DNA from: a virus
IMG/VR virus record: IMGVR_UViG_3300036985_002914
Span: 1-62,136 of that record
Length of the DNA: 62,136 bases
Strand: one strand, 5' to 3'
Below are positions 1 to 62,136 of the stretch, piece after piece. Each line of letters starts with the position of its first letter. The stretch's first letter is position 1. The notes below the pieces were generated by a model. It did no database searches, was not told the origin of the DNA, and was given only the letters and a program-made list of their open reading frames with translations. The translations under genes were made by a program, and so were the position numbers.

Positions 1-127
1 AGTTATACTAATTATCAAATTATTGCTGCTAATGTTGTATCAAGCGTTTCTAATACAATATTACAATGCCAATTTTCTACAGACAATGGTGTTAGTTTTG
101 ATTCTACAGCGGGAAATTATCATTGGG
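1..127. repeat. Terminal overlap, left copy
   Basis: These bases are identical to 62010-62136. The repeat lies inside a tail gene, and joining the ends keeps that gene open. The length of 127 equals a common largest k-mer size of short-read assemblers. It is therefore best read as the overlap of a circular contig, not as a biological direct terminal repeat. Unique genome length is 62,009 bp. Confidence 0.95.
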
Positions 128-459
128 AATATTCAACAATGCTTGGCGCTGCCACCCCATCAGTAAGCTATCAAGGGGGTATAACAAGTCAAACAGAAAT
201 GCGGCTTTTAGGAATGGGTATAAACACAGCAAATGCAGGTGGAACAAATTTTGTTTCTAATATCCCAAATCCATTAAATGCGTCATTTACAAGCGTATAT
301 TTAATTGGAAACTCTACAAGAACAGGCGCAACACAACAACAATTTTATAACGCACTAGGTACAAGAATTGTTACTACGGGCGTAGTAAATGCTATTAGAT
401 TTTTTCCAAATAGCGGGACTTTTACATCCGGCAGTTTTAAACTTTATGGGATCAGCTAA
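1..459 (+). CDS. Tail fibre-like protein, 3' part (continues from 61791)
   Basis: This is the C-terminal part of a gene that starts at 61791 and crosses the circular join. Position 1 is the first base of a codon and the frame runs to the stop at 457-459, giving a 225-residue product. The end of the protein (GTFTSGSFKLYGIS) resembles the end of its neighbour at 60871 (GSVWFGTVALYGMAKS), so the two are paralogous fibre-type proteins. A start at 139 would be an artefact of linearisation. The composition, rich in Thr, Ser, Asn and Gly, is typical of host-range fibres. The exact virion position is unknown. Confidence 0.8.
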   Translation, partial: SYTNYQIIAANVVSSVSNTILQCQFSTDNGVSFDSTAGNYHWEYSTMLGAATPSVSYQGGITSQTEMRLLGMGINTANAGGTNFVSNIPNPLNASFTSVYLIGNSTRTGATQQQFYNALGTRIVTTGVVNAIRFFPNSGTFTSGSFKLYGIS

Positions 460-461
460 TC

Positions 462-638
462 ATGCACACACACAAATTAGTTGACGGCATTCGTGTTGAA
501 TTAACTCAACAAGAAATTGCAGAGCTTGAGGCTAGAGATGCTGCCTACGCTCCTCCTACCCCAGCACCCGCCCCGACAAAAGAACAACTGATGGCGCAAC
601 TAGCTGCGTTATCTGCACAAATACAAGCACTGGAGTAA
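462..638 (+). CDS. Small tail-associated protein (fibre-assembly type), copy 2
   Basis: This encodes 58 residues. It starts 3 bases after the fibre gene ends. The second half is nearly identical to the small protein at 61617: both contain AAYxPPTPAPAPTKEQL and end in QALE. An acidic head, a Pro-Ala linker and a short C-terminal helix are visible. Small proteins of this shape follow fibre genes in many phages and are suspected fibre chaperones. That role is inference. Its last codons (CTG GAG TAA) supply the Shine-Dalgarno GGAG for the gene at 642. Confidence 0.75.
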   Translation: MHTHKLVDGIRVELTQQEIAELEARDAAYAPPTPAPAPTKEQLMAQLAALSAQIQALE

Positions 639-641
639 GAC

Positions 642-1391
642 ATGGCTACGATTATTAATGCGGATACAGCTACTGGCGGCGCGATCATTACAGGCGACGG
701 GTCTGGGGTTTTGGCGTTGCAAGCAGCGGGGGTTACTAAACTTACCGTAGCTGCTGCCGGGGTAACCATACCTACGTTGATAGGGGCAAACGTCAACCTT
801 ACTTCTAACGTCACAGGCACCCTTCCTGTTGCTAATGGCGGTACTGGCGCAACAACCTTAACAGGCGTAATCAAAGGTACGGGCACATCGGCTATTACTG
901 CGGCGACAGCCGGTACTGACTATGTTGCTCCGGGAACTGCGACTACGTTTACTGCACCACAAACTTTTAGTGGAACAGCAAGTAACTTGGCAATGGTAAT
1001 TAGCGATGCCGCAGAAGTAACAACTGTTTCGGCTACGGCAGCTACAGGCATTATTAATTATGATGTAACTACGCAAAGTGTTTTGTATTACACCACTAAT
1101 GCCTCGGGGAACTTTACAGTAAATGTTAGAGGGTCTTCTGGAACAACTTTTAACACGCTTACTGCCGTTGGCCAGTCCGTTACTATTGCATTTTTAGTTA
1201 CGCAAGGCGCGACTGCTTATTATGCTTCTGCTTTTACTGTAGACAGCGTAGCGGTTACGCCAAAATGGCAAGGTGGAACGGCTCCTGCTGCCGGTAATGC
1301 CAGCAGTATTGACGTATATTCATATACGATTGTAAAGACCGCAGCGACTCCGACATATACAGTTTTTGCCTCGCAAACTAAATTTGCGTAA
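642..1391 (+). CDS. Tail fibre-like protein
   Basis: This is a 249-residue protein rich in Thr, Ala, Gly and Val. Around residues 60-80 it carries LPVANGGTGATTLTG, a motif that recurs in phage tail fibres. The rest looks like a beta-rich fibre or receptor-binding domain. The start is fixed by GGAG five bases upstream, embedded in the end of the preceding small gene. It sits in a run of fibre genes (57431 to 2735) and probably takes part in host recognition. No enzymatic motif is seen. Confidence 0.7.
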   Translation: MATIINADTATGGAIITGDGSGVLALQAAGVTKLTVAAAGVTIPTLIGANVNLTSNVTGTLPVANGGTGATTLTGVIKGTGTSAITAATAGTDYVAPGTATTFTAPQTFSGTASNLAMVISDAAEVTTVSATAATGIINYDVTTQSVLYYTTNASGNFTVNVRGSSGTTFNTLTAVGQSVTIAFLVTQGATAYYASAFTVDSVAVTPKWQGGTAPAAGNASSIDVYSYTIVKTAATPTYTVFASQTKFA

Positions 1392-1403
1392 GGAAGAAAT
1401 ACA

Positions 1404-2735
1404 ATGCCATTAATAGGAACAAGGGGCGCAGCTTCTGCAAAAGGATTTGGTTTCTTAGCATCCGTCGGCAGCAAAGGCTGGATTGGCATACTCGGGTCAA
1501 CTAATCTTGGGTTAAATGATTTTGGACAAGGAATAGCAGTTGATTCCAATGGGAACATGTATTTTGTTGGAACAATTAGAAGCTTGGCGGCAAATCAAGA
1601 AATTGGATTAGTAAAATATAATTCGTCTGGCGTTATTCAATGGCAGCGTAGCCTTGGTTCAACAAGCAATGATTACGGGTACGGCATACAAGTAGACTCT
1701 TCTGGGAATGTGTATATAGGGGGCTATTACTTTCAAAGCAGCAATGAATTTTTAATCGCTAAATACAATACGTCAGGCGTTATCCAGTGGCAAGTAAACT
1801 TTGGATTAGGTTCATATTCTGATTATTGTTATGGGCTGGCTATTGACGCTTCTGCCAATGTATATGTTGTTGGTTCCAGTGATGCCTCTGGGGTTTCTAC
1901 GGACATACAACTTGCAAAATTTAGTACCAATGGTGTTTTGCAGTGGCAAAGAAATTTAGGACAATCGGGGACTATTACTATTGGCTACAGCATTGCGGTA
2001 GATTCTTCGGCTAATGTTTATGTTGCTGGAAAAAGTAATGCTTCGGGGAATGCCTTCCAATTTGCAAAATACAACACTTCCGGCACTATTCAATGGCAAC
2101 GACGTTTAGGTAGCGCGGGGGCAAGTACCGCTTACGGGGTAGCAGTAGATTCCTCTGCTAACGTATACATAGTTGGCGCAGATAATAACGGCGGAGCAAA
2201 TGAGGATTTTTTAATCGCCAAATACAACACTTCTGGCACTATCCAATGGCAGCGTAGGTTGGGTAGCGCGTCAATTGATATTGCTTACGGGGTAGCGGTA
2301 GATTCGGCAGCTAATGTATATGTAGTTGGCACTAGCAATGTTGGTGGAACCTACGATATGCAAATAGCTAAATACGACACTTCCGGCACTATTCAATGGC
2401 AACGAAGGCTTTACAGCACCAGTATTGATAAGGGGTTTGGAATTGCTGTGGATGCCACAAGCATATACGTAATAGGGCAAACTGAAATTAGGAGTCCTGC
2501 GTCTAATGTTTATGATTTTCTCTTTGCTAAATTGCCTACAGACGGCTCGGCTACCGGAACATATTCTGTTGGCGGGAATTCCATTACATACGCAACCACA
2601 ACATTAACAGCGGCCACATCAACTTTAACGGCGGCAACATCGTCACTAAGTGCAGGCAGTTCTTCTTTGGGAACATCAGCAAGTGGGTTAACAGGCGCGG
2701 CAACATCACTGACTTCAACTGTTACGCAGCTATAG
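1404..2735 (+). CDS. Seven-repeat beta-propeller tail protein
   Basis: This encodes 443 residues. Seven tandem repeats of about 50 residues cover roughly residues 35-355. Each has a core like YGVAVDSSANVYVVG followed by a strand like LAKYNTSGTIQWQRRLGS. This is the SBBP/NHL-like pattern, and seven copies fit a closed seven-bladed propeller. The last 60 residues are a Thr/Ser/Ala/Leu low-complexity tail (TLTAATSTLTAATSSL), possibly a trimerising or anchoring stalk. Given its place at the end of the fibre cluster, it is probably a receptor-binding tip. The RBS is AAGGAAG before 1404. The role is inferred. Confidence 0.7.
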   Translation: MPLIGTRGAASAKGFGFLASVGSKGWIGILGSTNLGLNDFGQGIAVDSNGNMYFVGTIRSLAANQEIGLVKYNSSGVIQWQRSLGSTSNDYGYGIQVDSSGNVYIGGYYFQSSNEFLIAKYNTSGVIQWQVNFGLGSYSDYCYGLAIDASANVYVVGSSDASGVSTDIQLAKFSTNGVLQWQRNLGQSGTITIGYSIAVDSSANVYVAGKSNASGNAFQFAKYNTSGTIQWQRRLGSAGASTAYGVAVDSSANVYIVGADNNGGANEDFLIAKYNTSGTIQWQRRLGSASIDIAYGVAVDSAANVYVVGTSNVGGTYDMQIAKYDTSGTIQWQRRLYSTSIDKGFGIAVDATSIYVIGQTEIRSPASNVYDFLFAKLPTDGSATGTYSVGGNSITYATTTLTAATSTLTAATSSLSAGSSSLGTSASGLTGAATSLTSTVTQL

Positions 2736-2756
2736 TTTTATTTGGAATAAAAATGT

Positions 2757-3290
2757 ATGGACCCAATAACAATCGGTGCGGCATTTGCAGTAGCCAAAGC
2801 GGCAGTTGCTGGCGTAAAAGAGGCAATCGCCCTCGGAAAAGAAGTGCAGGAGTGCTACCACGACATTAGTGCGTTCTTTGTAGCGCAGGGTGAGATTCAG
2901 GCTGCTGTAGTCCAGCAAGAGCATGACAAGAAGTTAGGCAAGACGGTACAGAAAGACGCTACTGCCGAGGCGCTCGATGCGATGTTTGCGTCGCGCCAGA
3001 TGTTTAAGATGGAAGTAGAACTACGTGAAGCTCTGATCTACGGCTCGGGTAACGAATCGGGCTTGTACGAAGAGATGTGCCAGCGCCGCGACCAGATTAT
3101 CCAAGAACGGCGGGACGCGATTGAAGAAGAAGCTAGGCTGGAGCGTATGCGCCTGCGCGAGATTGAGCGCAAGAAGGAGCAGCGGATTCAGGATATCCAA
3201 GAGTGGCTGGCGGTAGTTTTTGGGGTGGCGATCAGTAGTTTTATCATGTACGCAATATGGTGGATGTTTAAACACGGGAACGACGAATAA
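2757..3290 (+). CDS. Membrane-anchored coiled-coil protein of the lysis region
   Basis: This is a 177-residue protein. The N-terminal 30 residues are Ala-rich and hydrophobic. Residues 85-148 are highly charged and probably coiled coil (EEARLERMRLREIERKKEQR). One transmembrane segment lies at about 149-170 (WLAVVFGVAISSFIMYAIWW), followed by a short charged tail. It overlaps the holin gene by one base (TAATG), so the two are translationally coupled. An accessory lysis or spanin-like role is possible, but I recognise no family. Confidence 0.6.
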   Translation: MDPITIGAAFAVAKAAVAGVKEAIALGKEVQECYHDISAFFVAQGEIQAAVVQQEHDKKLGKTVQKDATAEALDAMFASRQMFKMEVELREALIYGSGNESGLYEEMCQRRDQIIQERRDAIEEEARLERMRLREIERKKEQRIQDIQEWLAVVFGVAISSFIMYAIWWMFKHGNDE

Positions 3291-3805
3291 TGCTGACATT
3301 ACTTTCTACGCTGATAAGTTTCCTGATGGGCGGCTTGCCTAAGATTCTGGACTTTTTTCAAGATCGGGCAGATAAGGGCCATGAGCTAAAGTTAGCAGCC
3401 ATGCAAACTGAGCGTGAGCTACAACTGGCTGCGGCAGGCTATGCAGGGCAGGCAAAAGTAGAAGAAATCAAGCTCGATGAGATCAAAACCCAATCTTCTG
3501 CGGACACGCAGCAGGCACTAATCGGTGCCCAGCAGGCTGAAATGCAGGCAATTTATGCGCATGATGCGAGCCTAAATGAGGGAACAAGCGTCTGGATGAA
3601 GAACCTTCGCGCAGGCGTGCGACCCATTATTACCTTCGGTTTCTTCTTCCTGCTTGTGGCCATTGACGTAGGCCTGTATATCCACGGAATTAACAATAAT
3701 GTATCGTTTAACATCCTTGCTGATCAGCTTTGGGATGACGAGACACAAGCCCTGTTTGCCTCAATAATTGCATTCCATTTCGGTGGACGGGCCTTTGGAA
3801 AATGA
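3290..3805 (+). CDS. Holin, 3TM/GTA-holin-like
   Basis: This is a 171-residue protein with a hydrophobic N-terminus (MLTLLSTLISFLMGGL), a long charged helix (25-95), then WMKNLRAGVRPIITF, a strong transmembrane helix at about 112-134, and a final hydrophobic segment ending in FHFGGRAFGK. The WxxxLRxxxRP motif before the main helix and the FGGRA end are typical of the 3TM holin family of phages and gene transfer agents. It overlaps the lysozyme gene by ATGA. It should form the membrane lesion that releases or activates the endolysin. Confidence 0.75.
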   Translation: MLTLLSTLISFLMGGLPKILDFFQDRADKGHELKLAAMQTERELQLAAAGYAGQAKVEEIKLDEIKTQSSADTQQALIGAQQAEMQAIYAHDASLNEGTSVWMKNLRAGVRPIITFGFFFLLVAIDVGLYIHGINNNVSFNILADQLWDDETQALFASIIAFHFGGRAFGK

Positions 3806-4281
3806 TCGTCAGCCCACAATGCTTGAAAATGATTCAGCACCACGAGGGAATCAGGCTTCGTCCTTATCGTTGCCCCGCACTTTTGTGGACATGCCTTGTT
3901 GGGCATGTGTGCGATCCGAACCACGCCAGAGTTCCGTTGGAGCAGAGAAAGTCCCTGCCGATACCGGAAGGTTGGAATAGACAATTTACAATACAAGAAG
4001 CAGATGCCATACTTGCTAAAGATCTTGAGCGTTTTATCCGAGGCGTATCCAAGTATTGTCCTATTATTACTTCTCAAGGGCAGCTTGATGCATTGGTTAG
4101 CTTCAGTTTCAACCTAGGATTAGGTACGTTACAACGAAGCACGCTTAGACAGAAGCACAATCGCGGGGACTATCAAGGTGCCGCGCAAGAATTCTTAAAG
4201 TACACCAAAGCTGGTGGAAAAGTTCTAAAAGGTCTGGTCAATCGACGGAACGACGAACGCGCACTGTACCTAAGTAGGTGA
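3802..4281 (+). CDS. Endolysin, GH24 lysozyme
   Basis: This is a 159-residue T4/P22-type muramidase that cleaves the glycan of peptidoglycan. The catalytic triad spacing E-8aa-C-5aa-T is visible: E15 (HHEG), C24 and T30. Cys replaces the Asp of T4 lysozyme, as in some other GH24 endolysins. The usual WTIGYGH is altered to WTCLVGHV. The C-terminal lobe has QLDALVSFSFNLG and GLVNRRNDERALY, both characteristic. There is no signal peptide or SAR helix, so export should depend on the holin at 3290. The start overlaps the holin stop (ATGA). Confidence 0.9.
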   Translation: MIVSPQCLKMIQHHEGIRLRPYRCPALLWTCLVGHVCDPNHARVPLEQRKSLPIPEGWNRQFTIQEADAILAKDLERFIRGVSKYCPIITSQGQLDALVSFSFNLGLGTLQRSTLRQKHNRGDYQGAAQEFLKYTKAGGKVLKGLVNRRNDERALYLSR

Positions 4282-4284
4282 AAA

Positions 4285-6381
4285 ATGCCATTATCGAAAA
4301 TAGTATTTAAGCCCGGGGTTAACCGCGAGAACACGCGGTACACCACGGAAGGCGGTTGGTATGAGTGTGACAAGGTACGTTTTCGCCAAGGTAATCCTGA
4401 AAAGATTGGTGGTTGGACTCCCTATAGCTCAGATACTTTCCTTGGAATTTGCCGTGCGCTATGGAATTGGTTTACGTTGGCGGGGGAAAACCTTGTTGGT
4501 ACTGGAACCAATTTAAAGTACTACATCAATCAAGGCAGTACGTTCTACGACATCACCCCTATTCGCAAGACAGTCGTGCTGACCGATCCGTTTATCGCGT
4601 TTGACGGCTCAGATGTTTTGGTGGTGTACGAAGTAAATCACGGTTGCGTAACCGGAGATTTTGTCACGTACAGCGGTGCGGGGATCGTGGGCCTTGGTGG
4701 GAATATCACGGCGGGCGTTCTGACAGGCACCTTCCAAGTGGATGTAATTGATGACGATAACTATCGTATTACTGTCTCTGCTTTAGCCAATGCGACTGAT
4801 GTGTCCGGTTCTCCCGGCGGCGGTTCAGTAGTCACGCAATATGAAACCAATACAGGACCCTCTTATCAAGTACCGTTAACAGGTTGGGGCTCTGGTGCGT
4901 GGGGGTTAGGCACATGGGGAATTGGTCAACCTGTTTCTGGCTCTATGCAGTTATGGAGCAATTACAACTTCGGTGAAGATTTGGTTTACGGCCCTCGCGG
5001 CGCGGGTATTTATTACTGGAATGCCAGTGTGGGTTTAAATCCCATTCAGATGACAATCAGTATTGCTTCTCCGGGCGTTATTACTCTTCCTATTGATTTT
5101 ACTATTGTCGATGGTACGGCTATTTCATTGACATCAACAGGCGCATTGCCTACGGGATTGACGGTGGGGACAACGTACTTTGTTGTCAATTCCACGGGTA
5201 ATACATTTGAGTTGTCCGCCACGTTGGGCGGGGCATCTATCACTACATCTGGCACACAGTCTGGGCTGCAGTATGTATCGCAGCGCGGTATTAATTTGGC
5301 CAGTGTAGGCGACGCTAGTACCCCGATTTATCAGAATGCATTAATCGTTTCTGACGCTTCGCGGTTCATTATTATATTTGGTACTAACGACTATGGCTCC
5401 ACGATTCTTGATCCGATGTTGATTCGTTGGTCAGACCAAGAAAACCCCTACGTGTGGGCTCCTGCTGCTACGAATCAGGCAGGTAGTATTCGTTTATCCC
5501 ATGGGTCTGAGATTGTAACGGCCATACAAACTCGCCAAGAGATTGTAGTTTTTACTGACCAATCAGTCTATTCCATGCAGTATTTAGGACCTCCGTATGT
5601 ATGGCGGACGGAACTGCTTGGTGATAACACTTCCATCATGGGGCCCAATGCTGTTGCTTTGGCCTCTGGTGTGCTGTTCTGGATGGGGGTGGATAAGTTC
5701 TACTTATACGATGGTCGCGTGCAGACATTGAGTTGCGATTTGCGCCGCTATGTCTTCCAAGATTTGAATATTCTTCAACGCCAGCAGGTATATGCAGGCA
5801 CTAACGAAGGGTTTAATGAAATCTGGTGGTTCTATTGTTCTAAAGATAGCTTGGTAAGTGACCGCTACGTGGTCTATAACTATCTTGAAAAATCATGGTA
5901 CTACGGCACAATGGGTCGTACTGCATGGTTGGATTCAGGCTTGTTATCCTATCCTATTGCGGCTACGTACAACAATCTGTTAGTGAACCACGAAGATGGC
6001 ATCGATGACCTCGAAACGGGGTCCGCGACACCTATTAATGCGTACATCAGTTCTTCAGAGTTTGATATCGGTGAAGGCCATAATTTTGGCTTTGTGTGGC
6101 GCGTACTTCCTGACCTTACCTTCTCTGGCTCTACAGCAGATGCAGCACAGGTTACGATGACTTTGTATCCTTTACAGAACTCTGGTTCGGGCGCGGGAAC
6201 CTCGGCCAGCGGTGCGGTAACCAAGTCCACTAGCTACAACATCACGGAAGAGTTTACTGGCCAGATATACACGCGGGTGCGTGGTCGTCAGATGATCTTC
6301 AAGATTGAGTCCGTGGACCTCGGTACGACATGGCAGATTGGCGCACCGCGGATCGATATCAGAGCGGATGGGCGTAGATGA
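4285..6381 (+). CDS. Tail nozzle / DNA-stabilisation protein (P22 gp10 / T7 gp12-like)
   Basis: This is a 698-residue structural protein. It opens with NRENTRYTTEGGWYECDKVRFRQG, a signature I associate with podovirus tail-hub proteins. Later segments read as propeller blades: RLSHGSEIVTAIQTRQEIVVFTDQSVYSM, SGVLFWMGVDKFYLYDGRVQ, then NEIWWFY and YVVYNYLEKSWYYG. That order resembles P22 gp10 and T7 nozzle proteins, which close the tail tube. RBS AGGTGA precedes the start. It overlaps the next gene by ATGA. Confidence 0.7.
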   Translation: MPLSKIVFKPGVNRENTRYTTEGGWYECDKVRFRQGNPEKIGGWTPYSSDTFLGICRALWNWFTLAGENLVGTGTNLKYYINQGSTFYDITPIRKTVVLTDPFIAFDGSDVLVVYEVNHGCVTGDFVTYSGAGIVGLGGNITAGVLTGTFQVDVIDDDNYRITVSALANATDVSGSPGGGSVVTQYETNTGPSYQVPLTGWGSGAWGLGTWGIGQPVSGSMQLWSNYNFGEDLVYGPRGAGIYYWNASVGLNPIQMTISIASPGVITLPIDFTIVDGTAISLTSTGALPTGLTVGTTYFVVNSTGNTFELSATLGGASITTSGTQSGLQYVSQRGINLASVGDASTPIYQNALIVSDASRFIIIFGTNDYGSTILDPMLIRWSDQENPYVWAPAATNQAGSIRLSHGSEIVTAIQTRQEIVVFTDQSVYSMQYLGPPYVWRTELLGDNTSIMGPNAVALASGVLFWMGVDKFYLYDGRVQTLSCDLRRYVFQDLNILQRQQVYAGTNEGFNEIWWFYCSKDSLVSDRYVVYNYLEKSWYYGTMGRTAWLDSGLLSYPIAATYNNLLVNHEDGIDDLETGSATPINAYISSSEFDIGEGHNFGFVWRVLPDLTFSGSTADAAQVTMTLYPLQNSGSGAGTSASGAVTKSTSYNITEEFTGQIYTRVRGRQMIFKIESVDLGTTWQIGAPRIDIRADGRR

Positions 6382-7766
6382 CAACTCAGATCATTACAAC
6401 GGAATCGCTGGAGCTTACGCGCACGCGTGCTCCGGCTTTGCCTTTTGCACCTACTGACTATGATCGGGAATATCACAATCAGTACAACAGCATTCTACGG
6501 CTGTACTTTAACCAGATTGATAATCTAATAGGTCAACTTATGGCGAGCACTTCTTCTTTGCCTATTACATTTCCAGACAATGCATTAGACGCATTTGGTC
6601 GGCTAGTTACAGTTACGCCGTATACCTTGTTTGATAGCCAGAACCGGTTTGCTGCGGATAATCAGTTTGATACGGCTGTAACAGGAGGGGGATCGACCAC
6701 CTACCTGTCTAATGAATCTACAGTTAGGCTGGATGTTGGCACAGCTAGTGGTGACGAAGTAGTACGGCAGACGTTTCGTAACTTCCCGTATCAGCCGGGT
6801 AAAGGTTTATCCTTTTTTGCTACGTTTGTCATGAATGCGGCCAAGGCTAACCTACGTCAACGCGTCGGTTATTTTAATGTTAGTAATGGCGTATTTTTAC
6901 AGCAAAATAACTCTACTGTATCTTTTGTTCTGCGGTCTAATTCGTTACCTACCCCCGGAACACCTAGCGATATCCGCACAGTAGACCAAGCCGATTGGAA
7001 TGTAGATCCCTTGGACGGTACGGGACCTAGTGGGCGGGTATTAGATGTAACTAAGAGCCAAATTCTGTATATGGATTTTGAGTGGCTAGGCGTAGGGGAT
7101 GTCCGTTGCGGGTTTGTAATAGATGGGCAAGTTCAGATATGCCATATTTTTCATAACGACAATATACAGACGGCTGTGTACATGACCACAGCTATCCTTC
7201 CTGTCCGATATGAAATCACCAATACGGCGGGGACGGCAACTGCTTCTAACCTAAAACAGGTATGTTCTTCTGTCCTGAGCATGGGCGGATATGAGCAAAC
7301 ATCCAGCGAGCACGTAGCGCGGCGCACGACAAAACTTACTGGCTTTAGTACGACATTTGTTCCGCTTATCTCCGTGCGCCTTGCCTCAGGCAGAGAAGGG
7401 GCAGTTGCACTGGTAAATCGTGGCCAAGTTATGCCCACTGTTACGCAGTACTACGAGGTGGTGTTATTTAAGAATGCTACGCTAACCGGTGCTTCGTGGA
7501 CGGCGCTCCCTTCTGATTCTAATATGGAGTACGACCAGACAGCAACAGCCGTAACAGGCGGGGAAATTATGACGCAGGATTACACGTCTTCCACTAGCCA
7601 AAGTCGAAGCACGGCAGACGTATCTACTGGATATAACTGGGATCTGCAATTAGGGGCCAGCATTGCAGGCGTTAGTGATGTGTTTACTTTGGCTATTCGG
7701 ACCTTGGATGCCACTCCTACAGGCGACGCATGGGGTTCAATAAGCTTGTATGACTTGACGCAATAA
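6378..7766 (+). CDS. Virion structural protein
   Basis: This is a 462-residue protein. The N-terminal region has YDREYHNQYNSILRLYFNQIDNLIGQL (residues 33-59), a helix found near the start of many podovirus tail proteins. The remainder is Thr/Val-rich and looks like beta-sandwich domains (GKGLSFFATFVMNAAKANLRQRVGYF and similar). It is coupled to the nozzle gene by ATGA. It is probably a tail-associated or fibre-adaptor protein. The specific role is unknown. Confidence 0.6.
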   Translation: MTTQIITTESLELTRTRAPALPFAPTDYDREYHNQYNSILRLYFNQIDNLIGQLMASTSSLPITFPDNALDAFGRLVTVTPYTLFDSQNRFAADNQFDTAVTGGGSTTYLSNESTVRLDVGTASGDEVVRQTFRNFPYQPGKGLSFFATFVMNAAKANLRQRVGYFNVSNGVFLQQNNSTVSFVLRSNSLPTPGTPSDIRTVDQADWNVDPLDGTGPSGRVLDVTKSQILYMDFEWLGVGDVRCGFVIDGQVQICHIFHNDNIQTAVYMTTAILPVRYEITNTAGTATASNLKQVCSSVLSMGGYEQTSSEHVARRTTKLTGFSTTFVPLISVRLASGREGAVALVNRGQVMPTVTQYYEVVLFKNATLTGASWTALPSDSNMEYDQTATAVTGGEIMTQDYTSSTSQSRSTADVSTGYNWDLQLGASIAGVSDVFTLAIRTLDATPTGDAWGSISLYDLTQ

Positions 7767-7833
7767 GCTGGAAAAATAAGCCCCAAACTGATACGATTTG
7801 TCAATTATTTAGGCTGATTAGCCGGAGAACAAA

Positions 7834-10800
7834 ATGGCACAACCACCCGAAGGCATTATGGCTCTCCCTAACGAGCCGCAAGCCGCTGAAAGACCTCCAT
7901 TAACGCTGACTGATTCGTACGACGTTGCGCGGACCTCGCTGCAAAATGCCCAGCCGGAAGCCGCAGCACAGTTGCAGCAAATCATGGCGCAGTTGATGCC
8001 AATGCTAGATCAGTTATCTGATACGCAATTAGACCAACTTCTCCAGCTTGTTCAGTACCTACAGGACAACGAAGAGCAATATCCTGAAATCCGTAAAAAG
8101 CTTATTGCAGAAGGCATGGGCGAAGAAGATCTTCCCCCTGAATATGATCCTGAATACTTTGCAGCTATTGGTACCGTTGTTCTTGAAGCAATTCGTGTAC
8201 GCAGCGCGGCTGCTGGTACGCCTCCCCAGCAGTTTGCCCGTGGCGGTATTGCGCAAGCTGCGCATATGCTGGCATCTAAAGGTCGTGGACAAGATACCCA
8301 ATTAGCGCACATTACTCCTGCCGAAGCGCGCATGCTCCGCAAAAAAGGCGGTGTAGGAACGATTAATCCAGATACTGGCCTTCCTGAGTTTGGTCTTTGG
8401 GGATCAATTGTAGGTGCCGTTAAAAGTACGTGGAAGGCAGTAACGGGGGCAGTTAAAAGCATATTGAAAAGTCCAGTTGGCCGATTCCTGAGTACGGTTG
8501 CCCTGTCCACTTTTATTGGTTACCCCGCAGCTTCTGCGGTGATTTCTTTGGCTTCAGGGGAGAACCTAAAAACGGCATTGATTAGTGCAGGCACCGCATG
8601 GTTGGCTGGTCCTACTAGTCCGTTGTCAGGTGTGGCGACTAAAGCAGCATCCGCTATTCTTCCACAAGCTGCAAATGCGGCAGTACGCCAAGGCTTGGCC
8701 TCCACAATTGTAGGCACCGGCATAGGTTTAGCTACAGGCAAGAGTTTGTCTGATTCGGTTAAATCAGGATTGACTACCGCCGCGTTGAGCTACGGCGCAC
8801 AGCAAGCGCAAAATGCTTTCCCTAGCCCAATGAAATCGCTAGGCCTGAAAACAGATGTCACGGGTAGAGAGATGCGCGGAGAAGGTCCGGTACCTATTGA
8901 GGATCGACTCCCTCCTCCTAAGGTATTTGGCCAACCAGATATGGCGGCCCTTAGTGGCACGCCTCCCACACGCCCTACCTTCACCGGTATGGCTGGGACT
9001 CCCCCTCCTGCATCCTTGCCCGGAGTGACTGCACAAGCTCCTGCCTTTGCCACACAAGGTCCGTCAACCGCGGCTGGCGGACCAATGGCCGATACCATTC
9101 CCCGTATTGGCGAGACAAGTTACCAAACAGCCGGTGCCGGTGCAGGGATCAGGGCGATTGAAACGCCTGCTATTTCTGGCACTAGTACGGGTGCTGGATT
9201 ACGTCCCCCGGCTAACGCCCTTGGAGTTTCAGATTTAAGCGCAGGAACGTCAGCCTTTCCGCGGATTCAGCAAATAAGTGCAGCTACTCCTACCCCTTCT
9301 GGCGGTATTCCTGATATCCGCACCGCGGCAGGTGAGATGTATCAAGGGATGAAAGATTTAGATTACGAGAAATTCAGCAAAGGTGCGGGCGATTTGTTTA
9401 TGCCGGGTACACCTAGTTCTTCTTCTATTACAGGATCTCAACAATTTAAAGATTTGACATCTCAGGGTATTTCTGCGGACAAAGCCTATACGATGGTTGA
9501 AAAGAGCATGACTCCGGGCATGCTGCGCACTTACGGCCCCGGCGTAGCTGCTGGCCTTGGTGTTATGGGCCTAACGGGTGGCTTTAACCAAGACAACCCT
9601 CAAGTGGATTTAGACAAGTTCTGGGGGCCGTCGTCCGCGGACCTGATGAAAGCTAATCCTAGAAAATATTACATCCAGAACATCCCCGGCGTAACCTACA
9701 GCCAACAAGGTGCGGTTGTTCCTCGGGGCTATGAGGATGGTGGTACGGTTACCCCTGATCCGCTTGATCCAAAGAATTTTATGGTGGGCACAGAGTACGC
9801 TTCCCCTCAATTTACGATGGATGATATCCGTGTAGCTACACCTACTCTTGAGCAAAGAGAAGCGGAGATGGCTAACTACACCCCTGTCACGTCTACGATG
9901 ACAGCCACTACCGAGCCGGGAATCAATAACCCTGCTTATCAAAACATCTCCAAGATGTACCAAGACGTGTTGGGTCGCGCCCCCGACGCAGAAGGCATGA
10001 AATATTGGATGAGCACCATTGGCGCAGATCGGTCCATCTCTCCTGAAGATAAAGCGGCGTGGATGAACGCCGCGCAGCCCGAAGTAATGAAGGACCCTAA
10101 TCGTTGGTTAAAACAATCTTACCAAGATATATTAGGTAGGGCCCCTGACGAAGCAGGTTTAAAGTATTGGATGGATACCATTGGCGCAGACAAGTCTATT
10201 TCCCCAGAGGAAAGAGATCAATGGCTGGCTGAAGCGTATAAAGAAAAACCTCCTGTTTCTGTAGCAGATAAAGGATACGAGCCTTCTGAAAGCTATGATG
10301 AATACATGGCTCGCATTAGTGCAGAGAAGGAAAGGCAGCGTTTATTAAAGCTCAAGTATCCAGATCTATCTCTCCCTCGGGAATCTTCTGAAACCGAGGA
10401 TGAGTACATGGCCCGCATTAATGCAAAAGGGACGGGAACTGCTCCTTTTGCGGTGGCTGAAAAAGATTTAGCTGGGCTAAATATGGGCCCGCAGGGCATT
10501 GGAAAACTGGCACCTCCTGTTGGTTTTGATCCATCAAGAACCAAATCTACTGTAACTGGCGGTATTGCAGATATTCCTACAGGCCAACAAATCGGATTAA
10601 CGGACGCTCCGGGATACATGGGAAGAGGTACGCAGCCCATTCCTACTTCGGCAGGCATGGGGGGATTTAATGCCGCTAATTACACAAGCACTACAGGGGA
10701 ACCCATTCCTTGGTACTCTCAAGCAGCTAACGTAGCTCTTCCTGATGCAGGGAAAGCACGGGCCGCGGCAGGAGTAACTAGCGCAGCGGCTATTCCTTCC

Positions 10801-11178
10801 ATTGCTTCGGTTGCTCCTGCGGAAAGTTCCGGTGGATTTAGTGCCATGAACTTTTCCCAGCCTTGGTATATGCAACCAGCTAACTACAATATGCCTGATG
10901 CAGTGAAGGCTCGTGCTGTTGCAGGATTAGCGGCAGGCGGTATTGCAGATATGGCTCCGGCGTACCCAATGAACACGGGCGGTTACCCGCGGCGCACGGG
11001 CCAAATTGCAGGCCCCGGAACAGAGAAGTCTGATTCCATCCCGGCCATGCTGTCTGATGGTGAGTTTGTCATGACCGCACGCGCAGTGCGTGGAATGGGC
11101 AAAGGAAGCCGCCGCGACGGTGCGAAAAAAATGTATGCTCTGATGCATCAACTCGAAAAAAACGCCTCTAGGGGATAA
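7834..11178 (+). CDS. Large internal or tail virion protein with DUF4214-like repeats
   Basis: This is a 1114-residue protein. The N-terminus (1-160) is helical and acidic. Residues 190-330 are Ala/Gly/Ser-rich with hydrophobic stretches. Two DUF4214-like repeats lie at about 705-790 (YQDVLGRAPDAEGMKYWM and YQDILGRAPDEAGLKYWM). The end carries SDSIPAMLSDGEFVMTARAVRGMG, a motif common at the end of large phage virion proteins. RBS GGAGA precedes the start. It is the first of four large virion genes and is probably an ejected internal protein. That role is inferred from position and composition. Confidence 0.6.
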   Translation: MAQPPEGIMALPNEPQAAERPPLTLTDSYDVARTSLQNAQPEAAAQLQQIMAQLMPMLDQLSDTQLDQLLQLVQYLQDNEEQYPEIRKKLIAEGMGEEDLPPEYDPEYFAAIGTVVLEAIRVRSAAAGTPPQQFARGGIAQAAHMLASKGRGQDTQLAHITPAEARMLRKKGGVGTINPDTGLPEFGLWGSIVGAVKSTWKAVTGAVKSILKSPVGRFLSTVALSTFIGYPAASAVISLASGENLKTALISAGTAWLAGPTSPLSGVATKAASAILPQAANAAVRQGLASTIVGTGIGLATGKSLSDSVKSGLTTAALSYGAQQAQNAFPSPMKSLGLKTDVTGREMRGEGPVPIEDRLPPPKVFGQPDMAALSGTPPTRPTFTGMAGTPPPASLPGVTAQAPAFATQGPSTAAGGPMADTIPRIGETSYQTAGAGAGIRAIETPAISGTSTGAGLRPPANALGVSDLSAGTSAFPRIQQISAATPTPSGGIPDIRTAAGEMYQGMKDLDYEKFSKGAGDLFMPGTPSSSSITGSQQFKDLTSQGISADKAYTMVEKSMTPGMLRTYGPGVAAGLGVMGLTGGFNQDNPQVDLDKFWGPSSADLMKANPRKYYIQNIPGVTYSQQGAVVPRGYEDGGTVTPDPLDPKNFMVGTEYASPQFTMDDIRVATPTLEQREAEMANYTPVTSTMTATTEPGINNPAYQNISKMYQDVLGRAPDAEGMKYWMSTIGADRSISPEDKAAWMNAAQPEVMKDPNRWLKQSYQDILGRAPDEAGLKYWMDTIGADKSISPEERDQWLAEAYKEKPPVSVADKGYEPSESYDEYMARISAEKERQRLLKLKYPDLSLPRESSETEDEYMARINAKGTGTAPFAVAEKDLAGLNMGPQGIGKLAPPVGFDPSRTKSTVTGGIADIPTGQQIGLTDAPGYMGRGTQPIPTSAGMGGFNAANYTSTTGEPIPWYSQAANVALPDAGKARAAAGVTSAAAIPSIASVAPAESSGGFSAMNFSQPWYMQPANYNMPDAVKARAVAGLAAGGIADMAPAYPMNTGGYPRRTGQIAGPGTEKSDSIPAMLSDGEFVMTARAVRGMGKGSRRDGAKKMYALMHQLEKNASRG

Positions 11179-11180
11179 GC

Positions 11181-12539
11181 ATGGCTAATGAAACAACCAC
11201 ACAAGTAGTCAAAGAATCGCCGGAGATCGAAGCCCGTAAGTTGGGCTTGATGGACACGGCGGCAGGCATGAAGATGCCTAAGTTGCCTGCTTATCAGGTA
11301 GCTGGATTCTCTGCTGACCAAATGGCCGCGATGAAGCTCGGCAAACAAGGTATCGGCGCATACAAGCCATACCTTGAAAAAGGTTCTGGAATGATGGATA
11401 CCGCAGGTACAACTGCGGCACAGATGGGTACCTACACCGGTCAGATGGGCGCTCCTGCTGAACAGATTGGTCAGATTGGTGGTCAAGTCGGTCAATATGC
11501 GGGGCAGATGGGTAACTACCTGCAAGCTGATCTGGGTCAAGCACAGAACATGATGACCGGGTCCGTGGGTCAAGTACAGCAAGCCGCGCAACAACCCGGC
11601 TTTGCTACGGCACAAGGTGCGTTGACTCAAGGGATTGGCGCATTGAGTAGCGCGGCCCAAGGCTACGATCCATCGCGGGCGCAGGCTTTCATGAATCCGT
11701 ATCAGCAGCAAGTTATCGATGAATCCATGCGTCAAATTAGCCGTCAAGGCGACATTGCTAGAACGCAGCAAGGTGCGCGGGCCGCGATGTCTGGTGCTTT
11801 TGGCGGAGGCCGTCAGGCGGTAGAATCAGCAGAATTAGAGCGTGCATTAGCCGAACAGAAGAATGCTGCCATTACTGGTGCGCTGTCGCAAGGTTATCAA
11901 ACCTCCCAAGCGCAGGCTATGCAAGCGTTTGAGCAAGAGAAGCAACGCCAATTGGCGCAAGCACAGGGTTACCAAGGTGCTGCAGGGGTTGGTGGAAATC
12001 TGGCAGGCACACAGGCTAACATAGGTATGCAAGCAGGCCAGTACCAAGGTCAGATGGGTCAAGCTTTGGGTGCGCAGCAAATGCAACAGGCTCAGTTAGG
12101 TCAAGCGGGAACCGCGCAACAGGCTAATATTCTGGGCCAACAGGCCGGTATTTATGGCCAGCAAGCAGGTATTTATGGCCAGCAAGCAAGTTTGGCAGGC
12201 CAACAGGCGGCTACACAGGCTAATATTGGTCAAGGTATTGCTGGACTAGGTGCACAGGCACAGGCTTTGGGTCAGAATGATGTGAATTTCCTGTACAACA
12301 TCGGTTCTCAGCAGCAGGGGCAGACGCAAAGAGAAGTGGAAGCACTGCGTCAGACTCAGTACCAGACAGCTACACAGCCTTACCAACATCTTGGCTTTGT
12401 TTCGGACATCTACAAAGGTGCTCCTTCTTCGCAGATGGCGGTTACACAGAATCAGGCACCTTCTCCAAGCATGGCGCAACAGATCGGTGGATTGGCTACG
12501 GGTGCAATTGCAACAGGCAAAGCTCTTGGCGGCATTTAA
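11181..12539 (+). CDS. Gln/Gly/Ala-repeat virion protein
   Basis: This is a 452-residue protein with little complexity. It contains many AQMGxYxGQMG and QQAGIYGQQA repeats, and the central segment has SRQGDIARTQQGARAAMSGAFGGGRQAVESAELERALAEQ. It starts two bases after the previous stop. Proteins of this pattern occur with internal virion proteins in aquatic podoviruses. A helical, elongated structural or ejection role is likely. No enzyme motif is seen. Confidence 0.55.
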   Translation: MANETTTQVVKESPEIEARKLGLMDTAAGMKMPKLPAYQVAGFSADQMAAMKLGKQGIGAYKPYLEKGSGMMDTAGTTAAQMGTYTGQMGAPAEQIGQIGGQVGQYAGQMGNYLQADLGQAQNMMTGSVGQVQQAAQQPGFATAQGALTQGIGALSSAAQGYDPSRAQAFMNPYQQQVIDESMRQISRQGDIARTQQGARAAMSGAFGGGRQAVESAELERALAEQKNAAITGALSQGYQTSQAQAMQAFEQEKQRQLAQAQGYQGAAGVGGNLAGTQANIGMQAGQYQGQMGQALGAQQMQQAQLGQAGTAQQANILGQQAGIYGQQAGIYGQQASLAGQQAATQANIGQGIAGLGAQAQALGQNDVNFLYNIGSQQQGQTQREVEALRQTQYQTATQPYQHLGFVSDIYKGAPSSQMAVTQNQAPSPSMAQQIGGLATGAIATGKALGGI

Positions 12540-12548
12540 GGAAAAATC

Positions 12549-14939
12549 ATGAAACAAGAAATTCTAAAACGCGCTATGTTCGCCAAACCTCTGTCAAAAG
12601 CTGCTAAAAATAGCGGCATTATGGCGGGCTTTGAGGACGAAATGGAGATGGAAGGCGAAGAGGACGAGATGCTGCCTATGGCGCGTACTCCTCAGAATCC
12701 TGAAATCCTGATGAATAACCTCCGGGGCGATATGCGCTCGGTGGATGCCCGCTATCAGGAACTAGCGGACATGGTCGGTGAGCAGGCAGCGCAGGATACT
12801 CCTCCGCAAGTGCTGGCTCTCCTGCAAGAACACATGGCCATGATGCAGCAACCGCAAGGCGGTATTGGCGGTCTGCCACAAGGTCAGCAAATGGCTCCTC
12901 CGGGAATGCCGCCACCGGGCGGCCCACAAGGAATGCCACCGGGTATGCCCCCACAAGGAATGCCACCTGCGATGCCTCCCGGCATGGAGGGTGCTCCCCC
13001 TTTTCCGCAGGGCGGGGCTGAACAAGCTCCGCCTACGCCTGATGGATTGCCTCCAGTACGCGCAGCGGCGGGTAAGTTTATTACCAAGGCTGCACAGTAT
13101 GCAGGGGAAGGTGCCGACGCTTTTCGTGCAGGCTTGAACCGCGTAGACGAATATCTAGGCAATATCGTTGCTCGTCCGCAGTTTGAGACTACCCCTATGT
13201 TGGGGGCAGATGGCCGTCCAATTACTATCCAAGGCCGTGAGAATATCCGCATGGATTCAGCAGGTCGCCCAATTGAAGGACAGGGCACAAAGCTGGAGCG
13301 GGGAGCTACGCTAGACTTGCGCCAACCTACGTTGACCGAAGCTATTAGTCAGACAGCACGACGTGCCGAGGCGGACTATCCGCGGTCCGCGGAACTCCTT
13401 CGCCAAATGAAGAACGTCCCATCTTCTGTAAAAGGGATTAGTTTTGGTGCAGGGGCAGGTACAGCTTTAATGAGTCGTCCGGGGGAAGTAACGCCGGATC
13501 AAGAAAGTGCAATTGATCGGGTGAATCAGATTCCGGGCCAAGGTCCTGTTACTCGAGATGCAAAAGGTAATCTGCTTTATCAAAACTTCCCTCCATTTGA
13601 GTCAAACTTTGTAGGGACAGGGGAACCTCCTGTTGTTTCTGCCGCGCCTAAAGGAGAAGCCCCTCCTGAGTCGGTAATAGAGACAAAGCCTGAGGAAGAT
13701 CAAGCGGGTGCTGAGACTAATGAATTTATTAAACGTGCTACGGAAGCTGCGCCAAAGACTCGCGCTCAACGGATCAAGGCTGAGTATGAGGACATAGCGC
13801 CTACGTTTAGAGAACTTCTTGGCGATAATAAGGACGATATTCGTACGAACGCATTGCTGTTGTTGGCGGATGCGGGCTTTAAGTTTGCCTCAGAGTACAA
13901 GCCTACGATGGCCATGGCTTTGGGTAGCGCGTTGTCTGGTCTGCCTAGAGGTTTGGCGGCTCTTGCTGCACAGGCTAAAGAGCGCGGCATCAAAGTTAAT
14001 ACGGCAGCATTGCAGCAGGCTGTGGATAATGTCACTCTGCAAGATAAGTACTCACACGAGCAGAAACAAACCATCCTCAAAGGCGATTACGAGCTTATGA
14101 AGAAGAAATATGACAATGCGGGCTATATCCTTAAAGACGGGGGCGCTGGGCTAATTAAGGTAGAAACACGCAAAGGAAGCTTTGTTGAAAGCCGTCTTAA
14201 TCCTAATGATCCCGCAGTAAAGGCGGCTGTAACTAGTCGTTATAATCTTACGGATAGCAATCCTTACGTGACCCTTATTGGACCCTCTCCATCTGTTCAA
14301 GAGACGAATGAGGGAGAACGTATAAAACTTTTAGGTTCAATGCGAGACACAGAAGGTGCCTTGCGTCAGATTGAACGCGCAAAGAATATTGTGCAAAATG
14401 CTTATAGCCCCGGCACATGGTTTACGAGCAAATATAACCAATTTGTTCCTGTTATCCCCGGTGCCCAGCCTAATGTAAAAGCGGCAGATGTTGCTATTCA
14501 ATTGAAGTCTGTTTTTAACAATGTATCTAAGAATGCGGCGGCTATTAATAATAGTGGCCGAGTAGCTGTGCAACAACAAGAATGGGAACGGGATAATTTA
14601 AGTCTATTGGACAATCCAGAAGGATTCTTTAAAGACCCGGAATTGGCAGCAAAGACGTTAAACTCTTTGGAATCAATGTATCGTAATGCCCGCCAGCAAA
14701 CAATGGAGCAATTAGGTTGGGAAGACCGTGAATTTACTATGCGTACCCCTGAGACAGGAACGCAAAATGACCCATTCGTTATCCCTGCCGACCCGGATAT
14801 GAAAAAGCGTATGTATTCCTTCTTAGGTACTACCATTGGTACTGTGCAGAACCCAAATGCAGTGGTGTATTTAAAAGGGCCTGACGGAGTTGTAAAAAGG
14901 GTTAACCCATCCACATTTAAAAATTACCCACTCCAATGA
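12549..14939 (+). CDS. Internal virion protein
   Basis: This is a 796-residue protein. Residues 25-45 are very acidic. Residues 105-175 form a Pro/Gly/Met-rich repeat region (GMPPGMPPQGMPPAMPPG). The C-terminal half is mainly helical (for example RDTEGALRQIERAKNIVQNAYSPG). The RBS is GGAAAA ahead of ATG 12549. It overlaps the next gene by ATGA. Position and composition suggest an ejection-type protein. No catalytic residues are recognised. Confidence 0.55.
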   Translation: MKQEILKRAMFAKPLSKAAKNSGIMAGFEDEMEMEGEEDEMLPMARTPQNPEILMNNLRGDMRSVDARYQELADMVGEQAAQDTPPQVLALLQEHMAMMQQPQGGIGGLPQGQQMAPPGMPPPGGPQGMPPGMPPQGMPPAMPPGMEGAPPFPQGGAEQAPPTPDGLPPVRAAAGKFITKAAQYAGEGADAFRAGLNRVDEYLGNIVARPQFETTPMLGADGRPITIQGRENIRMDSAGRPIEGQGTKLERGATLDLRQPTLTEAISQTARRAEADYPRSAELLRQMKNVPSSVKGISFGAGAGTALMSRPGEVTPDQESAIDRVNQIPGQGPVTRDAKGNLLYQNFPPFESNFVGTGEPPVVSAAPKGEAPPESVIETKPEEDQAGAETNEFIKRATEAAPKTRAQRIKAEYEDIAPTFRELLGDNKDDIRTNALLLLADAGFKFASEYKPTMAMALGSALSGLPRGLAALAAQAKERGIKVNTAALQQAVDNVTLQDKYSHEQKQTILKGDYELMKKKYDNAGYILKDGGAGLIKVETRKGSFVESRLNPNDPAVKAAVTSRYNLTDSNPYVTLIGPSPSVQETNEGERIKLLGSMRDTEGALRQIERAKNIVQNAYSPGTWFTSKYNQFVPVIPGAQPNVKAADVAIQLKSVFNNVSKNAAAINNSGRVAVQQQEWERDNLSLLDNPEGFFKDPELAAKTLNSLESMYRNARQQTMEQLGWEDREFTMRTPETGTQNDPFVIPADPDMKKRMYSFLGTTIGTVQNPNAVVYLKGPDGVVKRVNPSTFKNYPLQ

Positions 14940-17900
14940 TTATTCCAACTGCTGATGGTGAACTCCTTGACCTTGATACATGGAAGGTTGTGGGCCGTGT
15001 GGAAGGTGCGCCGACTACATCTCCTGTTCGTTCGGCCGCCTTGGGGGAAGCCCCGGTGCCGGAAGGAGATCGTGTAAATGGTCTGCTAAAGAATCTGTCT
15101 TGGGGATTTAACTCCATGCTGTTCGCGGCCCCTGATCTTGCAACCGAGGGTATTGGCAAAGCAATGGGCATGAAGCCGGAGGAAGTATTTACTCTGGGTA
15201 AGTTCTTTAACCAAGGTCAAGTAGCGCCTCGTAATGCAGAAGAGCGCTACTCCCGTGCTGTCGGCGAAGGTGTCGGTGGCACATTACCTATCACAGGTAT
15301 TTTGGCGTATGCAGCACGCGTTAAACCTATGGTCGCGGCAGCAGAAACAGGTGCCGGTGTATTAAAAGGAATTGCTAACGATGCTATTAAATTTGCTCAA
15401 CAAAGTCCTAGATTGGCAGCAGGCCTTGACATCGCGTTTGGTGCAGGCTTTGAAACGCTTCGGCAAGCGGTAACAGAGAACGTCTCTGACGATAACCCTA
15501 ACAAAGCACTGTACGAATCTCTGCTGCCTACTGCGGCATTTGTTGGTCTGCCGTTAGCTCTTAATGTCATGCCTTCTATAGTGGGAGGCAAAGCAGTAGC
15601 CAATAAGATTAAGAGTGCTACCGCAGGCTTGGGGGACACGGAAAGTGAAATCCTTGCTGGCTTACCTAAGGCTTATCGCCTTCCGGGAGTCAAGATCGTC
15701 CCGCAGTTGCTGATGAAAAACGCAGAGCGAAAACTGACGCAAGTGTTTGGTCCGATATCCGAGAGCCCCGAAGCACAGCAAGCGCTCAAACAATTAGAGA
15801 TCGCCATGCAAGACCCGCGGTTCGCGGAAGCCGGTTTTATGTTCGATGCGGCCGAGAAAACAATGTACAGCCCACTGCTTGAACGCAAAGCAGAGTTGCT
15901 GGATCAGTTAGGCCCTGCAGAGTTAGAAGCCACTAAAAAACGTATCAATGAGAATCAGCAGAAGTTAGCTGCCTTGTTTGATACGCTAGCGCCAGAAGCC
16001 CGTCAGCCGGTAATTGAGGCATTCCAAGCAGCGCAGGCTGATCGTCAATCATTCTTTGAAGGCTTGTTAAAGTCGCAGAAAGATCTGACAGAAGCGGAAG
16101 TGTTGTCGGTATCCGAGCGCCTCGGCCCGCAGAATATGGACATGATCAACAATGAATTGCGTGGTGCGCTTTTGGGTGCCATGGAGTTCGATGCGAGCAT
16201 GCGTACTAACACGCTAAATCGTATGGGTCTGCGTCAAGCTGTATCGCCAGAAGGTCTGCCTATGCCTACGCGGCAGGAGGGCAAATCTCTGTTCCCTGCG
16301 CAGAACATGGAGGAGATGGCCACTAGCCTTATCAACAAGTACACCCCAGAGCGCCCTTCTCTACGCAATCCTATTCCAGAGCCTATTGCCCTGTTGCGTA
16401 ACTTTGTGCAAAGCCAACAATTTGCGCGGGATCAGTTAGAGAAGAAGATGGTCAAGCAGCTTACTGGTCAGGCTATTGATACACAAATTACTGGCCTAGG
16501 TTTGCCGCAAGATATTGAGGAAGCGGTGCGCTCTTCTGTCTTGGCTTTGGTAGAAGGTAGGGCAGCAAAAGGCGGGAAAAAACGTGCCACTGCCACGGAT
16601 ATTGCAAAGACCGATGCACAAGGATTTACCAATGTACCTACTGGTATTCCTAACAAGTTTATCCGCATCAACTCGAATCAAATCAAACAAGATGCTTCGC
16701 GGATCGCGGGGGATAACACGAGCATCGATATCAATGCGCCTGAGGCTTTGGATTACTTGGCCGCGGCTGCACGCTATCGTAATGATTCCTTGGCTCGCTA
16801 TAACTCTGCCATGTCCCGCGGCACGTCACGCCTGACAGATGCCCAGCGTATTCTGGATACAGGCAATGCGGTGTACAAGGATGTAGAGAAGCTGATCTTG
16901 GACCACGTACCAAAGATCAAGACAGAGTACGAAGGCATGAAGAATGTCTTGTCTGACTATCGTGCCGGGTTTGAGAAGAATCTTCCTTTACTGATGTCGC
17001 AAACGCGTGCAGGTGGCGAAGAATTCTTGCTAGGTAACGAGCAATTAATGCAGCGTGCATTCCAAAACGCAGGCAACCTCCGTCAGCTACAGGTGTCCCT
17101 CGGTGGCACTCCTCAGTTCGATACCTTGCTTGTCAAAGGTACGATGGATTGGTTGCGCAACAAGAATGTTATTACGCCTGATGGTATTGTTGATCCGAAG
17201 AAGATTCGTGCAGTATTGGATAAGAATCGCAATATTGTAGAAGCGCTTCCTCCAAGCATTCAAGGTGCGCTGAAGGACGAAGTTGCTCTGGCAGATGAGT
17301 ATGTAACGCGCTTGGGGGAACTAGATCAACGTCGCGTATCTGCTAAGAATGATGAGCTTGATCAATTGCTGCGTAAGGCAGGCCGTCCTGATGCTGACCC
17401 TCGGCAAACACTCGCCAAGGCTATTCAAGACCCGTCCATCATGCGCGTCTTGGTGGATGAGTTTGGCAAAGACCCAGAGAGATTAGCAGCACTGCGCCGT
17501 AGCGTGTTTGAAGTAGCCGCACAAGGTTCGCAAAAAGGCGGCGCACTACAGACCTTCTTGCAGAACAACGAGAAGTCTTTAAGCATCTTGTTTAAAGACA
17601 CTAAGCATTTAAATGACCTGAAGACACTGGCTGATTTGCAGGCTCGAGTAAATGCTTTTGCTGATGTAACTGGCCAGATTCCTGCGTTTGATTCATTGGA
17701 TCAAACACTGAAGAACACCTTTGGTGCAGGTATCCAGTTCCTTACCACCACGGCGCGCGAAGCGGCAGTAGGCAGGATCAACCCATCTACCGGCGCACTT
17801 GCTGTTCTGGTCCGCTTCTTCGGTAGATTGGAAAACGATCTGTATAACCGTATCTTTACCAAGGCATTGGAAGATCCTAAGTTTGCAGAAAGTATTACGC

Positions 17901-18292
17901 ACGTAGCTACGCCAGCAGATGCCAAACGCTTGACAGGGCAGTTGCAGGCAATTGGTATTCCTGTCGCTAAGTATCTTCCTTTCCCTGTTAAAGGTGCGGC
18001 ATTGGAAGCCGGTCAATTAGCGCGGGGCGAAGAGCAAGCACCTATTGAAGGTATGGCAGAAAAGCCTGTCATGCCACGCGAAACTGCGCGTCAGATGATG
18101 CGGAAAATGCCTCCTGCTCCGCCAACCACGGGCACTAACTTCGGCATGCCGACTATCAACCCTAGTCAACAACAGCAGCCAAATATCCCGTTGATGTACC
18201 CAACGCTATTCCCGAACGATCCGATTAGCGCCATGTTGCTGCAGCGTCAGCAACAACTCCAGCAAGGTCAACCAATTACTCCGGGACAATAA
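14936..18292 (+). CDS. Largest internal virion (ejection) protein
   Basis: This is a 1118-residue, mostly alpha-helical protein. The N-terminus (MIIPTADGELLDLDTWKVVG) is followed by a long helical array with short hydrophobic stretches near residues 120-140 and 200-220. The C-terminus is Pro/Gln-rich. No transglycosylase motif is visible here; that activity is carried by the protein at 42325. It has no Shine-Dalgarno sequence of its own and depends on ATGA coupling. It is probably part of the DNA-ejection conduit, by analogy with T7 gp15/gp16. Confidence 0.6.
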   Translation: MIIPTADGELLDLDTWKVVGRVEGAPTTSPVRSAALGEAPVPEGDRVNGLLKNLSWGFNSMLFAAPDLATEGIGKAMGMKPEEVFTLGKFFNQGQVAPRNAEERYSRAVGEGVGGTLPITGILAYAARVKPMVAAAETGAGVLKGIANDAIKFAQQSPRLAAGLDIAFGAGFETLRQAVTENVSDDNPNKALYESLLPTAAFVGLPLALNVMPSIVGGKAVANKIKSATAGLGDTESEILAGLPKAYRLPGVKIVPQLLMKNAERKLTQVFGPISESPEAQQALKQLEIAMQDPRFAEAGFMFDAAEKTMYSPLLERKAELLDQLGPAELEATKKRINENQQKLAALFDTLAPEARQPVIEAFQAAQADRQSFFEGLLKSQKDLTEAEVLSVSERLGPQNMDMINNELRGALLGAMEFDASMRTNTLNRMGLRQAVSPEGLPMPTRQEGKSLFPAQNMEEMATSLINKYTPERPSLRNPIPEPIALLRNFVQSQQFARDQLEKKMVKQLTGQAIDTQITGLGLPQDIEEAVRSSVLALVEGRAAKGGKKRATATDIAKTDAQGFTNVPTGIPNKFIRINSNQIKQDASRIAGDNTSIDINAPEALDYLAAAARYRNDSLARYNSAMSRGTSRLTDAQRILDTGNAVYKDVEKLILDHVPKIKTEYEGMKNVLSDYRAGFEKNLPLLMSQTRAGGEEFLLGNEQLMQRAFQNAGNLRQLQVSLGGTPQFDTLLVKGTMDWLRNKNVITPDGIVDPKKIRAVLDKNRNIVEALPPSIQGALKDEVALADEYVTRLGELDQRRVSAKNDELDQLLRKAGRPDADPRQTLAKAIQDPSIMRVLVDEFGKDPERLAALRRSVFEVAAQGSQKGGALQTFLQNNEKSLSILFKDTKHLNDLKTLADLQARVNAFADVTGQIPAFDSLDQTLKNTFGAGIQFLTTTAREAAVGRINPSTGALAVLVRFFGRLENDLYNRIFTKALEDPKFAESITHVATPADAKRLTGQLQAIGIPVAKYLPFPVKGAALEAGQLARGEEQAPIEGMAEKPVMPRETARQMMRKMPPAPPTTGTNFGMPTINPSQQQQPNIPLMYPTLFPNDPISAMLLQRQQQLQQGQPITPGQ

Positions 18293-18294
18293 TC

Positions 18295-18459
18295 ATGGCA
18301 ACTAAACCAGTATGGGATAAACCACGTCCAGCAGGATTAGGTAAATCTAAGAAACTATCTCCACAGAAGAAGAGTATGGCAAAGGCTATGGCCAAGAAAG
18401 CTGGTCGGCCATACCCTAATCTGGTGGATAACATGCGTGCGGCAAAGAAGGCTAAATAG
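18295..18459 (+). CDS. Small basic phage protein
   Basis: This is a 54-residue, strongly basic protein (about 16 Lys/Arg). It begins MATKPVWDKPRPAGLGKSKKL and contains AKKAGRPYPNLVDNMRAAKKAK, a C-terminal motif I recognise from small phage proteins of unknown role. ATG 18295 follows the previous stop by two bases. It is the last gene of the late operon before a convergent hairpin. It may bind DNA or be a minor virion component. That is inference. Confidence 0.7.
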   Translation: MATKPVWDKPRPAGLGKSKKLSPQKKSMAKAMAKKAGRPYPNLVDNMRAAKKAK

Positions 18460-18466
18460 TTCGCTG

Positions 18467-18500
18467 GGCCTCTACATCTCCTTGTCATCGTGTAGAGGCC
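18467..18500. terminator. Convergent hairpin between late and minus operons
   Basis: A 10-bp perfect stem (GGCCTCTACA / TGTAGAGGCC) with a 14-base loop is followed on the plus strand by TTTGAG. It contains the stop codon of the minus-strand exonuclease gene. It lies where the late plus operon meets the minus operon, so it could act in both directions. The U-tracts are poor on both sides. Confidence 0.6.
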
Positions 18501-19209
18501 TTTGAGAGTCTGATGTGTCTACCCCGTCAGGCTCTCTTTTTTCAAACTGCTCTACCCTACGCATCCACTCATCCTGATAGCCGTCAAACTCACGGCCGCA
18601 GGTGATGAATTCTTGCACCTGCCCATCCTGCGCCACCATCATGATGACCCCTTGACGGATATCTGTGCCATGCACCTTGTTATGTGCTTTGGCATAGGCG
18701 GCTAGTTGGATGAAATAGTCATCAATCCACTCGCGCTTCTTCATCCGATTGGTCTGCTTAAAGTCCAGAATACTGGCTTCACCCTTGTAGATACCAACGC
18801 AATCCGTGGTCCCCGCATAGCGGCCCGGGTAATACAAAGGTACCTCCGCGCCCCACACTTCTTGCACATGCGGGAAGAAGTACTCGATCAGCGCATAGCC
18901 CATGCGATAGCCTTTGATCTGGAGCCATGACCGCGGAACAGGGAGCGGTCGATTCAACAGGAGGCGCTCTACTACGTTATGCATATGGGTGCCGACGGTA
19001 GCAGCATCATTGCGGATGCGCTCTGCTTCGTCTTTCCCTACGCGCTCTTCCCACTCCTTCAGGAAGCTCTGATCCTTGGTGGCCGATAGAATGGTCGTTA
19101 CGCTAGGGACAGGTTCTAATTCGTCACTTTTGTATACACGTCCTGCTGACGTGTCCATTCTTTCCAGTTTTTTGTACACATACTTCTTACGGATGGGGAT
19201 TAATTGCAT
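18472..19209 (-). CDS. PD-(D/E)XK exonuclease (MGME1/RecB-like)
   Basis: This is a 245-residue nuclease. Motifs numbered from the chosen start are: PSVTTIL near residue 36, H77 in GTHMHN, E122 (GAEV), D136 (GTTDCVG), D149-F-K151 (ILDFKQTN) and Q168 in IQLAAYA. That is the full D...DxK...Q pattern of phage recombination exonucleases. A GTG four codons upstream is possible, but ATG 19209 overlaps the helicase stop (TAATG) and lies at a better distance from AGGAG. It probably processes DNA ends during replication or recombination with the helicase encoded just upstream. Confidence 0.8.
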   Translation of the reverse strand: MQLIPIRKKYVYKKLERMDTSAGRVYKSDELEPVPSVTTILSATKDQSFLKEWEERVGKDEAERIRNDAATVGTHMHNVVERLLLNRPLPVPRSWLQIKGYRMGYALIEYFFPHVQEVWGAEVPLYYPGRYAGTTDCVGIYKGEASILDFKQTNRMKKREWIDDYFIQLAAYAKAHNKVHGTDIRQGVIMMVAQDGQVQEFITCGREFDGYQDEWMRRVEQFEKREPDGVDTSDSQRPLHDDKEM

Positions 19210-20660
19210 TATACGAGCCACTCCTTTAGCTTTTCGCCCAGCACTGCGCCTGCAATATCAATCTTGCTGCGTAGTGCTTTGACGATATGTTCATCAATGG
19301 TTTTTGTAGCGATCAAGTCTACGTAGGTTACCTTGCTAGTTTGCCCGATCCGGTGAGCGCGGTCCTCGGATTGCAGGCGCTTTTCCAAGTCAAAGCTATT
19401 GCTGTAATACACCACCAAGTTGGCAGCAGTGAGCGTCAAGCCATAGCCGCCAGTGCTGGGGTTGCCTACAAAGAAGCGTAGGTCATCCTCTGGGTCTTGG
19501 AAGCGCGTAACAATTTCTTGTCGCTCGTCAGCAGGCGTGTCACCAAAATAGGTGGCTACGCTGGTCATGCCGTATTCCTTCTGCAAAGCGAGCTTGATCT
19601 TCTCAATATCCCTGCGGTAGGTAGCCCAGATAATGACCTTGCTTGACGCTTCGCGGAGCGCGGCCAACAGTTCGTCCATGCGGTTGCTAGGCAGGTCAAT
19701 CTCTTCTCCGCTATCCAACTTCATGTGGCCACAAACAATCTGATGCAGGCGCATTAGCTGGGTTAGGGCGTTGTTGGTAGTGACCATGCCTTCCTCTACC
19801 AGAGCCAGCGCCATCATCTTCATCTGCTCATAGGCAGACTTCTGCTCTGGGGTAAGCTCGACTTCCCTGCGCGTGTAGATTTTGTCAGGCAAATCCAAGC
19901 ATTCCTTCTTGGTGACGCGGAAGGCAAAGTTATTGATCTTCTCCTGCAATTCATCCAATCGTCGGTAGCCTACGATCTGCTTAAACGTATGGGTAGGCAT
20001 CTTGCGTTCTATGAGGACCGCGTACCGCGCTTGGAAGGTATAGAAGCTCGTTGCATCCAAACAGTCAGGGGACAGGAAATCGCATTGGGAATACAAATCC
20101 AATGGACTCTTGGTGACAGGAGAGCCTGTCGCGATCCTCCGGTAACGGGCTTCTCTGCCTATCTTGATGATGCTCTTAGTGCGCTTCGCGGCAGGGGTTT
20201 TGATGGTGGTAGATTCATCAATAGCCATGAAGGATTTAGTCACTCTGAGGAAGATTTTGGCGAAATTTTGGCCTTTTTCCGTGCTAAAAGCCTCAATATT
20301 CATGATTAGAATGCGTAAATCATCTACTGCATTCATCATTACATCCATCTCTTCTCTCTCTGCTTTCTTTGGGGTAGGTGACCAGCAGGCCATCCTGTAC
20401 CGAATATGATCCGGCATGTGCTTCGGTATCTCTGATTTATACCAGTTTCGGTATACCCCCTTAGGTGCCACAATCAGCATGGAATCGATACGGCCTTTGT
20501 CATACAGCATAGCTGCATTATTTATTAGCATAAAACTTTTGCCTGTTCCCATCTCTGCAAAGAGCGCAGCAACGGGTTGTTCCCAGAACCGCTGCATATA
20601 GGCGGCTTGGTGTAGGAACGGCGTATTTTTAAACGGGTACTTATCAACGAAGTAGTTCAT
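19209..20660 (-). CDS. SNF2-family helicase/ATPase
   Basis: This is a 483-residue SF2 protein of the SWI2/SNF2 type. It has Walker A EMGTGKS (36-42), motif Ia VAPKGVYRNW, motif II DES at 148-150, motif III TGSPV, and a second RecA domain with GGYGLTLTAANLVVYYS and motif VI SEDRAHRIGQ. It should be a DNA-dependent ATPase that remodels or translocates on DNA. It is first in a two-gene minus operon with the exonuclease. RBS AAAGGAAG sits just before ATG 20660. The family is clear; the role is probably replication or recombination. Confidence 0.9.
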   Translation of the reverse strand: MNYFVDKYPFKNTPFLHQAAYMQRFWEQPVAALFAEMGTGKSFMLINNAAMLYDKGRIDSMLIVAPKGVYRNWYKSEIPKHMPDHIRYRMACWSPTPKKAEREEMDVMMNAVDDLRILIMNIEAFSTEKGQNFAKIFLRVTKSFMAIDESTTIKTPAAKRTKSIIKIGREARYRRIATGSPVTKSPLDLYSQCDFLSPDCLDATSFYTFQARYAVLIERKMPTHTFKQIVGYRRLDELQEKINNFAFRVTKKECLDLPDKIYTRREVELTPEQKSAYEQMKMMALALVEEGMVTTNNALTQLMRLHQIVCGHMKLDSGEEIDLPSNRMDELLAALREASSKVIIWATYRRDIEKIKLALQKEYGMTSVATYFGDTPADERQEIVTRFQDPEDDLRFFVGNPSTGGYGLTLTAANLVVYYSNSFDLEKRLQSEDRAHRIGQTSKVTYVDLIATKTIDEHIVKALRSKIDIAGAVLGEKLKEWLV

Positions 20661-20686
20661 CTTTCTTCCTTTCTTGTGCAGGCCTA

Positions 20687-20714
20687 TTGACAGCCTGTGT
20701 TTTTATTGTACACT
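20687..20714 (+). promoter_or_regulatory. Early promoter of the replication operon, back-to-back with a minus promoter
   Basis: The sequence reads TTGACA (20687-20692), 16 bases, then TACACT (20709-20714), a good sigma-70-type promoter facing the plus replication genes. On the other strand TACAAT (20710-20705) is a near-consensus -10 for the helicase operon, so the two -10 elements overlap by two bases. Only one direction can be occupied at a time. Confidence 0.65.
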
Positions 20715-20745
20715 GTGTGTTCGTTTACAGAAAGGAGAAAGAAAC

Positions 20746-21084
20746 GTGAAAAGAGTTTTTGTTGTGCAGGAGATGCCTAACCATGACATTTCTAGTGCTA
20801 TGAAGTATGGAGAGGTAGAAATACTGCTTGCTTCCAATACCCAAATTGCTTTTTCTACCGCACCTACCATCCGGCGCTTACGCCGTAAGTTGCGAGATTA
20901 TAAAGACGGGGACTATCTTTTATTAACGGGGGACCCAGTTGCTATCGGATTAGCTTGTGCGATAGCATCTTTCAATAACGGAGGACGTTATACCGCGCTA
21001 AAATGGGATCGTCGGGAACGCATGTATATTCCGATTGAGATTGATGTTACAGAGAATGGAGAGAGAGATGAAGACGGATATTAA
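20746..21084 (+). CDS. Hypothetical early protein
   Basis: This is a 112-residue protein read from GTG 20746, chosen because AAAGGAG lies eight bases upstream. An upstream in-frame start at 20674 would fall in the promoter. The protein begins MKRVFVVQEMPNHDISSAMKYGEVEILL and has a LLLTGDPVAIGLACAIA segment. It has no recognised domain. It is first in the replication operon and overlaps the next gene by 17 bases. Confidence 0.7.
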   Translation: MKRVFVVQEMPNHDISSAMKYGEVEILLASNTQIAFSTAPTIRRLRRKLRDYKDGDYLLLTGDPVAIGLACAIASFNNGGRYTALKWDRRERMYIPIEIDVTENGERDEDGY

Positions 21085-21628
21085 TACCCTCTTTGAAGAG
21101 GACGCAGGCGCATTGCAGGTCAAGAATGAGGACCTGACCAGTGTAGGCGCTTTGGCCAAGCGGGCAAAGCTGTTGGAGAAAGAAATCGAGGAGATGGAAA
21201 CTGTTCTGAAGGAGCGCAAGGATCAACAGCGCAAACTCTTAGAAGAGTCTATTCCAGCAATGCTGCAAGAGTTAGGCATGAAGAAGTTCACCATGGCTGA
21301 CGGCAGCACCATTGATGTCAAAGCTTTTTACTCTGCCAGCATCAAGGAAGAGAATCGTGCTGTGGCCTTTGAATGGCTACGTGCAAATGGCTACGACGAC
21401 ATTATCAAGAATACAGTGTCAGTACGCTTTGGTCGCAATGAGGACGAATTGTGTGCTGTGTTGTTAGATTATCTGCGTGAGCAAAACTATCCGGTTGAGC
21501 AAGCACAGAAGATCGAGCCCCAAACGCTGAAGGCATGGGTGAAAGATATGGTGGAGCGCGGCGTTGAGTTCCCCAATGAAACTTTTGGTCTGTATGTCGG
21601 CCAAAAGGCAACGATAAAATCCACTTGA
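21068..21628 (+). CDS. Coiled-coil early protein
   Basis: This is a 186-residue protein read from ATG 21068, preceded by GGAGAGAG. Residues 25-65 form a charged coiled coil (KRAKLLEKEIEEMETVLKER). A globular C-terminal part follows (FEWLRANGYDDIIKNTVSVRFGRNEDEL). Similar gp33-like proteins sit beside replication genes in other podoviruses, but their function is unknown to me. The downstream partner at 21646 is probably cotranslated. Confidence 0.65.
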   Translation: MKTDINTLFEEDAGALQVKNEDLTSVGALAKRAKLLEKEIEEMETVLKERKDQQRKLLEESIPAMLQELGMKKFTMADGSTIDVKAFYSASIKEENRAVAFEWLRANGYDDIIKNTVSVRFGRNEDELCAVLLDYLREQNYPVEQAQKIEPQTLKAWVKDMVERGVEFPNETFGLYVGQKATIKST

Positions 21629-21645
21629 ACCAAGGAGCATTAATC

Positions 21646-22416
21646 ATGGCAAAGAACGAAGTAATCGAGAAAAAATCTACCGAATTAGCATTGACAGCAT
21701 CTTTTGAAGATGACGCGTCAGGTGGCTTTGACAACATGAATCAGGATGACTTTGCATTACCCTTCCTGCGTCTGTTGACCAACGTCAGCCCAGAGATTGG
21801 CGAAGTAGAGGGTGCAATGCCCGGTATGATTTACAACACAGTAACAGGGCAGCTTTATGATGGGAAAAAAGGGATTACAGTCATCCCCTGCGCGTACGTA
21901 CGGCAATATATTGAATGGTCCCCCCGTGGCTCCGGTTCCGGGGCTCCGGCAGCTATATATCCCGCAACGAGCGATATCCTTAGTAGAACCCATCGTGAGC
22001 CGGGCGATAATAAAGATTATCTCGACAACGGCAACTACATTGAGAACACTGCCAATCATTATGTGATGATTGTTGGTGACAGCGGCTTCGGTGAGCCAGC
22101 GCTGATCACAATGGAGTCCACGCAGTTGAAGAAGTCCCGCAAGTGGAACAGTATGATGATGTCTGCCAAGATGATGGGCAAGAACGGACCATACACGCCA
22201 CCTATGTTCTCTCAGTTGTATCGTCTATCTACACAGGCTGAATCCAACGACAAGGGTAAATGGTTTGGTTGGGAAGTCGAGCGTATTGGTGCTATTGAAG
22301 ACTCATCGCTTTATCTCTCCGCAAAATCATTCGCTCAAAGCATTGGTTCGGGTGACGTAAAAGTCAAACATGCCAGTGATGAGTTGATGGAAGGCTCGGC
22401 TAACGTGCCGTTTTAA
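21646..22416 (+). CDS. Conserved early protein, possible ssDNA-binding type
   Basis: This is a 256-residue protein. AAGGAG at 21632-21637 with an 8-base spacer picks ATG 21646 over the upstream in-frame start at 21625. It contains DDFALPFLRLLTNVSPEIG, AMPGMIYNTVTGQLYDGKKGITVIPC and YIEWSPRG, a conserved phage pattern often found near replication genes. The acidic segments at both ends and its place between the coiled-coil protein and the primase are compatible with an ssDNA-binding or recombination accessory role. That is unproven. Confidence 0.6.
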   Translation: MAKNEVIEKKSTELALTASFEDDASGGFDNMNQDDFALPFLRLLTNVSPEIGEVEGAMPGMIYNTVTGQLYDGKKGITVIPCAYVRQYIEWSPRGSGSGAPAAIYPATSDILSRTHREPGDNKDYLDNGNYIENTANHYVMIVGDSGFGEPALITMESTQLKKSRKWNSMMMSAKMMGKNGPYTPPMFSQLYRLSTQAESNDKGKWFGWEVERIGAIEDSSLYLSAKSFAQSIGSGDVKVKHASDELMEGSANVPF

Positions 22417-22540
22417 GTTCACGGGGGAAAGCGGATGCTGTAATGCCGACTGCTGGCATGTCGCACGGGACTCCACAAGAGCGGTGAGCATGTAACAGAC
22501 AATACAGACGCAGCGAGTACCCCACCTTCTGAGATAGAGC

Positions 22541-24073
22541 ATGGTCGATATAACAAAATTAAAAGCGATATTTAGCGGGCTGGATATCGCCTACGGAACA
22601 TACGTAATTAAAGGAGCGCGTGGCGATGGAAAACAAAGCGGACAAGCGACCGTGGTTAGAAAACCTCCTACCGACGACCTTTGGGAGAGGCACCTCACTG
22701 GTGTTGAACCTAGTCTGGGTATTATTCCTATCAGGGCTGATAACACTTGTATATGGGGGTGCATTGATATTGATCAGTACCCTATTGATCATCGAGGCCT
22801 TGTGGAGAAGATTGATGGCTTGGGTCTTCCGCTAGTCGTTTGTCGTAGTAAGTCCGGTGGCGCGCATTGCTTTCTATTTACACGCGAACCAATTGCAGCA
22901 CGCAGCATGATCGAATACTTGAAAGCCTGTGCCGCATTGCTGGGCGAGGCTGGGCGTGAAATATTCCCCAAACAATCTGAAATACTCGTGGACCGCGGTG
23001 ACACGGGTAACTTCCTCAATCTTCCTTATTTTGGTGGAGATAATGGCACGCGCTATGCATTTAACAGTGACGGTACTGCCGCCACATTGGAAGAATTCTT
23101 CGCGCTCTACGAAGCGAAGGTTCAGGATGGACCCGTTGCGGTCCCCGAGCCACCAAAAGTCGCGGAAGCGCCTGTCAAGGATGGGCCTCCGTGTCTACAG
23201 GCTCTCTGTACGCAAGGTTTTCCTGAAGGTACGCGGAACAACGGAATTTTTAATGTTGGTATCTACCTTAAAAAAGCTGCTCCATCGGCTTGGGAAGACA
23301 AAGTAGTCGAGCACAATCTCAAATACTTCTCGCCACCATTACCGAACAACGAAGTACAACTTGTTATCAAGCAATTGAACAAGAAAGAGTATCGCTACAA
23401 GTGTAAGGATGCGCCACTCAATTCCTTCTGCAACTCCGGCCTGTGCCGTACAAGAAAGCATGGCATTGGTGGTAGTGGGCCAGATAGTCCTACGCTCTCC
23501 TCGCTCTCTAAGTACGCCAGTGAGCCCCCTCTGTGGTTCCTTGATGTCAATGGCCGTAGAGTCGAGTTGGAGACAGATAGCTTGTTCAACCAAGCTGCCT
23601 TTCAGAAGGCTTGCTTAGAGCGATTAAATACGCTTCCCCCTACCTTGAAGAAGATGGATTGGGAGCAGTTGCTCAATGGCTTGCTTAAAGAGATGGTGGA
23701 GACAGAACAAATATCTGAGGCCAGCGAAGATACGTCCGTAACAGGTAAGTTCATGGACCTCTTGGAAGAGTTCACCGCCCACATGCAGCAAGCCATGGAC
23801 CGCGATGAAATACTCATGGGCCGACCGTGGTTTGATGCAGAGGACGGGAAGTGCTACTTCCGGATCAAGGACCTCGAATCGCACTTGAAGCGTAATAATT
23901 TTATTGGCCTAACTGCCCCCAAGATGGCACAGCGCTTACGTGACATGGGCGGTGAGCCTATCTCTCTGTTCCTAAAGGGTCGTACCATTCGATGCTGGCG
24001 TATTCCGCCATTCGCTAACCAAGATGCACCCTTCGCTACTGAGACGGTGCGCCAACAAGGGAGTCCCTTCTGA
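22541..24073 (+). CDS. AEP-superfamily primase (primase-polymerase)
   Basis: This is a 510-residue protein. The archaeo-eukaryotic primase core shows D76-x-D78 in GCIDIDQY, H109 in SKSGGAHCF, and the third motif near GDTGNFLNLPYF (153-164). A middle segment (about 218-315) with PEGTRNNGIFNVGIY, followed by a Cys cluster (YKCKDAPLNSFCNSGLC), looks like a PriCT/zinc-binding unit. The C-terminal 190 residues are helical and unassigned. It should synthesise primers for the polymerase at 27495. The 124 bases upstream hold only a short inverted repeat (ATGCC/GGCAT). Confidence 0.8.
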   Translation: MVDITKLKAIFSGLDIAYGTYVIKGARGDGKQSGQATVVRKPPTDDLWERHLTGVEPSLGIIPIRADNTCIWGCIDIDQYPIDHRGLVEKIDGLGLPLVVCRSKSGGAHCFLFTREPIAARSMIEYLKACAALLGEAGREIFPKQSEILVDRGDTGNFLNLPYFGGDNGTRYAFNSDGTAATLEEFFALYEAKVQDGPVAVPEPPKVAEAPVKDGPPCLQALCTQGFPEGTRNNGIFNVGIYLKKAAPSAWEDKVVEHNLKYFSPPLPNNEVQLVIKQLNKKEYRYKCKDAPLNSFCNSGLCRTRKHGIGGSGPDSPTLSSLSKYASEPPLWFLDVNGRRVELETDSLFNQAAFQKACLERLNTLPPTLKKMDWEQLLNGLLKEMVETEQISEASEDTSVTGKFMDLLEEFTAHMQQAMDRDEILMGRPWFDAEDGKCYFRIKDLESHLKRNNFIGLTAPKMAQRLRDMGGEPISLFLKGRTIRCWRIPPFANQDAPFATETVRQQGSPF

Positions 24074-24315
24074 TGCTAAGAGCTAACGGCTACGATGACG
24101 CAATTATTGGTTCTGCTTTCATTTGGCAAGACGGCACGCAAGTGCAAGTGCTTGTCTACGACGCAGAAGATATATGAGATATCTTGATGTCGCAGGATAA
24201 TATGACTACCGAAGAAGCCCGCGATTTTATTGAGTTTAATCTAGAGGGCGTTTACTTAGGCCCCGAGACACCTATCTTTGTATGGCCAGAGGATCAGTAT
24301 GAAATCGGGGATTAG
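24073..24315 (+). pseudogene. Small conserved phage protein interrupted by in-frame TGA
   Basis: The start overlaps the primase stop (TGATG). The frame reads MLRANGYDDAIIG...LVYDAEDI, then TGA at 24175-24177 (codon 35), then DILMSQDNMTTEEARDFIEFNLEGVYLGPETPIFVW to TAG at 24313. Both halves match one continuous small protein family common in phages, as I recall it. ATG 24187 lies 9 bases after the TGA and could restart translation in the same frame. TGA ends many other genes here, so general recoding is unlikely. It may be a split gene, a recent nonsense mutation or a sequence error. Confidence 0.65.
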
Positions 24316-25999
24316 GCGACCTGCCGGTCCTAAGAGAATCCAGCCGCTTAAACAGATAGCTGGGATCGGCAAACGCGTTGCCCCGAAGAGGGCAGTCACA
24401 AAGCTTCCTGTTCTCAAGCCAGTGGTCAAGAAGGTGCCGGTGAAGTCACGCCTGACGCACTTTGAGCATGCAGAGGATCACCTGATCAATGCAGGCTTTG
24501 AAGGCTATACGTATGCAGTAACTGTACTAAAGGCAGTGCATGCCACCATGACGGGAGAGCCTTCCGCTATCATTACCGAGAAGTACGACGGTAGCCCCAG
24601 CATTGTCTTTGGCATTTTCCCAGCTACAGGTAAGTTCTTTGTAGCTACAAAGTCCTTCTTCAACAAGGTACCCAAGATCAATTACACGCACGAAGATATT
24701 GTGCGTAACCATGGCTATTCAGAAGAGCTTGTGACCAAGCTGGGTAAGGCCCTAGAGCATCTGCCTAAGATCACCCCAGAGCAGGGCATCTTCCAAGGCG
24801 ATTTGATGCACATAGCTGGGATGAATATTGAAGAGACTGAGGATCAGGTACGCTTCAATGCCAATACCATTACCTATTCCATCTCCTCGCGCTCTGAAGA
24901 AGGTAAGCGCCTGCTTGCTTCGCAACTAAGCATTGCCATACACACTGAGCATACTAACGGAGCGCGCTACGCGGACCACTTCCCTACTCTCCTGACACAC
25001 CCAGATGTCTGTGTCATCAGCGTTAAGGTAGACCTAGCCAAGATTTACTACCCTGCAGAAGCGCAGACTGCTTTTAAATGGTACATGGACCGCGCAGCGG
25101 ACTTAATGCACACCATCCCTACTGCTTACCCACAGGCGGAGAAGATAAAGAAGTACATCAATCGGAAGATCAAGGAGCGCTCTTCGCCGTCCGCGGAAGA
25201 CTTCTCTGACTTAGATCAGATGTTCCACATCCACGACTACCTGCAAAAGGCCAAGGATGCATTGAACTATGCCCTGTCCTTTACCCGTAGATTTGATACT
25301 TCTATTGATGGTGTAGCTACAAAAGGCGAGGGATTCGTCGCTGTTCTTTACAATAATCCTACAAAACTTGTCAATCGGGCTGAATTTAGTTTACAAAACT
25401 TCTTACGCCAGAAGGTCAAAGATGCTGCTGCGGATAAGGCTTACCTGAAACCTATTGTTATGGCCGTAGCGCGGATGAATCCTCCTACCATCGGCCATAA
25501 GCGGTTAGTGGATAAGGTCAAGCAGATAGCGGATGCCTGCTCCTCAAAACACATTATCTTTCTCAGCAACAGCCACGATGGTATGCGCAATCCGTTATCC
25601 CCTGAGTCAAGACTAGCGCATGTCCAGCGCTTATTCCCTGACACTAACTTCAGGATAGCGGGGAAGGATTTCCCGGGCTTCTTATCCCACGCCACCTCTG
25701 CCTACAGAGAAGGTGCAGAGTATTTAATATTGGTCGCTGGATCAGATAGGGCGGAGAACTATGAAGAGATGATGGACCAGTACAACGGTCCACTTGGCCC
25801 TTTCAATTTCAAGAAGATTGCCGTTATCTCCGCCGGAGATAGGCGCGAAGGGGATGGCATAGAGGGAATGTCTGCTACGCGCATGCGGTGGTATGCAGAG
25901 ATGGGTAATTACTCTGCATTTTTAGCTGGGCTACCTCCGACAACCGAGGACCATGCCCGCCAGATTTATGACGAGGTACGCAAAGGATTGGGGCTATGA
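24299..25999 (+). CDS. Ligase-like nucleotidyltransferase fused to a cytidylyltransferase-like domain
   Basis: This is a 566-residue protein from ATG 24299, with AGAGGA just upstream. After a basic leader (1-50), residues 51-350 resemble covalent nucleotidyltransferases (DNA/RNA ligase fold): K95-x-D-G in EKYDGSPSIVF and EGFVAVL at 344-350 as a motif IV candidate. Residues 384-530 look like a nucleotidylyltransferase: RMNPPTIGH (392-400), a T-x-G-H variant of HxGH, and SATRMR (525-530) as the ISSTxxR counterpart. T4-like cyanophages carry related proteins. It may join or cap nucleic acid ends, or act in NAD metabolism. The substrate is unknown. Confidence 0.65.
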   Translation: MKSGIRRPAGPKRIQPLKQIAGIGKRVAPKRAVTKLPVLKPVVKKVPVKSRLTHFEHAEDHLINAGFEGYTYAVTVLKAVHATMTGEPSAIITEKYDGSPSIVFGIFPATGKFFVATKSFFNKVPKINYTHEDIVRNHGYSEELVTKLGKALEHLPKITPEQGIFQGDLMHIAGMNIEETEDQVRFNANTITYSISSRSEEGKRLLASQLSIAIHTEHTNGARYADHFPTLLTHPDVCVISVKVDLAKIYYPAEAQTAFKWYMDRAADLMHTIPTAYPQAEKIKKYINRKIKERSSPSAEDFSDLDQMFHIHDYLQKAKDALNYALSFTRRFDTSIDGVATKGEGFVAVLYNNPTKLVNRAEFSLQNFLRQKVKDAAADKAYLKPIVMAVARMNPPTIGHKRLVDKVKQIADACSSKHIIFLSNSHDGMRNPLSPESRLAHVQRLFPDTNFRIAGKDFPGFLSHATSAYREGAEYLILVAGSDRAENYEEMMDQYNGPLGPFNFKKIAVISAGDRREGDGIEGMSATRMRWYAEMGNYSAFLAGLPPTTEDHARQIYDEVRKGLGL

Positions 26000-27498
26000 C
26001 CGCTATCAGAAAAGTCTTCGGTCCCCCCGGATCAGGCAAAACCACCTACTTGCTTAACGTCGTAGAGCAGGAGTTAGAGAGCGGTATCTCTGCTGCGGGC
26101 ATTGGCTACTTCTCCTTTACACGCAAGGCGGCTAACGAAGCGCGGGACAGGGCTATCCTGAAGTTCCCTGACCTCAATGCACGCACCGACTTCCCTTACT
26201 TCCGCACGCTGCATAGCTTGGCATTCCATTGCCTCTCTACCCGCGCCGACGATATGATGCAGCCTGCTCATTACCTTGAGTTTGCCAAGCAGTCCGGTAT
26301 CCAATTAGATGTCAGCAGAGACGACGACGAAGGCTATGCGAAAGCGGACAATCCAATCCTTAATGAGATCAACCTTGCCAGAATACGAGGTGTGGACTTA
26401 CGAGCACACTACAATGCTTCCTCCCTCGACATCGAATGGCACCACTTCGAGTTCGTCGAGCGAAGCTATCGGCACTACAAAGCCTCCCGCAACCTCTTGG
26501 ACTTCACCGACCTGCTCGAGCTCGTTGTTCTGGATCCCCATCGACTACCCAAGCTACAAGCACTGATCATCGACGAAGCACAGGACCTGTCTCGCCTACA
26601 GTGGCAACTGGTCTTCGCTCTCGTTGCGCGGTCCGAGCGTGTCTACATTGCAGGCGATGACGACCAAGCGGTGTTCACTTGGGCCGGGGCAGACGTAAAA
26701 TCTTTCTTAGAGTTTGAAGGTGATATCCATGTCCTCCAGCAGTCTTACCGAATCCCTTCCACGGTCCACAAACTTGCTACTAACATTGTGCAACGGATAC
26801 GAGATAGGCAAAGTAAAGATTGGAAGCCAAGAGACTATATTGGCTCCGTCAAACAGTACTACCGCTTCGAAGATGTGCCAATTGACGATGGCCAATGGCT
26901 CATCCTTGCCAGTACTAATTACATGCTCAATCCAATACATGAATGGCTCAGAGGGCATGGGATTCTCTTTGAACGTAACAGCGTCCCCAGCCTGCCTCCC
27001 CAACTCCTAAAAGCCGTTGTGGATTGGGAGCGCCTACGCAAGGGCATTGCCTTAGGCCTTGTAGATGTACAAAACATATACAAGTACCTTGGCGCGCCAT
27101 TCGCGGCCCGCGGCTACAAGAACTTCAAAGGTAGCATCGATGTGCTCGAGTACGATATTCCCACCCTACGTCAGCACTACGGCTTACTTACCGATGCGGT
27201 GTGGCACGAAGCATTACTCCGCATTCCTGAGGACAAAAGGGAATACCTACGCGCTGTATTGCGTAGAGGGTTTAAGTTCTCCAGCTCTGACCGCATCAAA
27301 CTCTCCACGATCCACGGCGCAAAAGGCGGGGAATCAGACAATGTGGTCCTGTTGATGGACTTGTCTCCCAAGACCACGAAGGATTACAGCATCAATTCAG
27401 ACAACGTCAACCGCCTGTTCTATGTTGGCGTTACGCGGACAAAGAAGGCATTGCACTTAGTGCTGCCAAAACACCACGATAAAGGATTCCGCTTGTGA
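25996..27498 (+). CDS. Superfamily 1 DNA helicase (UvrD/Rep-like)
   Basis: This is a 500-residue helicase. It has Walker A GPPGSGKTT (9-17), motif Ia YFSFTRKAANEAR, TLHSLAF, motif II IIDEAQD (191-197), motif III AGDDDQAVFTWAGA (219-232), motif IV QQSYRIP, motif V STIHGAKGGESDNVVL and motif VI FYVGVTRTKKAL. All are intact. It is shorter than UvrD, with reduced 1B/2B insertions, as in compact phage helicases. It overlaps both neighbours by four bases. It is probably the replicative or recombination helicase, since no DnaB-type gene is present. Confidence 0.9.
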   Translation: MTAIRKVFGPPGSGKTTYLLNVVEQELESGISAAGIGYFSFTRKAANEARDRAILKFPDLNARTDFPYFRTLHSLAFHCLSTRADDMMQPAHYLEFAKQSGIQLDVSRDDDEGYAKADNPILNEINLARIRGVDLRAHYNASSLDIEWHHFEFVERSYRHYKASRNLLDFTDLLELVVLDPHRLPKLQALIIDEAQDLSRLQWQLVFALVARSERVYIAGDDDQAVFTWAGADVKSFLEFEGDIHVLQQSYRIPSTVHKLATNIVQRIRDRQSKDWKPRDYIGSVKQYYRFEDVPIDDGQWLILASTNYMLNPIHEWLRGHGILFERNSVPSLPPQLLKAVVDWERLRKGIALGLVDVQNIYKYLGAPFAARGYKNFKGSIDVLEYDIPTLRQHYGLLTDAVWHEALLRIPEDKREYLRAVLRRGFKFSSSDRIKLSTIHGAKGGESDNVVLLMDLSPKTTKDYSINSDNVNRLFYVGVTRTKKALHLVLPKHHDKGFRL

Positions 27499-29360
27499 AA
27501 AGCTTACCGCTGTTCCCCATCCAATCTGATTGGGTGGCCCCTGACATATTCCCTAATTTATCTAACGCAAAGGAGATTGCAATTGACCTCGAAACATGTG
27601 ATCCAAATATGGAAACAATGGGCCCCGGCTGGCCTCGCGGCGACGGGTATGTTGTTGGCTACGCTATTGCTGTCGAAGGTTGGAGTGGATATTTTCCTAT
27701 CGCTCACGCTGGTGGCGGTAATCTGGATAAACGGTTGGTCAACCGCTGGATTGCAGATGTTGTTGGAGGACCTGCCGACAAAATCATGCACAACGCCGCC
27801 TACGACCTCGGCTGGCTCAAAGCGAGCGGCTTTAAAGTCAATGGCCGCATCTGCGACACAATGCTCGCCGCCCCGATCCTCGACGAAAACAGATTCTCCT
27901 TCTCCCTAAACTCCTTAGGCTATGACTACCTAAAGGAAACCAAGAGCGAAGCAGGATTAAAGCAAGCCGCCGCAGAGTTTGGTGTCCACCCTAAAAAAGA
28001 ACTCTGGAAGCTGCCCGCTATGTACGTGGGTAACTACGCAGAGCAAGATGCAGCACTAACATTAAAGCTTTGGCAGGACTTCAAAGTCAAAATGCGCATA
28101 GAGAATGTCGAATCCATCTTCGACCTCGAAACACGGCTCTTCCCCGTCCTCTTCGGCATTACCGAGCGCGGTGTCCGTTTCGACAGGGATAAGTGTTCGC
28201 GGCTCATCGACCAACTCGTCAAGCAGGAGAAAACGCTGTTAACGGACCTGCGTAAGCTATCCGGCACCCCTGTGGATATCTGGGCCGCTGCCTCTATTGC
28301 CAAGGCTTTTGATGCGCTATCCCTGCCCTATCCGCGTTCCGAGACAGGCTTACCAAGTTTCAACAAAGTATTCTTAGAGGAATGCCCTCACCCCATCGGT
28401 AAAATGATCGTAGAGGCGCGGGAAACGAATAAAACACACAGCACCTTCCTCGCCCCCTATCTGGACTTCTCCGCGAAAGACGGCCGCATCCATCCGCACA
28501 TCAACCAACTGCGCTCCGATGAAGGGGGAACCGTGTCAGGACGCTTGTCCATGGCCAACCCCAACCTCCAGCAAGTGCCCGCGCGGCATGAAATCATCGG
28601 CCCTATGGTCCGCGGCTTATTCTTACCAGAGGAAGGACAGCTCTGGGCATCCAATGACTTCTCTTCCCAAGAACCGCGCCTGCTCGTGCATTACGCCTCC
28701 CTTTTAGGTTTAGACGGGGCCGACACGATGGTTTCTGCTTACAAGAACAATCCGGACACAGATTTCCACCAAATGGTCGCAGATATGGCCAAAATTAAGC
28801 GAAAACAGGCAAAAACCATCGGTTTAGGCCTCATGTATGGCATGGGAAAGGCAAAATTAGCTGCACAACTGGATGTAACCGTGGAAGAAGCTGCGCGGCT
28901 CATGGATCAGTTCCATCAGAATGTGCCCTTCCTCAAAGGAACGGTGAACGCGGTCATGCGTCGCATCGATCATCCCGCCGCGGCAGGCGCTATCCGTACC
29001 CTACTAGGCAGGAAATGCCGCTTCCCACTCTGGGAACCTATGACGTGGGGGGTGAACAAGGCGCTCCCTTACGAGCAGGCAGTCATTGAATACGGCCCGC
29101 GGGTCAAGCGTGCCGGTACGTACAAGGGATTAAACAGGTTGATTCAAGGGTCTGCCGCGGATCAAACTAAGATGGCGATGATCGCGCTTCACGAAGCGGG
29201 GGAAACGCTCCTGCTACAGCTACATGATGAGGTGGTACTGTCAGTAGAGAGCAGGGAGCAAGCACAACGGGCCGCGGCCATCATGATGGACTGCGTACAG
29301 ATGGAAATACCTACCAAGGTAGACGTTGAAGTAGGTCCTAATTGGGGCGAGGCTAAGTAA
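27495..29360 (+). CDS. DNA polymerase, family A, with 3'-5' exonuclease
   Basis: This is a 621-residue protein from GTG 27495, which overlaps the helicase stop (GTGA). Exonuclease motifs are D31-x-E33 (AIDLETCD), N100...D104 (HNAAYD) and Y181...D185 (YAEQDAAL). Polymerase motifs are motif A with D388 (NDFSSQEPRLL), motif B RKQAKTIGLGLMYG (436-449) and motif C HDE (577-579). Glu of the classical SQIELR is kept within SSQEPRL. It lacks a 5'-3' exonuclease domain, as phage polymerases usually do. It is the main replicative polymerase and the last gene of the early plus operon. Confidence 0.95.
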   Translation: MKSLPLFPIQSDWVAPDIFPNLSNAKEIAIDLETCDPNMETMGPGWPRGDGYVVGYAIAVEGWSGYFPIAHAGGGNLDKRLVNRWIADVVGGPADKIMHNAAYDLGWLKASGFKVNGRICDTMLAAPILDENRFSFSLNSLGYDYLKETKSEAGLKQAAAEFGVHPKKELWKLPAMYVGNYAEQDAALTLKLWQDFKVKMRIENVESIFDLETRLFPVLFGITERGVRFDRDKCSRLIDQLVKQEKTLLTDLRKLSGTPVDIWAAASIAKAFDALSLPYPRSETGLPSFNKVFLEECPHPIGKMIVEARETNKTHSTFLAPYLDFSAKDGRIHPHINQLRSDEGGTVSGRLSMANPNLQQVPARHEIIGPMVRGLFLPEEGQLWASNDFSSQEPRLLVHYASLLGLDGADTMVSAYKNNPDTDFHQMVADMAKIKRKQAKTIGLGLMYGMGKAKLAAQLDVTVEEAARLMDQFHQNVPFLKGTVNAVMRRIDHPAAAGAIRTLLGRKCRFPLWEPMTWGVNKALPYEQAVIEYGPRVKRAGTYKGLNRLIQGSAADQTKMAMIALHEAGETLLLQLHDEVVLSVESREQAQRAAAIMMDCVQMEIPTKVDVEVGPNWGEAK

Positions 29361-29460
29361 GGTCATACAGCAGGCATAACAATAGGACGATAACCGCTAT
29401 TGTTATGCCACAACCCATCAGAAACCCAGATAGCCAGATGACGAATGTGTAGGTATCCAT
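29353..29460 (-). CDS. Small single-pass membrane protein
   Basis: This is a 35-residue protein: MDTYTFVIWLSGFLMGCG followed by ITIAVIVLLLCLLYDLT, essentially one transmembrane segment. Its ATG overlaps the stop of the upstream minus gene (TAATG), and its stop lies inside the end of the polymerase gene. The coding sequence contains a 13-bp inverted repeat (29373-29409), so the region may serve two purposes. The function is unknown; phage inner-membrane peptides of this type often have exclusion or lysis-timing roles. Confidence 0.5.
   Translation of the reverse strand: MDTYTFVIWLSGFLMGCGITIAVIVLLLCLLYDLT
29373..29409. terminator. 13-bp perfect inverted repeat at the convergent end of the replication operon
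   Basis: GGCATAACAATAG and CTATTGTTATGCC pair perfectly around an 11-base loop, 13 bases after the polymerase stop. No U-tract follows on either strand. It lies where the plus replication operon meets the minus genes, so a terminator, a transcript-end stabiliser or an antisense pairing site is possible. Confidence 0.55.
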
Positions 29461-29792
29461 TACACCGACCCATGCAGCACGTTAGTCAACGCTAACATCT
29501 TCTTCTTATTGCGATACCGCTGTGTACGCTCGGCATCGCTCATGCGGGAGCGTGGCTTGTCCTTACCGTTGCCAAACTTATATACCTGCGTACAGTCCCT
29601 CCCCTTCACGTCTTTTTCCCACGCGCATACGTGCACCAATCGGTACCGCTTAAAGCATCGCATCAATCGCTGCGCGGTGCCTAGATGGATGCCCGTTTCT
29701 TCCACTAAGTCGTGCGTGGTACACGGCTCACGGGTCAGCATTACGAAGATGCGTGCGTACATGTTCTGGTTTAGTTTTCGTTGTTCGGCCAT
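29460..29792 (-). CDS. Winged-helix DNA-binding protein
   Basis: This is a 110-residue basic protein. Residues 10-55 look like a winged helix (YARIFVMLTREPCTTHDLVEETGIHLGTAQRLMRCFKRYRLV) with TTHDLVEETGIHLGTAQRLMR as the helix-turn-helix. The tail KPRSRMSDAERTQRYRNKKK is basic. RBS AAGGA precedes the ATG. It lies downstream of the early-operon terminator, so it probably has its own promoter in the AT-rich 29793-29835. It is likely a transcription regulator. Confidence 0.65.
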   Translation of the reverse strand: MAEQRKLNQNMYARIFVMLTREPCTTHDLVEETGIHLGTAQRLMRCFKRYRLVHVCAWEKDVKGRDCTQVYKFGNGKDKPRSRMSDAERTQRYRNKKKMLALTNVLHGSV

Positions 29793-29828
29793 CGTTTTTC
29801 CTTACAATTAATTTATTATGCTTTACAA

Positions 29829-29882
29829 TAAAAAGGCTAGGTTGTCCCTTGGTCTGGCGACCTAGCGGTCACAAGGGAAACC
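29829..29882 (-). terminator. Terminator of the minus early operon
   Basis: On the minus strand, GGTTTCCCTTG pairs with CAAGGGACAACC (11 bp with one bulge) around a loop that can itself fold (GACC/GGTC). TAGCC and then TTTTTATT follow. This is a convincing intrinsic terminator about 20 bases after the stop of the gene at 29900. Confidence 0.75.
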
Positions 29883-29899
29883 GGCCTGACGCTAGGCCG

Positions 29900-30226
29900 T
29901 TAGTACCCGTTCTTATCCTTTAGCTTGGCTTCGATAGCGCGGCATGTTCCCTGAATACTCATTTCTAAGCAGTCTTCAATATCTTTATCCGTCAGCCCAA
30001 CCCATTCGCGTTCTGGAACCATTCGCTTACCGTCAAACACGCGCCGCACTTTGCCTTCGTTCCAATGTTTTATAAACTCGGCTTCGTAATCCGGTTTTGG
30101 CTGCGCTAGTCTGGCGCGTAGTGCTTCTATTGCACGAAAACGCTTGAAATTCTCTGGTGTTTCCGGCCATGCTTGTAAACTTTCTAACGCATCCAGCGCC
30201 TGCTGCAATAGTTCTCTGTCAGTCAT
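29900..30226 (-). CDS. Array protein: ALDAL head and EWVGLTD/AKLKxKN tail
   Basis: This is a 108-residue protein and the last member of the minus array. It begins MTDRELLQQALDALESL, like the proteins at 31006 and 31755, contains LRARLAQP, then EWVGLTDKDIEDCLE (73-87), and ends RAIEAKLKDKNGY. In this final copy the tail codons read AAG GAT instead of AAG GAG, so the Shine-Dalgarno role is lost and no gene follows. The function is unknown; the family is common in phages of freshwater bacteria, as I recall. Confidence 0.75.
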   Translation of the reverse strand: MTDRELLQQALDALESLQAWPETPENFKRFRAIEALRARLAQPKPDYEAEFIKHWNEGKVRRVFDGKRMVPEREWVGLTDKDIEDCLEMSIQGTCRAIEAKLKDKNGY

Positions 30227-30546
30227 CCGTTCTTCTCCTTTAGCTTGGCTTCTATGGCGCGGGCAAACTTCTTAATGTCCAAAGGCACAGTCCAGTCTAC
30301 TAAGTGCCGTAGCTTATTCATCTCCTCATCCGTCAGCCCAACCCATTCTTTGGGTTTCGGCCACTGCCCATTAAATTTGTATAGTTCTTCAAACTCGCCG
30401 CTCCAATCTACAAATGCGCGAACAGAATCATTCATCGCCCATTCCCTTTCACATCGAGTGCATCCAACCTTGCGCGACGTGGGACTAAACCTCAATTGCG
30501 TTATGTACTTATGACCGAACAGTGCACACATTAATCTTTCTATCAT
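30223..30546 (-). CDS. Array protein with zinc-ribbon head and EWVGLTD/AKLKEKN tail
   Basis: This is a 107-residue protein. The head LMCALFGHKYITQLRFS...VGCTRCEREW resembles the DUF1660-type phage zinc ribbon (GHK...CTRC). EWVGLTDEEMNKLRH and a final RAIEAKLKEKNG follow. The tail codons AAG CTA AAG GAG AAG AAC place AAGGAG before the next start, and stop and start overlap (ATGA). It looks like a fusion of an unrelated head to the array tail. Confidence 0.75.
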   Translation of the reverse strand: MIERLMCALFGHKYITQLRFSPTSRKVGCTRCEREWAMNDSVRAFVDWSGEFEELYKFNGQWPKPKEWVGLTDEEMNKLRHLVDWTVPLDIKKFARAIEAKLKEKNG

Positions 30547-30812
30547 CCGTTCTTCTCCTTTAGCTTGGCTTCTATGGCTTTGCCGTATTTTGTATGGCTA
30601 CTTCCTGCTTCTAAATATGTTTTTAGCCTTTCCTCATCAGTCAGCCCAACCCATTCTTTCTGAACCACACTTAAAAGATATTCAATGCACTCCGCCGCAT
30701 GTTCTGCTCGGTTTGCGCGTGTCTTATCTCTAAGTTGCTCGGCATATGATTTGCAGTATTCAACACCCCAGTTCGGGTACATACCAAACGTGGTCATTTC
30801 TGGATCGCTCAT
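30543..30812 (-). CDS. Array protein with EWVGLTD/AKLKEKN tail
   Basis: This is an 89-residue protein. The head (MSDPEMTTFGMYPNWGVEYCKSY) is unlike its neighbours. The second half has EWVGLTDEERLKTYLE and KAIEAKLKEKNG. The start ATG overlaps the previous TGA. Its RBS AGGAAG lies in the RKPT codons of the upstream gene, and its own tail provides AAGGAG for the next gene. The function is unknown. Confidence 0.75.
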   Translation of the reverse strand: MSDPEMTTFGMYPNWGVEYCKSYAEQLRDKTRANRAEHAAECIEYLLSVVQKEWVGLTDEERLKTYLEAGSSHTKYGKAIEAKLKEKNG

Positions 30813-31009
30813 GTCGGCTTCCTTTCCCCTGTTTCAAACGCCTCTCTATTGTCTGCGCTGTTGTGCGTAACTAAGTTCAACTCCTCGTCAACTCGCGGGT
30901 TACACCAGCACGTTGCGTCTTCCACATGCTCTCGAAGATCATTCAATGGCACTACATGAGTCGAAGCCCCGTTCTTCTGCATTATGTTTGTCCATACTTG
31001 CCATGTCAT
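30809..31009 (-). CDS. CWC-motif small protein, copy A
   Basis: This is a 66-residue protein. It shares PLNDLREH, CWCxP, DEE and a final ERKPT with the protein at 31597, so the two are paralogues. The codons for ERKPT contain AGGAAG, which serves the next start. ATG 31009 is chosen over a longer in-frame start because AAGGAG from the upstream tail lies 8 bases before it. The Cys-Trp-Cys could bind metal. The function is unknown. Confidence 0.7.
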   Translation of the reverse strand: MTWQVWTNIMQKNGASTHVVPLNDLREHVEDATCWCNPRVDEELNLVTHNSADNREAFETGERKPT

Positions 31010-31329
31010 GTGTTCTTCTCCTTTAGCTTTGCTTCTGCTTGAATAATTGCCCACCGAATATCCGGTGATGTGTCCTCGATCTCCATTGCCTCAGCGTCAG
31101 TCAGTCCTACCCATTCTTTCTCAGGCTGCGCTAGTCGGGCGCGAATGGCTTCATATGTTGGAATTGCCATTCCTGTGTAAGCATTAAAGGCAGAATCCCA
31201 TAACTTTTGTTTGTGGGGAGTTTCTGGCCTTGCTCCTCTTTCCGCCAACTCATCCCTACAAGCAATAAGTTCCTTAGTTAATGTATTCAACGCGTCCAGC
31301 GCCATCTGCATCACTTCTTTGTCAGTCAT
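31006..31329 (-). CDS. Array protein: ALDAL head and EWVGLTD/AKLKEKN tail
   Basis: This is a 107-residue protein starting MTDKEVMQMALDALNTL at ATG 31329. That ATG is preceded by AAGGAG lying outside any in-frame gene (see 31326-31371). It contains IRARLAQPEKEWVGLTDAEAMEIED and ends AEAKLKEKNT, with the last codons again forming the RBS of the next gene. The function is unknown. Confidence 0.75.
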   Translation of the reverse strand: MTDKEVMQMALDALNTLTKELIACRDELAERGARPETPHKQKLWDSAFNAYTGMAIPTYEAIRARLAQPEKEWVGLTDAEAMEIEDTSPDIRWAIIQAEAKLKEKNT

Positions 31330-31354
31330 GTGTTCTTCTCCTTTAGCTTGGTTT

Positions 31355-31600
31355 CTATGGCTCGGGTATATCTCCAACTTCAAAATGTTCAGCAATAAAT
31401 TTTCTAACAGTAATTGCACCCGATGCCTCAACATCACAATCATGAGTCACAAAACTCATCTCCGTAACCTCACACATACGCATACATTCCAGCACAATCA
31501 ACTCGGCGAACCGTTCAATAAACTTTGTCTGCTCTTCCCAAGAATCACCTCGAGTTGTTTCAGCAGCTTGCGCCCAAAGTTCTTTAATTCGTTCATTCAT
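31355..31600 (-). CDS. Small phage protein, MNERIKEL family
   Basis: This is an 81-residue protein starting MNERIKELWAQAAETTRGD, with FAELIVLECMRMCE in the middle and HFEVGDIPEP at the end. I recognise the MNERI...FAELIV pattern from many small phage proteins of unknown role. Its TAG falls inside a leftover array tail that is kept in another frame and carries the RBS for the gene at 31006. It overlaps the upstream gene by ATGA. Confidence 0.7.
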   Translation of the reverse strand: MNERIKELWAQAAETTRGDSWEEQTKFIERFAELIVLECMRMCEVTEMSFVTHDCDVEASGAITVRKFIAEHFEVGDIPEP

Positions 31601-31758
31601 GTCGGCTTCCTTCCTTCTTCGTATTCTTCGCGCCCATCCATGCTTCTATGTACGTACAAGTCATACTCCTCGTCGTACTCCGGTCTGCACCAGCAAAATG
31701 CACCTTTATCAGTTTCATGTTCGCGCAAATCGTTTAGCGGGTAAGTGTGCATTGTCAT
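31597..31758 (-). CDS. CWC-motif small protein, copy B
   Basis: This is a 53-residue paralogue of the protein at 30809: PLNDLREH, FCWCRPEYDEE, DGREEYEEG and a final RKPT. Start and stop overlap both neighbours (ATGA). AAGGAG from the upstream tail precedes ATG 31758, and the RKPT codons hold the AGGAAG for the next gene. The function is unknown. Confidence 0.7.
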   Translation of the reverse strand: MTMHTYPLNDLREHETDKGAFCWCRPEYDEEYDLYVHRSMDGREEYEEGRKPT

Positions 31759-32273
31759 GTGTTCTTCTCCTTTAGCTTGGCTTCGATGTCGTCATAAAAT
31801 TCTCTTGCAGATAACGCGCCGTGAAAATGAAACTCTGCTATCTCTGCAAGTTCTTCACGCGTCAGCCCAACCCATTCGCGCTGCGGTGGAACGGTGTAGA
31901 GACTTCTAACTTGATATTCCCAATCGTGCAACACAGGGGTTTTTATATAGTCATTTGCTACAGGCTCAGTGCAAAATTTCCATTCCCCCCACTTTGGCTC
32001 TGTATCCCAATTAGGTCTGCCCCTTACTTGATATAACACCGGCTTTATCTCCCCGAAAGCGGTTTCGGGAACATCAGGCTGCGTCTTAGGACACTGCTTA
32101 CAATACCCGCCAATACCACACTGCCCACCGTCACATTGCGCTGGTTCTGGCTGCGCTAGTCTGGCGCGTAGTGCTTTAATAAGCGGGACTTGCCATCTCA
32201 TCCCATGATTGCCTTTATCAAAGTTATTAAGCGCATCCAGCGCATCTTGCATTAGTTCTCTGTCGTTATTCAT
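31755..32273 (-). CDS. Array protein, long member with Cys-rich insert
   Basis: This is a 172-residue protein from ATG 32273 (TGATG overlap upstream). The head MNNDRELMQDALDALNN and LRARLAQPEP match other array members. A Cys cluster (CDGGQCGIGGYCKQCPK, residues 49-65) may bind metal. A unique middle part (VLYQVRGRPNWDTEPKWGEW), then REWVGLTREELAEIAEF and EAKLKEKNT, complete it. It is modular, built from shared ends and private inserts. Confidence 0.75.
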   Translation of the reverse strand: MNNDRELMQDALDALNNFDKGNHGMRWQVPLIKALRARLAQPEPAQCDGGQCGIGGYCKQCPKTQPDVPETAFGEIKPVLYQVRGRPNWDTEPKWGEWKFCTEPVANDYIKTPVLHDWEYQVRSLYTVPPQREWVGLTREELAEIAEFHFHGALSAREFYDDIEAKLKEKNT

Positions 32274-32407
32274 CAATGCACCTCAAACCATTTAGTAGGT
32301 TTGTTTTCCACCCAAAACGGGTTTACGCGAAACGTAACCCACGGACGATCAGGCCCAATTTGTAAATGCCGCGCACCAAAGCGCCAATTAATCCACAGGT
32401 TGCTCAT
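32273..32407 (-). CDS. Trp-rich small phage protein
   Basis: This is a 44-residue protein: MSNLWINWRFGARHLQIG...RPWVTFRVNPFW. It belongs to a frequent small phage protein type (LWINWRFG), as I recall. GGAGGGG precedes ATG 32407. A 10-codon open frame between it and the gene at 32433 (MNNNQSEGKE) may be a coupling peptide. The function is unknown. Confidence 0.65.
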   Translation of the reverse strand: MSNLWINWRFGARHLQIGPDRPWVTFRVNPFWVENKPTKWFEVH

Positions 32408-32432
32408 TCTTTCCCCTCCGATTGGTTGTTAT

Positions 32433-32669
32433 TCATACCTGCCCCCTTGCGCGGATGGCTCTTGCGCATGCTCTGCTATATACAGCTTCCGGTGAAAAGT
32501 CATGCAGGAACGTCCCATTTTCACAAACCTTCGCACACGCCTCACGCTCTAAACCCGATATTAATGTCGCAAATATCTCAAGTCCTCGCCATTGGTTTTC
32601 AGTTGCGCCGCCGTTAGGCATTACCAGACCAGCTAAATGCGCCATCTGTACTATGTCATCTCGTGTCAT
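32433..32669 (-). CDS. Small phage protein, paralogue of 32666
   Basis: This is a 78-residue protein with a helical N-terminus MTRDDIVQMAHLAGL that matches MTQEDIISMYKKANG of the next gene upstream. Central FATLISGLEREACAKVCE resembles the FAELVAEATREHSAKML of its paralogue. Its C-terminus has YSRACARAIRARGQ. It starts on an ATGA overlap. The function is unknown. Confidence 0.7.
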   Translation of the reverse strand: MTRDDIVQMAHLAGLVMPNGGATENQWRGLEIFATLISGLEREACAKVCENGTFLHDFSPEAVYSRACARAIRARGQV

Positions 32670-32857
32670 TTCTTCACCCTCACTAACGTCGCAGCCATCA
32701 GCCAGCCTTCTTCAGATAACATCTTGGCGCTGTGCTCACGGGTGGCCTCCGCTACTAACTCGGCAAAGCGTTCAAGTTCTTTGACTGTTTCATCCAATTC
32801 TGCTGGACTCCACCCATTCGCCTTTTTGTACATACTAATAATGTCTTCTTGTGTCAT
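32666..32857 (-). CDS. Small phage protein
   Basis: This is a 63-residue protein from ATG 32857, which overlaps the upstream stop (TGATG) and is preceded by GGAGGT. A GTG one codon earlier is too close to that site. Its pattern is TQEDIISMYKK...LERFAELVAEATREHSAKML. It is a paralogue of the gene at 32433. The function is unknown. Confidence 0.7.
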   Translation of the reverse strand: MTQEDIISMYKKANGWSPAELDETVKELERFAELVAEATREHSAKMLSEEGWLMAATLVRVKK

Positions 32858-33084
32858 CACTTACCTCCACACATGTGCTTCTTCGCGGCCTTCAAATCGG
32901 CGTTAAAGAACCACGCCACGCATTTATTCTCCATCTCCGTTACAGAGATTGGGATAGGCTTCGGTACCTCCAAGCGCACCTCATTGCGCCCCTGCTCCTC
33001 ACCTACAAAGAAACCAAACGCACAGCCAAAGAAAATACCCATCAGCAATACCAACTCCCGTAACCCATGCATGCGATTCGTCAT
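32857..33084 (-). CDS. Small membrane protein
   Basis: This is a 75-residue protein. One hydrophobic segment (LVLLMGIFFGCAFGFFVG, about 11-28) suggests a transmembrane or signal-anchor helix. It is followed by a charged part ending in CVAWFFNADLKAAKKHMCGGK. It starts on an ATGA overlap with the regulator at 33081. The role is unknown; early phage membrane proteins may alter the host envelope. Confidence 0.65.
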   Translation of the reverse strand: MTNRMHGLRELVLLMGIFFGCAFGFFVGEEQGRNEVRLEVPKPIPISVTEMENKCVAWFFNADLKAAKKHMCGGK

Positions 33085-33329
33085 TTGGCTAACTCCCTTA
33101 TCTTGGCAACCGGTATGTTGGTCTGTTCATGGATCGCTAAAATCAAAGCAGGGGTGATCCGCATCGCCCCATTACGCACCCGACTAATCAACGGGGTCCG
33201 CGCACCGAGGATATGGGCTAACTCCGCATCCGTCTTTAAGCTGTACATCTCCCGCAGGTAATCAAAAAGCTTGTACGGTGTCTGCACCGCCCACCTACCG
33301 TTTTGGTCTTTTAACTGTTTTGCTTGCAT
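33081..33329 (-). CDS. HTH regulator (Cro/CI-like), copy A
   Basis: This is an 82-residue protein. The helix-turn-helix at about 33-58 reads LKTDAELAHILGARTPLISRVRNGAMRI, followed by PALILAIHEQTNIPVAKIREL. The same pattern recurs in the protein at 33643. It overlaps the upstream gene by 35 bases in another frame. AGAGGAG precedes the ATG. It is probably a repressor of one of the early promoters; the operator is not identified. Confidence 0.7.
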   Translation of the reverse strand: MQAKQLKDQNGRWAVQTPYKLFDYLREMYSLKTDAELAHILGARTPLISRVRNGAMRITPALILAIHEQTNIPVAKIRELAK

Positions 33330-33477
33330 TATTTCTCTCCTCTCTAATTTGCATCATCACCTCCGCCCGCCAGTACGCCTCATGCGCTAACGTCTCAGCA
33401 GGAACACCCGACGGACTACGCGCCACCAATCCTGATAACGCCATGCCCGCAAAGAAATCTAATAACGACTCATCCAT
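33295..33477 (-). CDS. Small conserved phage protein
   Basis: This is a 60-residue protein: MDESLLDFFAGMALSGLVA then AHEAYWRAEVMMQIREER. This pattern (DFFAGxAL...A.EAY..AE.M) recurs in phages of proteobacteria. ATG 33477 was preferred to an upstream GTG because GGGGAA lies just before it. The function is unknown. Confidence 0.7.
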   Translation of the reverse strand: MDESLLDFFAGMALSGLVARSPSGVPAETLAHEAYWRAEVMMQIREERNNASKTVKRPKR

Positions 33478-33646
33478 TCTTATTCCCCAGCCGGTATACA
33501 CTGTCCGCGGCCCGACAAGCAGGGCACACGGTCACCGGATCAAGGAATACCATCGGATCACAACCCATCTCCACCTCGTCAGAATCTCCCACCCAACCGC
33601 AATCAGAACATTGCGATAACTCAATCTCTTCCGTCTCTATACTCAT
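33470..33646 (-). CDS. Zinc-ribbon protein
   Basis: This is a 58-residue protein with CSDC (13-16) and CPAC (41-44), the two Cys pairs of a rubredoxin-like zinc ribbon separated by 24 residues. The first part is acidic. The ATG overlaps the upstream TGA. It is probably a nucleic-acid or protein-binding accessory factor. No homologue is recognised. Confidence 0.65.
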   Translation of the reverse strand: MSIETEEIELSQCSDCGWVGDSDEVEMGCDPMVFLDPVTVCPACRAADSVYRLGNKNG

Positions 33647-33912
33647 GACTTCTTCCCCTTGTTTGTCTGCCCTAGGCCCGCTATCAGGAACTCAATACGA
33701 GATATCTCCCACCCCGTAAAATGATGCACCTTCAAAATAACGTCCCCACTGATCATGCTGCGCCGATTGCGCGTCTTGGATATCGAAGAAGGCATCATCC
33801 CCAACGCCTTGGCTAACTCCCTATCATTTCGGATAACCTCAGGAAGGGTCAGCAAAACCGAATCCCACAAGGGATGCGGTACCACTACCTTCTTGCCCTG
33901 ACCTTTTTTCAT
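33643..33912 (-). CDS. HTH regulator (Cro/CI-like), copy B
   Basis: This is an 89-residue protein from ATG 33912, which overlaps the stop of a small membrane gene (ATGA). The helix-turn-helix region is RNDRELAKALGMMPSSISKTRNRRSMI, followed by GDVILKVHHFTGWEISRI, parallel to the protein at 33081. It is basic at both ends. Two related regulators in one operon suggest a layered early switch. Confidence 0.7.
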   Translation of the reverse strand: MKKGQGKKVVVPHPLWDSVLLTLPEVIRNDRELAKALGMMPSSISKTRNRRSMISGDVILKVHHFTGWEISRIEFLIAGLGQTNKGKKS

Positions 33913-34013
33913 AACCGCCCCATTACCGTTTCTACTACAAAGAAAATAGCCAGAAAGATACTGACCACGCCAATCACCGCCCATGCTATGGCAGCTAAGA
34001 AATCATCCATCAT
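33909..34013 (-). CDS. Small single-pass membrane protein
   Basis: This is a 34-residue protein: MMDDFLAAIAWAVIGVVSIFLAIFFVVETVMGRL. It is almost wholly a transmembrane helix with an acidic N-terminus. AGGGGG lies just before ATG 34013, and the stop overlaps the regulator start. The function is unknown. Confidence 0.6.
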   Translation of the reverse strand: MMDDFLAAIAWAVIGVVSIFLAIFFVVETVMGRL

Positions 34014-34022
34014 CACAGCCCC

Positions 34023-34205
34023 CTAAATCCGCAACATTAGTCCAAACACCTTAGACAGGAACGAATCCTTCTCCACCCTATGGCCAAGGTGAATGTCCTG
34101 TACCCACTTCTCCTCAGGCGTGGTCCGCGGCACGCGGTACTGCGGGAGATAAAACACACCAATCTTTGGCGGCTCTTCCTTCACGAACTTACCATTTATC
34201 AACAT
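34023..34205 (-). CDS. Hypothetical protein
   Basis: This is a 60-residue protein with YLPQYRVPRTTPEEKWVQD and a hydrophobic end (FLSKVFGLMLRI). RBS AAAGGA precedes it. Between it and the gene at 34242 there is a short inverted repeat (TTAACG/CGTTAA, 34232-34245) followed on the minus strand by seven T, a weak attenuator candidate. No family is recognised. Confidence 0.6.
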   Translation of the reverse strand: MLINGKFVKEEPPKIGVFYLPQYRVPRTTPEEKWVQDIHLGHRVEKDSFLSKVFGLMLRI

Positions 34206-34241
34206 AGCAATCCTTTCTTAAAAAAAGTGAGTTAACGAGCG

Positions 34242-34505
34242 TTAATGTATCTCGTCACCCTCGTTTGGCAAAAAGTCCTCAATCGCCAACGCATGATCCA
34301 CCAAATGCTCCAGAAACTGCTGGAACGGAATACCCATCGCACATACCAGCCCCAGCAACACAGAAGTCAAGATAGGCAGATTACTGTCAGGAGAATGCCC
34401 CTCCTTCTCCAAAAAGTTGATCAAAGCCACACAACGCGCTTCCATCGCCTCCAACTCAGCTTCCTCCATGTCAGCAAGCCGAAAACCCTTTAAACCTTTA
34501 GCCAT
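34242..34505 (-). CDS. Hypothetical protein
   Basis: This is an 87-residue acidic helical protein (ADMEEAELEAMEARCVALINFL, then LLGLVCAMGIPFQQFLEHLVDHA). It overlaps the upstream gene by 8 bases. No recognised domain or catalytic motif. Confidence 0.65.
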   Translation of the reverse strand: MAKGLKGFRLADMEEAELEAMEARCVALINFLEKEGHSPDSNLPILTSVLLGLVCAMGIPFQQFLEHLVDHALAIEDFLPNEGDEIH

Positions 34506-34764
34506 TACGCATCCTCTCGATCAATACATCCTCCAATAAACCCATCTCGTCAGCACTTACCTTCTTCATTAACCACGAAGCAGGGTTCCCACGACGATCC
34601 AATAACTCCCACTCTACCTCCACAAAGCCGCGGTAATCCATGTCCGAGTCTCGCGAGGAATAGTCAGGAGAACGCTCGAAGTAATGGGTGACACCGAGTA
34701 AACAAGGGAGGCCCGCGGCCCGGGCTTCGATTTCGGCAAGATATGCCTTCTTTATTTGCCCCAT
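34498..34764 (-). CDS. Hypothetical protein, first gene of the minus early operon
   Basis: This is an 88-residue protein. GGAG lies 6 bases before the ATG, and the promoter at 34883-34911 is about 120 bases upstream. The central part FVEVEWELLDRRGNPASWL looks like a beta-hairpin, and the end is helical. First genes of early phage operons often act on host functions. That is only an inference here. Confidence 0.65.
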   Translation of the reverse strand: MGQIKKAYLAEIEARAAGLPCLLGVTHYFERSPDYSSRDSDMDYRGFVEVEWELLDRRGNPASWLMKKVSADEMGLLEDVLIERMRNG

Positions 34765-34882
34765 AAGTTACTCCAATGTGGCTGTAATGTGTAGACTGTG
34801 ATCATTGATTTTTCTCGCTTTCGTCGTCGTTAGTTGGTCTTGTTTGCTTATGTGTATAGCGAAATACCTGTGAAACAGTTAA

Positions 34883-34911
34883 AGGATAGGGTGCCGCAAG
34901 GAAAAAGTCAA
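34883..34911 (-). promoter_or_regulatory. Promoter of the minus early operon
   Basis: On the minus strand the sequence reads TTGACT (34911-34906), 17 bases, then TATCCT (34888-34883). The palindrome CTGTGAAACAG (34868-34878) lies over the expected transcription start and may be an operator. Confidence 0.55.
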
Positions 34912-35037
34912 GAAATGAGGGGAGGGTCGGCTTATACAGAAAAGTTATAGAAAGCTGAGATGTTATGCAAAATAGGGGTTTTGTATAGGATATTTTGGGG
35001 TCATGTATGAAAAAATATTTTTTTTTGTGAAAATAGA

Positions 35038-35061
35038 CGTAATGAACGTAATGCCGTAATA
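35038..35061. repeat. Iteron-like CGTAATG repeats
   Basis: CGTAATG at 35038-35044 and 35047-35053, and CGTAATA at 35055-35061, are spaced 9 and 8 bases apart. They lie directly beside an A/T-rich tract, so they are candidate initiator-binding sites. Confidence 0.35.
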
Positions 35062-35254
35062 AGCAAGAGCTGGTGCGGGTTTTGAGGCTTACGGGAGCAT
35101 CACGTATCTAAAATGGAAACGTAAGAAAATGAAATACTCTGGGAGGTCCCAGCACTTACTTTTTTCTTTTTTAGAAACATATGATGACCCCCCCCCCTAT
35201 ATAGGATTGGGCCTTTCTGTTTTGGCAATTGTTGGAAAAGGGGGTGCTGTTCTC

Positions 35255-35283
35255 TTGACATACGGGTTAACGCTATGTAAAGT
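35255..35283 (+). promoter_or_regulatory. Promoter for the genes from 35322
   Basis: TTGACA (35255-35260), a 17-base spacer and TAAAGT (35278-35283) form a sigma-70-type promoter. GTTAAC in the spacer is palindromic. The start codon GTG 35322 follows about 32 bases after the expected start. Confidence 0.6.
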
Positions 35284-35321
35284 CCAGTATCGATAGATTA
35301 TCTGTTATAGGGGTTTTAATT

Positions 35322-35534
35322 GTGCAAATAGACCGGAATATTGAGGTTCCTGAAAGCCGCGCTCGTTATCCATTTGCGGAGATGGAAGAAGGCGATAGCA
35401 TCCTGTTCGAGAGCCAGCGCAGAGCTTTGTCCGCTCGCGTTGCTGCTGTTCGGTTTTGCCAGCGGTATCACCCGCAGTGGACGTTCTCTGTTCGGAAGGT
35501 GCAGAACGGCTGGCGGCTTTGGAGAATCAAGTAA
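35322..35534 (+). CDS. Small conserved phage protein
   Basis: This is a 70-residue protein from GTG 35322 with AGGGG upstream. The pattern EVPESRARYPFAEMEEGDS, a helical part (FESQRRALSARVAAVRFCQRY), then FSVRKVQNGWRLWRI matches a widespread small phage/prophage protein of unknown role, as I recall it. The stop overlaps the next start (TAATG). Confidence 0.7.
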   Translation: MQIDRNIEVPESRARYPFAEMEEGDSILFESQRRALSARVAAVRFCQRYHPQWTFSVRKVQNGWRLWRIK

Positions 35535-36193
35535 TGGCTAAGAAGGATGTCTGGAACGTCCCTCCTGTTATTCAACAAAAGTCTGCCAACCGCATGGCGG
35601 GCAAAGTCAACTCGTTGAAGTCCCAAAAGACCGTAAATCCCAAACAATGGCGCTTTGTTCAGGAGTACGTAGCAGGCGACGGTAGGGTAACCCTCAAGGA
35701 AGCCGCTATAAGGGCTGGATACACCCCTACAAGCGCGTCAGTGATGGCGTGGCAGCTAACCAACCCAGATATCAATCCGCACGTCGTAGCGGCCATTCAG
35801 GAGTACCGCGCAGAGCTTGCATCGAAGTACAACACGTCCTACGAGCGGCACATGAAAGATTTGCAGCTAATTCGGGATAAAGCGCTCGAGGCTGGAGCGT
35901 TTGCTGCCGCTGTGCAAGCGGAGTATCGCCGCGGGCAGGCTTTGGGCACGATCTACGTAGAACGCAAGGAAATCAGGCATGGCACTATCGACTCCATGAG
36001 CAAAGAGGAAGTTCAACGCAAGCTTGACGAGTTAAAGCGGTTATATGGGGGCCCTCCGCCTACTGCGATTATTGATATCACGCCAAAAACCATAAATGAG
36101 AGCGTAGAGCGGGAAAAAGACCCTGCTTTTGTTTCCCCTGTAGAAGAGCCTGCCCTCGACATGTTCGAGATTGACCCTGACGATGGCGCGTAA
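35534..36193 (+). CDS. terS: Terminase small subunit (terminase_2-like)
   Basis: This is a 219-residue protein. NPKQWRFVQEYVAGDG...LKEAAIRAGYTPTSASVMAWQLTNPDI (about 36-76) is the N-terminal DNA-binding helix-turn-helix of the terminase_2 family. A coiled-coil oligomerisation region follows (SYERHMKDLQLIRDKALEAGAFAAAVQAEYRRGQALG). The C-terminus is acidic. It recognises the packaging site and loads TerL. It is unusually far from TerL (40818), with about 4.6 kb of accessory genes between them. ATG 35534 is chosen from the TAATG overlap. Confidence 0.85.
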   Translation: MAKKDVWNVPPVIQQKSANRMAGKVNSLKSQKTVNPKQWRFVQEYVAGDGRVTLKEAAIRAGYTPTSASVMAWQLTNPDINPHVVAAIQEYRAELASKYNTSYERHMKDLQLIRDKALEAGAFAAAVQAEYRRGQALGTIYVERKEIRHGTIDSMSKEEVQRKLDELKRLYGGPPPTAIIDITPKTINESVEREKDPAFVSPVEEPALDMFEIDPDDGA

Positions 36194-36605
36194 GCCGGAA
36201 GCGGTTTTCTCTGACTATATCCGTCAGCACTTGCCGGACGTGGATATATCTCGCGTTGAATCGGTCGCTAATCTTGGTTTCCCTGATATGGTCATCGCGG
36301 ACAAGCTTACAGGGCATATTAGCTTTTTGGAAAACAAGGTCGTGCAGCGTGGTCTAAAAGTAGGCATTCGCCCGCATCAAGTTTCTTTTTTGTTTCGCCA
36401 TTGGTTTTATGGTTGCCCTGCTTATATTTTGGTTAAGCATTCCCCTATAGGTAAGCGTGTCGGAATAGTCCATCTCTATCATGGCGGGCAGGCAATGGCT
36501 TTGCTTGCGGATGGCTTGAGGGTTCCGCCCGTTGTTAGCTGGCCGAGTAATGCAGTAGATTGGCCATTGTTAAAAAGTTATCTATCGGGAATAGTCAAGC
36601 CATAG
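36183..36605 (+). CDS. PD-(D/E)XK nuclease, VRR-NUC/resolvase-like
   Basis: This is a 140-residue protein from ATG 36183, inside the end of the terminase gene. VANLGFPDMVIADKLTGHISFLENKV holds the catalytic pattern GxPD...(F/W)xExK, followed by LRPHQxxF (as IRPHQVSFLFRHW). Small VRR-NUC-like nucleases in phages cut branched DNA and may help packaging by resolving junctions. The neighbouring terminase supports that role. It has no Shine-Dalgarno of its own, so it is probably coupled to terS. Confidence 0.7.
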   Translation: MARKPEAVFSDYIRQHLPDVDISRVESVANLGFPDMVIADKLTGHISFLENKVVQRGLKVGIRPHQVSFLFRHWFYGCPAYILVKHSPIGKRVGIVHLYHGGQAMALLADGLRVPPVVSWPSNAVDWPLLKSYLSGIVKP

Positions 36606-36648
36606 AAAAAAACAATTAGAATTTCCTGCAGTAATGTATAGAATGAGT

Positions 36649-36682
36649 GTTCCTAATAACGGAACCATAGAGGATAGAGATC
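36649..36682 (+). promoter_or_regulatory. Hairpin plus AGAGGATAGAGA leader (1 of 5)
   Basis: GTTCC/GGAAC (36649-36653, 36661-36665) forms a 5-bp stem ending 17 bases before the ATG. ATAGAGGATAGAGA (36667-36680) is the Shine-Dalgarno leader shared with four later genes. TATAGA (36638-36643) is a possible -10, but I see no good -35. Confidence 0.6.
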
Positions 36683-37396
36683 ATGAAATTCAAACAGTTA
36701 TTCAGTATTGACACCAACGCGAAAACCGTTAAGGGGCAGCAATACGGTTTTATGACGGGCATTTTGTATCTTGCCCCCTATAAACTGAGCGGTTATCAGG
36801 TTTGTTCAATGGCCGACATGGCGCAGTGTCATGAGCCCTGCCTAAACATGGCCGGACGTGGTGCGTTTAGTTCAGTGCAAAAGGCACGCATCGCGAAGAC
36901 AAAGCGATTTTTTGAAGATAGGGACGCGTTCATGTTTGACACTTTTGAATCAGTGCGGGCATTAGTACGTAAAGCGGCACGAGAAAATCTCACGCCATTG
37001 GTGCGGTTGAACGGCACGTCCGATATCCGTTGGGAAGATATTCTGTTTCAGGGCAAAACCTTGTTTGATTGGTTTCCTGATGTTCAATTCTACGATTACA
37101 CAAAAATCCCGAACCGTAAAAACATTCCTGCCAATTATGACTTGACGTTTTCCTATTCCGGCGTGGTGCAGTTTCAGCCGTACGTCAAAAAAGCACTGCA
37201 GAATAAAGAGCGAATCGCAGTAGTGTTTAGAGATCGCAAGACAATCCCGAAGACATTCGCAGGGTTAAACTGTGTTGACGGTGACGATTCTGATTTGCGA
37301 CACCTCGACGCTAAAAACGTGATTGTTGCGTTATATGCAAAGGGGCGGGCAAAAAAAGACAAAAGCGGCTTTGTTGTTGATTCGGTGGGGGCGTGA
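36683..37396 (+). CDS. GP88-like phage protein
   Basis: This is a 237-residue protein. It opens FSIDTNAKTVKGQQYGFMTGILYLAP and has CSMADMAQCHEPCLNMAGRG (41-60), then KARIAKTKRFFEDRDAFM. This matches the 'gene product 88' family first named in mycobacteriophages. The four-Cys/His cluster may bind metal. The function is unknown. It lies in an accessory block expressed from a hairpin leader. Confidence 0.7.
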   Translation: MKFKQLFSIDTNAKTVKGQQYGFMTGILYLAPYKLSGYQVCSMADMAQCHEPCLNMAGRGAFSSVQKARIAKTKRFFEDRDAFMFDTFESVRALVRKAARENLTPLVRLNGTSDIRWEDILFQGKTLFDWFPDVQFYDYTKIPNRKNIPANYDLTFSYSGVVQFQPYVKKALQNKERIAVVFRDRKTIPKTFAGLNCVDGDDSDLRHLDAKNVIVALYAKGRAKKDKSGFVVDSVGA

Positions 37397-37397
37397 C

Positions 37398-37466
37398 ATG
37401 TTCCTATTTGCTTTGGCATTGATTTTTATTCTGTGGTGGCTTTGCGACGTGTTCGATCGACGTTGA
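37398..37466 (+). CDS. Possible 22-residue membrane peptide
   Basis: The frame MFLFALALIFILWWLCDVFDRR begins just after the GP88-like stop, with GGGGG upstream. It is one short hydrophobic helix with a positively charged end. Its stop overlaps the TTGACA of the next promoter. It is too short to be sure. Confidence 0.35.
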   Translation: MFLFALALIFILWWLCDVFDRR

Positions 37467-37577
37467 CAATCGTTGATCAGATATTGATTGAAACAATCAA
37501 TTGGCTATTGTGCTGAACAATGCGGTATTGTTTAGTCATTCGCTGATTGGCAGCGAACACTAGAGAGGATAGAGAGC
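37463..37577 (+). promoter_or_regulatory. Control region with three inverted repeats and leader (2 of 5)
   Basis: TTGACA lies at 37463-37468. The -10 17 bases later is weak (GATTGA). It is overlapped by the inverted repeat ATTGATTG-AAA-CAATCAAT (37483-37501). A second repeat AACAAT/ATTGTT (37516-37532) and the leader stem TTCGCTG/CAGCGAA (37539-37557) follow. AGAGAGGATAGAGAGC then leads into ATG 37578. This arrangement suggests tight control by a dimeric repressor. Confidence 0.55.
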
Positions 37578-37775
37578 ATGAAAAAATTCAAGGTCAATCA
37601 CATTGTGACGTGTAGGGTTAACGTGTGGCGCACTATTGAAGCGCATAGCTTTGATGATGCTTTGCGTAAAGTGGCAACTATTGAGTGCATCACAGATACA
37701 AGCAATGGTGCAGATCTCGAGGTTATCTCAGATGAAACGGTTAATAAAATCACAATTTCGGAGGTGTTGCCATGA
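37578..37775 (+). CDS. Hypothetical protein
   Basis: This is a 65-residue protein: MKKFKVNHIVTCRVNVWRTIEAHSFDDALRKV. The beta-alpha pattern VxxxVxVWRTIEAxSFDDAL resembles small phage proteins with an ASFEEA-type helix. No function is known. It overlaps the next gene by ATGA and is expressed from the hairpin leader at 37539. Confidence 0.6.
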   Translation: MKKFKVNHIVTCRVNVWRTIEAHSFDDALRKVATIECITDTSNGADLEVISDETVNKITISEVLP

Positions 37776-38038
37776 AAACGAAAGAGGAAATAAAACAATA
37801 TGCGCTTGAAGTAGCGCTAGGACATTTTTTTGTTAATGTAGGCGAGGATGAATTTCCCGACGATCCGATGGCGTTATTGGCCACCGATGATACGTCGGAC
37901 GAAAGCGGGAAAGAGAAAATGTTCCCATGGGAACCATTCGAGTATTATCCCGCGAGGCGGCTATATGACGAAGTCGAAGCATTAGCCAGCGTTATTGAAC
38001 GTGCCATGCTTTGGGCGCAGGAAGGAATGCTGACATGA
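37772..38038 (+). CDS. Hypothetical acidic protein
   Basis: This is an 88-residue protein, strongly acidic in the centre (EDEFPDDPMALLATDDTSDESGKE), with a helical C-terminus (LYDEVEALASVIERAMLWAQ). It overlaps both neighbours by four bases. No recognised domain. The charge pattern is reminiscent of DNA-mimic inhibitors, but nothing specific supports that. Confidence 0.6.
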   Translation: MKTKEEIKQYALEVALGHFFVNVGEDEFPDDPMALLATDDTSDESGKEKMFPWEPFEYYPARRLYDEVEALASVIERAMLWAQEGMLT

Positions 38039-38355
38039 AAACGACATTCGACGTGTATTCCGATTCCGGCCATGGTTGGATTAAGGTTCCGTTTTCGGTA
38101 TTGATTGAATTGGACATATACGAAAAAATAAGTTGTTTTTCGTATATCCGCAACAATTGCGCTTTTTTAGAGGAGGATTGCGACGCGTCAACATTGATTG
38201 GTGCGTTAAAGTCTCGCGGCATTATTCCGAAATTTAAAGAGCACACAGCGATGGAGCGCAGGAGCAAAATAAGGAATTATTTTTGTTTTCATCCGGCGGT
38301 AGTGCGAAACTATATAAGCGGGCAAGGCGATAAAAACAATCAATTGGCGGCATGA
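38035..38355 (+). CDS. Hypothetical protein
   Basis: This is a 106-residue protein from ATG 38035, which overlaps the previous stop (ATGA). It begins MKTTFDVYSDSGHGWIKVPFSVLIELDI, a pattern shared with small phage and plasmid proteins. CAFLEEDCDASTLIGALKSRG follows. No function is recognised. Confidence 0.65.
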   Translation: MKTTFDVYSDSGHGWIKVPFSVLIELDIYEKISCFSYIRNNCAFLEEDCDASTLIGALKSRGIIPKFKEHTAMERRSKIRNYFCFHPAVVRNYISGQGDKNNQLAA

Positions 38356-38419
38356 CTTACATTAGACTATTATTCAGTTATCCGCTGACGGCAGCGGAAT
38401 TTCAGAGAGGATAGAGAGC
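38344..38419 (+). promoter_or_regulatory. Promoter candidate and hairpin leader (3 of 5)
   Basis: TTGGCG (38344-38349), 18 bases and TATTAT (38368-38373) form a possible promoter. The stem TCCGCTG-ACGG-CAGCGGA (38381-38398) then ends 21 bases before the ATG, with AGAGAGGATAGAGAGC between. The stem differs from the one at 37539 by a compensated T-A to C-G pair. Confidence 0.6.
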
Positions 38420-39427
38420 ATGGCACACATGATAGACACCACCACCGGAACTGCTGCAATGGCTTTTGCAGGCAAAACCCCATGGCATGGTTTAGGTCAG
38501 GCACTGACACCGGACGCAACAATCGAGCAATGGACAGCGGAAGCGGGATTGTCTTATACCGTTTTGGAATCGGCCGTCGAATACACTACGCCCGCGGTAA
38601 CAGGGTATCAGGTATGGCCAGCGCGGAAAGTATTGCACCGCTCAGATACTGGCGCGCCTTTGGCGGTAGTGTCAAAAGACTATAACGTAGTCCAGCCGCA
38701 GCAGGTGATGGACTTTTTTCGCAAGCTTGCAAATATTGGTGGCTTTCAGATGGAAACCGCGGGAGCTTTATCGCATGGCCGCAGGGTGTGGGCATTGGCC
38801 AGCGTAGGCACTGGCGCGCCAGTGGTAGATGGTGACATTGTTAAACCGTATCTTTTGCTGGGCACGTCCTATGATGGAACCATGGCAACCATTGCAAAAT
38901 TCACAGCTATCCGCGTGGTATGCAATAACACCATAACCGCGGCAGTCGGCGGCTACAGTAATGGCCGCGTGATTAAGGGTGAAACGGAAAACGACAAGGG
39001 TTATATAAAATCGGCCGTTCGTGTATTGCATAGCGAACGGTTCGATGCGGACGAAGTCCGTCTACAATTGGGCATTGTTGCAAATCAATTCGAGGCTTTC
39101 ATGGTGCAGTCGCGCCAGCTTGCAGGCGTGCCAATGAGCGGCTTTGAGGCGGATGCATTCATCACTGAATTGTTGAAACCGTATCACACGGGCAAGCTTG
39201 ATATATCCGACTCACGCGCTTATAAACGCGTGTTCGCACTGTTCAATGGCGCGGCCATTGGTTCTGATATAGCGGGCGTAATTGGCACGCGTTGGGGCAT
39301 GCTCAATGCTGTCACTGAATTGGTCGATCATGAGCGCGGCCGCTCTGATAATACGCGTTTAGAGTCGGCATGGTTTGGCACTGGTGCTGCGATTAAAAAC
39401 CGCGCTTTGGAATTATTGTCCGCTTAA
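38420..39427 (+). CDS. DUF932 / TIGR03299-type phage-plasmid protein
   Basis: This is a 335-residue protein with TPWHGLGQAL near the start, VSKDYNVVQPQQVMDFF, FTAIRVVCNNTI, and SAWFGTGAAIKNRALELL at the end. These are the conserved blocks of the DUF932 (TIGR03299) family found on phages, plasmids and other mobile elements. The function is undetermined; roles in plasmid or phage maintenance or defence have been guessed. It is a single-gene transcription unit, with its own leader hairpin and its own terminator at 39453. Confidence 0.85.
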   Translation: MAHMIDTTTGTAAMAFAGKTPWHGLGQALTPDATIEQWTAEAGLSYTVLESAVEYTTPAVTGYQVWPARKVLHRSDTGAPLAVVSKDYNVVQPQQVMDFFRKLANIGGFQMETAGALSHGRRVWALASVGTGAPVVDGDIVKPYLLLGTSYDGTMATIAKFTAIRVVCNNTITAAVGGYSNGRVIKGETENDKGYIKSAVRVLHSERFDADEVRLQLGIVANQFEAFMVQSRQLAGVPMSGFEADAFITELLKPYHTGKLDISDSRAYKRVFALFNGAAIGSDIAGVIGTRWGMLNAVTELVDHERGRSDNTRLESAWFGTGAAIKNRALELLSA

Positions 39428-39452
39428 ATCATAATAATACTTAAGTGACCAT

Positions 39453-39493
39453 AAAAAAACCGGTTCTTCATTCTGTGACTGACCGGTTTTTTT
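39453..39493 (+). terminator. Intrinsic terminator after the DUF932 gene
   Basis: AAAAAAACCGGT (39453-39464) pairs with ACCGGTTTTTTT (39482-39493) around a 17-base loop. The seven-T run makes it a clear intrinsic terminator, usable in both directions. Confidence 0.85.
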
Positions 39494-39593
39494 CTATACT
39501 GACGATTAATTTTAGTAAGCTAAACCAGCCCCGCGGTGCGTGGCGCGTGTCTCGCTGGACGTGGCGCGTGGTGCGCGGCGCGTGGTTTGTGCT

Positions 39594-39709
39594 GCATTGT
39601 TCGCGGTTCGCGGCACATTGTGCGGTTTTTCCGCACAATGGCGGCATAAAGCATTGTTCGCGATTCGCGCGCCATTATTCGGTTTTACCGAATAATGGAA
39701 AACAATAAA
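39594..39709. repeat. Tandem 57/59-bp repeat with covarying hairpins
   Basis: Two copies start at 39594 and 39651. Each begins GCATTGTTCGCG(G/A)TTCGCG and contains a perfect hairpin. Copy 1 has CATTGTGCGG-TTTTT-CCGCACAATG (39616-39640). Copy 2 has CATTATTCGG-TTTTA-CCGAATAATG (39673-39697, with one more C-G pair outside). The two stems differ at two base pairs and both changes are compensated, so the structure, not the sequence, is conserved. No protein-coding use is seen. A GC-rich stretch with repeated GTGGCGCGTG (39549-39585) precedes it. Confidence 0.75.
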
Positions 39710-39715
39710 CTATTG

Positions 39716-39790
39716 TTGACTCGCAGCATTTATGCTGCGATAATGTATTCAAGGTGATCGGCCGATCGCCCTTTATAGAGGATAGAGAAG
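39716..39790 (+). promoter_or_regulatory. Promoter with palindromic spacer, and hairpin leader (4 of 5)
   Basis: TTGACT (39716-39721), a 17-base spacer and GATAAT (39739-39744) form a good promoter. The spacer is almost entirely the palindrome TCGCAGCAT-TT-ATGCTGCGA (39721-39740), an operator candidate. The leader stem GGTGATC-GGCC-GATCGCC (39753-39770, one wobble pair) and ATAGAGGATAGAGA (39775-39788) lead into ATG 39791. Confidence 0.7.
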
Positions 39791-40207
39791 ATGAGACCTT
39801 CAACATTAGCAGCAACCCTTCGCGTTAGCTTGTTCGCGGATCGCGGATCGGATATCACTGCAGCATGGCAGTTTGCAGATGACATGCTGACAGGCATGCC
39901 GGACGCTGGATCACGTGCGGCGGCGCGCACCGCACTGCACGTTCTAGTCAATACGATTGCAAACGCGATCAATGATCTTGAACCGGCGACCATTGCCCCC
40001 GCTGACCAGCCTGATGTCGGAATCGATGAATCGCGCATCGCGCATATGGTTGACGTGCACATGGCGCGCTGGCTGGAGGATAACTTCGACATCGATCATT
40101 TGGCGCAAGAGGCGATCGGACAAGTGATCGACGATATCGACATGGAAGATATGATCGGCGACGCAATCAAAAACATGAATTTTAAAGTTGACATCCGAGC
40201 GGACTAA
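39791..40207 (+). CDS. Hypothetical acidic protein
   Basis: This is a 138-residue protein. The N-terminal half is Ala-rich and helical (AATLRVSLFADRGSDITAAWQFADDML). The C-terminal half is very acidic and may form an amphipathic repeat (IDHLAQEAIGQVIDDIDMEDMIGDAI). No domain is recognised. It is expressed from the operator-bearing promoter at 39716. Confidence 0.6.
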   Translation: MRPSTLAATLRVSLFADRGSDITAAWQFADDMLTGMPDAGSRAAARTALHVLVNTIANAINDLEPATIAPADQPDVGIDESRIAHMVDVHMARWLEDNFDIDHLAQEAIGQVIDDIDMEDMIGDAIKNMNFKVDIRAD

Positions 40208-40220
40208 TAGTATTATTTCT

Positions 40221-40266
40221 CCATGGCATCAACCGATGCCATGGAAACTTATAGAGGATAGAGAAA
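40221..40266 (+). promoter_or_regulatory. Hairpin leader (5 of 5)
   Basis: CCATGGCATC-AACC-GATGCCATGG (40221-40244) is a perfect 10-bp stem ending 22 bases before ATG 40267. ATAGAGGATAGAGA (40251-40264) lies between. No separate promoter is obvious, so the gene is probably cotranscribed with 39791 and the hairpin would sit inside a longer message. Confidence 0.65.
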
Positions 40267-40557
40267 ATGACAACAAACACTAAGCCAGTCCGCACCGTCA
40301 CCCTAGGCTGGGAAGAATACATCCTGCCAGCATCGATGACCGACAAGCAAATCATTGAGCTGGTCGGCACACTGGCACTGCTGGACAAGGTGACCAGCAA
40401 GGGTACTAAGGATTACAAGGTCAGTCATTACTACGTCAGCAACAAGCAAAACGTGATGATCCAGACGCGCAACGTGCATACCAGCGAGGCTGCAGCAACT
40501 GCGGCCTGCGATGCATACAACGCAGCGCTTGTTACTGACGAAGCTGTCACAGCATAG
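40267..40557 (+). CDS. Hypothetical protein
   Basis: This is a 96-residue protein: TLGWEEYILPASMTDKQIIELVGTLALLDKV then YKVSHYYVSNKQNVMIQTRNV. A mixed alpha-beta small protein with no recognised family. It is the last gene of the accessory block. A strong hairpin and a parS site follow within 75 bases. Confidence 0.6.
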   Translation: MTTNTKPVRTVTLGWEEYILPASMTDKQIIELVGTLALLDKVTSKGTKDYKVSHYYVSNKQNVMIQTRNVHTSEAAATAACDAYNAALVTDEAVTA

Positions 40558-40571
40558 TCAAGACAATTATT

Positions 40572-40597
40572 CCTATCGGGTCGCATGACCCGATAGG
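40572..40597. terminator. Strong hairpin after the accessory block
   Basis: CCTATCGGGTC-GCAT-GACCCGATAGG is a perfect 11-bp stem with a 4-base loop, 14 bases after the stop at 40557. There is no U-tract, so it may protect the 3' end or act as a protein site rather than an intrinsic terminator. Confidence 0.5.
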
Positions 40598-40613
40598 CGC
40601 CGACTATGCTCAC

Positions 40614-40629
40614 TGTTTCACGTGAAACA
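40614..40629. promoter_or_regulatory. parS: parS site (ParB-binding), copy 1
   Basis: TGTTTCACGTGAAACA is a perfect match to the bacterial chromosomal parS consensus, tGTTnCACGTGAAACa. The palindrome extends to 20 bp (40612-40631). It lies in a non-coding region between the accessory block and TerL. I see no parA or parB gene, so the expected ligand is host ParB. Confidence 0.85.
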
Positions 40630-40780
40630 GTCAGGCAATAGCTGAGACCTATCAGAGGGGGGAGGGCCATAGCTGGCCCCTATGGAAAAAAAACGTGCTA
40701 CGCTCTATTTAACACGAACAGAAACCATCCTAGAAGATGGACCCCCTCCCCCTCCCTGCCCCATAAACACCCCCTATCAT

Positions 40781-40809
40781 TTGTAAAATGCACACAGGGG
40801 GTATATATT
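40781..40809 (+). promoter_or_regulatory. TerL promoter; message probably leaderless
   Basis: TTGTAA (40781-40786), 17 bases and TATATT (40804-40809) point to a transcription start at about 40816-40818, which is the ATG of TerL. There is no Shine-Dalgarno sequence. The inverted repeat ACCCCCT/AGGGGGT (40769-40802) spans the -35 and spacer and may be an operator. Confidence 0.5.
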
Positions 40810-40817
40810 ATTAAATT

Positions 40818-42278
40818 ATGAAACCTGAAGAACTTGAATCCGAACGCCTGCGCCTCGAGCTGCGCCTCTCGCTCCTCGAAGCGCGAGACAAGGCCACCTC
40901 TTCTTTCCTAGATTTCTGCCGATACGTCTGGCCAGAAATGCTGGTAGGCGAGCACCACAAGATCATAGCCGCGGCCCTCGATCGTGTAGTCGCGGGCAAA
41001 TGCAAACGCTTGATGATCGCGATGCCCCCGCGCCACGGTAAGTCACAGATGGGCAGTTATTTATTTCCTGCCTACCTGATGGGCAAGTTATCACAAAGCA
41101 AACTCATTGTCGGTTCGCACACCGCGGAACTCGCACAGCGCTTCGGCCGGATGATTAGAAATCTTGTTGAGGATGACAAGTACGGCGAGTTATTTCCTGA
41201 CACGAAGTTATCTGCTGACTCAAAGGCTGCGGGCCGTTGGAATACCAGCGCGGGCGGCGAAGCGTTCTTCATTGGTAAGGGCGGTGCAATGACGGGCCGC
41301 GGCGGGGATATCATTATTCTTGACGATATCTTGGACGAGCAGGATGCTATTTCTGACACAGCGATGGAGAACACGTGGGAGTGGTACACCTCCGGTCCGC
41401 GGCAGCGATTGCAGCCTAACGGTGCGATCATTATTATTAATACAAGATGGAAGATGGATGATCTGTCTGGACGGTTGTTGCGTCAGCAGGGTCAGTTAAA
41501 GACGGACCAGTGGGAGTTACTGGAGTTCCCGGCCATCCTACCTTCTGGCAATCCGTTGTGGCCAGAGTATTGGGTGATAGAGGAGCTAGAAAAAGTCAAG
41601 ATGTCCATTGGCTTGAAGAAGTGGAATGCCCAGTGGCAGCAGCAGCCGACTAATGACGACGGGGCGATATTGAAGCGGGATTGGTGGCGGCGCTGGAAGT
41701 ACGATGATCCTCCGGCTTGCGAGTATGTAATTCAGACTTACGATACGGCGTACAGTAAAAAGGAGACGGCCGACTTCTCTGTCATCGCGACGTGGGGCGT
41801 GTTCCATCCTTCTGCTGACTCTGGCCCTAATTTGATTCTGTTGTCGGTCAAGAAGGGGCGTTGGGACTTTCCTGAATTGAAGCGTATTGCCAAGGATGAG
41901 TATAAGTATTGGGAGCCGGACAATGTCTTGATTGAGGCGAAGGCCACAGGTACGCCGTTACAGCATGAGCTACGGAAGATGGGTATACCGGTGACGATGT
42001 ACAGCCCCGGTGGGCGGAGAACGGGGCAGGATAAGGTAAGCCGGGCTAACGCGGTGGCTCCTTTGTTGGAATCTGGCATGGTGTGGTATCCAGAGCAGGA
42101 GGAGTTTGCGCAGGAATTGGTGGAGGAGTGTGCAGCTTTTCCGAATGGGGCGCATGATGACCAAGTGGATGCCACGATTATGGCGTTAATGCGCTTTAGG
42201 CAAGGTAATTTTATTTCCTTGGACGACGATGACGACGAAGAGCGGGACGTGGACCAGAGGGTGGTTGAGTATTATTAG
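40818..42278 (+). CDS. terL: Terminase large subunit
   Basis: This is a 486-residue packaging motor. The ATPase has Walker A PPRHGKS (70-76) and Walker B DIIILDD (164-170). The RNase H-like nuclease has D309 (QTYDTAYS), E373 (LIEAKATG) and D447/D448 with D451 (AHDDQVDA). It cuts concatemers and drives DNA into the prohead through the portal at 46000. The acidic tail (DDDDDEERDVDQ) is unusual but harmless. The start has no RBS and lies at the predicted transcription start. Confidence 0.95.
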   Translation: MKPEELESERLRLELRLSLLEARDKATSSFLDFCRYVWPEMLVGEHHKIIAAALDRVVAGKCKRLMIAMPPRHGKSQMGSYLFPAYLMGKLSQSKLIVGSHTAELAQRFGRMIRNLVEDDKYGELFPDTKLSADSKAAGRWNTSAGGEAFFIGKGGAMTGRGGDIIILDDILDEQDAISDTAMENTWEWYTSGPRQRLQPNGAIIIINTRWKMDDLSGRLLRQQGQLKTDQWELLEFPAILPSGNPLWPEYWVIEELEKVKMSIGLKKWNAQWQQQPTNDDGAILKRDWWRRWKYDDPPACEYVIQTYDTAYSKKETADFSVIATWGVFHPSADSGPNLILLSVKKGRWDFPELKRIAKDEYKYWEPDNVLIEAKATGTPLQHELRKMGIPVTMYSPGGRRTGQDKVSRANAVAPLLESGMVWYPEQEEFAQELVEECAAFPNGAHDDQVDATIMALMRFRQGNFISLDDDDDEERDVDQRVVEYY

Positions 42279-42324
42279 ATAAAATGGTAGCGTAGCGACA
42301 ATTCCCCCTTTTGCGCGACCTACT

Positions 42325-45300
42325 ATGGCCACCACTCCTGACGATATTCTTATTAACGCAGTGATGCAGGCCGAGAGCCGCGGTAAGCGGTTCGATAAGG
42401 CCGGTAAGTTACTCACTTCTGTTAAGGGTGCGGAGGGTGAAATGCAGGTCATGCCCACCACGCAGACCAAGCCGGGCTTTGGTGTCACTCCGGCGCAAGA
42501 TAGCAGTGCGGAGGAGAAGGCGCGGGTAGGTCGGGACTACTTGAAGGCCATGATAAGTAAGTATGGCGATACGACGACTGCCTTGGCTGCGTACAATTGG
42601 GGGCCGGGCAAGGTTAATAAGTGGTTAGAGAAGGGTGGCGACTTTAATAAGTTGCCCGAAGAGACGAAGAAATACATCAAGACCATTCAGGCGAGTTTGC
42701 CTAAGGGTTCGCAGTTAGCTTCTGCCCCACCGGTCAAGGTCAAACCTCCTGTTAAAGCGTCTACCAACAGGGTAGCTCCAGCCGCACCGGCAAAACCTCC
42801 TGTATCTATTACCAAAGAGATGGTGGCGGACTTGGGTCCTAACTATCAGGCGGCGTTGGCTGCAATGGCGTTGGGCGATACGCGGGAAGATGACGACGAT
42901 GAGGAGTCTATTGCCGAGCGGTACGCTGCAAAGCAGGAGAAGTTAGCGGAAGAGGCGGCATCTGTCCCCCCGCCGCGGATCGCGGGCATGGAAATGACGT
43001 ATCAGTCACCGTTCCCCGAGGAGCAGATAGCACAGGCACCGGAAGGTTTAGCGCATGGTGGCGTGCCGCGAAGAGGTAACTCTGCCCGCGATGCATTGCG
43101 TATGTTAAAAGAAGCCCAGCAGCAGCAGCAGCCGGTCCAACGTGCCGAAGGCTCTCCTGAAGAAGGCGAGAAAGCAGCAGCTACTGCCCGTGATTTATAC
43201 GCACAGATTAAACGCAGCGGTGAGTCTATTGACGAGGGTGGGTTGAAGTATTGGACGGAGCGTGCGCAGAGTAATCAGCAGTCTCCTGAAGAATTGCAAA
43301 AAGCCTTCATGGCGGCGGCAGATGTTGCTGACGATCCGTACTACGAAGTCAACCGGATGTATCAGCGCATAAATCAAACGCCGGATACCGAAGGCTTTAA
43401 TTACTGGGTCAACCGCGCACAGCAGGAAAAGCTCACACCACAACAGCTAGGGTCGCAATTCATTGGCGGTATGCCTGCTATTACGCAAGCGGAAAATCGT
43501 CCGGGCTTCGGTGTAGGTGGTCAGTACGGTACCTACAATGGCTTGCCGATGCTGTACGCGCCGGAAGTAGATCGGGTCATGGACCGCGAACAGCGGGTAA
43601 CGGGCGATTTAGTCAATGCTGACAACGCTATTGGTTGGGACCCTGCTTCTATGTCAGGCGAGTTGTCCCGTGGTGCGGCAGCAGCAGGCGTGTACCGCGC
43701 ACCTTTGGGTGGTGGGATACAAGGTGGGAGTCAGTTTGCAGGCGATTTGCTGGGAACGGCAAAGCAGTATGGCTTGGACCCTGAACAGTACATGAAAACC
43801 AGCACTGGCCAGTATGGCCAACAGACTAGTGCGTTGGATGAGAATGCTTTGTACGGTGCGCTGGATGAGAAGATGAAGGATTACTATGCGGTGCAGGGTT
43901 ATGTTCCCCCTGCCGGTACAGCCAATTCTGCCTTCAATCGACCTGACATTGGTGGCGATCATGCGCGGGTAATGTATCAGCGCGTGGGCGATAGGTTGGT
44001 GCCGATGGAAAACACCTTGCAGTATTCTAATATGCAGCGTGCGCCGAAGTATAGCTGGACGGATTACATTGCTCCAGCCGCTATTGTTGCCGCCCCATGG
44101 GCACTGCCTTATATGTCTACCATAGCTTCCGCAGTAAATTGGGGGCCGATTGGTGCAGAGGTAGGTAAAGGCGCGTTGATCGGTGCGGGTAAGAGCATCA
44201 TTCAAGGTCAGAACCCCATTACTGGCGCAATACAAGGAGGGGCAAGCGGTCTTATCCCTTCCCCATTCGCTAAAGGTGGGGAGGCGGTCAACGAATACGC
44301 CCCGGATATTCCACAAGAAAGAGAACCATCCTTTGGTACAAGGGCAGGGGGATGGCTGTCAGATAAGATTGTAGAAGGCGGGATGAAGTTATATTCCGCT
44401 ACTTCGGATAACGAGAACCTTCCTGCCTCCCATCGCATTTTCTTGGATACTTTCAATAAAGATCAGCGCGGCCCGATTACCGCCAAGGACTTTAATGCAA
44501 AGGAATTAGCGGAACTGCAGAATATTATTGCGTTAAATGAAAAAGCAAAAAACGGTAAGGGCGTAGGTTCTATTGCCTATGCGGATTACAACACGTTGCC
44601 TGACACAGAGAAGAGAACAGTAGAGGGCGATATCCTTAAAGGTAAGGGATCGGCTAGATCTTCTTTGTCTAATTCATTGGGCCAGTTCAATTACCGCTTG
44701 AACCCCAAGACCCAGCAGTATGAAATTATTGATGAGTATGATTTCAATCCTATACAGGCAAAGGTGGCGGGAAAAATGCGTGATGTTCCGCCTGCCTTGT
44801 ATGGCGACTACATAACGCACTCCTTGTCCCCTGAAAAAGGATTGCGCGATCTCGCTCGTATGTACGGTGGGCGGCACATGCCCCCGGGTAAAGGTAGGCC
44901 GATACAACTTTCTGTTCCCGTCAAACGTGCAGGCGGTTCTCCTGAAGAAGGGGAGTACTATCAAGATCCAATGGGTATGGACACCGGCCCGGTGACCGCG
45001 GACACCGTCAAGGCAATGACTCTGCCCCAAGGCTTGAGCGCCAAGGAAGCGATGGGCGCATTAAAGGGTATTGCCAAAGAAGGTGTGTCTAATGCGGAGT
45101 CTTTAGGTAGAGGTTCTGCTGCATCGTTTCCCGGAATGGTAGGGGATGTGGAATCTGTTTTCCGTGACGAGAAGAAGCGTAAGTTTAAAACCACGGATGA
45201 GATATTAAAGACGGAAATGCCAAAACGCATGACCACACCTACTAAGGAAGCGGCAGGCTTTGAAGAAGTGGGAACTTATATTGATCCTACTACTGGACTT

Positions 45301-45990
45301 CCTTTTGCTAAAGGTGCGGCAAAGGCGGCATTGGCTGGATTAAAATCTTCTGGCCCACAGGTGGAAAAGGCCTTGATGAAAATGGCCCCGGGAGCAGAGC
45401 CTTCGTATATCATACCGAGGGAAGCAAGTGCAGGCGCAACGCTGAAGAATGTAGATAGCTTGGTTAACGATTATAAGATTGGCGTGGACAACATCCTTCC
45501 TGCATATGCCCCGAACCGCGGACCGCTATTGAGTATGCTGGATAAGAAAGCCTCTGATTACTTCTACAATGTTTATGGGTCGAAGAACGATCCGATCCGC
45601 CAAGCTATTTTGGATGGAAAACTTCCTGCGTATCTGCTTAAAGATATCAAGGAATATGCAAAAGATCCTACTGTATTAAACGCTGCGCGTAAGGGCGATA
45701 AGAAAGCCTTGACTAAATTTGATGCGATCTATGATCAGCTAACCGGATTGACTAAGGCAGGAGAAAGAGCCGGTCAACCAGTTTATGATCTGTATGGTTC
45801 AACCGCTTCTCGTTTACCTTTCTTTAGCCGTAATGTATTAATAGAATCGTTGTCCACCATTCCTTTTAATCGCTTAGATAAAATGACTTTCCCAGAAGCG
45901 GTGATAGAGGGAACGAATAACTACGTCAAAAAAATATACGGCACAGAGAAGAAGAATCTTACCTTCATGCCAGAAACCAGTTTGAAATAA
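42325..45990 (+). CDS. Virion protein with N-terminal lytic transglycosylase
   Basis: This is a 1221-residue protein. Residues 5-115 form an SLT-type transglycosylase: catalytic E17 in AVMQAESRG, GEMQVMPTT (38-46), and TALAAYNWGPGKVNKW (85-100). A Pro/Lys/Ala linker follows (120-160), then an acidic stretch. DUF4214-like segments lie at about 305-375 (GGLKYWTERAQ, EGFNYWVNRAQ), similar to those in the protein at 7834. The rest is a long structural region. It probably opens the cell wall during DNA entry. It sits between TerL and portal, away from the other internal virion genes. No clear RBS. Confidence 0.8.
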   Translation: MATTPDDILINAVMQAESRGKRFDKAGKLLTSVKGAEGEMQVMPTTQTKPGFGVTPAQDSSAEEKARVGRDYLKAMISKYGDTTTALAAYNWGPGKVNKWLEKGGDFNKLPEETKKYIKTIQASLPKGSQLASAPPVKVKPPVKASTNRVAPAAPAKPPVSITKEMVADLGPNYQAALAAMALGDTREDDDDEESIAERYAAKQEKLAEEAASVPPPRIAGMEMTYQSPFPEEQIAQAPEGLAHGGVPRRGNSARDALRMLKEAQQQQQPVQRAEGSPEEGEKAAATARDLYAQIKRSGESIDEGGLKYWTERAQSNQQSPEELQKAFMAAADVADDPYYEVNRMYQRINQTPDTEGFNYWVNRAQQEKLTPQQLGSQFIGGMPAITQAENRPGFGVGGQYGTYNGLPMLYAPEVDRVMDREQRVTGDLVNADNAIGWDPASMSGELSRGAAAAGVYRAPLGGGIQGGSQFAGDLLGTAKQYGLDPEQYMKTSTGQYGQQTSALDENALYGALDEKMKDYYAVQGYVPPAGTANSAFNRPDIGGDHARVMYQRVGDRLVPMENTLQYSNMQRAPKYSWTDYIAPAAIVAAPWALPYMSTIASAVNWGPIGAEVGKGALIGAGKSIIQGQNPITGAIQGGASGLIPSPFAKGGEAVNEYAPDIPQEREPSFGTRAGGWLSDKIVEGGMKLYSATSDNENLPASHRIFLDTFNKDQRGPITAKDFNAKELAELQNIIALNEKAKNGKGVGSIAYADYNTLPDTEKRTVEGDILKGKGSARSSLSNSLGQFNYRLNPKTQQYEIIDEYDFNPIQAKVAGKMRDVPPALYGDYITHSLSPEKGLRDLARMYGGRHMPPGKGRPIQLSVPVKRAGGSPEEGEYYQDPMGMDTGPVTADTVKAMTLPQGLSAKEAMGALKGIAKEGVSNAESLGRGSAASFPGMVGDVESVFRDEKKRKFKTTDEILKTEMPKRMTTPTKEAAGFEEVGTYIDPTTGLPFAKGAAKAALAGLKSSGPQVEKALMKMAPGAEPSYIIPREASAGATLKNVDSLVNDYKIGVDNILPAYAPNRGPLLSMLDKKASDYFYNVYGSKNDPIRQAILDGKLPAYLLKDIKEYAKDPTVLNAARKGDKKALTKFDAIYDQLTGLTKAGERAGQPVYDLYGSTASRLPFFSRNVLIESLSTIPFNRLDKMTFPEAVIEGTNNYVKKIYGTEKKNLTFMPETSLK

Positions 45991-45999
45991 GGACACGCC

Positions 46000-48369
46000 A
46001 TGCCAGTAGAAAAACTAAACAGCCTACCTAACGGCTTGAACGTCGATGTCGAAATTGAGCAAGAAGACTTGCCTGATATCGAGATTGAATTTGACGAAGA
46101 AGGTGGCGTTACCGTCAATCTGGACAAAGAAGAAGATGACGTAGAGTTTGACGCAAACCTTGCCGAAGTTCTTCCTGAAGACGTGCGGACCGCGATCTCC
46201 GACGACTTGATGCTGCTGTTTGAAGCAGATAAAGCTTCGCGCGATCAGTGGGAGCAACAGTACAGCAAAGGTATGGATCTACTGGGCTTGTCATTCGAGG
46301 AGCGCACTAAGCCGTTCCGCGGAGCGAGCGGCGTGTACCACCCTATGCTAACCGAGGCTATCGTTCAGTTCCAAGCACAGGCGTTGAAAGAAATGATGCC
46401 AGCCGGCGGCCCTGTTAAGACACAAGTCTTGGGCAAAGAGACGCGTGAGCGTTTGATGCAGGCGCAGCGCGTCAAAGAATTCATGAACTACCAGATCACC
46501 ACAAAAATGCCGGAGTACACACCGGACTTTGACCAGATGCTGTTCTATATTGGTTACGGCGGTTCGGCGTTTAAGAAGATTTACTACGACCACGACAAGA
46601 GTCGCATGGTCAGCGAGATGATCCCCGCGGATAACTTATACATCCCGTACTACGGATCCTCCGTCATGAGCAAGTGCGAGCGGATCACGTACCGCGTGCC
46701 GATGTCCATGAATTCCTACAAAAAAGCCGTGGTCCGCGGTCAGTACTTAGATTTAGCGGAAGGTTCTCTTGACGCAGCATCCACGCAGATTGAAGAAGCG
46801 ATTGACAAAGCTACGGGCTTATCGCCCAACGGTGAGGAAGAAGAAATCTATCTGCTGGAATTTCAGGTGGATTATGACTTACCGGGCTTCGAGGACATGG
46901 ATGAGGATGACCAGCCTACTGGCATCAAGCTGCCTTATGTCATTACCGTTGACGAGACAAGCCAAAAGGTTGTGGGTGTTCGCCGCAATTGGGAAGAGAA
47001 AAGCGAAGAGAAAGAGCGTAAAGAGTACTACGTACATTACCTCTTGGTTCAAGGCCCGGGGGCCTATGGCCTTGGCTTCTTGCATTTGATTGGTGGCTTG
47101 ACTAAGACGGCTAGTGCAGCGTTGCGTCAGTTGACCGATGCCGGTACGTTGGCGAATCTGCCAGCGGGCTTTAAGGCTAAAGGTGCGCGGATCGAGAATG
47201 ATGACGTGCCTATCGCGCCGGGAGAGTGGCGAGATATGGATGCGGGCGGTATGGACTTGACGCAGTCTCTGTTGCCACTGCCATACAAAGAGCCAAGCCA
47301 GACCTTGTTCTCCTTGCTGGGCTTCTGTGTAGAGGCTGGACGGCGTTTAGCGTCCATCACTGATCTGCAGGTAGGTGATAGCAATCAGAACGCTGCTGTG
47401 GGTACGACAATCGCGCTGCTGGAGAAGGGTTCCAGCGTCATGTCGGCCATCCATAAGCGCTTGCATTACAGCCAGAAGCTGGAGTTTCAATTACTGGCAG
47501 AAGGCTTTGCTAGGTATTTACCGCCTGACTATCCATACGATGTGCCGGGGGAGAGCCGCTCGATCAAGGCAAAAGACTTCGATGACCGCATTGATGTCTT
47601 GCCAGTATCCGATCCAAACATCTTCTCTGTAGCCCAGCGCATTACGTTGGCGCAGACACAGTTGCAGTTAGCGCAGAGCGCGCCACAGATGCATAACATG
47701 TACGAAGCTTATCGTCGCATGTATGAGGCTATTGGTGTGCGGGACGTGGACGCTATCTTGAATTCGCAGGATGTGGACAAGCCGAAAGATCCGTTGAGCG
47801 AGAACTCCCAAGCGTTGGATGGCTCACCACTGAAAGCGTATGCAGGCCAACAGCATGACTCGCATATCATGTCGCACTTGATGTTTGCGATGTCGCCTAT
47901 TGTTGGAACGATGCCTAACGTGGTGGTCAATATCCAGAAACATATCTTCGAGCATGTGACGTTAAAGGCGGAAGAGTTTGTAGAAGCAGAATTGTTCCGT
48001 CAATACGGCACTGACCCTGAAGGAATGGTGTCTGCACTGCAGCGCGAGGCGATGATTTCCTTAAAGGCAACAGAATTCTACAAGCAAGCTAAAGATATGG
48101 CGGATCAATTGTCTGGTGCAGGCAAGGAACAGCCCGATCCTCTGATTGAATTGAAGAAGCAGGAGTTAGCGCAGGTCGCGCAGCGCGATCAGCAGCGTGC
48201 GCAGGGTGAGCAGCAACGATTGGCCTTTGATCAAAAGCGTGAAAACAACGATATGCAGATTGATCAACAGCGTTTGCAGCAGCAAGACCAGATCGCCACG
48301 GAGCGTAATGCCGTAACCTTGGCTAAGATGAATCAATCCGGAGGACAAAATGCGCCAAGGACCCAGTAA
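46000..48369 (+). CDS. Portal protein (P22-type)
   Basis: This is a 789-residue protein. After an acidic leader (15-50), the P22-portal family pattern is visible: DKASRDQWEQQYSKGMDLLG, FRGASGVYHPMLTEAIVQFQA, FYIGYGGSAFKKIYYD and GDSNQNAAVGTTIALLEKGSSVMSAIHKR. The last 100 residues are a Gln/Arg-rich helix (QRDQQRAQGEQQRLAF), comparable to the barrel helix of P22 gp1. It forms the dodecameric DNA gate at one vertex and binds TerL. RBS AAGGA lies before the ATG. Confidence 0.9.
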   Translation: MPVEKLNSLPNGLNVDVEIEQEDLPDIEIEFDEEGGVTVNLDKEEDDVEFDANLAEVLPEDVRTAISDDLMLLFEADKASRDQWEQQYSKGMDLLGLSFEERTKPFRGASGVYHPMLTEAIVQFQAQALKEMMPAGGPVKTQVLGKETRERLMQAQRVKEFMNYQITTKMPEYTPDFDQMLFYIGYGGSAFKKIYYDHDKSRMVSEMIPADNLYIPYYGSSVMSKCERITYRVPMSMNSYKKAVVRGQYLDLAEGSLDAASTQIEEAIDKATGLSPNGEEEEIYLLEFQVDYDLPGFEDMDEDDQPTGIKLPYVITVDETSQKVVGVRRNWEEKSEEKERKEYYVHYLLVQGPGAYGLGFLHLIGGLTKTASAALRQLTDAGTLANLPAGFKAKGARIENDDVPIAPGEWRDMDAGGMDLTQSLLPLPYKEPSQTLFSLLGFCVEAGRRLASITDLQVGDSNQNAAVGTTIALLEKGSSVMSAIHKRLHYSQKLEFQLLAEGFARYLPPDYPYDVPGESRSIKAKDFDDRIDVLPVSDPNIFSVAQRITLAQTQLQLAQSAPQMHNMYEAYRRMYEAIGVRDVDAILNSQDVDKPKDPLSENSQALDGSPLKAYAGQQHDSHIMSHLMFAMSPIVGTMPNVVVNIQKHIFEHVTLKAEEFVEAELFRQYGTDPEGMVSALQREAMISLKATEFYKQAKDMADQLSGAGKEQPDPLIELKKQELAQVAQRDQQRAQGEQQRLAFDQKRENNDMQIDQQRLQQQDQIATERNAVTLAKMNQSGGQNAPRTQ

Positions 48370-48370
48370 G

Positions 48371-48493
48371 ATGAAAAAATCACCTAAACCAATCGTTAAA
48401 AAGGTTAAAACTGTTCCACGTGAAACAATTTCTGACCCTCGTCCGACCTACGTTTACCGGAAGGACGCGTTTAAAAAGGTAAAAATTACCTAA
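48371..48493 (+). CDS. Small basic protein containing a parS site in its codons
   Basis: This is a 40-residue, Lys-rich protein: MKKSPKPIVKKVKTVPRETIS and so on to FKKVKIT. It starts one base after the portal stop; AAGGAC lies 8 bases upstream. The residues TVPRET are encoded by the parS site at 48412. No family is recognised. The frame may be a real small DNA-binding protein or simply a passage kept open around parS. Confidence 0.5.
   Translation: MKKSPKPIVKKVKTVPRETISDPRPTYVYRKDAFKKVKIT
48412..48427. promoter_or_regulatory. parS: parS site (ParB-binding), copy 2
   Basis: TGTTCCACGTGAAACA is identical to the canonical parS of Bacillus subtilis and fits the general consensus. It differs from copy 1 only at the fifth base, which is variable in the consensus. 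It lies 7.8 kb from copy 1, on the far side of TerL, the transglycosylase protein and the portal. Confidence 0.85.
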
Positions 48494-48501
48494 ATGAGTA
48501 A

Positions 48502-48564
48502 TTTATACATGTGACCATGTATAAAAGTAGTGTTTTTATATAAATATTTGTGCATAATATGCAC
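48502..48564. other. Two inverted repeats in an AT-rich gap
   Basis: TTTATACATG-TGAC-CATGTATAAA (48502-48525) is a perfect 10-bp stem. GTGCAT-AAT-ATGCAC (48550-48564) is a 6-bp stem. They lie in a 119-base non-coding, AT-rich gap before the gene at 48613. Terminator, operator or promoter use is possible. I cannot decide among them. Confidence 0.45.
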
Positions 48565-48612
48565 GTAGCCTTCAGATAGGGCTCAAAAACTGTCTGCTTC
48601 TTGGAGAACTCC

Positions 48613-48798
48613 ATGCTTGGATTTACTGAACGCGTGTTGGCAGAGGTACGTAAACTTCGGAGGAACTCCGAGGATCTCGTTATCAATGGATCAATACGTG
48701 ATATGGAGCAGTATCGGTTTTTGATGGGTCGTATTGAGGGTTACAAATTCGTGGAAGTGGCTATTGCAGAACTTCTGAAGAAAAACCCTGAAGATTAA
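48613..48798 (+). CDS. Small helical protein of the head region
   Basis: This is a 61-residue protein from ATG 48613, with GGAG 6 bases upstream. MLGFTERVLAEVRKLRRNSEDLVINGSIRDMEQYRFLMGRIEGYKFVEVAIAELL is a pattern I have seen next to portal genes of several podoviruses and siphoviruses. The role is unknown; it may be an assembly factor. Confidence 0.7.
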   Translation: MLGFTERVLAEVRKLRRNSEDLVINGSIRDMEQYRFLMGRIEGYKFVEVAIAELLKKNPED

Positions 48799-48808
48799 GG
48801 ACCCATCT

Positions 48809-49261
48809 ATGACAATGACAGCGCTCGAAGAAAAATGGGCACAAGATGCGGCTGAAAAGGAGCCTACACTTGACGATGCCTACGCCGATGACGGCAGTCT
48901 TACTGTTGAAAACATCGACCAATCCGTTCTGGACCGAATCCCGAAGCCAACAGGCTGGCGGGTTGTCATTCTCCCCTACAAAGGCACGGCAAAAACAAAA
49001 GGCGGCATTATTCTTGCCGACCAGACCCGTGAACGCCAGCAAATAACGACAGTTTGTGGCTACGTATTGGCTGTGGGCGATTTAGCCTACCGCGATACCA
49101 CCAAGTTCCCTGACGGAGCGTGGTGCAAGCAAGGGGATTGGGTAATTTTTGGCCGGTATGCGGGTGCGCGTATCGGTTTGGACGAAGGGGAGATCAGGAT
49201 TCTCAATGATGATGAGATTCTTGCTCGTATCAACAATCCAGAAGACATTCTGCACATGTAA
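48809..49261 (+). CDS. GroES-like co-chaperonin
   Basis: This is a 150-residue protein. The cpn10 fold is seen from about residue 45: PTGWRVVILPYKGTAKTKGGIILADQ, GYVLAVGDLAYRD, GDWVIFGRYAGARIGLDEGEIRILNDDEILARI. The order and the tail (NDDEILARI) match GroES, with an extra 45-residue acidic leader. It probably caps host GroEL to fold the capsid protein at 51305, as T4 gp31 does. Its place immediately before the scaffold and capsid genes fits. Confidence 0.85.
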   Translation: MTMTALEEKWAQDAAEKEPTLDDAYADDGSLTVENIDQSVLDRIPKPTGWRVVILPYKGTAKTKGGIILADQTRERQQITTVCGYVLAVGDLAYRDTTKFPDGAWCKQGDWVIFGRYAGARIGLDEGEIRILNDDEILARINNPEDILHM

Positions 49262-49269
49262 GGATCGAT

Positions 49270-50202
49270 ATGGCCAACGTAATGTCAGATAATCAGCTTG
49301 AATTTAACCTCGGGGAAGATGAGGTAACGACAGACGTAGAAGTTACGGAATCCCCTGAAATAAATGCATCAGAAAACAATGCGCCAGAAGCACCACAAGA
49401 AGAAAAGCCTGCTGTTTCGGCTCAACGCAATGAGTTAGATCAGGTTAGCGAGAACGTACAGCGTCGCATTGCTAAACTGACTGCCAAGATGCGTGAAGCG
49501 GAGCGGCGTGAGCAAGCAGCCTTGGAATATGCGAAGAATGTTCAGTCGCAGGCACAGGTTCTTCAGCATCAATTGGTGCAGACAGACCAAAGCCGCATGT
49601 CTGAGACAAAATCCCGTATGGATACGCAGCAAGCTACTCTACGCTCGATTATTCGACGCGCTAGAGAAGAAGGCGATATCGAAACGGAAACAGAAGCCCA
49701 AGAAAAGTTGTCTGAACTTACGTATGAGCAGCGCAAGTTGCATGATACGGTTCAGGCACAGCAATATCAGGCGCAACAGCAGCAATATCAGGCGCAACAG
49801 CAGCAATATGCGGCTCAACAGCAACAACCAGCACGCCCTACTCCTAGCCCGCGGGCGGAAGAGTGGGCAGAGCAGAATCCATGGTTTGGCAAAGATCGAA
49901 CCATGACTTATGCTGCATGGGGCTTACATCAGACACTCGTTGACGAAGAAGGGATTGACCCAAATTCTGACGAGTACTATACTGAATTAGATAACAGGCT
50001 TAGAACTGACTTTCCAACGAAGTTTGCGCCTGCTCCAAATACACAGAGACAACGGTCGAACGTGCCAGCCGTTGCTCCTGCATCTCGTAGTTCTGGGGTG
50101 AATAGTGCACGCCGTTCTGTCCGGCTATCGCCGAGTCAGGTTGCTATTGCAAAGAAACTGGGCGTTCCTCTCGAGGAATATGCCAAATACGTGAAGGAGT
50201 AA
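49270..50202 (+). CDS. Scaffolding protein
   Basis: This is a 310-residue acidic, helical protein: an acidic N-terminus, coiled coil at about 58-165, and a Gln-rich repeat (QYQAQQQ, three units encoded by near-identical 21-base DNA repeats at 49760-49819). The basic C-terminus (ARRSVRLSPSQVAIAKKLGVPLEEYAKYV) is a typical capsid-binding end. It lies directly upstream of the head genes. It should guide prohead assembly and then leave. Confidence 0.75.
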   Translation: MANVMSDNQLEFNLGEDEVTTDVEVTESPEINASENNAPEAPQEEKPAVSAQRNELDQVSENVQRRIAKLTAKMREAERREQAALEYAKNVQSQAQVLQHQLVQTDQSRMSETKSRMDTQQATLRSIIRRAREEGDIETETEAQEKLSELTYEQRKLHDTVQAQQYQAQQQQYQAQQQQYAAQQQQPARPTPSPRAEEWAEQNPWFGKDRTMTYAAWGLHQTLVDEEGIDPNSDEYYTELDNRLRTDFPTKFAPAPNTQRQRSNVPAVAPASRSSGVNSARRSVRLSPSQVAIAKKLGVPLEEYAKYVKE

Positions 50203-50205
50203 CAA

Positions 50206-50676
50206 ATGAGCCAAGAAAAACTTACTATCGACCGCGCAACCCGTACTACTCGGGAAAAAGAAGCGCGCCGCAAGCCTTGGGCTCCTCCTTCGCGTTTGGA
50301 CGCGCCCCCTGCCCCTGAAGGTTTTCAGCATCGCTGGATTCGTGCCGAGATCAATGGGTTTAGCGACAAACAACACGTCTACGGTAGGATGCGAGAGGGT
50401 TATGAGCTTGTTCGCGACGAAGAACTACCGGAAGAATACCGCAACACACTGCCTACTATCGAAGATGGTAAGCATGCTGGCGTTGTTGGTGTTGGCGGTC
50501 TGTTGCTTGCTCGTATTCCTAATGAAACTCTGGCCGAACGCAATGCTCACTACAACCGCAAGGCACAGGATCAGATTCATTCAGTAGACAATGAGATGAT
50601 GCGCGAAAACGCTCATTCAACCATGCGTATTGAGAAGGCTCAACGCTCTTCTCGCACTACTTTCGGAGGTCGTTAA
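50206..50676 (+). CDS. Conserved head-region protein
   Basis: This is a 156-residue protein, with a basic N-terminus and then FQHRWIRAEINGFSDKQHVYGRMREGYELV, LLARIPNETLAERNAHYNRKAQDQI and an end in RSSRTTFGGR. Proteins with HRWIR...N...R..EGYE and ...LMKxPxE..E.R...Y occur between scaffold and capsid genes of many podoviruses, as I recall. The role is unknown, possibly capsid maturation. Confidence 0.65.
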   Translation: MSQEKLTIDRATRTTREKEARRKPWAPPSRLDAPPAPEGFQHRWIRAEINGFSDKQHVYGRMREGYELVRDEELPEEYRNTLPTIEDGKHAGVVGVGGLLLARIPNETLAERNAHYNRKAQDQIHSVDNEMMRENAHSTMRIEKAQRSSRTTFGGR

Positions 50677-50703
50677 GACCTCACAACCTTTTAGGAGCTT
50701 CAA

Positions 50704-51291
50704 ATGGCAAATACAAATAAGCCTTTTGGTCTGCGCCCGATGGGTAACCTTTCTGCTACTGGTGCACAGAAGCAGTACGGCTACCTGATCGCGGACAATC
50801 AATCCGGCGCTATTTATCAAGGTGACTTGGTCACCATCAAGAACGGTTATGTCGTCAAGTTTGATGCTACTTTGCACACCGTCGCAGTTGGCGTGTTCAA
50901 TGGCTGTAACTATGTCGATCCAACCTCGGGCAAGCCAACTTGGTCGAACTACTATCCCGGTTCTGTCAACATCACTACTGGCCAGATCACGGCTGAAGTG
51001 CTTGACGATCCAAACCAGTTGTTCCTGATCCAAGCAGACGCGGACGTAGTCCAAGCTGACTTTGGTAATCAAGCAAGCATTGCATATGCTGCAGGTAGCA
51101 CCATCAATGGTAATTCAGGTACAACTCTGTCTTCTTCTAGCATCACGGCTAATGCCGCGCTGGTTCTGACCCTTGTTGGCCTCTATACCAAACCGGACAA
51201 TGCTTTGGGTTCGAATTACACCCAAGTCATTGTGAAGATCAATGCTCACCTGTACGGCAGCGCTGGCGTTGCTAATACAGTTCCAGCCTAA
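50704..51291 (+). CDS. Putative capsid decoration or head structural protein
   Basis: This is a 195-residue protein: NKPFGLRPMGNLSATGAQKQYGYLIADN, then GDLVTIKNGYV, beta-rich throughout. The FGLRPxG opening and beta-barrel content are frequent in proteins encoded just before the capsid gene. It is probably a decoration or minor head protein. RBS AGGAG is clear. Confidence 0.6.
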   Translation: MANTNKPFGLRPMGNLSATGAQKQYGYLIADNQSGAIYQGDLVTIKNGYVVKFDATLHTVAVGVFNGCNYVDPTSGKPTWSNYYPGSVNITTGQITAEVLDDPNQLFLIQADADVVQADFGNQASIAYAAGSTINGNSGTTLSSSSITANAALVLTLVGLYTKPDNALGSNYTQVIVKINAHLYGSAGVANTVPA

Positions 51292-51304
51292 TAGGAGCTA
51301 AACC

Positions 51305-52228
51305 ATGGCTATTTCTCGTTCACAACTCGTAAAAGAGCTGGAGCCGGGCCTAAACGCTCTGTTCGGCATGGAATACAAACGCTATGAAAATGAGCACACC
51401 GCCATTTTCTCCGTCGAACAATCTGATCGTGCATTTGAAGAAGAGGTCATGTTGACCGGCTTTGACGAAGCGCCGACCAAGAATGAAGGCGCTGGCGTTT
51501 CGTATGACAACGCGCAGGAATCGTTTACTGCTCGCTACACCCACGAAACCATCGCTCTGGCGTTCGCGCTGACCGAAGAGGCAATCGAAGACAATCTCTA
51601 CGACCGTCTCTCAGGCCGCTACACCAAAGCATTGGCTCGTTCGATGCAATACACCAAGCAAGTTAAAGCGGCTTCTGTGCTGAACAATGCGTTCAACACA
51701 ACTGGCCCTTACAACGGTGGTGACGGCGTGTCGTTGTGTAACAGCGCCCACCCAACCGCTCTTGGCCCTAACTTCAGCAACGTCCCAGCGACTGCTGCCG
51801 ACCTGAATGAAACCTCGCTTGAGCAAGGTATTATTGATGTCGCCGGTTTCACTGACGAACGTGGTTTGAAGGTTGCTCTGTCGGTCCGTCGCATGATCAT
51901 TCCTAAGGAACTGCAATTTACCGCAGAGCGCCTGATGAAATCGACCCTGCGTACCGAATCCGCAGACAACGACATCAACGCCATCAAATCGATGGGCATG
52001 GTGCCAGAAGGCTACTTCGTTAACCACTTCCTGACGGACCCAGATGCATGGTTCCTGATGACTGATGCGCCTAACGGCATGAAGATGTTCCAGCGTACCG
52101 CGATCAAGACCGCTTTTGAAGGCGACTTTGATACGGGTAACGTCCGCTATAAGGCTCGTGAGCGTTATAGCTTTGGCTGGTCCGATCCTCGCGCAATTTG
52201 GGGTTCAGAAGGTTACACCCCGGCTTAA
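51305..52228 (+). CDS. Major capsid protein (Mu gpT-like, HK97 fold)
   Basis: This is a 307-residue protein. VKELEPGLNALFGMEYKRY, FTARYTHETIALAFALTEEAIEDNLYD, LCNSAHPTA and YKARERYSFGWSDPRAIWGS match capsid proteins of the Mu gpT-like type. RBS AGGAGCT and the strong terminator just downstream fit a highly expressed gene. It forms the icosahedral shell with scaffold 49270 and chaperonin 48809. Confidence 0.85.
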   Translation: MAISRSQLVKELEPGLNALFGMEYKRYENEHTAIFSVEQSDRAFEEEVMLTGFDEAPTKNEGAGVSYDNAQESFTARYTHETIALAFALTEEAIEDNLYDRLSGRYTKALARSMQYTKQVKAASVLNNAFNTTGPYNGGDGVSLCNSAHPTALGPNFSNVPATAADLNETSLEQGIIDVAGFTDERGLKVALSVRRMIIPKELQFTAERLMKSTLRTESADNDINAIKSMGMVPEGYFVNHFLTDPDAWFLMTDAPNGMKMFQRTAIKTAFEGDFDTGNVRYKARERYSFGWSDPRAIWGSEGYTPA

Positions 52229-52239
52229 TGGGGCGTTAA

Positions 52240-52266
52240 AAAAGGGGGCTTCGGCCCCCTTTTCTT
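52240..52266 (+). terminator. Intrinsic terminator after the capsid gene
   Basis: AAAAGGGGGC-TTCG-GCCCCCTTTT (52240-52263) has a perfect 10-bp stem and a UUCG tetraloop, followed by CTTTTAT. It probably limits or processes capsid transcripts. Confidence 0.9.
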
Positions 52267-52269
52267 TTA

Positions 52270-52298
52270 TTGGCAATAGTGTATATTGGCGGTATCCC
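52270..52298 (+). promoter_or_regulatory. Promoter candidate after the capsid terminator
   Basis: TTGGCA (52270-52275), 17 bases and TATCCC (52293-52298) could restart transcription for the head-tail genes. The 80-base leader that follows contains CAGCC-CC-GGCTG. The -10 is weak. Confidence 0.35.
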
Positions 52299-52378
52299 GG
52301 GATTTTCCGGTGTATCTGACAGCCCCGGCTGACGACATGCAGACAGATACGCCTAAACTTGCATGTGAGGACATCTTC

Positions 52379-52816
52379 ATGGCTAATACTACCTTCACGG
52401 GTCCAGTAATCTCTAACAATGGATTTCTGGGACCAATCGCAGTTTCTACTTCTACCGCTGCCAGCACTTTGACTGCTGCAGATAGCGGCAAAACTATTTT
52501 CTTAGACTCTGCTACAGAGTTTGCAACGACTCTTCCTACTCCAGTAAGTGGTCTGCGCTTTACGTTCATCGTAAAAACTGCTCCAGTAGGTACGGCTTAC
52601 ACCGTGGTTACTTCTGGTGGTGCAAACATCATCAAAGGTCAACAATACAATGCCGCAGGAGCAGCCGGTGATACGGGTACTGCTGACGACACTATTACGT
52701 TTGTTGCGAGCTCTTCGGTTGCAGGCGACCGCGTTGAATTGGTCAGTGATGGCACAAGCTGGTTTGCGTATGCTTTCTGTACCTTGGCCGCTTCGATTCT
52801 CTTTTCTGCCACCTAA
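52379..52816 (+). CDS. Head or tail structural protein
   Basis: This is a 145-residue protein from ATG 52379, with GAGGA upstream; the longer in-frame start at 52286 would overlap the promoter region. It is beta-rich and Thr/Ala/Val-rich (TLTAADSGKTIFLDSATEFATTLPTPVSGLRFTFIVK), resembling small head-fibre domains. No specific function is recognised. Confidence 0.6.
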   Translation: MANTTFTGPVISNNGFLGPIAVSTSTAASTLTAADSGKTIFLDSATEFATTLPTPVSGLRFTFIVKTAPVGTAYTVVTSGGANIIKGQQYNAAGAAGDTGTADDTITFVASSSVAGDRVELVSDGTSWFAYAFCTLAASILFSAT

Positions 52817-52829
52817 TTAGGAGTTCGCC

Positions 52830-53108
52830 ATGGCATACATGAGCGATTTACAGAGTACATACCGCACTACGGATGGGGCCATTTTCACTGGCCGCACCCG
52901 TATTAAGGCGATATATGTCTCTCCTGACGCTGGGGTAGGTTCGGTATCCATTACCGACGGCAATGGCGGCACGGTTCTTTACAGAATAGATGTTCCTTTG
53001 GGAAGTAGTGCCATTTACATGTCACTACCCGAGGACGGTATTTTGTTTAAAAACGGGGCTTACGCGGACCTTACTACTGTTATTTCTGCCACATTCTTCT
53101 GGGCATAA
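52830..53108 (+). CDS. Small structural protein
   Basis: This is a 92-residue protein. TGRTRIKAIYVSPDAGVGSVSITDGNGGTVLYRIDVPLG and KNGAYADLTTVISATFF form an all-beta pattern seen in small phage head proteins. RBS AGGAG is clear. It may be a decoration or fibre-base protein. Confidence 0.6.
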   Translation: MAYMSDLQSTYRTTDGAIFTGRTRIKAIYVSPDAGVGSVSITDGNGGTVLYRIDVPLGSSAIYMSLPEDGILFKNGAYADLTTVISATFFWA

Positions 53109-53118
53109 GGAGCTAAAA

Positions 53119-53406
53119 ATGATGATGAAGATGAACAAAAAGCGTAAAAAGTCGGGCATGTCGATGGATAAAGGCATGAAACTAGTCAAATCTACCAAAA
53201 AAGGTATGGCTGGCGACGATATGTTGAGTATGGACACTGTTCCTATGATGAAAAAGAACGGTGGAGCCATTAATCAGCATAAGAAAATGGCTATGGGCAA
53301 GAGCATTGGCATGAAAAAAGGCGGCGCAGCTTGTTACGCGGACGGTGGCAGTGTCACTGGCCGTGGTTATGGCGCAGCCCGTACGCAGAAAACCAAAATC
53401 TGCTAA
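53119..53406 (+). CDS. Basic Met/Lys-rich protein with RGYGAARTQKTKIC tail
   Basis: This is a 95-residue protein from ATG 53119 (AAGGAG upstream). It is very rich in Lys, Met and Gly. The end GGSVTGRGYGAARTQKTKIC matches the end of the protein at 53930 (GGEIQVRGIGKARPQKARIC). The tail, and its Cys as the last residue, recurs in structural-region proteins of other aquatic phages, as I recall. The role is unknown. Confidence 0.65.
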   Translation: MMMKMNKKRKKSGMSMDKGMKLVKSTKKGMAGDDMLSMDTVPMMKKNGGAINQHKKMAMGKSIGMKKGGAACYADGGSVTGRGYGAARTQKTKIC

Positions 53407-53408
53407 TC

Positions 53409-53696
53409 ATGCCCCGCAAGAAAGAAGTCCCCATTAAAACCTCTGTTAAGTCGGGCAACTTTCGCCCGACAAAGACAGGGGCGGGGATGACTGAAAAAGG
53501 CGTAAAGGCCTACCGGAAAGCTAATCCGGGAAGCAAATTGAGTACTGCAGTGACAGAGGATAAGCCTTCTGATGCTCGCGCTGCGCGTAGAAAGTCTTAT
53601 TGCGCACGCAGTGAGGGCCAGATGGATAAGTTCCCTAAGGCTGCAGCAGACCCAAATAGCCGGTTACGACAGGCCCGTAAAAGATGGAAGTGCTGA
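53409..53696 (+). CDS. DUF6321-like protein
   Basis: This is a 95-residue basic protein from ATG 53409. TKTGAGMTEKGVKAYRKANPGSKLSTAV, then RAARRKSYCARSEGQM and DPNSRLRQARKRWKC, match a phage family also found in T4-like cyanophages (DUF6321, as I remember the name). The function is unknown. Its end, with RKRWKC, again places Cys last. Confidence 0.7.
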   Translation: MPRKKEVPIKTSVKSGNFRPTKTGAGMTEKGVKAYRKANPGSKLSTAVTEDKPSDARAARRKSYCARSEGQMDKFPKAAADPNSRLRQARKRWKC

Positions 53697-53697
53697 C

Positions 53698-53940
53698 ATG
53701 GAAATGGTATTGTGGAATGCGCTGCTATCCTTTTTGCTGGCGATTATTGGTTGGATAATGCGGGAAAAGTCCGAGGAATTGCATCGTATTCAGATACTGT
53801 TGAATAAGACTCGGGAAGAAGTAGCAAAAGAATACCTCACGCGGGTGGAAGTACATGCTGACATCACGCGAGTATTAGACAGGTTGGATCGGCTGGATGC
53901 AAAGATAGATCGATTAATGGAGAGCAAACATGCCAGCTAA
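53698..53940 (+). CDS. Membrane-anchored coiled-coil protein
   Basis: This is an 80-residue protein from ATG 53698. A transmembrane helix at about 5-22 (LWNALLSFLLAIIGWIMR) is followed by a long coiled coil (ELHRIQILLNKTREEVAKEYLTR and VLDRLDRLDAKIDRLM). The shape recalls XhlA-type and other small phage membrane proteins. A role in lysis or envelope contact is possible, but it lies among head genes. Confidence 0.65.
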   Translation: MEMVLWNALLSFLLAIIGWIMREKSEELHRIQILLNKTREEVAKEYLTRVEVHADITRVLDRLDRLDAKIDRLMESKHAS

Positions 53941-54304
53941 GAGTGCCAAACAAAAGAAGTTGATGGATGCGGCAGCGCATAATCCTGCTTTTGCTAAGAA
54001 GGTAGGCATTCCTGTCTCTGTTGCAAAGAAATTCAGTAAGGCTAGTAAGGGGCAAGAATTTGCTAAAGGCGGCACGTTGAGCCGTATTGGTAGAGCAGTT
54101 ACCCCTAGCCGTAGAGATCCGGACATTGGGAAAATGATTGGTCCCGGTGAGGCTCCAAAAAGCCATCACACAAAAGAAAATGGCCCATTAATGAAACATA
54201 CCGCGGGCAGTAAAAAACACAAGATGATGGAATATGCCAGTGGGGGCGAGATTCAAGTAAGAGGCATAGGGAAAGCGCGCCCACAAAAAGCAAGGATTTG
54301 CTAA
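53930..54304 (+). CDS. Basic protein with RGIGKARPQKARIC tail
   Basis: This is a 124-residue protein. It begins MPAKSAKQKKLMDAAAHNPAFAKKVGIPVSVAKKF, a start typical of a widespread small phage protein. The middle is basic and Gly-rich. It shares its last 14-20 residues in pattern with the protein at 53119. The role is unknown; it may be a minor virion or DNA-binding component. Confidence 0.65.
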   Translation: MPAKSAKQKKLMDAAAHNPAFAKKVGIPVSVAKKFSKASKGQEFAKGGTLSRIGRAVTPSRRDPDIGKMIGPGEAPKSHHTKENGPLMKHTAGSKKHKMMEYASGGEIQVRGIGKARPQKARIC

Positions 54305-54976
54305 ATGACTACCTCCGGCACCGCTACCTTTAATCTTGAGTTCGATGACCTGATCAACGAGGCATACGAGCGTTGCGGGCTGGAGACGAGAGAAGGTTTT
54401 GACATGCGCACTGCGCGGGTGTCGTTGAACCTGTTGTTTGCAGAGTGGGCTAACCGTGGATTGAATCTTTGGACGATTGAACAGCGGTCCGTGACAATGG
54501 TATCAGGGCAGGCGGAGTACACGCTACCTTCTGATACCGTAAATGTCTTGTCGGCGGTTATTCGTACTGGATCAGGGCAGACTCAGCAGGACATTACGAT
54601 AGATCGAATTGGCCAGAACGAGTATTTACACTTGCCTGACAAGAACACGATGTCGCGTCCTTCTCAGTTTTATGTGCAACGTACAATCTCGCCTAAATTG
54701 TTCGTTTATCCTGCTCCAGATAGCTCAGAACCCTACATATTTCGGTACTATGGCGTTAGGCGCATTGAAGATACGGGGGGATTTACCAATACGGCGGACA
54801 TTGTCTTTCGTTTCCTGCCTTGTTTGGTTGCCGGTCTTGCATACTATCTTGCAATGAAGAAGTCCCCGGACAGAATTGCAATCTTGAAGCAGATATACGA
54901 TGAGGAATTCATACGCGCTGCGCAGGAAGATCGTGATATTGCTAGTGTGTATCTAACCCCGGATTTTAGTTTGTAA
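54305..54976 (+). CDS. Head-completion / tail accessory factor (P22 gp4-like)
   Basis: This is a 223-residue protein. FDDLINEAYERCGLETREGFDMRTARVSLNLLFAEWANRGLNLWTIEQ and, near the end, LPCLVAGLAYYLAMKKSPDRIAILKQIYDEEF are the hallmarks of the P22 gp4-like adaptor that binds under the portal. It starts directly at the previous stop. It connects portal 46000 to the tail nozzle 4285. Confidence 0.8.
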   Translation: MTTSGTATFNLEFDDLINEAYERCGLETREGFDMRTARVSLNLLFAEWANRGLNLWTIEQRSVTMVSGQAEYTLPSDTVNVLSAVIRTGSGQTQQDITIDRIGQNEYLHLPDKNTMSRPSQFYVQRTISPKLFVYPAPDSSEPYIFRYYGVRRIEDTGGFTNTADIVFRFLPCLVAGLAYYLAMKKSPDRIAILKQIYDEEFIRAAQEDRDIASVYLTPDFSL

Positions 54977-54977
54977 G

Positions 54978-55307
54978 ATGTCCTATACAGCCGGTAAATA
55001 TGCGCTTGGAATATGCGACCAGTGTGGTCAGCAGTTCAAGCTGAACGAGTTGAAAAAGGAATGGACGGGATTTAAGGTATGTCAGGAATGCTATGAGCCC
55101 AAGCATCCTCAGTTAAATACGCAACGAGCAATTAATGAGCCTATTGCACTACAGCAGCCTAGGCCCGATGGAATACAGACAGTTAGGGTATCGCTTATTT
55201 ACGGCGGCGACTCTACTTTTTCTAGTGTAGGTATGCAGCCAGCCCCTGCAGCGCGTCCACTGACGGCAGCAGGCGTATTGGGAACGGTTACGGTGAGTAT
55301 TACATGA
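54978..55307 (+). CDS. Zinc-finger phage protein
   Basis: This is a 109-residue protein with CDQC (13-16) and CQEC (35-38) in a treble-clef-like arrangement (ICDQCGQQFKLNELKKEW...VCQECYEPKHPQ), then a Pro-rich, flexible C-terminus. Similar proteins lie between gp4-like and tail-adaptor genes in other podoviruses. It is probably a small virion or assembly protein. Confidence 0.65.
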   Translation: MSYTAGKYALGICDQCGQQFKLNELKKEWTGFKVCQECYEPKHPQLNTQRAINEPIALQQPRPDGIQTVRVSLIYGGDSTFSSVGMQPAPAARPLTAAGVLGTVTVSIT

Positions 55308-55963
55308 ACTATGCAGAGCTTACTGCCGCGATACAAGACTATGTGCAAAATGAGTTCACTAGCACAGAGTTAGCTACGTTCGTCCAACAGGCCGAACAAC
55401 GTATCTACAATAACGTCCAGTTCGCTTATTTGCGAAAGAATGTTACTGGCTCACTTACCTCAGGCAATAAGTACTTATCTGCCCCCACTGACTTCTTATC
55501 CGCCTATTCACTGGCGGTGATTGATGACGAAGGGGACTACACGTACCTTCTCAACAAGGACGTAAACTATATTCGTCAGGTATATCCTTCTGGGACAACG
55601 ACAAGTTTTCCAAAATATTACGCTATATTTGGTCCCACTGTTACCGCGGGGCAGGACACACCAGAATTGAGTCTTATTTTAGGTCCTACTCCTGACCAAA
55701 GCTATGCCGTTGAATTGCACTATTACTTTTACCCTCAATCCATTGTTACTGCTGGCACGACGTGGCTGGGCGACAACTTTGACTCTGCACTACTTTACGG
55801 CTCCTTGGTGGAGGCTTATACCTTCATGAAGGGTGAGCAAGATATGATGATTCTGTACGATACAAAGTACAAGGAAGCATTAGCATTGTTGAAGAATCTG
55901 GGTGATGGTAAGCAGCGTGGCGATGCGTATCGCGATGGCCAACTTAAATTACCGGTTAGTTGA
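55304..55963 (+). CDS. Tail adaptor protein
   Basis: This is a 219-residue protein. It begins MNYAELTAAIQDYVQNEFTSTELATFVQQAEQRIYNNVQF and has YLSAPTDFLSAYSL, LHYYFYPQSIV and ALLYGSLVEAYTFMKGEQDM. The helical start plus the LP(T)DFL block is the pattern of T7 gp11-like or gp6-like adaptors at the head-tail joint. The start overlaps the preceding stop (ATGA). Confidence 0.65.
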   Translation: MNYAELTAAIQDYVQNEFTSTELATFVQQAEQRIYNNVQFAYLRKNVTGSLTSGNKYLSAPTDFLSAYSLAVIDDEGDYTYLLNKDVNYIRQVYPSGTTTSFPKYYAIFGPTVTAGQDTPELSLILGPTPDQSYAVELHYYFYPQSIVTAGTTWLGDNFDSALLYGSLVEAYTFMKGEQDMMILYDTKYKEALALLKNLGDGKQRGDAYRDGQLKLPVS

Positions 55964-55965
55964 TT

Positions 55966-56385
55966 ATGGCTATTACGCAAACATGGACGACTAGCTTTAA
56001 GTACCAGATCCTGCTCGGCGAGCATGATCTGGATACGGATGTATTGAAGATGGCTCTTTACACAAGCTCTGCCTCATTAGGTGCGGATACTACGGTGTAT
56101 ACGACGACGGGGGAGACTTCCGGTACGGGTTATACCGCAGGCGGCATTGTCTTGACGAATGTCACAGTAAGCTCTGGCAATGGCATTGCCTATGTAGGGT
56201 TTGATAATCCTACGTGGTCTGGAACATCGTTCACTACAATTGGTGCATTGATCTATAACTCCAGCAAAAGCAATAAGTCTATTGCAGTGTTAAATTTCGG
56301 GCAGAATCAAAGTACGACAAACGAAAACTTTGTGTTGCAAATGCCTTCCAATAACCCAACTTTCGCGTTAATACGGTTGGTGTAA
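55966..56385 (+). CDS. Structural protein, paralogue of 56390
   Basis: This is a 139-residue protein from ATG 55966. Shared blocks with the next protein are TTSFKxQxL, VALYTSxAxxG-type strands, TGYTAGGxVL, FTxxGALIYN and KSxAVLxFG. It is probably a beta-sandwich tail or head component. The duplication suggests a hetero-oligomer or divergence for host range. Confidence 0.6.
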   Translation: MAITQTWTTSFKYQILLGEHDLDTDVLKMALYTSSASLGADTTVYTTTGETSGTGYTAGGIVLTNVTVSSGNGIAYVGFDNPTWSGTSFTTIGALIYNSSKSNKSIAVLNFGQNQSTTNENFVLQMPSNNPTFALIRLV

Positions 56386-56389
56386 GACC

Positions 56390-56836
56390 ATGAGTATTTC
56401 TCAAACAGCGACCACAAGCTTTAAAGTTCAGCTATTGCAGTCCCAACATAATTTCGGGCCTACTTCCCCTGATACTTTTAAAGTAGCGCTGTATACGAGC
56501 GCTGCTAACATTGGTGAAACTACTACAGTTTATGTAAGTACTAATGAGGTAGTAGGTACTGGATACACTGCAGGGGGCAAGGTATTAGCCATTAATTTGT
56601 CTCCTACTTCTGCTGATAATTCATCAGGGGTACCGACTGCTTATTTTTCATTTTCTAATATATCGTGGACAAATGCTTCGTTCACTGCGCGTGGAGCCTT
56701 AATCTATAACGCGACTAATGGGAATAAATCAGTTGCTGTATTGGATTTTGGTGTAGATAAACTGGTTAATAACGACACTTTTCAAATTATTTTTCCAACA
56801 ACAGACGCAAACAACGCCATTGTGCGTATTTCGTAA
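56390..56836 (+). CDS. Structural protein, paralogue of 55966
   Basis: This is a 148-residue protein with the same order of blocks as its neighbour (TTSFKVQLL, VALYTSAANIGE, GTGYTAGGKVL, FTARGALIYN, KSVAVLDFG). It is separated from it by four bases. Its precise position in the virion is unknown. Confidence 0.6.
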   Translation: MSISQTATTSFKVQLLQSQHNFGPTSPDTFKVALYTSAANIGETTTVYVSTNEVVGTGYTAGGKVLAINLSPTSADNSSGVPTAYFSFSNISWTNASFTARGALIYNATNGNKSVAVLDFGVDKLVNNDTFQIIFPTTDANNAIVRIS

Positions 56837-56845
56837 GGAACCATC

Positions 56846-57418
56846 ATGCCCATCGAATCGAGCAAAACTCAAGACATCGTAACTGCCTCCTCGGTTATGC
56901 GCCCAAACAACACGGATAGCGCAACAGGCGGTGGTATTTTTACTGTTACGTGCACAGGCGCTGATGGTCAGGTGAAATGGGAAGATACCTTTCACAATTT
57001 AGTGGTGAACGAAGGCTTGCAGTACATGAACCAATCGTTCTTCGCGGGCGTAGGCTACACGGCAGCTTGGTATTTAGGCCTGATTACTGGCCCCGGAGCG
57101 GGCAATACCTACCTAGCGGGTAATACACTTGCTTCGCATGTTTGGACGGAGAATACTAACTACACGGGAAACCGTAAGGCTATTACATTCGGCACGGCAA
57201 CAACTGCCGACCCGTCTGTTATCAGCAACTCTGCTTCGCCATCGACGTTTACCATAAATGCAAATGCGCAAGTTATCGCCGGGGCGTTGGTAGCAAGTGT
57301 AGATACAGGTACATCCGGGGTACTGTTCTCCGCGGGTAACTTTACTGGCGGCGATAAAACAGTAGATAGTGGGGATACGCTAAGTGTTACGTATTCATTC
57401 TCGCTTGACGCAGCGTAA
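56846..57418 (+). CDS. Tail structural protein
   Basis: This is a 190-residue protein with FTVTCTGADGQVKWEDTFHNLVVNEGLQYMNQSFF near the start. The HNLVVNEGL pattern recurs in phage proteins encoded upstream of fibre genes. The C-terminal part is a Thr/Ser-rich beta domain ending VTYSFSLDAA. RBS AAGGA is clear. Confidence 0.6.
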   Translation: MPIESSKTQDIVTASSVMRPNNTDSATGGGIFTVTCTGADGQVKWEDTFHNLVVNEGLQYMNQSFFAGVGYTAAWYLGLITGPGAGNTYLAGNTLASHVWTENTNYTGNRKAITFGTATTADPSVISNSASPSTFTINANAQVIAGALVASVDTGTSGVLFSAGNFTGGDKTVDSGDTLSVTYSFSLDAA

Positions 57419-57430
57419 ATAGGAGCCGCC

Positions 57431-58144
57431 GTGTTTGGTGATGTCGCTTTCGCGCAGTCGCCTTTCGCGGCGTTAGGGGGTAATACTTTTAATGTATCTG
57501 CAGCAGCTTCAGCAGCAGCCGCATCAGCACTAACGGCTGAAAGCGCATTTGGTGGTTTTATAAGCGATTCGGCTACGGGAACGGAAGTAGTATCTAGTAA
57601 CAATAATGCGTTATTGGCATCCATTGTAGAAACGGCGCTTTCCGCGGAATCTTCAACAGTGTCAGCCAGTGTTAAAGCGGCTTTGTTAGAACAAGCGGTA
57701 GGGTCTGCAAGTCAAGTTAATACTGCAGCTATGCTGGCTGCAATAAATGAATCCGTAACGGGTAGTGAGGAATATTTTAAATATGCTGGGTATTTTAGTT
57801 CCATGGCAGAAGCTGCCGTAGCACTAGATAGCTTAGAGGCAGTAAGAGGATTTACCGCAGTAATTTCGGAAACCGCAGCAGGAAGTGAAACACAGAATGT
57901 GTCCGTAGCCTTTATTGGCACGGTGGAAGAATTTATAATTGCCTCTTCCACGCAAAGTGCAATAAAGACTACAAATGCAAATGTGGCTGGGGTACAGCTT
58001 TTTGTAGCTGTTGGGAATGCCTTGGTATGGGGGTCAGTGAATGACAATCAGACCCAAAACTGGCAGACTATTAATACCTCAAATGGGACATGGGTAAAGA
58101 TAGAAGATACACAAACTCCCGGTTGGACGCAGATTCCGTCGTAA
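57431..58144 (+). CDS. Fibre-like protein with Ala/Ser-rich stalk
   Basis: This is a 237-residue protein from GTG 57431, with AGGAG 5 bases upstream. The middle is an Ala/Ser/Thr/Glu repeat (ASAAAASALTAESAFGG, ETALSAESSTVSASVKAAL) that could form a helical stalk. The end has a Trp/Asn-rich motif (NQTQNWQTINTSNGTWVKI...GWTQIPS) common at the tips of tail proteins. Confidence 0.6.
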   Translation: MFGDVAFAQSPFAALGGNTFNVSAAASAAAASALTAESAFGGFISDSATGTEVVSSNNNALLASIVETALSAESSTVSASVKAALLEQAVGSASQVNTAAMLAAINESVTGSEEYFKYAGYFSSMAEAAVALDSLEAVRGFTAVISETAAGSETQNVSVAFIGTVEEFIIASSTQSAIKTTNANVAGVQLFVAVGNALVWGSVNDNQTQNWQTINTSNGTWVKIEDTQTPGWTQIPS

Positions 58145-58153
58145 GGATACAAA

Positions 58154-60073
58154 ATGGCTTTAGTATTAGCAGATCGGGTAAAAGAGACTTCCACTACTGC
58201 GGGTACAGGCACGCTTACGCTTGGCGGAGCATCTACAGGATTTCAGTCTTTTGCCGCCGTTGGTAACGGAAATACTACTTACTATGCTATTTCCGATGCT
58301 GCGACAGGGGATTGGGAAGTAGGAATTGGTACCTACACGTCTTCTGGAACGACACTCTCCCGCGATACCGTTCTATCTTCCAGCGCCAGTGGCGCGTTAG
58401 TTACGTTTGGTGCTGGATCTAAGGATGTGTTTGTTACATATCCTTCTGAAAAGGGCGTATGGCTTGATGCTGCGGGCAAGTTTGTACAAACTACGTTCAC
58501 TAATCTAAGCGCAACGGGCACGGCTACTATAGGCACTGCTACGTTAACCGCCGGTACGGTTTCTACTACGCCTGCAAGTAATACCGACATTGCTAATAAG
58601 CAGTACGTAGACGGTCTGGTTACGCAAGGAATTTCGTACCATGAGCCTGTTTACGTTGAGTCTCCAAATACCGCAGGAAATTTAACTGCTTTGTATAACC
58701 AGCCCGGCGGGGTAGGGAATGGTGTAGGGGCTACGCTTACCAATAATGGTACTAAAGCAGCGTTGACCATTGACAATGTTCTGATGACGACCACTAAGCG
58801 GGTTCTCGTCTATAACCAGACAAACGCCTTTGAAAACGGTATTTATACAGTCACCACGGTAGGCACTCCCGATCCCGGAGGCACAAATTGGGTACTTACT
58901 CGTGCAACGGATGCCGATACATACGGTCTTCGCGATCCAGACGCTCTTGGCTTTAACGATGCTTTTTTCGTTACTAATGGGGACACGGGAGCGGGAGAAA
59001 CGTATGTATGTACAACTTCTGGAACTATTGTATTTGGCACGACGAACATTACGTTTGCCCAGATTAGTTCTGCGCAGGTTTACAGCGCCGGTACTGGGCT
59101 AAATCTTTTCCCTGCCACGACGTTTAATATTGCTAATACGACCGTATCGGCTAATACGTATGGCTCGGCGTCAGTGGTGCCGGTGTTTACGGTCAACGCA
59201 CAAGGGCAACTTACAGGGGTTACTGATACCACGATTGCTATTACTGGATCGCAAGTATCAGGCAACATTACTGGCCAAGCAGGATCGGTAGCTAATGCCC
59301 TAACTGCGGGTACGTACCTTACTAGCGGCGGCACATTCGACGGCTCTGTAGCGCGTACCTTTACAGTAGATGCCACATCGGCCAATACGGCCAGCAAAGT
59401 TGTGGCGCGGGATGCGTCTGGTAACTTCTCTGCTGGGACGGTTACAGCGGCCTTAACAGGTAATGCTACGACAGCAACAACGTCTACAAATGTGGCAGGC
59501 GGTGCGGCTAATCGGATTGTCTACAATACTGCGGCTAGTACCACTGGATATGCGGTAGCTCCTACAGTAGCCAGCACCCTGCTTAATTGGAACGGATCGG
59601 CGTTTACTTGGGTATCTGCTACAACTGCGCTAGGGTTTACGCCGGTACAACAGGGTGGTGGAACGGGGCAAGGAGCCAATAAGCTATATATTGGTTGGTT
59701 AGGCTCTGCTCTTGGCCTTACAGTTGATTCCACTAACTTTTCGTCAACGTGGCCTATTTCAGTTACAGGTAGCGCGGTAAACGTAGCGGGCGGCGCGGCC
59801 AGCCAGTTGCACTACCAAACCGGCGTTGGTACTACGGGATTTATTGCTAACGGCACATCCGGGCAATTCCTTCAGTCTAATGGCGCGTCAGTTCCTACAT
59901 GGGTCGCGGCTCCCGGTGCGCAAGCAGGTGGCGTAATATATGAAAACAGCTTGGTAATTAGCTCCAATTACACGCTGACAACGGCAAAAAATGGTATGTC
60001 TGTTGGGCCAATTACGATTAATTCAGGGGTTTCAGTTACAGTGCCGAGCGGTCAACGCTGGCTTGTTTTCTAA
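58154..60073 (+). CDS. Tail fibre protein
   Basis: This is a 639-residue protein. The N-terminus (ADRVKETSTTAGTGTLTLGGA) is a widely shared virion-attachment start. NTDIANKQYVDGLV marks a fibre shaft element. Repeats with FTVDATSANTASKVVARDASGNFSAGTV and LTGNATTATTSTNVAGGAA follow. The last 45 residues (NYTLTTAKNGMSVGPITINSG, ending SGQRWLVF) match the end of the next protein. It is the main host-recognition fibre candidate. Confidence 0.75.
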   Translation: MALVLADRVKETSTTAGTGTLTLGGASTGFQSFAAVGNGNTTYYAISDAATGDWEVGIGTYTSSGTTLSRDTVLSSSASGALVTFGAGSKDVFVTYPSEKGVWLDAAGKFVQTTFTNLSATGTATIGTATLTAGTVSTTPASNTDIANKQYVDGLVTQGISYHEPVYVESPNTAGNLTALYNQPGGVGNGVGATLTNNGTKAALTIDNVLMTTTKRVLVYNQTNAFENGIYTVTTVGTPDPGGTNWVLTRATDADTYGLRDPDALGFNDAFFVTNGDTGAGETYVCTTSGTIVFGTTNITFAQISSAQVYSAGTGLNLFPATTFNIANTTVSANTYGSASVVPVFTVNAQGQLTGVTDTTIAITGSQVSGNITGQAGSVANALTAGTYLTSGGTFDGSVARTFTVDATSANTASKVVARDASGNFSAGTVTAALTGNATTATTSTNVAGGAANRIVYNTAASTTGYAVAPTVASTLLNWNGSAFTWVSATTALGFTPVQQGGGTGQGANKLYIGWLGSALGLTVDSTNFSSTWPISVTGSAVNVAGGAASQLHYQTGVGTTGFIANGTSGQFLQSNGASVPTWVAAPGAQAGGVIYENSLVISSNYTLTTAKNGMSVGPITINSGVSVTVPSGQRWLVF

Positions 60074-60082
60074 GGAAATAAA

Positions 60083-60859
60083 ATGGCAGTCACAAATTTC
60101 TCACCCTTGCTTGGTCTGGCGCTACCGACTACCGGCGACTTGTCTGGCATTTGGGGCACTACAGTCAATACGTCTATTACCAACCTGCTTGATTCAGCGG
60201 TTGCGGGAACCACGACACTTAGCGCGGATGCTGATGTCACGCTAACAACCACTAACGGATCAGCTAACCAAGCCCGTAACGCGGTTATTCTTTGGACTGC
60301 TAGTAACGGCGCAACTACTCGATACATCACTGCTCCGGCGCAAAGTAAGGCGTACATCGTCATCAATGCCGGTACAGGGTCAATCGTTATTCGCGGCTCT
60401 GGCCCGACGACAGGTGTGACGGTTGCGGCAGGTCTAAAAGTATTAGTGGCGTGGAACGGTTCCGACTTTGTTAATGTATCGTCCAGCGTATTTATCGGCA
60501 CGGTTGTAGTTGAAGGAACGTCTTCGGCGGGCGCTCAGATTCAGCTTTATGAAGATACAGATAACGGCACAAATTATATTGGCTTGAAGGCTGCTGATGC
60601 GATGGCGGCAAGCGTAACTTATACTTTGCCCAATGCGGACGGAACGGCTAATCAGGCGCTGCTAACTAATGGTTCTGGCACGCTATCTTGGGGTACCGCA
60701 GGCGCATCGGCAGCAGGTAGTATTTACGTTAACAACGATGTAGTATCTACCAATTACACAATTGCGGCTGGCACGAACGGTTTCTCGGTGGGTCCTATGA
60801 CCATTAATACTGGAGTTTCAGTTACTGTATCTTCCGGCCAGCGCTGGGTTGTTTTATAA
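60083..60859 (+). CDS. Tail fibre-like protein with shared C-terminal domain
   Basis: This is a 258-residue protein. It starts MAVTNFSPLLGLALPTTGDLSGIWGTTVN, a pattern common in phage structural proteins. The C-terminal 45 residues (NYTIAAGTNGFSVGPMTINTG...SGQRWVVL) are nearly the same as those of 58154, so the two share an exchangeable end module that is probably exposed. Confidence 0.7.
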   Translation: MAVTNFSPLLGLALPTTGDLSGIWGTTVNTSITNLLDSAVAGTTTLSADADVTLTTTNGSANQARNAVILWTASNGATTRYITAPAQSKAYIVINAGTGSIVIRGSGPTTGVTVAAGLKVLVAWNGSDFVNVSSSVFIGTVVVEGTSSAGAQIQLYEDTDNGTNYIGLKAADAMAASVTYTLPNADGTANQALLTNGSGTLSWGTAGASAAGSIYVNNDVVSTNYTIAAGTNGFSVGPMTINTGVSVTVSSGQRWVVL

Positions 60860-60870
60860 GAGGATAAGAG

Positions 60871-61620
60871 ATGAGTTCAATTTCAGCAGGTACATCAACA
60901 GGCACTGCGCTAGTTAGCACTGGCGATACTACGGGTGCGTTGCAACTACAAGTAAACGGCACAACGCCTTCTGTTACTTTAGCCGCAAACGGCTCTATTG
61001 GTGTTGGTTCTACGCCGGGCTACGGCACTAGCGGGCAGGTTCTGACAAGTGCGGGTTCTGCGGCGGCACCTACTTGGACTACTCCTACAACTAGCGGTTT
61101 GGTTTTTATTTCAAGCCAAACAGTTACCACTGCTTACCCCGGCGTTGCGTCTGTTGACTTTACAAGTGGCATTAGCTCAACGTATGACAACTACCAAATT
61201 GTTTTTTCAAACTTCAGAGTAAGCACGGGTGCAGCAAGAATTAGAATGAGATTGTATTCTGCTGGGGCATGGGCGACATCGTATACAAGTCTAGGCGCTT
61301 GGGGGCAAAGTGGTAGTGTGGTTGGTGCAGATATAAATGCTAGTCAAGCTTTTTTAGGGAATAACAATGGTGGCACGCCCACCTCAGACACAGTATGGAG
61401 TGGCACACTTACTTTAGGTGGGGTTAATACAAGTACAAGCTATGCGTCTACCGTTAATGGCGTTGTTGTCGGGGCGGGTAATACTAGCGCCTCTAGCACA
61501 ATAACAACAATGGGCGGAACAATGTCTGTTTCAGGCACTGTTACTGGGTTCCAACTTTATTTCTCTACTGGTAGCGTTTGGTTTGGTACAGTGGCTCTTT
61601 ACGGGATGGCAAAATCATGA
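60871..61620 (+). CDS. Tail fibre-like protein, paralogue of 61791
   Basis: This is a 249-residue protein. GYGTSGQVLTSAGSAAAPTWTTPT resembles TSGQVLTSAGGAAPTWATPT of the next fibre gene, and both end in a short LYG motif. RBS AGAGGATAAGAG is similar to the accessory-gene leaders. It overlaps its small partner gene by ATGA, forming a fibre-plus-small-protein pair. Confidence 0.7.
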   Translation: MSSISAGTSTGTALVSTGDTTGALQLQVNGTTPSVTLAANGSIGVGSTPGYGTSGQVLTSAGSAAAPTWTTPTTSGLVFISSQTVTTAYPGVASVDFTSGISSTYDNYQIVFSNFRVSTGAARIRMRLYSAGAWATSYTSLGAWGQSGSVVGADINASQAFLGNNNGGTPTSDTVWSGTLTLGGVNTSTSYASTVNGVVVGAGNTSASSTITTMGGTMSVSGTVTGFQLYFSTGSVWFGTVALYGMAKS

Positions 61621-61787
61621 AAATTCTTGAGAATGGTATTGAGCGCGATGCTACGCCGCAAGAGGTTGCTGATTTTAATGAACGTCAAGCGGCCTACGTT
61701 CCTCCTACCCCAGCACCCGCCCCAACCAAAGAACAACTGCTTGCAGAGCTACAGGCTCTGACGGCTAAAATTCAAGCACTGGAGTAA
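61617..61787 (+). CDS. Small tail-associated protein (fibre-assembly type), copy 1
   Basis: This is a 56-residue protein from ATG 61617 (ATGA overlap). A longer frame from 61578 lies inside the fibre gene and is not needed. MKILENGIERDATPQEVADFNERQAAYVPPTPAPAPTKEQL shares its second half with the protein at 462. Its last codons include GGAG for the next fibre gene. Confidence 0.75.
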   Translation: MKILENGIERDATPQEVADFNERQAAYVPPTPAPAPTKEQLLAELQALTAKIQALE

Positions 61788-61790
61788 ACG

Positions 61791-62136
61791 ATGGCAATCA
61801 TAATTGATGGCACAAACACCCCGACACTAGGCGGCGTAGGCTACGGAGATGGGTCTGAGCTTGCATTCACAGGTGCGGGGACTAGCGGGCAGGTATTGAC
61901 TTCGGCTGGTGGCGCTGCGCCTACGTGGGCTACCCCAACGCAGACATTTTCACTAATTTCTACAGCTACAGCAAGTGCTAGTTCAGTAATAGATTTTATA
62001 TTTTCTGGAAGTTATACTAATTATCAAATTATTGCTGCTAATGTTGTATCAAGCGTTTCTAATACAATATTACAATGCCAATTTTCTACAGACAATGGTG
62101 TTAGTTTTGATTCTACAGCGGGAAATTATCATTGGG
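61791..62136 (+). CDS. Tail fibre-like protein, 5' part (continues at 1-459)
   Basis: ATG 61791 is preceded by GGAG in the end of the small gene. The frame MAIIIDGTNTPTLGGVGYGDG then GTSGQVLTSAGGAAPTWATPT stays open to the window end and, after removing the 127-base overlap, continues to 459. The whole protein has 225 residues and is paralogous to that at 60871. Confidence 0.8.
   Translation, partial: MAIIIDGTNTPTLGGVGYGDGSELAFTGAGTSGQVLTSAGGAAPTWATPTQTFSLISTATASASSVIDFIFSGSYTNYQIIAANVVSSVSNTILQCQFSTDNGVSFDSTAGNYHW
62010..62136. repeat. Terminal overlap, right copy
   Basis: Identical to 1-127. See the left copy. Confidence 0.95.

Follow-up and report, generated by a model that had tools for sequence, protein, structure and literature searches.

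The analysis of the window, which is the whole 62,136-base record of an uncultured tailed phage, indicated that five of its genes are each headed by a leader of common architecture, in which a predicted sigma70-like promoter, a 5'-terminal hairpin, and an extended Shine-Dalgarno (SD) sequence follow one another, and comparison with related phages demonstrated that selection acts on the predicted pairing of the hairpin and not on its sequence. The sole named relative of this phage is DSL-LC04, the host of which is predicted to be gammaproteobacterial, and this nearest named relative has been proposed as a new family (PMC10611076). AGAGGATAGAGA, the type of SD that a preliminary description had reported before all five genes, was indeed present in 5 exact copies in the record, each at one of the five genes and each followed by NNATG, with none elsewhere. 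When up to 2 mismatches were allowed, there were 13 sites in the window compared with 3.1 expected, and 0 shuffles reached 13. The five stems were also present as described, except that the last has 11 bp, one pair more, and the hairpin-to-ATG distances agreed with those given previously. The coordinates are summarized in Table 1.

Table 1. Positions of the five leaders, their parts, and an apparent terminator in the window.
Feature	Position	Strand	Remarks
Leader 1	36637..36683	+	heads GP88-family gene 36683-37396
Leader 1 -10-like TATAGA	36637-36642	+	without clear -35
Leader 1 stem-loop	36649-36665 (arms 36649-36653/36661-36665)	+	5 bp, loop UAAUAAC
Leader 1 SD AGAGGATAGAGA	36669-36680	+	ATG at 36683
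Leader 2	37501..37578	+	heads 65-aa ORF 37578-37775
Leader 2 possible -35 TTGGCT	37501-37506	+	weak; 19-nt spacer
Leader 2 -10-like TATTGT	37526-37531	+	
Leader 2 stem-loop	37539-37557 (arms 37539-37545/37551-37557)	+	7 bp
Leader 2 SD	37564-37575	+	
Leader 3	38344..38420	+	heads DUF932 gene 38420-39427
Leader 3 predicted promoter	-35 TTGGCG 38344-38349, 18 nt, -10 TATTAT 38368-38373	+	
Leader 3 stem-loop	38381-38398 (arms 38381-38387/38392-38398)	+	7 bp
Leader 3 SD	38406-38417	+	
Leader 4	39716..39791	+	heads 138-aa ORF 39791-40207
Leader 4 predicted promoter	-35 TTGACT 39716-39721, 17 nt, -10 GATAAT 39739-39744	+	
Leader 4 stem-loop	39753-39770 (arms 39753-39759/39764-39770)	+	7 bp, one G.U
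Leader 4 SD	39777-39788	+	
Leader 4 promoter spacer palindrome	39721-39740	+	
Leader 5	40188..40267	+	heads 96-aa ORF 40267-40557
Leader 5 predicted promoter	-35 TTGACA 40188-40193, 17 nt, -10 TATTAT 40211-40216	+	
Leader 5 stem-loop	40220-40245 (arms 40220-40230/40235-40245)	+	11 bp, one pair beyond the preliminary description; loop AACC
Leader 5 SD	40253-40264	+	
Apparent terminator after DUF932 gene	39450..39495	+	ACCGGTT...GACCGGTTTTTTTC, by eye

When the hairpins in the window were compared singly with shuffles, hairpins 2, 3, and 5 were better (0.4%, 0.2%, and 0%), whereas hairpins 1 and 4 were marginal (8% and 6%), leader 1 being the weakest among the five (shuffle P 0.08), so that the case from the window alone is moderate. 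When the entire predicted 5' leader was folded, leaders 1 and 4 were not unusual (z -0.29 and -0.38), and z was -3.1 for leader 5. Perfect hairpins numbered 15 in the window compared with 7.6 expected, 8 of them being within 37.4-40.7 kb, and outside the cassette region of the window there was no excess of them. A search for known RNA families gave two weak sub-threshold sRNA matches (E 0.29 and 0.83), which do not cover the leaders, and nothing else. The hairpins are significant because they are enriched in relatives, and not because of the window hairpins taken singly.

Relatives were collected by a search with the large terminase (TerL), which gave 80 related viral contigs, and more were obtained from a motif scan; a search for related loci with the 40267 protein gave no confirmed relatives, and the 40267 family was later recovered via the TerL search. 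With a leader defined as A[AG]AGGATAG and a nearby ATG, 243 distinct leaders were found in 1.14 Mb of related phage contigs (154 after the removal of near-duplicates), compared with 0 for the reversed motif in the same 1.14 Mb. Of the 154 non-redundant leaders, 64% had a strong hairpin, compared with 7.7% of dinucleotide shuffles, and the rate upstream of other start codons on these contigs was 22%; about one-third of the leaders were without a strong hairpin. This strong enrichment of stems upstream of the motif supports the common 5' element proposed in the preliminary description. The exact 12-mer was accompanied by a hairpin in 77% of cases on contigs encoding the proteins of this phage family, compared with 5% in unrelated viral contigs and 8% in bacterial genomes. 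A chance origin of the leaders was rejected on the basis of the motif counts, the relatives, and the hairpin rate of the 12-mer elsewhere. Furthermore, in a gene-anchored test, which starts from the gene, ignores the motif, and makes the comparison with shuffles, hairpins were found upstream of 70% of the DUF932 genes (9% shuffled), 86% of the 39791 family (13% shuffled), and 100% of the 40267 family (13% shuffled), with no excess upstream of either TerL (26 vs 23) or the portal gene (12 vs 11). A hairpin excess without the motif was also seen upstream of MCP (70 vs 19) and the 42325 gene (26 vs 7), and hairpins alone are, therefore, not unique to motif-led genes.

Conservation of pairing was evident in an alignment of 85 leaders made by the -10 only, for which the hairpin was not a selection criterion. 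In these -10-anchored leaders, a single axis, i+j=43, paired, with 0.547 at the 8 stem positions for own arms compared with 0.393 for swapped arms, and 28% of the leaders were at least 80% paired on this axis with own arms compared with 2.2% with swapped arms. In two independent ungapped sets, each made up of leaders with one and the same spacing between -10 and SD and anchored by both of these elements, 64% and 71% of the cells were paired, falling to 28-39% when slid by 1-3 columns, and the covariation scores were 0.48 and 0.60, which were reached by 0 of 500 shuffles. Compensatory changes on both sides were present at 9 of 9 stem pairs in both sets, in agreement with the preliminary observation that the sequence varies while pairing is kept. 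The strong hairpins were distinct in 79 of 84 cases; most stems had 7-11 bp and most loops 2-4 nt, and there was no loop consensus among the 84. Because the letters vary freely while pairing is kept, the hairpin shape is probably the part that counts.

The sigma70-like promoter predicted upstream of the leaders was missed by the preliminary description and is new here. Of the three top-scoring sigma70 matches in this region, two are the promoters at 40188 and 39716, and that at 38344 is also among the listed matches; in leaders 1 and 2, the -35 box is poor and only a -10-like sequence is present. Among leaders in relatives, a perfect TATAAT was present in 31% compared with 3% in shuffles, and the stem foot was most often 6-7 nt after the -10. 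This is the normal distance of a transcription start site from the -10, so that the transcript should start at the hairpin foot. The hairpin is thus predicted to begin at or within 1-2 bases of the +1 as placed from the -10, and a start between the hairpin and the ATG, which had been raised previously as a point against a common 5' element, is not what the -10 predicts. The -10 to SD distance was 15-16 nt, not ~36 nt, in 4 of 6 hairpin-less leaders with a good -10, as if a removable hairpin block of ~20 nt were missing. There was no correlation between hairpin span and -10 to SD distance across all leaders (r about 0.01); an r of 0.76 was obtained only with the -10-to-stem gap restricted, which is a biased subset and was not used as support.

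Downstream of the hairpin lies an A-rich linker of 7-11 nt, predicted to be single-stranded, with the consensus AACCTAG, followed by the SD motif A[A/G]AGGATAGAGA at 1-4 nt before the ATG. The extended motif has the consensus AGAAAGGATAGAGA and is conserved past the part that pairs with 16S rRNA. Several DSL-LC04 genes of this region share another SD (CACATACAGGAGAAA-like), and the DSL-LC04 DUF932 gene retains the TATAAT and the hairpin with an SD that is different again, indicating that the architecture persists when the SD sequence changes.

The genes behind the leaders in relatives belong to 49 protein families, 20 of which were seen once. Four recurrent families (D, DUF932, the 39791 family, and the 40267 family) are in constant order, and between them different single genes are inserted, each with its own leader. 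The insertion of variable genes into the conserved D-B-...-A-C order bears out the preliminary suggestion that genes can be added as cassettes, and in the window, a GP88-family gene occupies the first place of the order. As predicted from these alignments, the unit is a moron-like cassette head consisting of promoter, 5'-terminal hairpin, and extended SD. The apparent terminator after the DUF932 gene, which is absent from the list of a terminator scan with a loop limit of 8, is consistent with a self-contained promoter-gene-terminator unit.

The comparison among relatives establishes the anatomy of the predicted leader and its recurrence before dozens of unrelated genes. As for its function, we consider it probable that the 5'-terminal hairpin protects the 5' end of the mRNA and insulates an unstructured ribosome site within a standard expression module. 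In E. coli, a single-stranded 5' end is required by RppH and RNase E, and an mRNA with secondary structure at its 5' end is more stable (PMC3997798). Each gene would be headed, 5' to 3', by a sigma70-type promoter, a hairpin at +1, the linker, and the extended SD. With such a hairpin at the 5' terminus, RppH and 5'-tethered RNase E would find no single-stranded end to act on, and short early messages may thereby become longer-lived. As a self-folding insulator, the hairpin would also keep leader or upstream sequence from pairing with the ribosome site, resulting in uniform strong translation for any gene placed behind the module. Speculatively, freely diverging stems would lower homologous recombination between neighboring modules.

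The main rival is a translational role, to which we assign a clearly smaller probability, in which the hairpin mainly insulates or presents the ribosome site, as a standby site or through a phage or host protein that recognises the structure and brings in ribosomes, with mRNA stability being secondary and GATAGAGA beyond the SD core being part of the signal. It would account for the conservation of the extended motif beyond 16S rRNA pairing, as in mycobacteriophage SAS (PMC3203893), for the joint occurrence of hairpin and SD (77% in this phage family vs 5-8% elsewhere), and for the stem end to SD distance of 7-10 nt in most leaders. However, the hairpin axis varies less in its distance from the -10 (MAD 1.0) than in that from the SD (MAD 2.0), which points to the 5' end, and the loops lack a consensus. 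The promoters of a subset contain a variable palindrome between the -35 and the -10 (33% vs 6% in shuffles; 11.5% vs 1% in the axis test), and these promoter-spacer palindromes, lying outside the predicted transcript, are unaccounted for by the mRNA-protection model. A similarly minor share of our confidence goes to a multi-copy module, conserved in structure and scrambled in sequence, in which promoter spacer and 5' leader are both variable palindromes. In such a module, a host or phage factor may recognise the 5' hairpin shape and the extended SD, and stem divergence would be an advantage, since recombination between identical copies would delete the genes between them.

The spacer palindrome also suits an element acting on DNA, in which the inverted repeats at the promoters serve as operators or as sites of recombination or cruciform formation, and the RNA hairpin is incidental. 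We regard this as unlikely, even though the stems are near-perfect palindromes with loops often of 2-4 nt, the ESAS repeats in cluster K were interpreted as sites on the DNA (PMC3203893), and the G.U to A.C mismatch ratio in the stems (9:4, P = 0.27), for which selection on the RNA would predict a G.U excess, is not significantly asymmetric and does not separate selection for an RNA palindrome from that for a DNA palindrome. The palindrome sits at the predicted +1, and the repeats share no sequence and would be unreadable by any single DNA-binding protein, which makes DNA-level roles less likely. For the same lack of shared sequence among the stems, an operator common to one regulator was rejected. 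The preliminary proposal of an element bound by a regulator is thus disfavoured for a sequence-specific binder and compatible with a structure-specific one. It is still less likely that the palindromes are a mutational by-product, perfected by template-switch (quasipalindrome) mutation in length-constrained non-coding spacers without selection for a hairpin. Both positions of the palindromes (-35/-10 and +1/SD) are indeed length-constrained, sequence-free spacers, and MCP upstream regions have a hairpin excess too, but TerL and portal upstream regions have none, nor do perfect hairpins in the window outside the cassette region. Finally, terminators or attenuators of read-through from the preceding gene, as the location of the hairpins between genes might suggest, are highly improbable and were rejected, since 0 of 5 hairpins are in the terminator-like list, 0 of 5 have a T-run, each comes after the predicted promoter of the very gene that it would silence, and the apparent terminator at about 39450-39495 is a separate element.

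The leaders represent a natural, evolution-tested set of >100 interchangeable 5' leaders that have retained only the shape of the hairpin and its placement at the predicted +1, and this set makes the role of a 5'-terminal hairpin in phage gene expression directly testable. They could also help in locating the accessory (moron-like) genes of uncultured phages and serve as a parts set of expression insulators.

Our best reading is that, in action, the leader unit would resemble the 5'-terminal stabilising stem-loops, of which the T7 gene 10 leader is a further example. The E. coli ompA and papA leaders likewise have a 5' mRNA hairpin, a short single-stranded linker, and a strong SD, and the 5' structure of this type blocks RppH and 5'-tethered RNase E (PMC3997798). 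The leaders are also like the ompA type in that the stem is at or a few nt from the +1 predicted from the -10 and structure, not sequence, is conserved. They differ from it in being a module repeated before dozens of genes within a single phage family, in which the stem sequences are unrelated, the extended SD is fixed, and the stabilisation is presumed.

In organisation, the unit is like the T4 PeSLs, the HGTV-1 repeats, and the cluster K SAS/ESAS. As outlined in PMC4503421, T4-type PeSLs (promoter early stem-loops; Arbiol 2010, Comeau 2014) are multi-copy promoter and stem-loop units where small genes shuffle, and the leaders are likewise multi-copy promoter and stem-loop units in shuffled regions, with presumably early timing. 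However, the PeSLs are titled composite promoter-terminator motifs, whereas the leader hairpins lie after the predicted +1 without a T-run and with a fixed SD, and the present phage, with its family A DNA polymerase, portal of phrog_1216, and large terminase of phrog_38, does not belong to the T4-like phages. In one half of the genome of the haloarchaeal tailed virus HGTV-1, most ORFs are preceded by a TATA-box-like region and an inverted repeat (PMC3950731), which is similar in placing a promoter-like region and an inverted repeat before many ORFs; the promoter and host of HGTV-1 are archaeal, and the comparison is by description, not by sequence. In cluster K, many start codons carry the SAS, a short conserved sequence that contains an SD core, and about half of the SAS are immediately preceded by an inverted repeat within which a SigA-like promoter lies (PMC3203893, PMC11373665), an arrangement of SD-core motif and upstream repeat that the leaders share. 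The SAS, however, is a 13-bp GGGATAGGAGCCC, unlike the SD motif of the leaders, and the ESAS repeats are 17-bp inverted repeats with a shared consensus, conserved in sequence, in which departures do not support RNA pairing (PMC3203893), whereas the leader hairpins are nearly all distinct, free in sequence with pairing kept, and lie after the promoter.

The spacer between the -35 and -10 elements was found to hold a variable palindrome in about one-third of the leaders (promoter, hairpin and Shine-Dalgarno motif 5' of a gene), compared with 6% in shuffled sequences (33% versus 6%). A AAACAATYAATTGG-like sequence, common to leaders 1-3 and to many relatives, lies 5' of the leaders at the expected -35 position or immediately ahead of it.

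In the relatives, 38 of the 243 leaders were antisense to the orientation of the locus (minus strand, e.g., L265, L263 and L279), mostly preceding small gene families, and strong hairpins were rarer among them (11 of 27 non-redundant). The same leader architecture, TTGACA...TATAAT followed by the hairpin ACGGTAATTTTGCCGT and then AGAGGATAGAGA, was identified in contigs L003, L022 and L051, on which no proteins of the phage family were detected. These contigs perhaps represent a more distant phage group.

The stems of the two copies of the direct repeat differ by compensatory changes (ATTGTGCGG/CCGCACAAT versus ATTATTCGG/CCGAATAAT), and the repeat hairpins are possibly remnants of lost cassettes, each a leader with its gene. 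Relatives also had an excess of hairpins 5' of their major capsid gene (51305 in the window), at 70% compared with 19% in shuffled sequences; the Shine-Dalgarno motif and the -10 element were absent there, and these hairpins are perhaps another RNA element.

Features of the window and its relatives
Feature	Positions	Remark
Imperfect direct repeat (GCATTGTTCGCG...)	39595-39710	~56 bp
Perfect hairpins	39616-39640, 39672-39698	within direct repeat
AAACAATYAATTGG-like sequence	36608-36622, 37491-37505, 38334-38348	5' of leaders 1-3
Spacer palindrome	39721-39740	similar ones in many relatives
parS-type sites, window	40614-40629, 48412-48427	
parS-type sites, relatives (examples)	L279 8177, 11982; L308 11909, 12635; L312 7031, 7757	

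The parS-type sites (n = 34) were spread over 27 of the 79 related phage contigs, often ~1.9 kb downstream of the start of the large terminase gene, and scrambled-palindrome controls gave 0 matches. No ParB family member was present among the window proteins scanned. The site sequences in the window and relatives, TGTTTCACGTGAAACA and TGTTCCACGTGAAACA, are those of canonical bacterial chromosomal parS, and the host ParB may be the partner of the phage sites.
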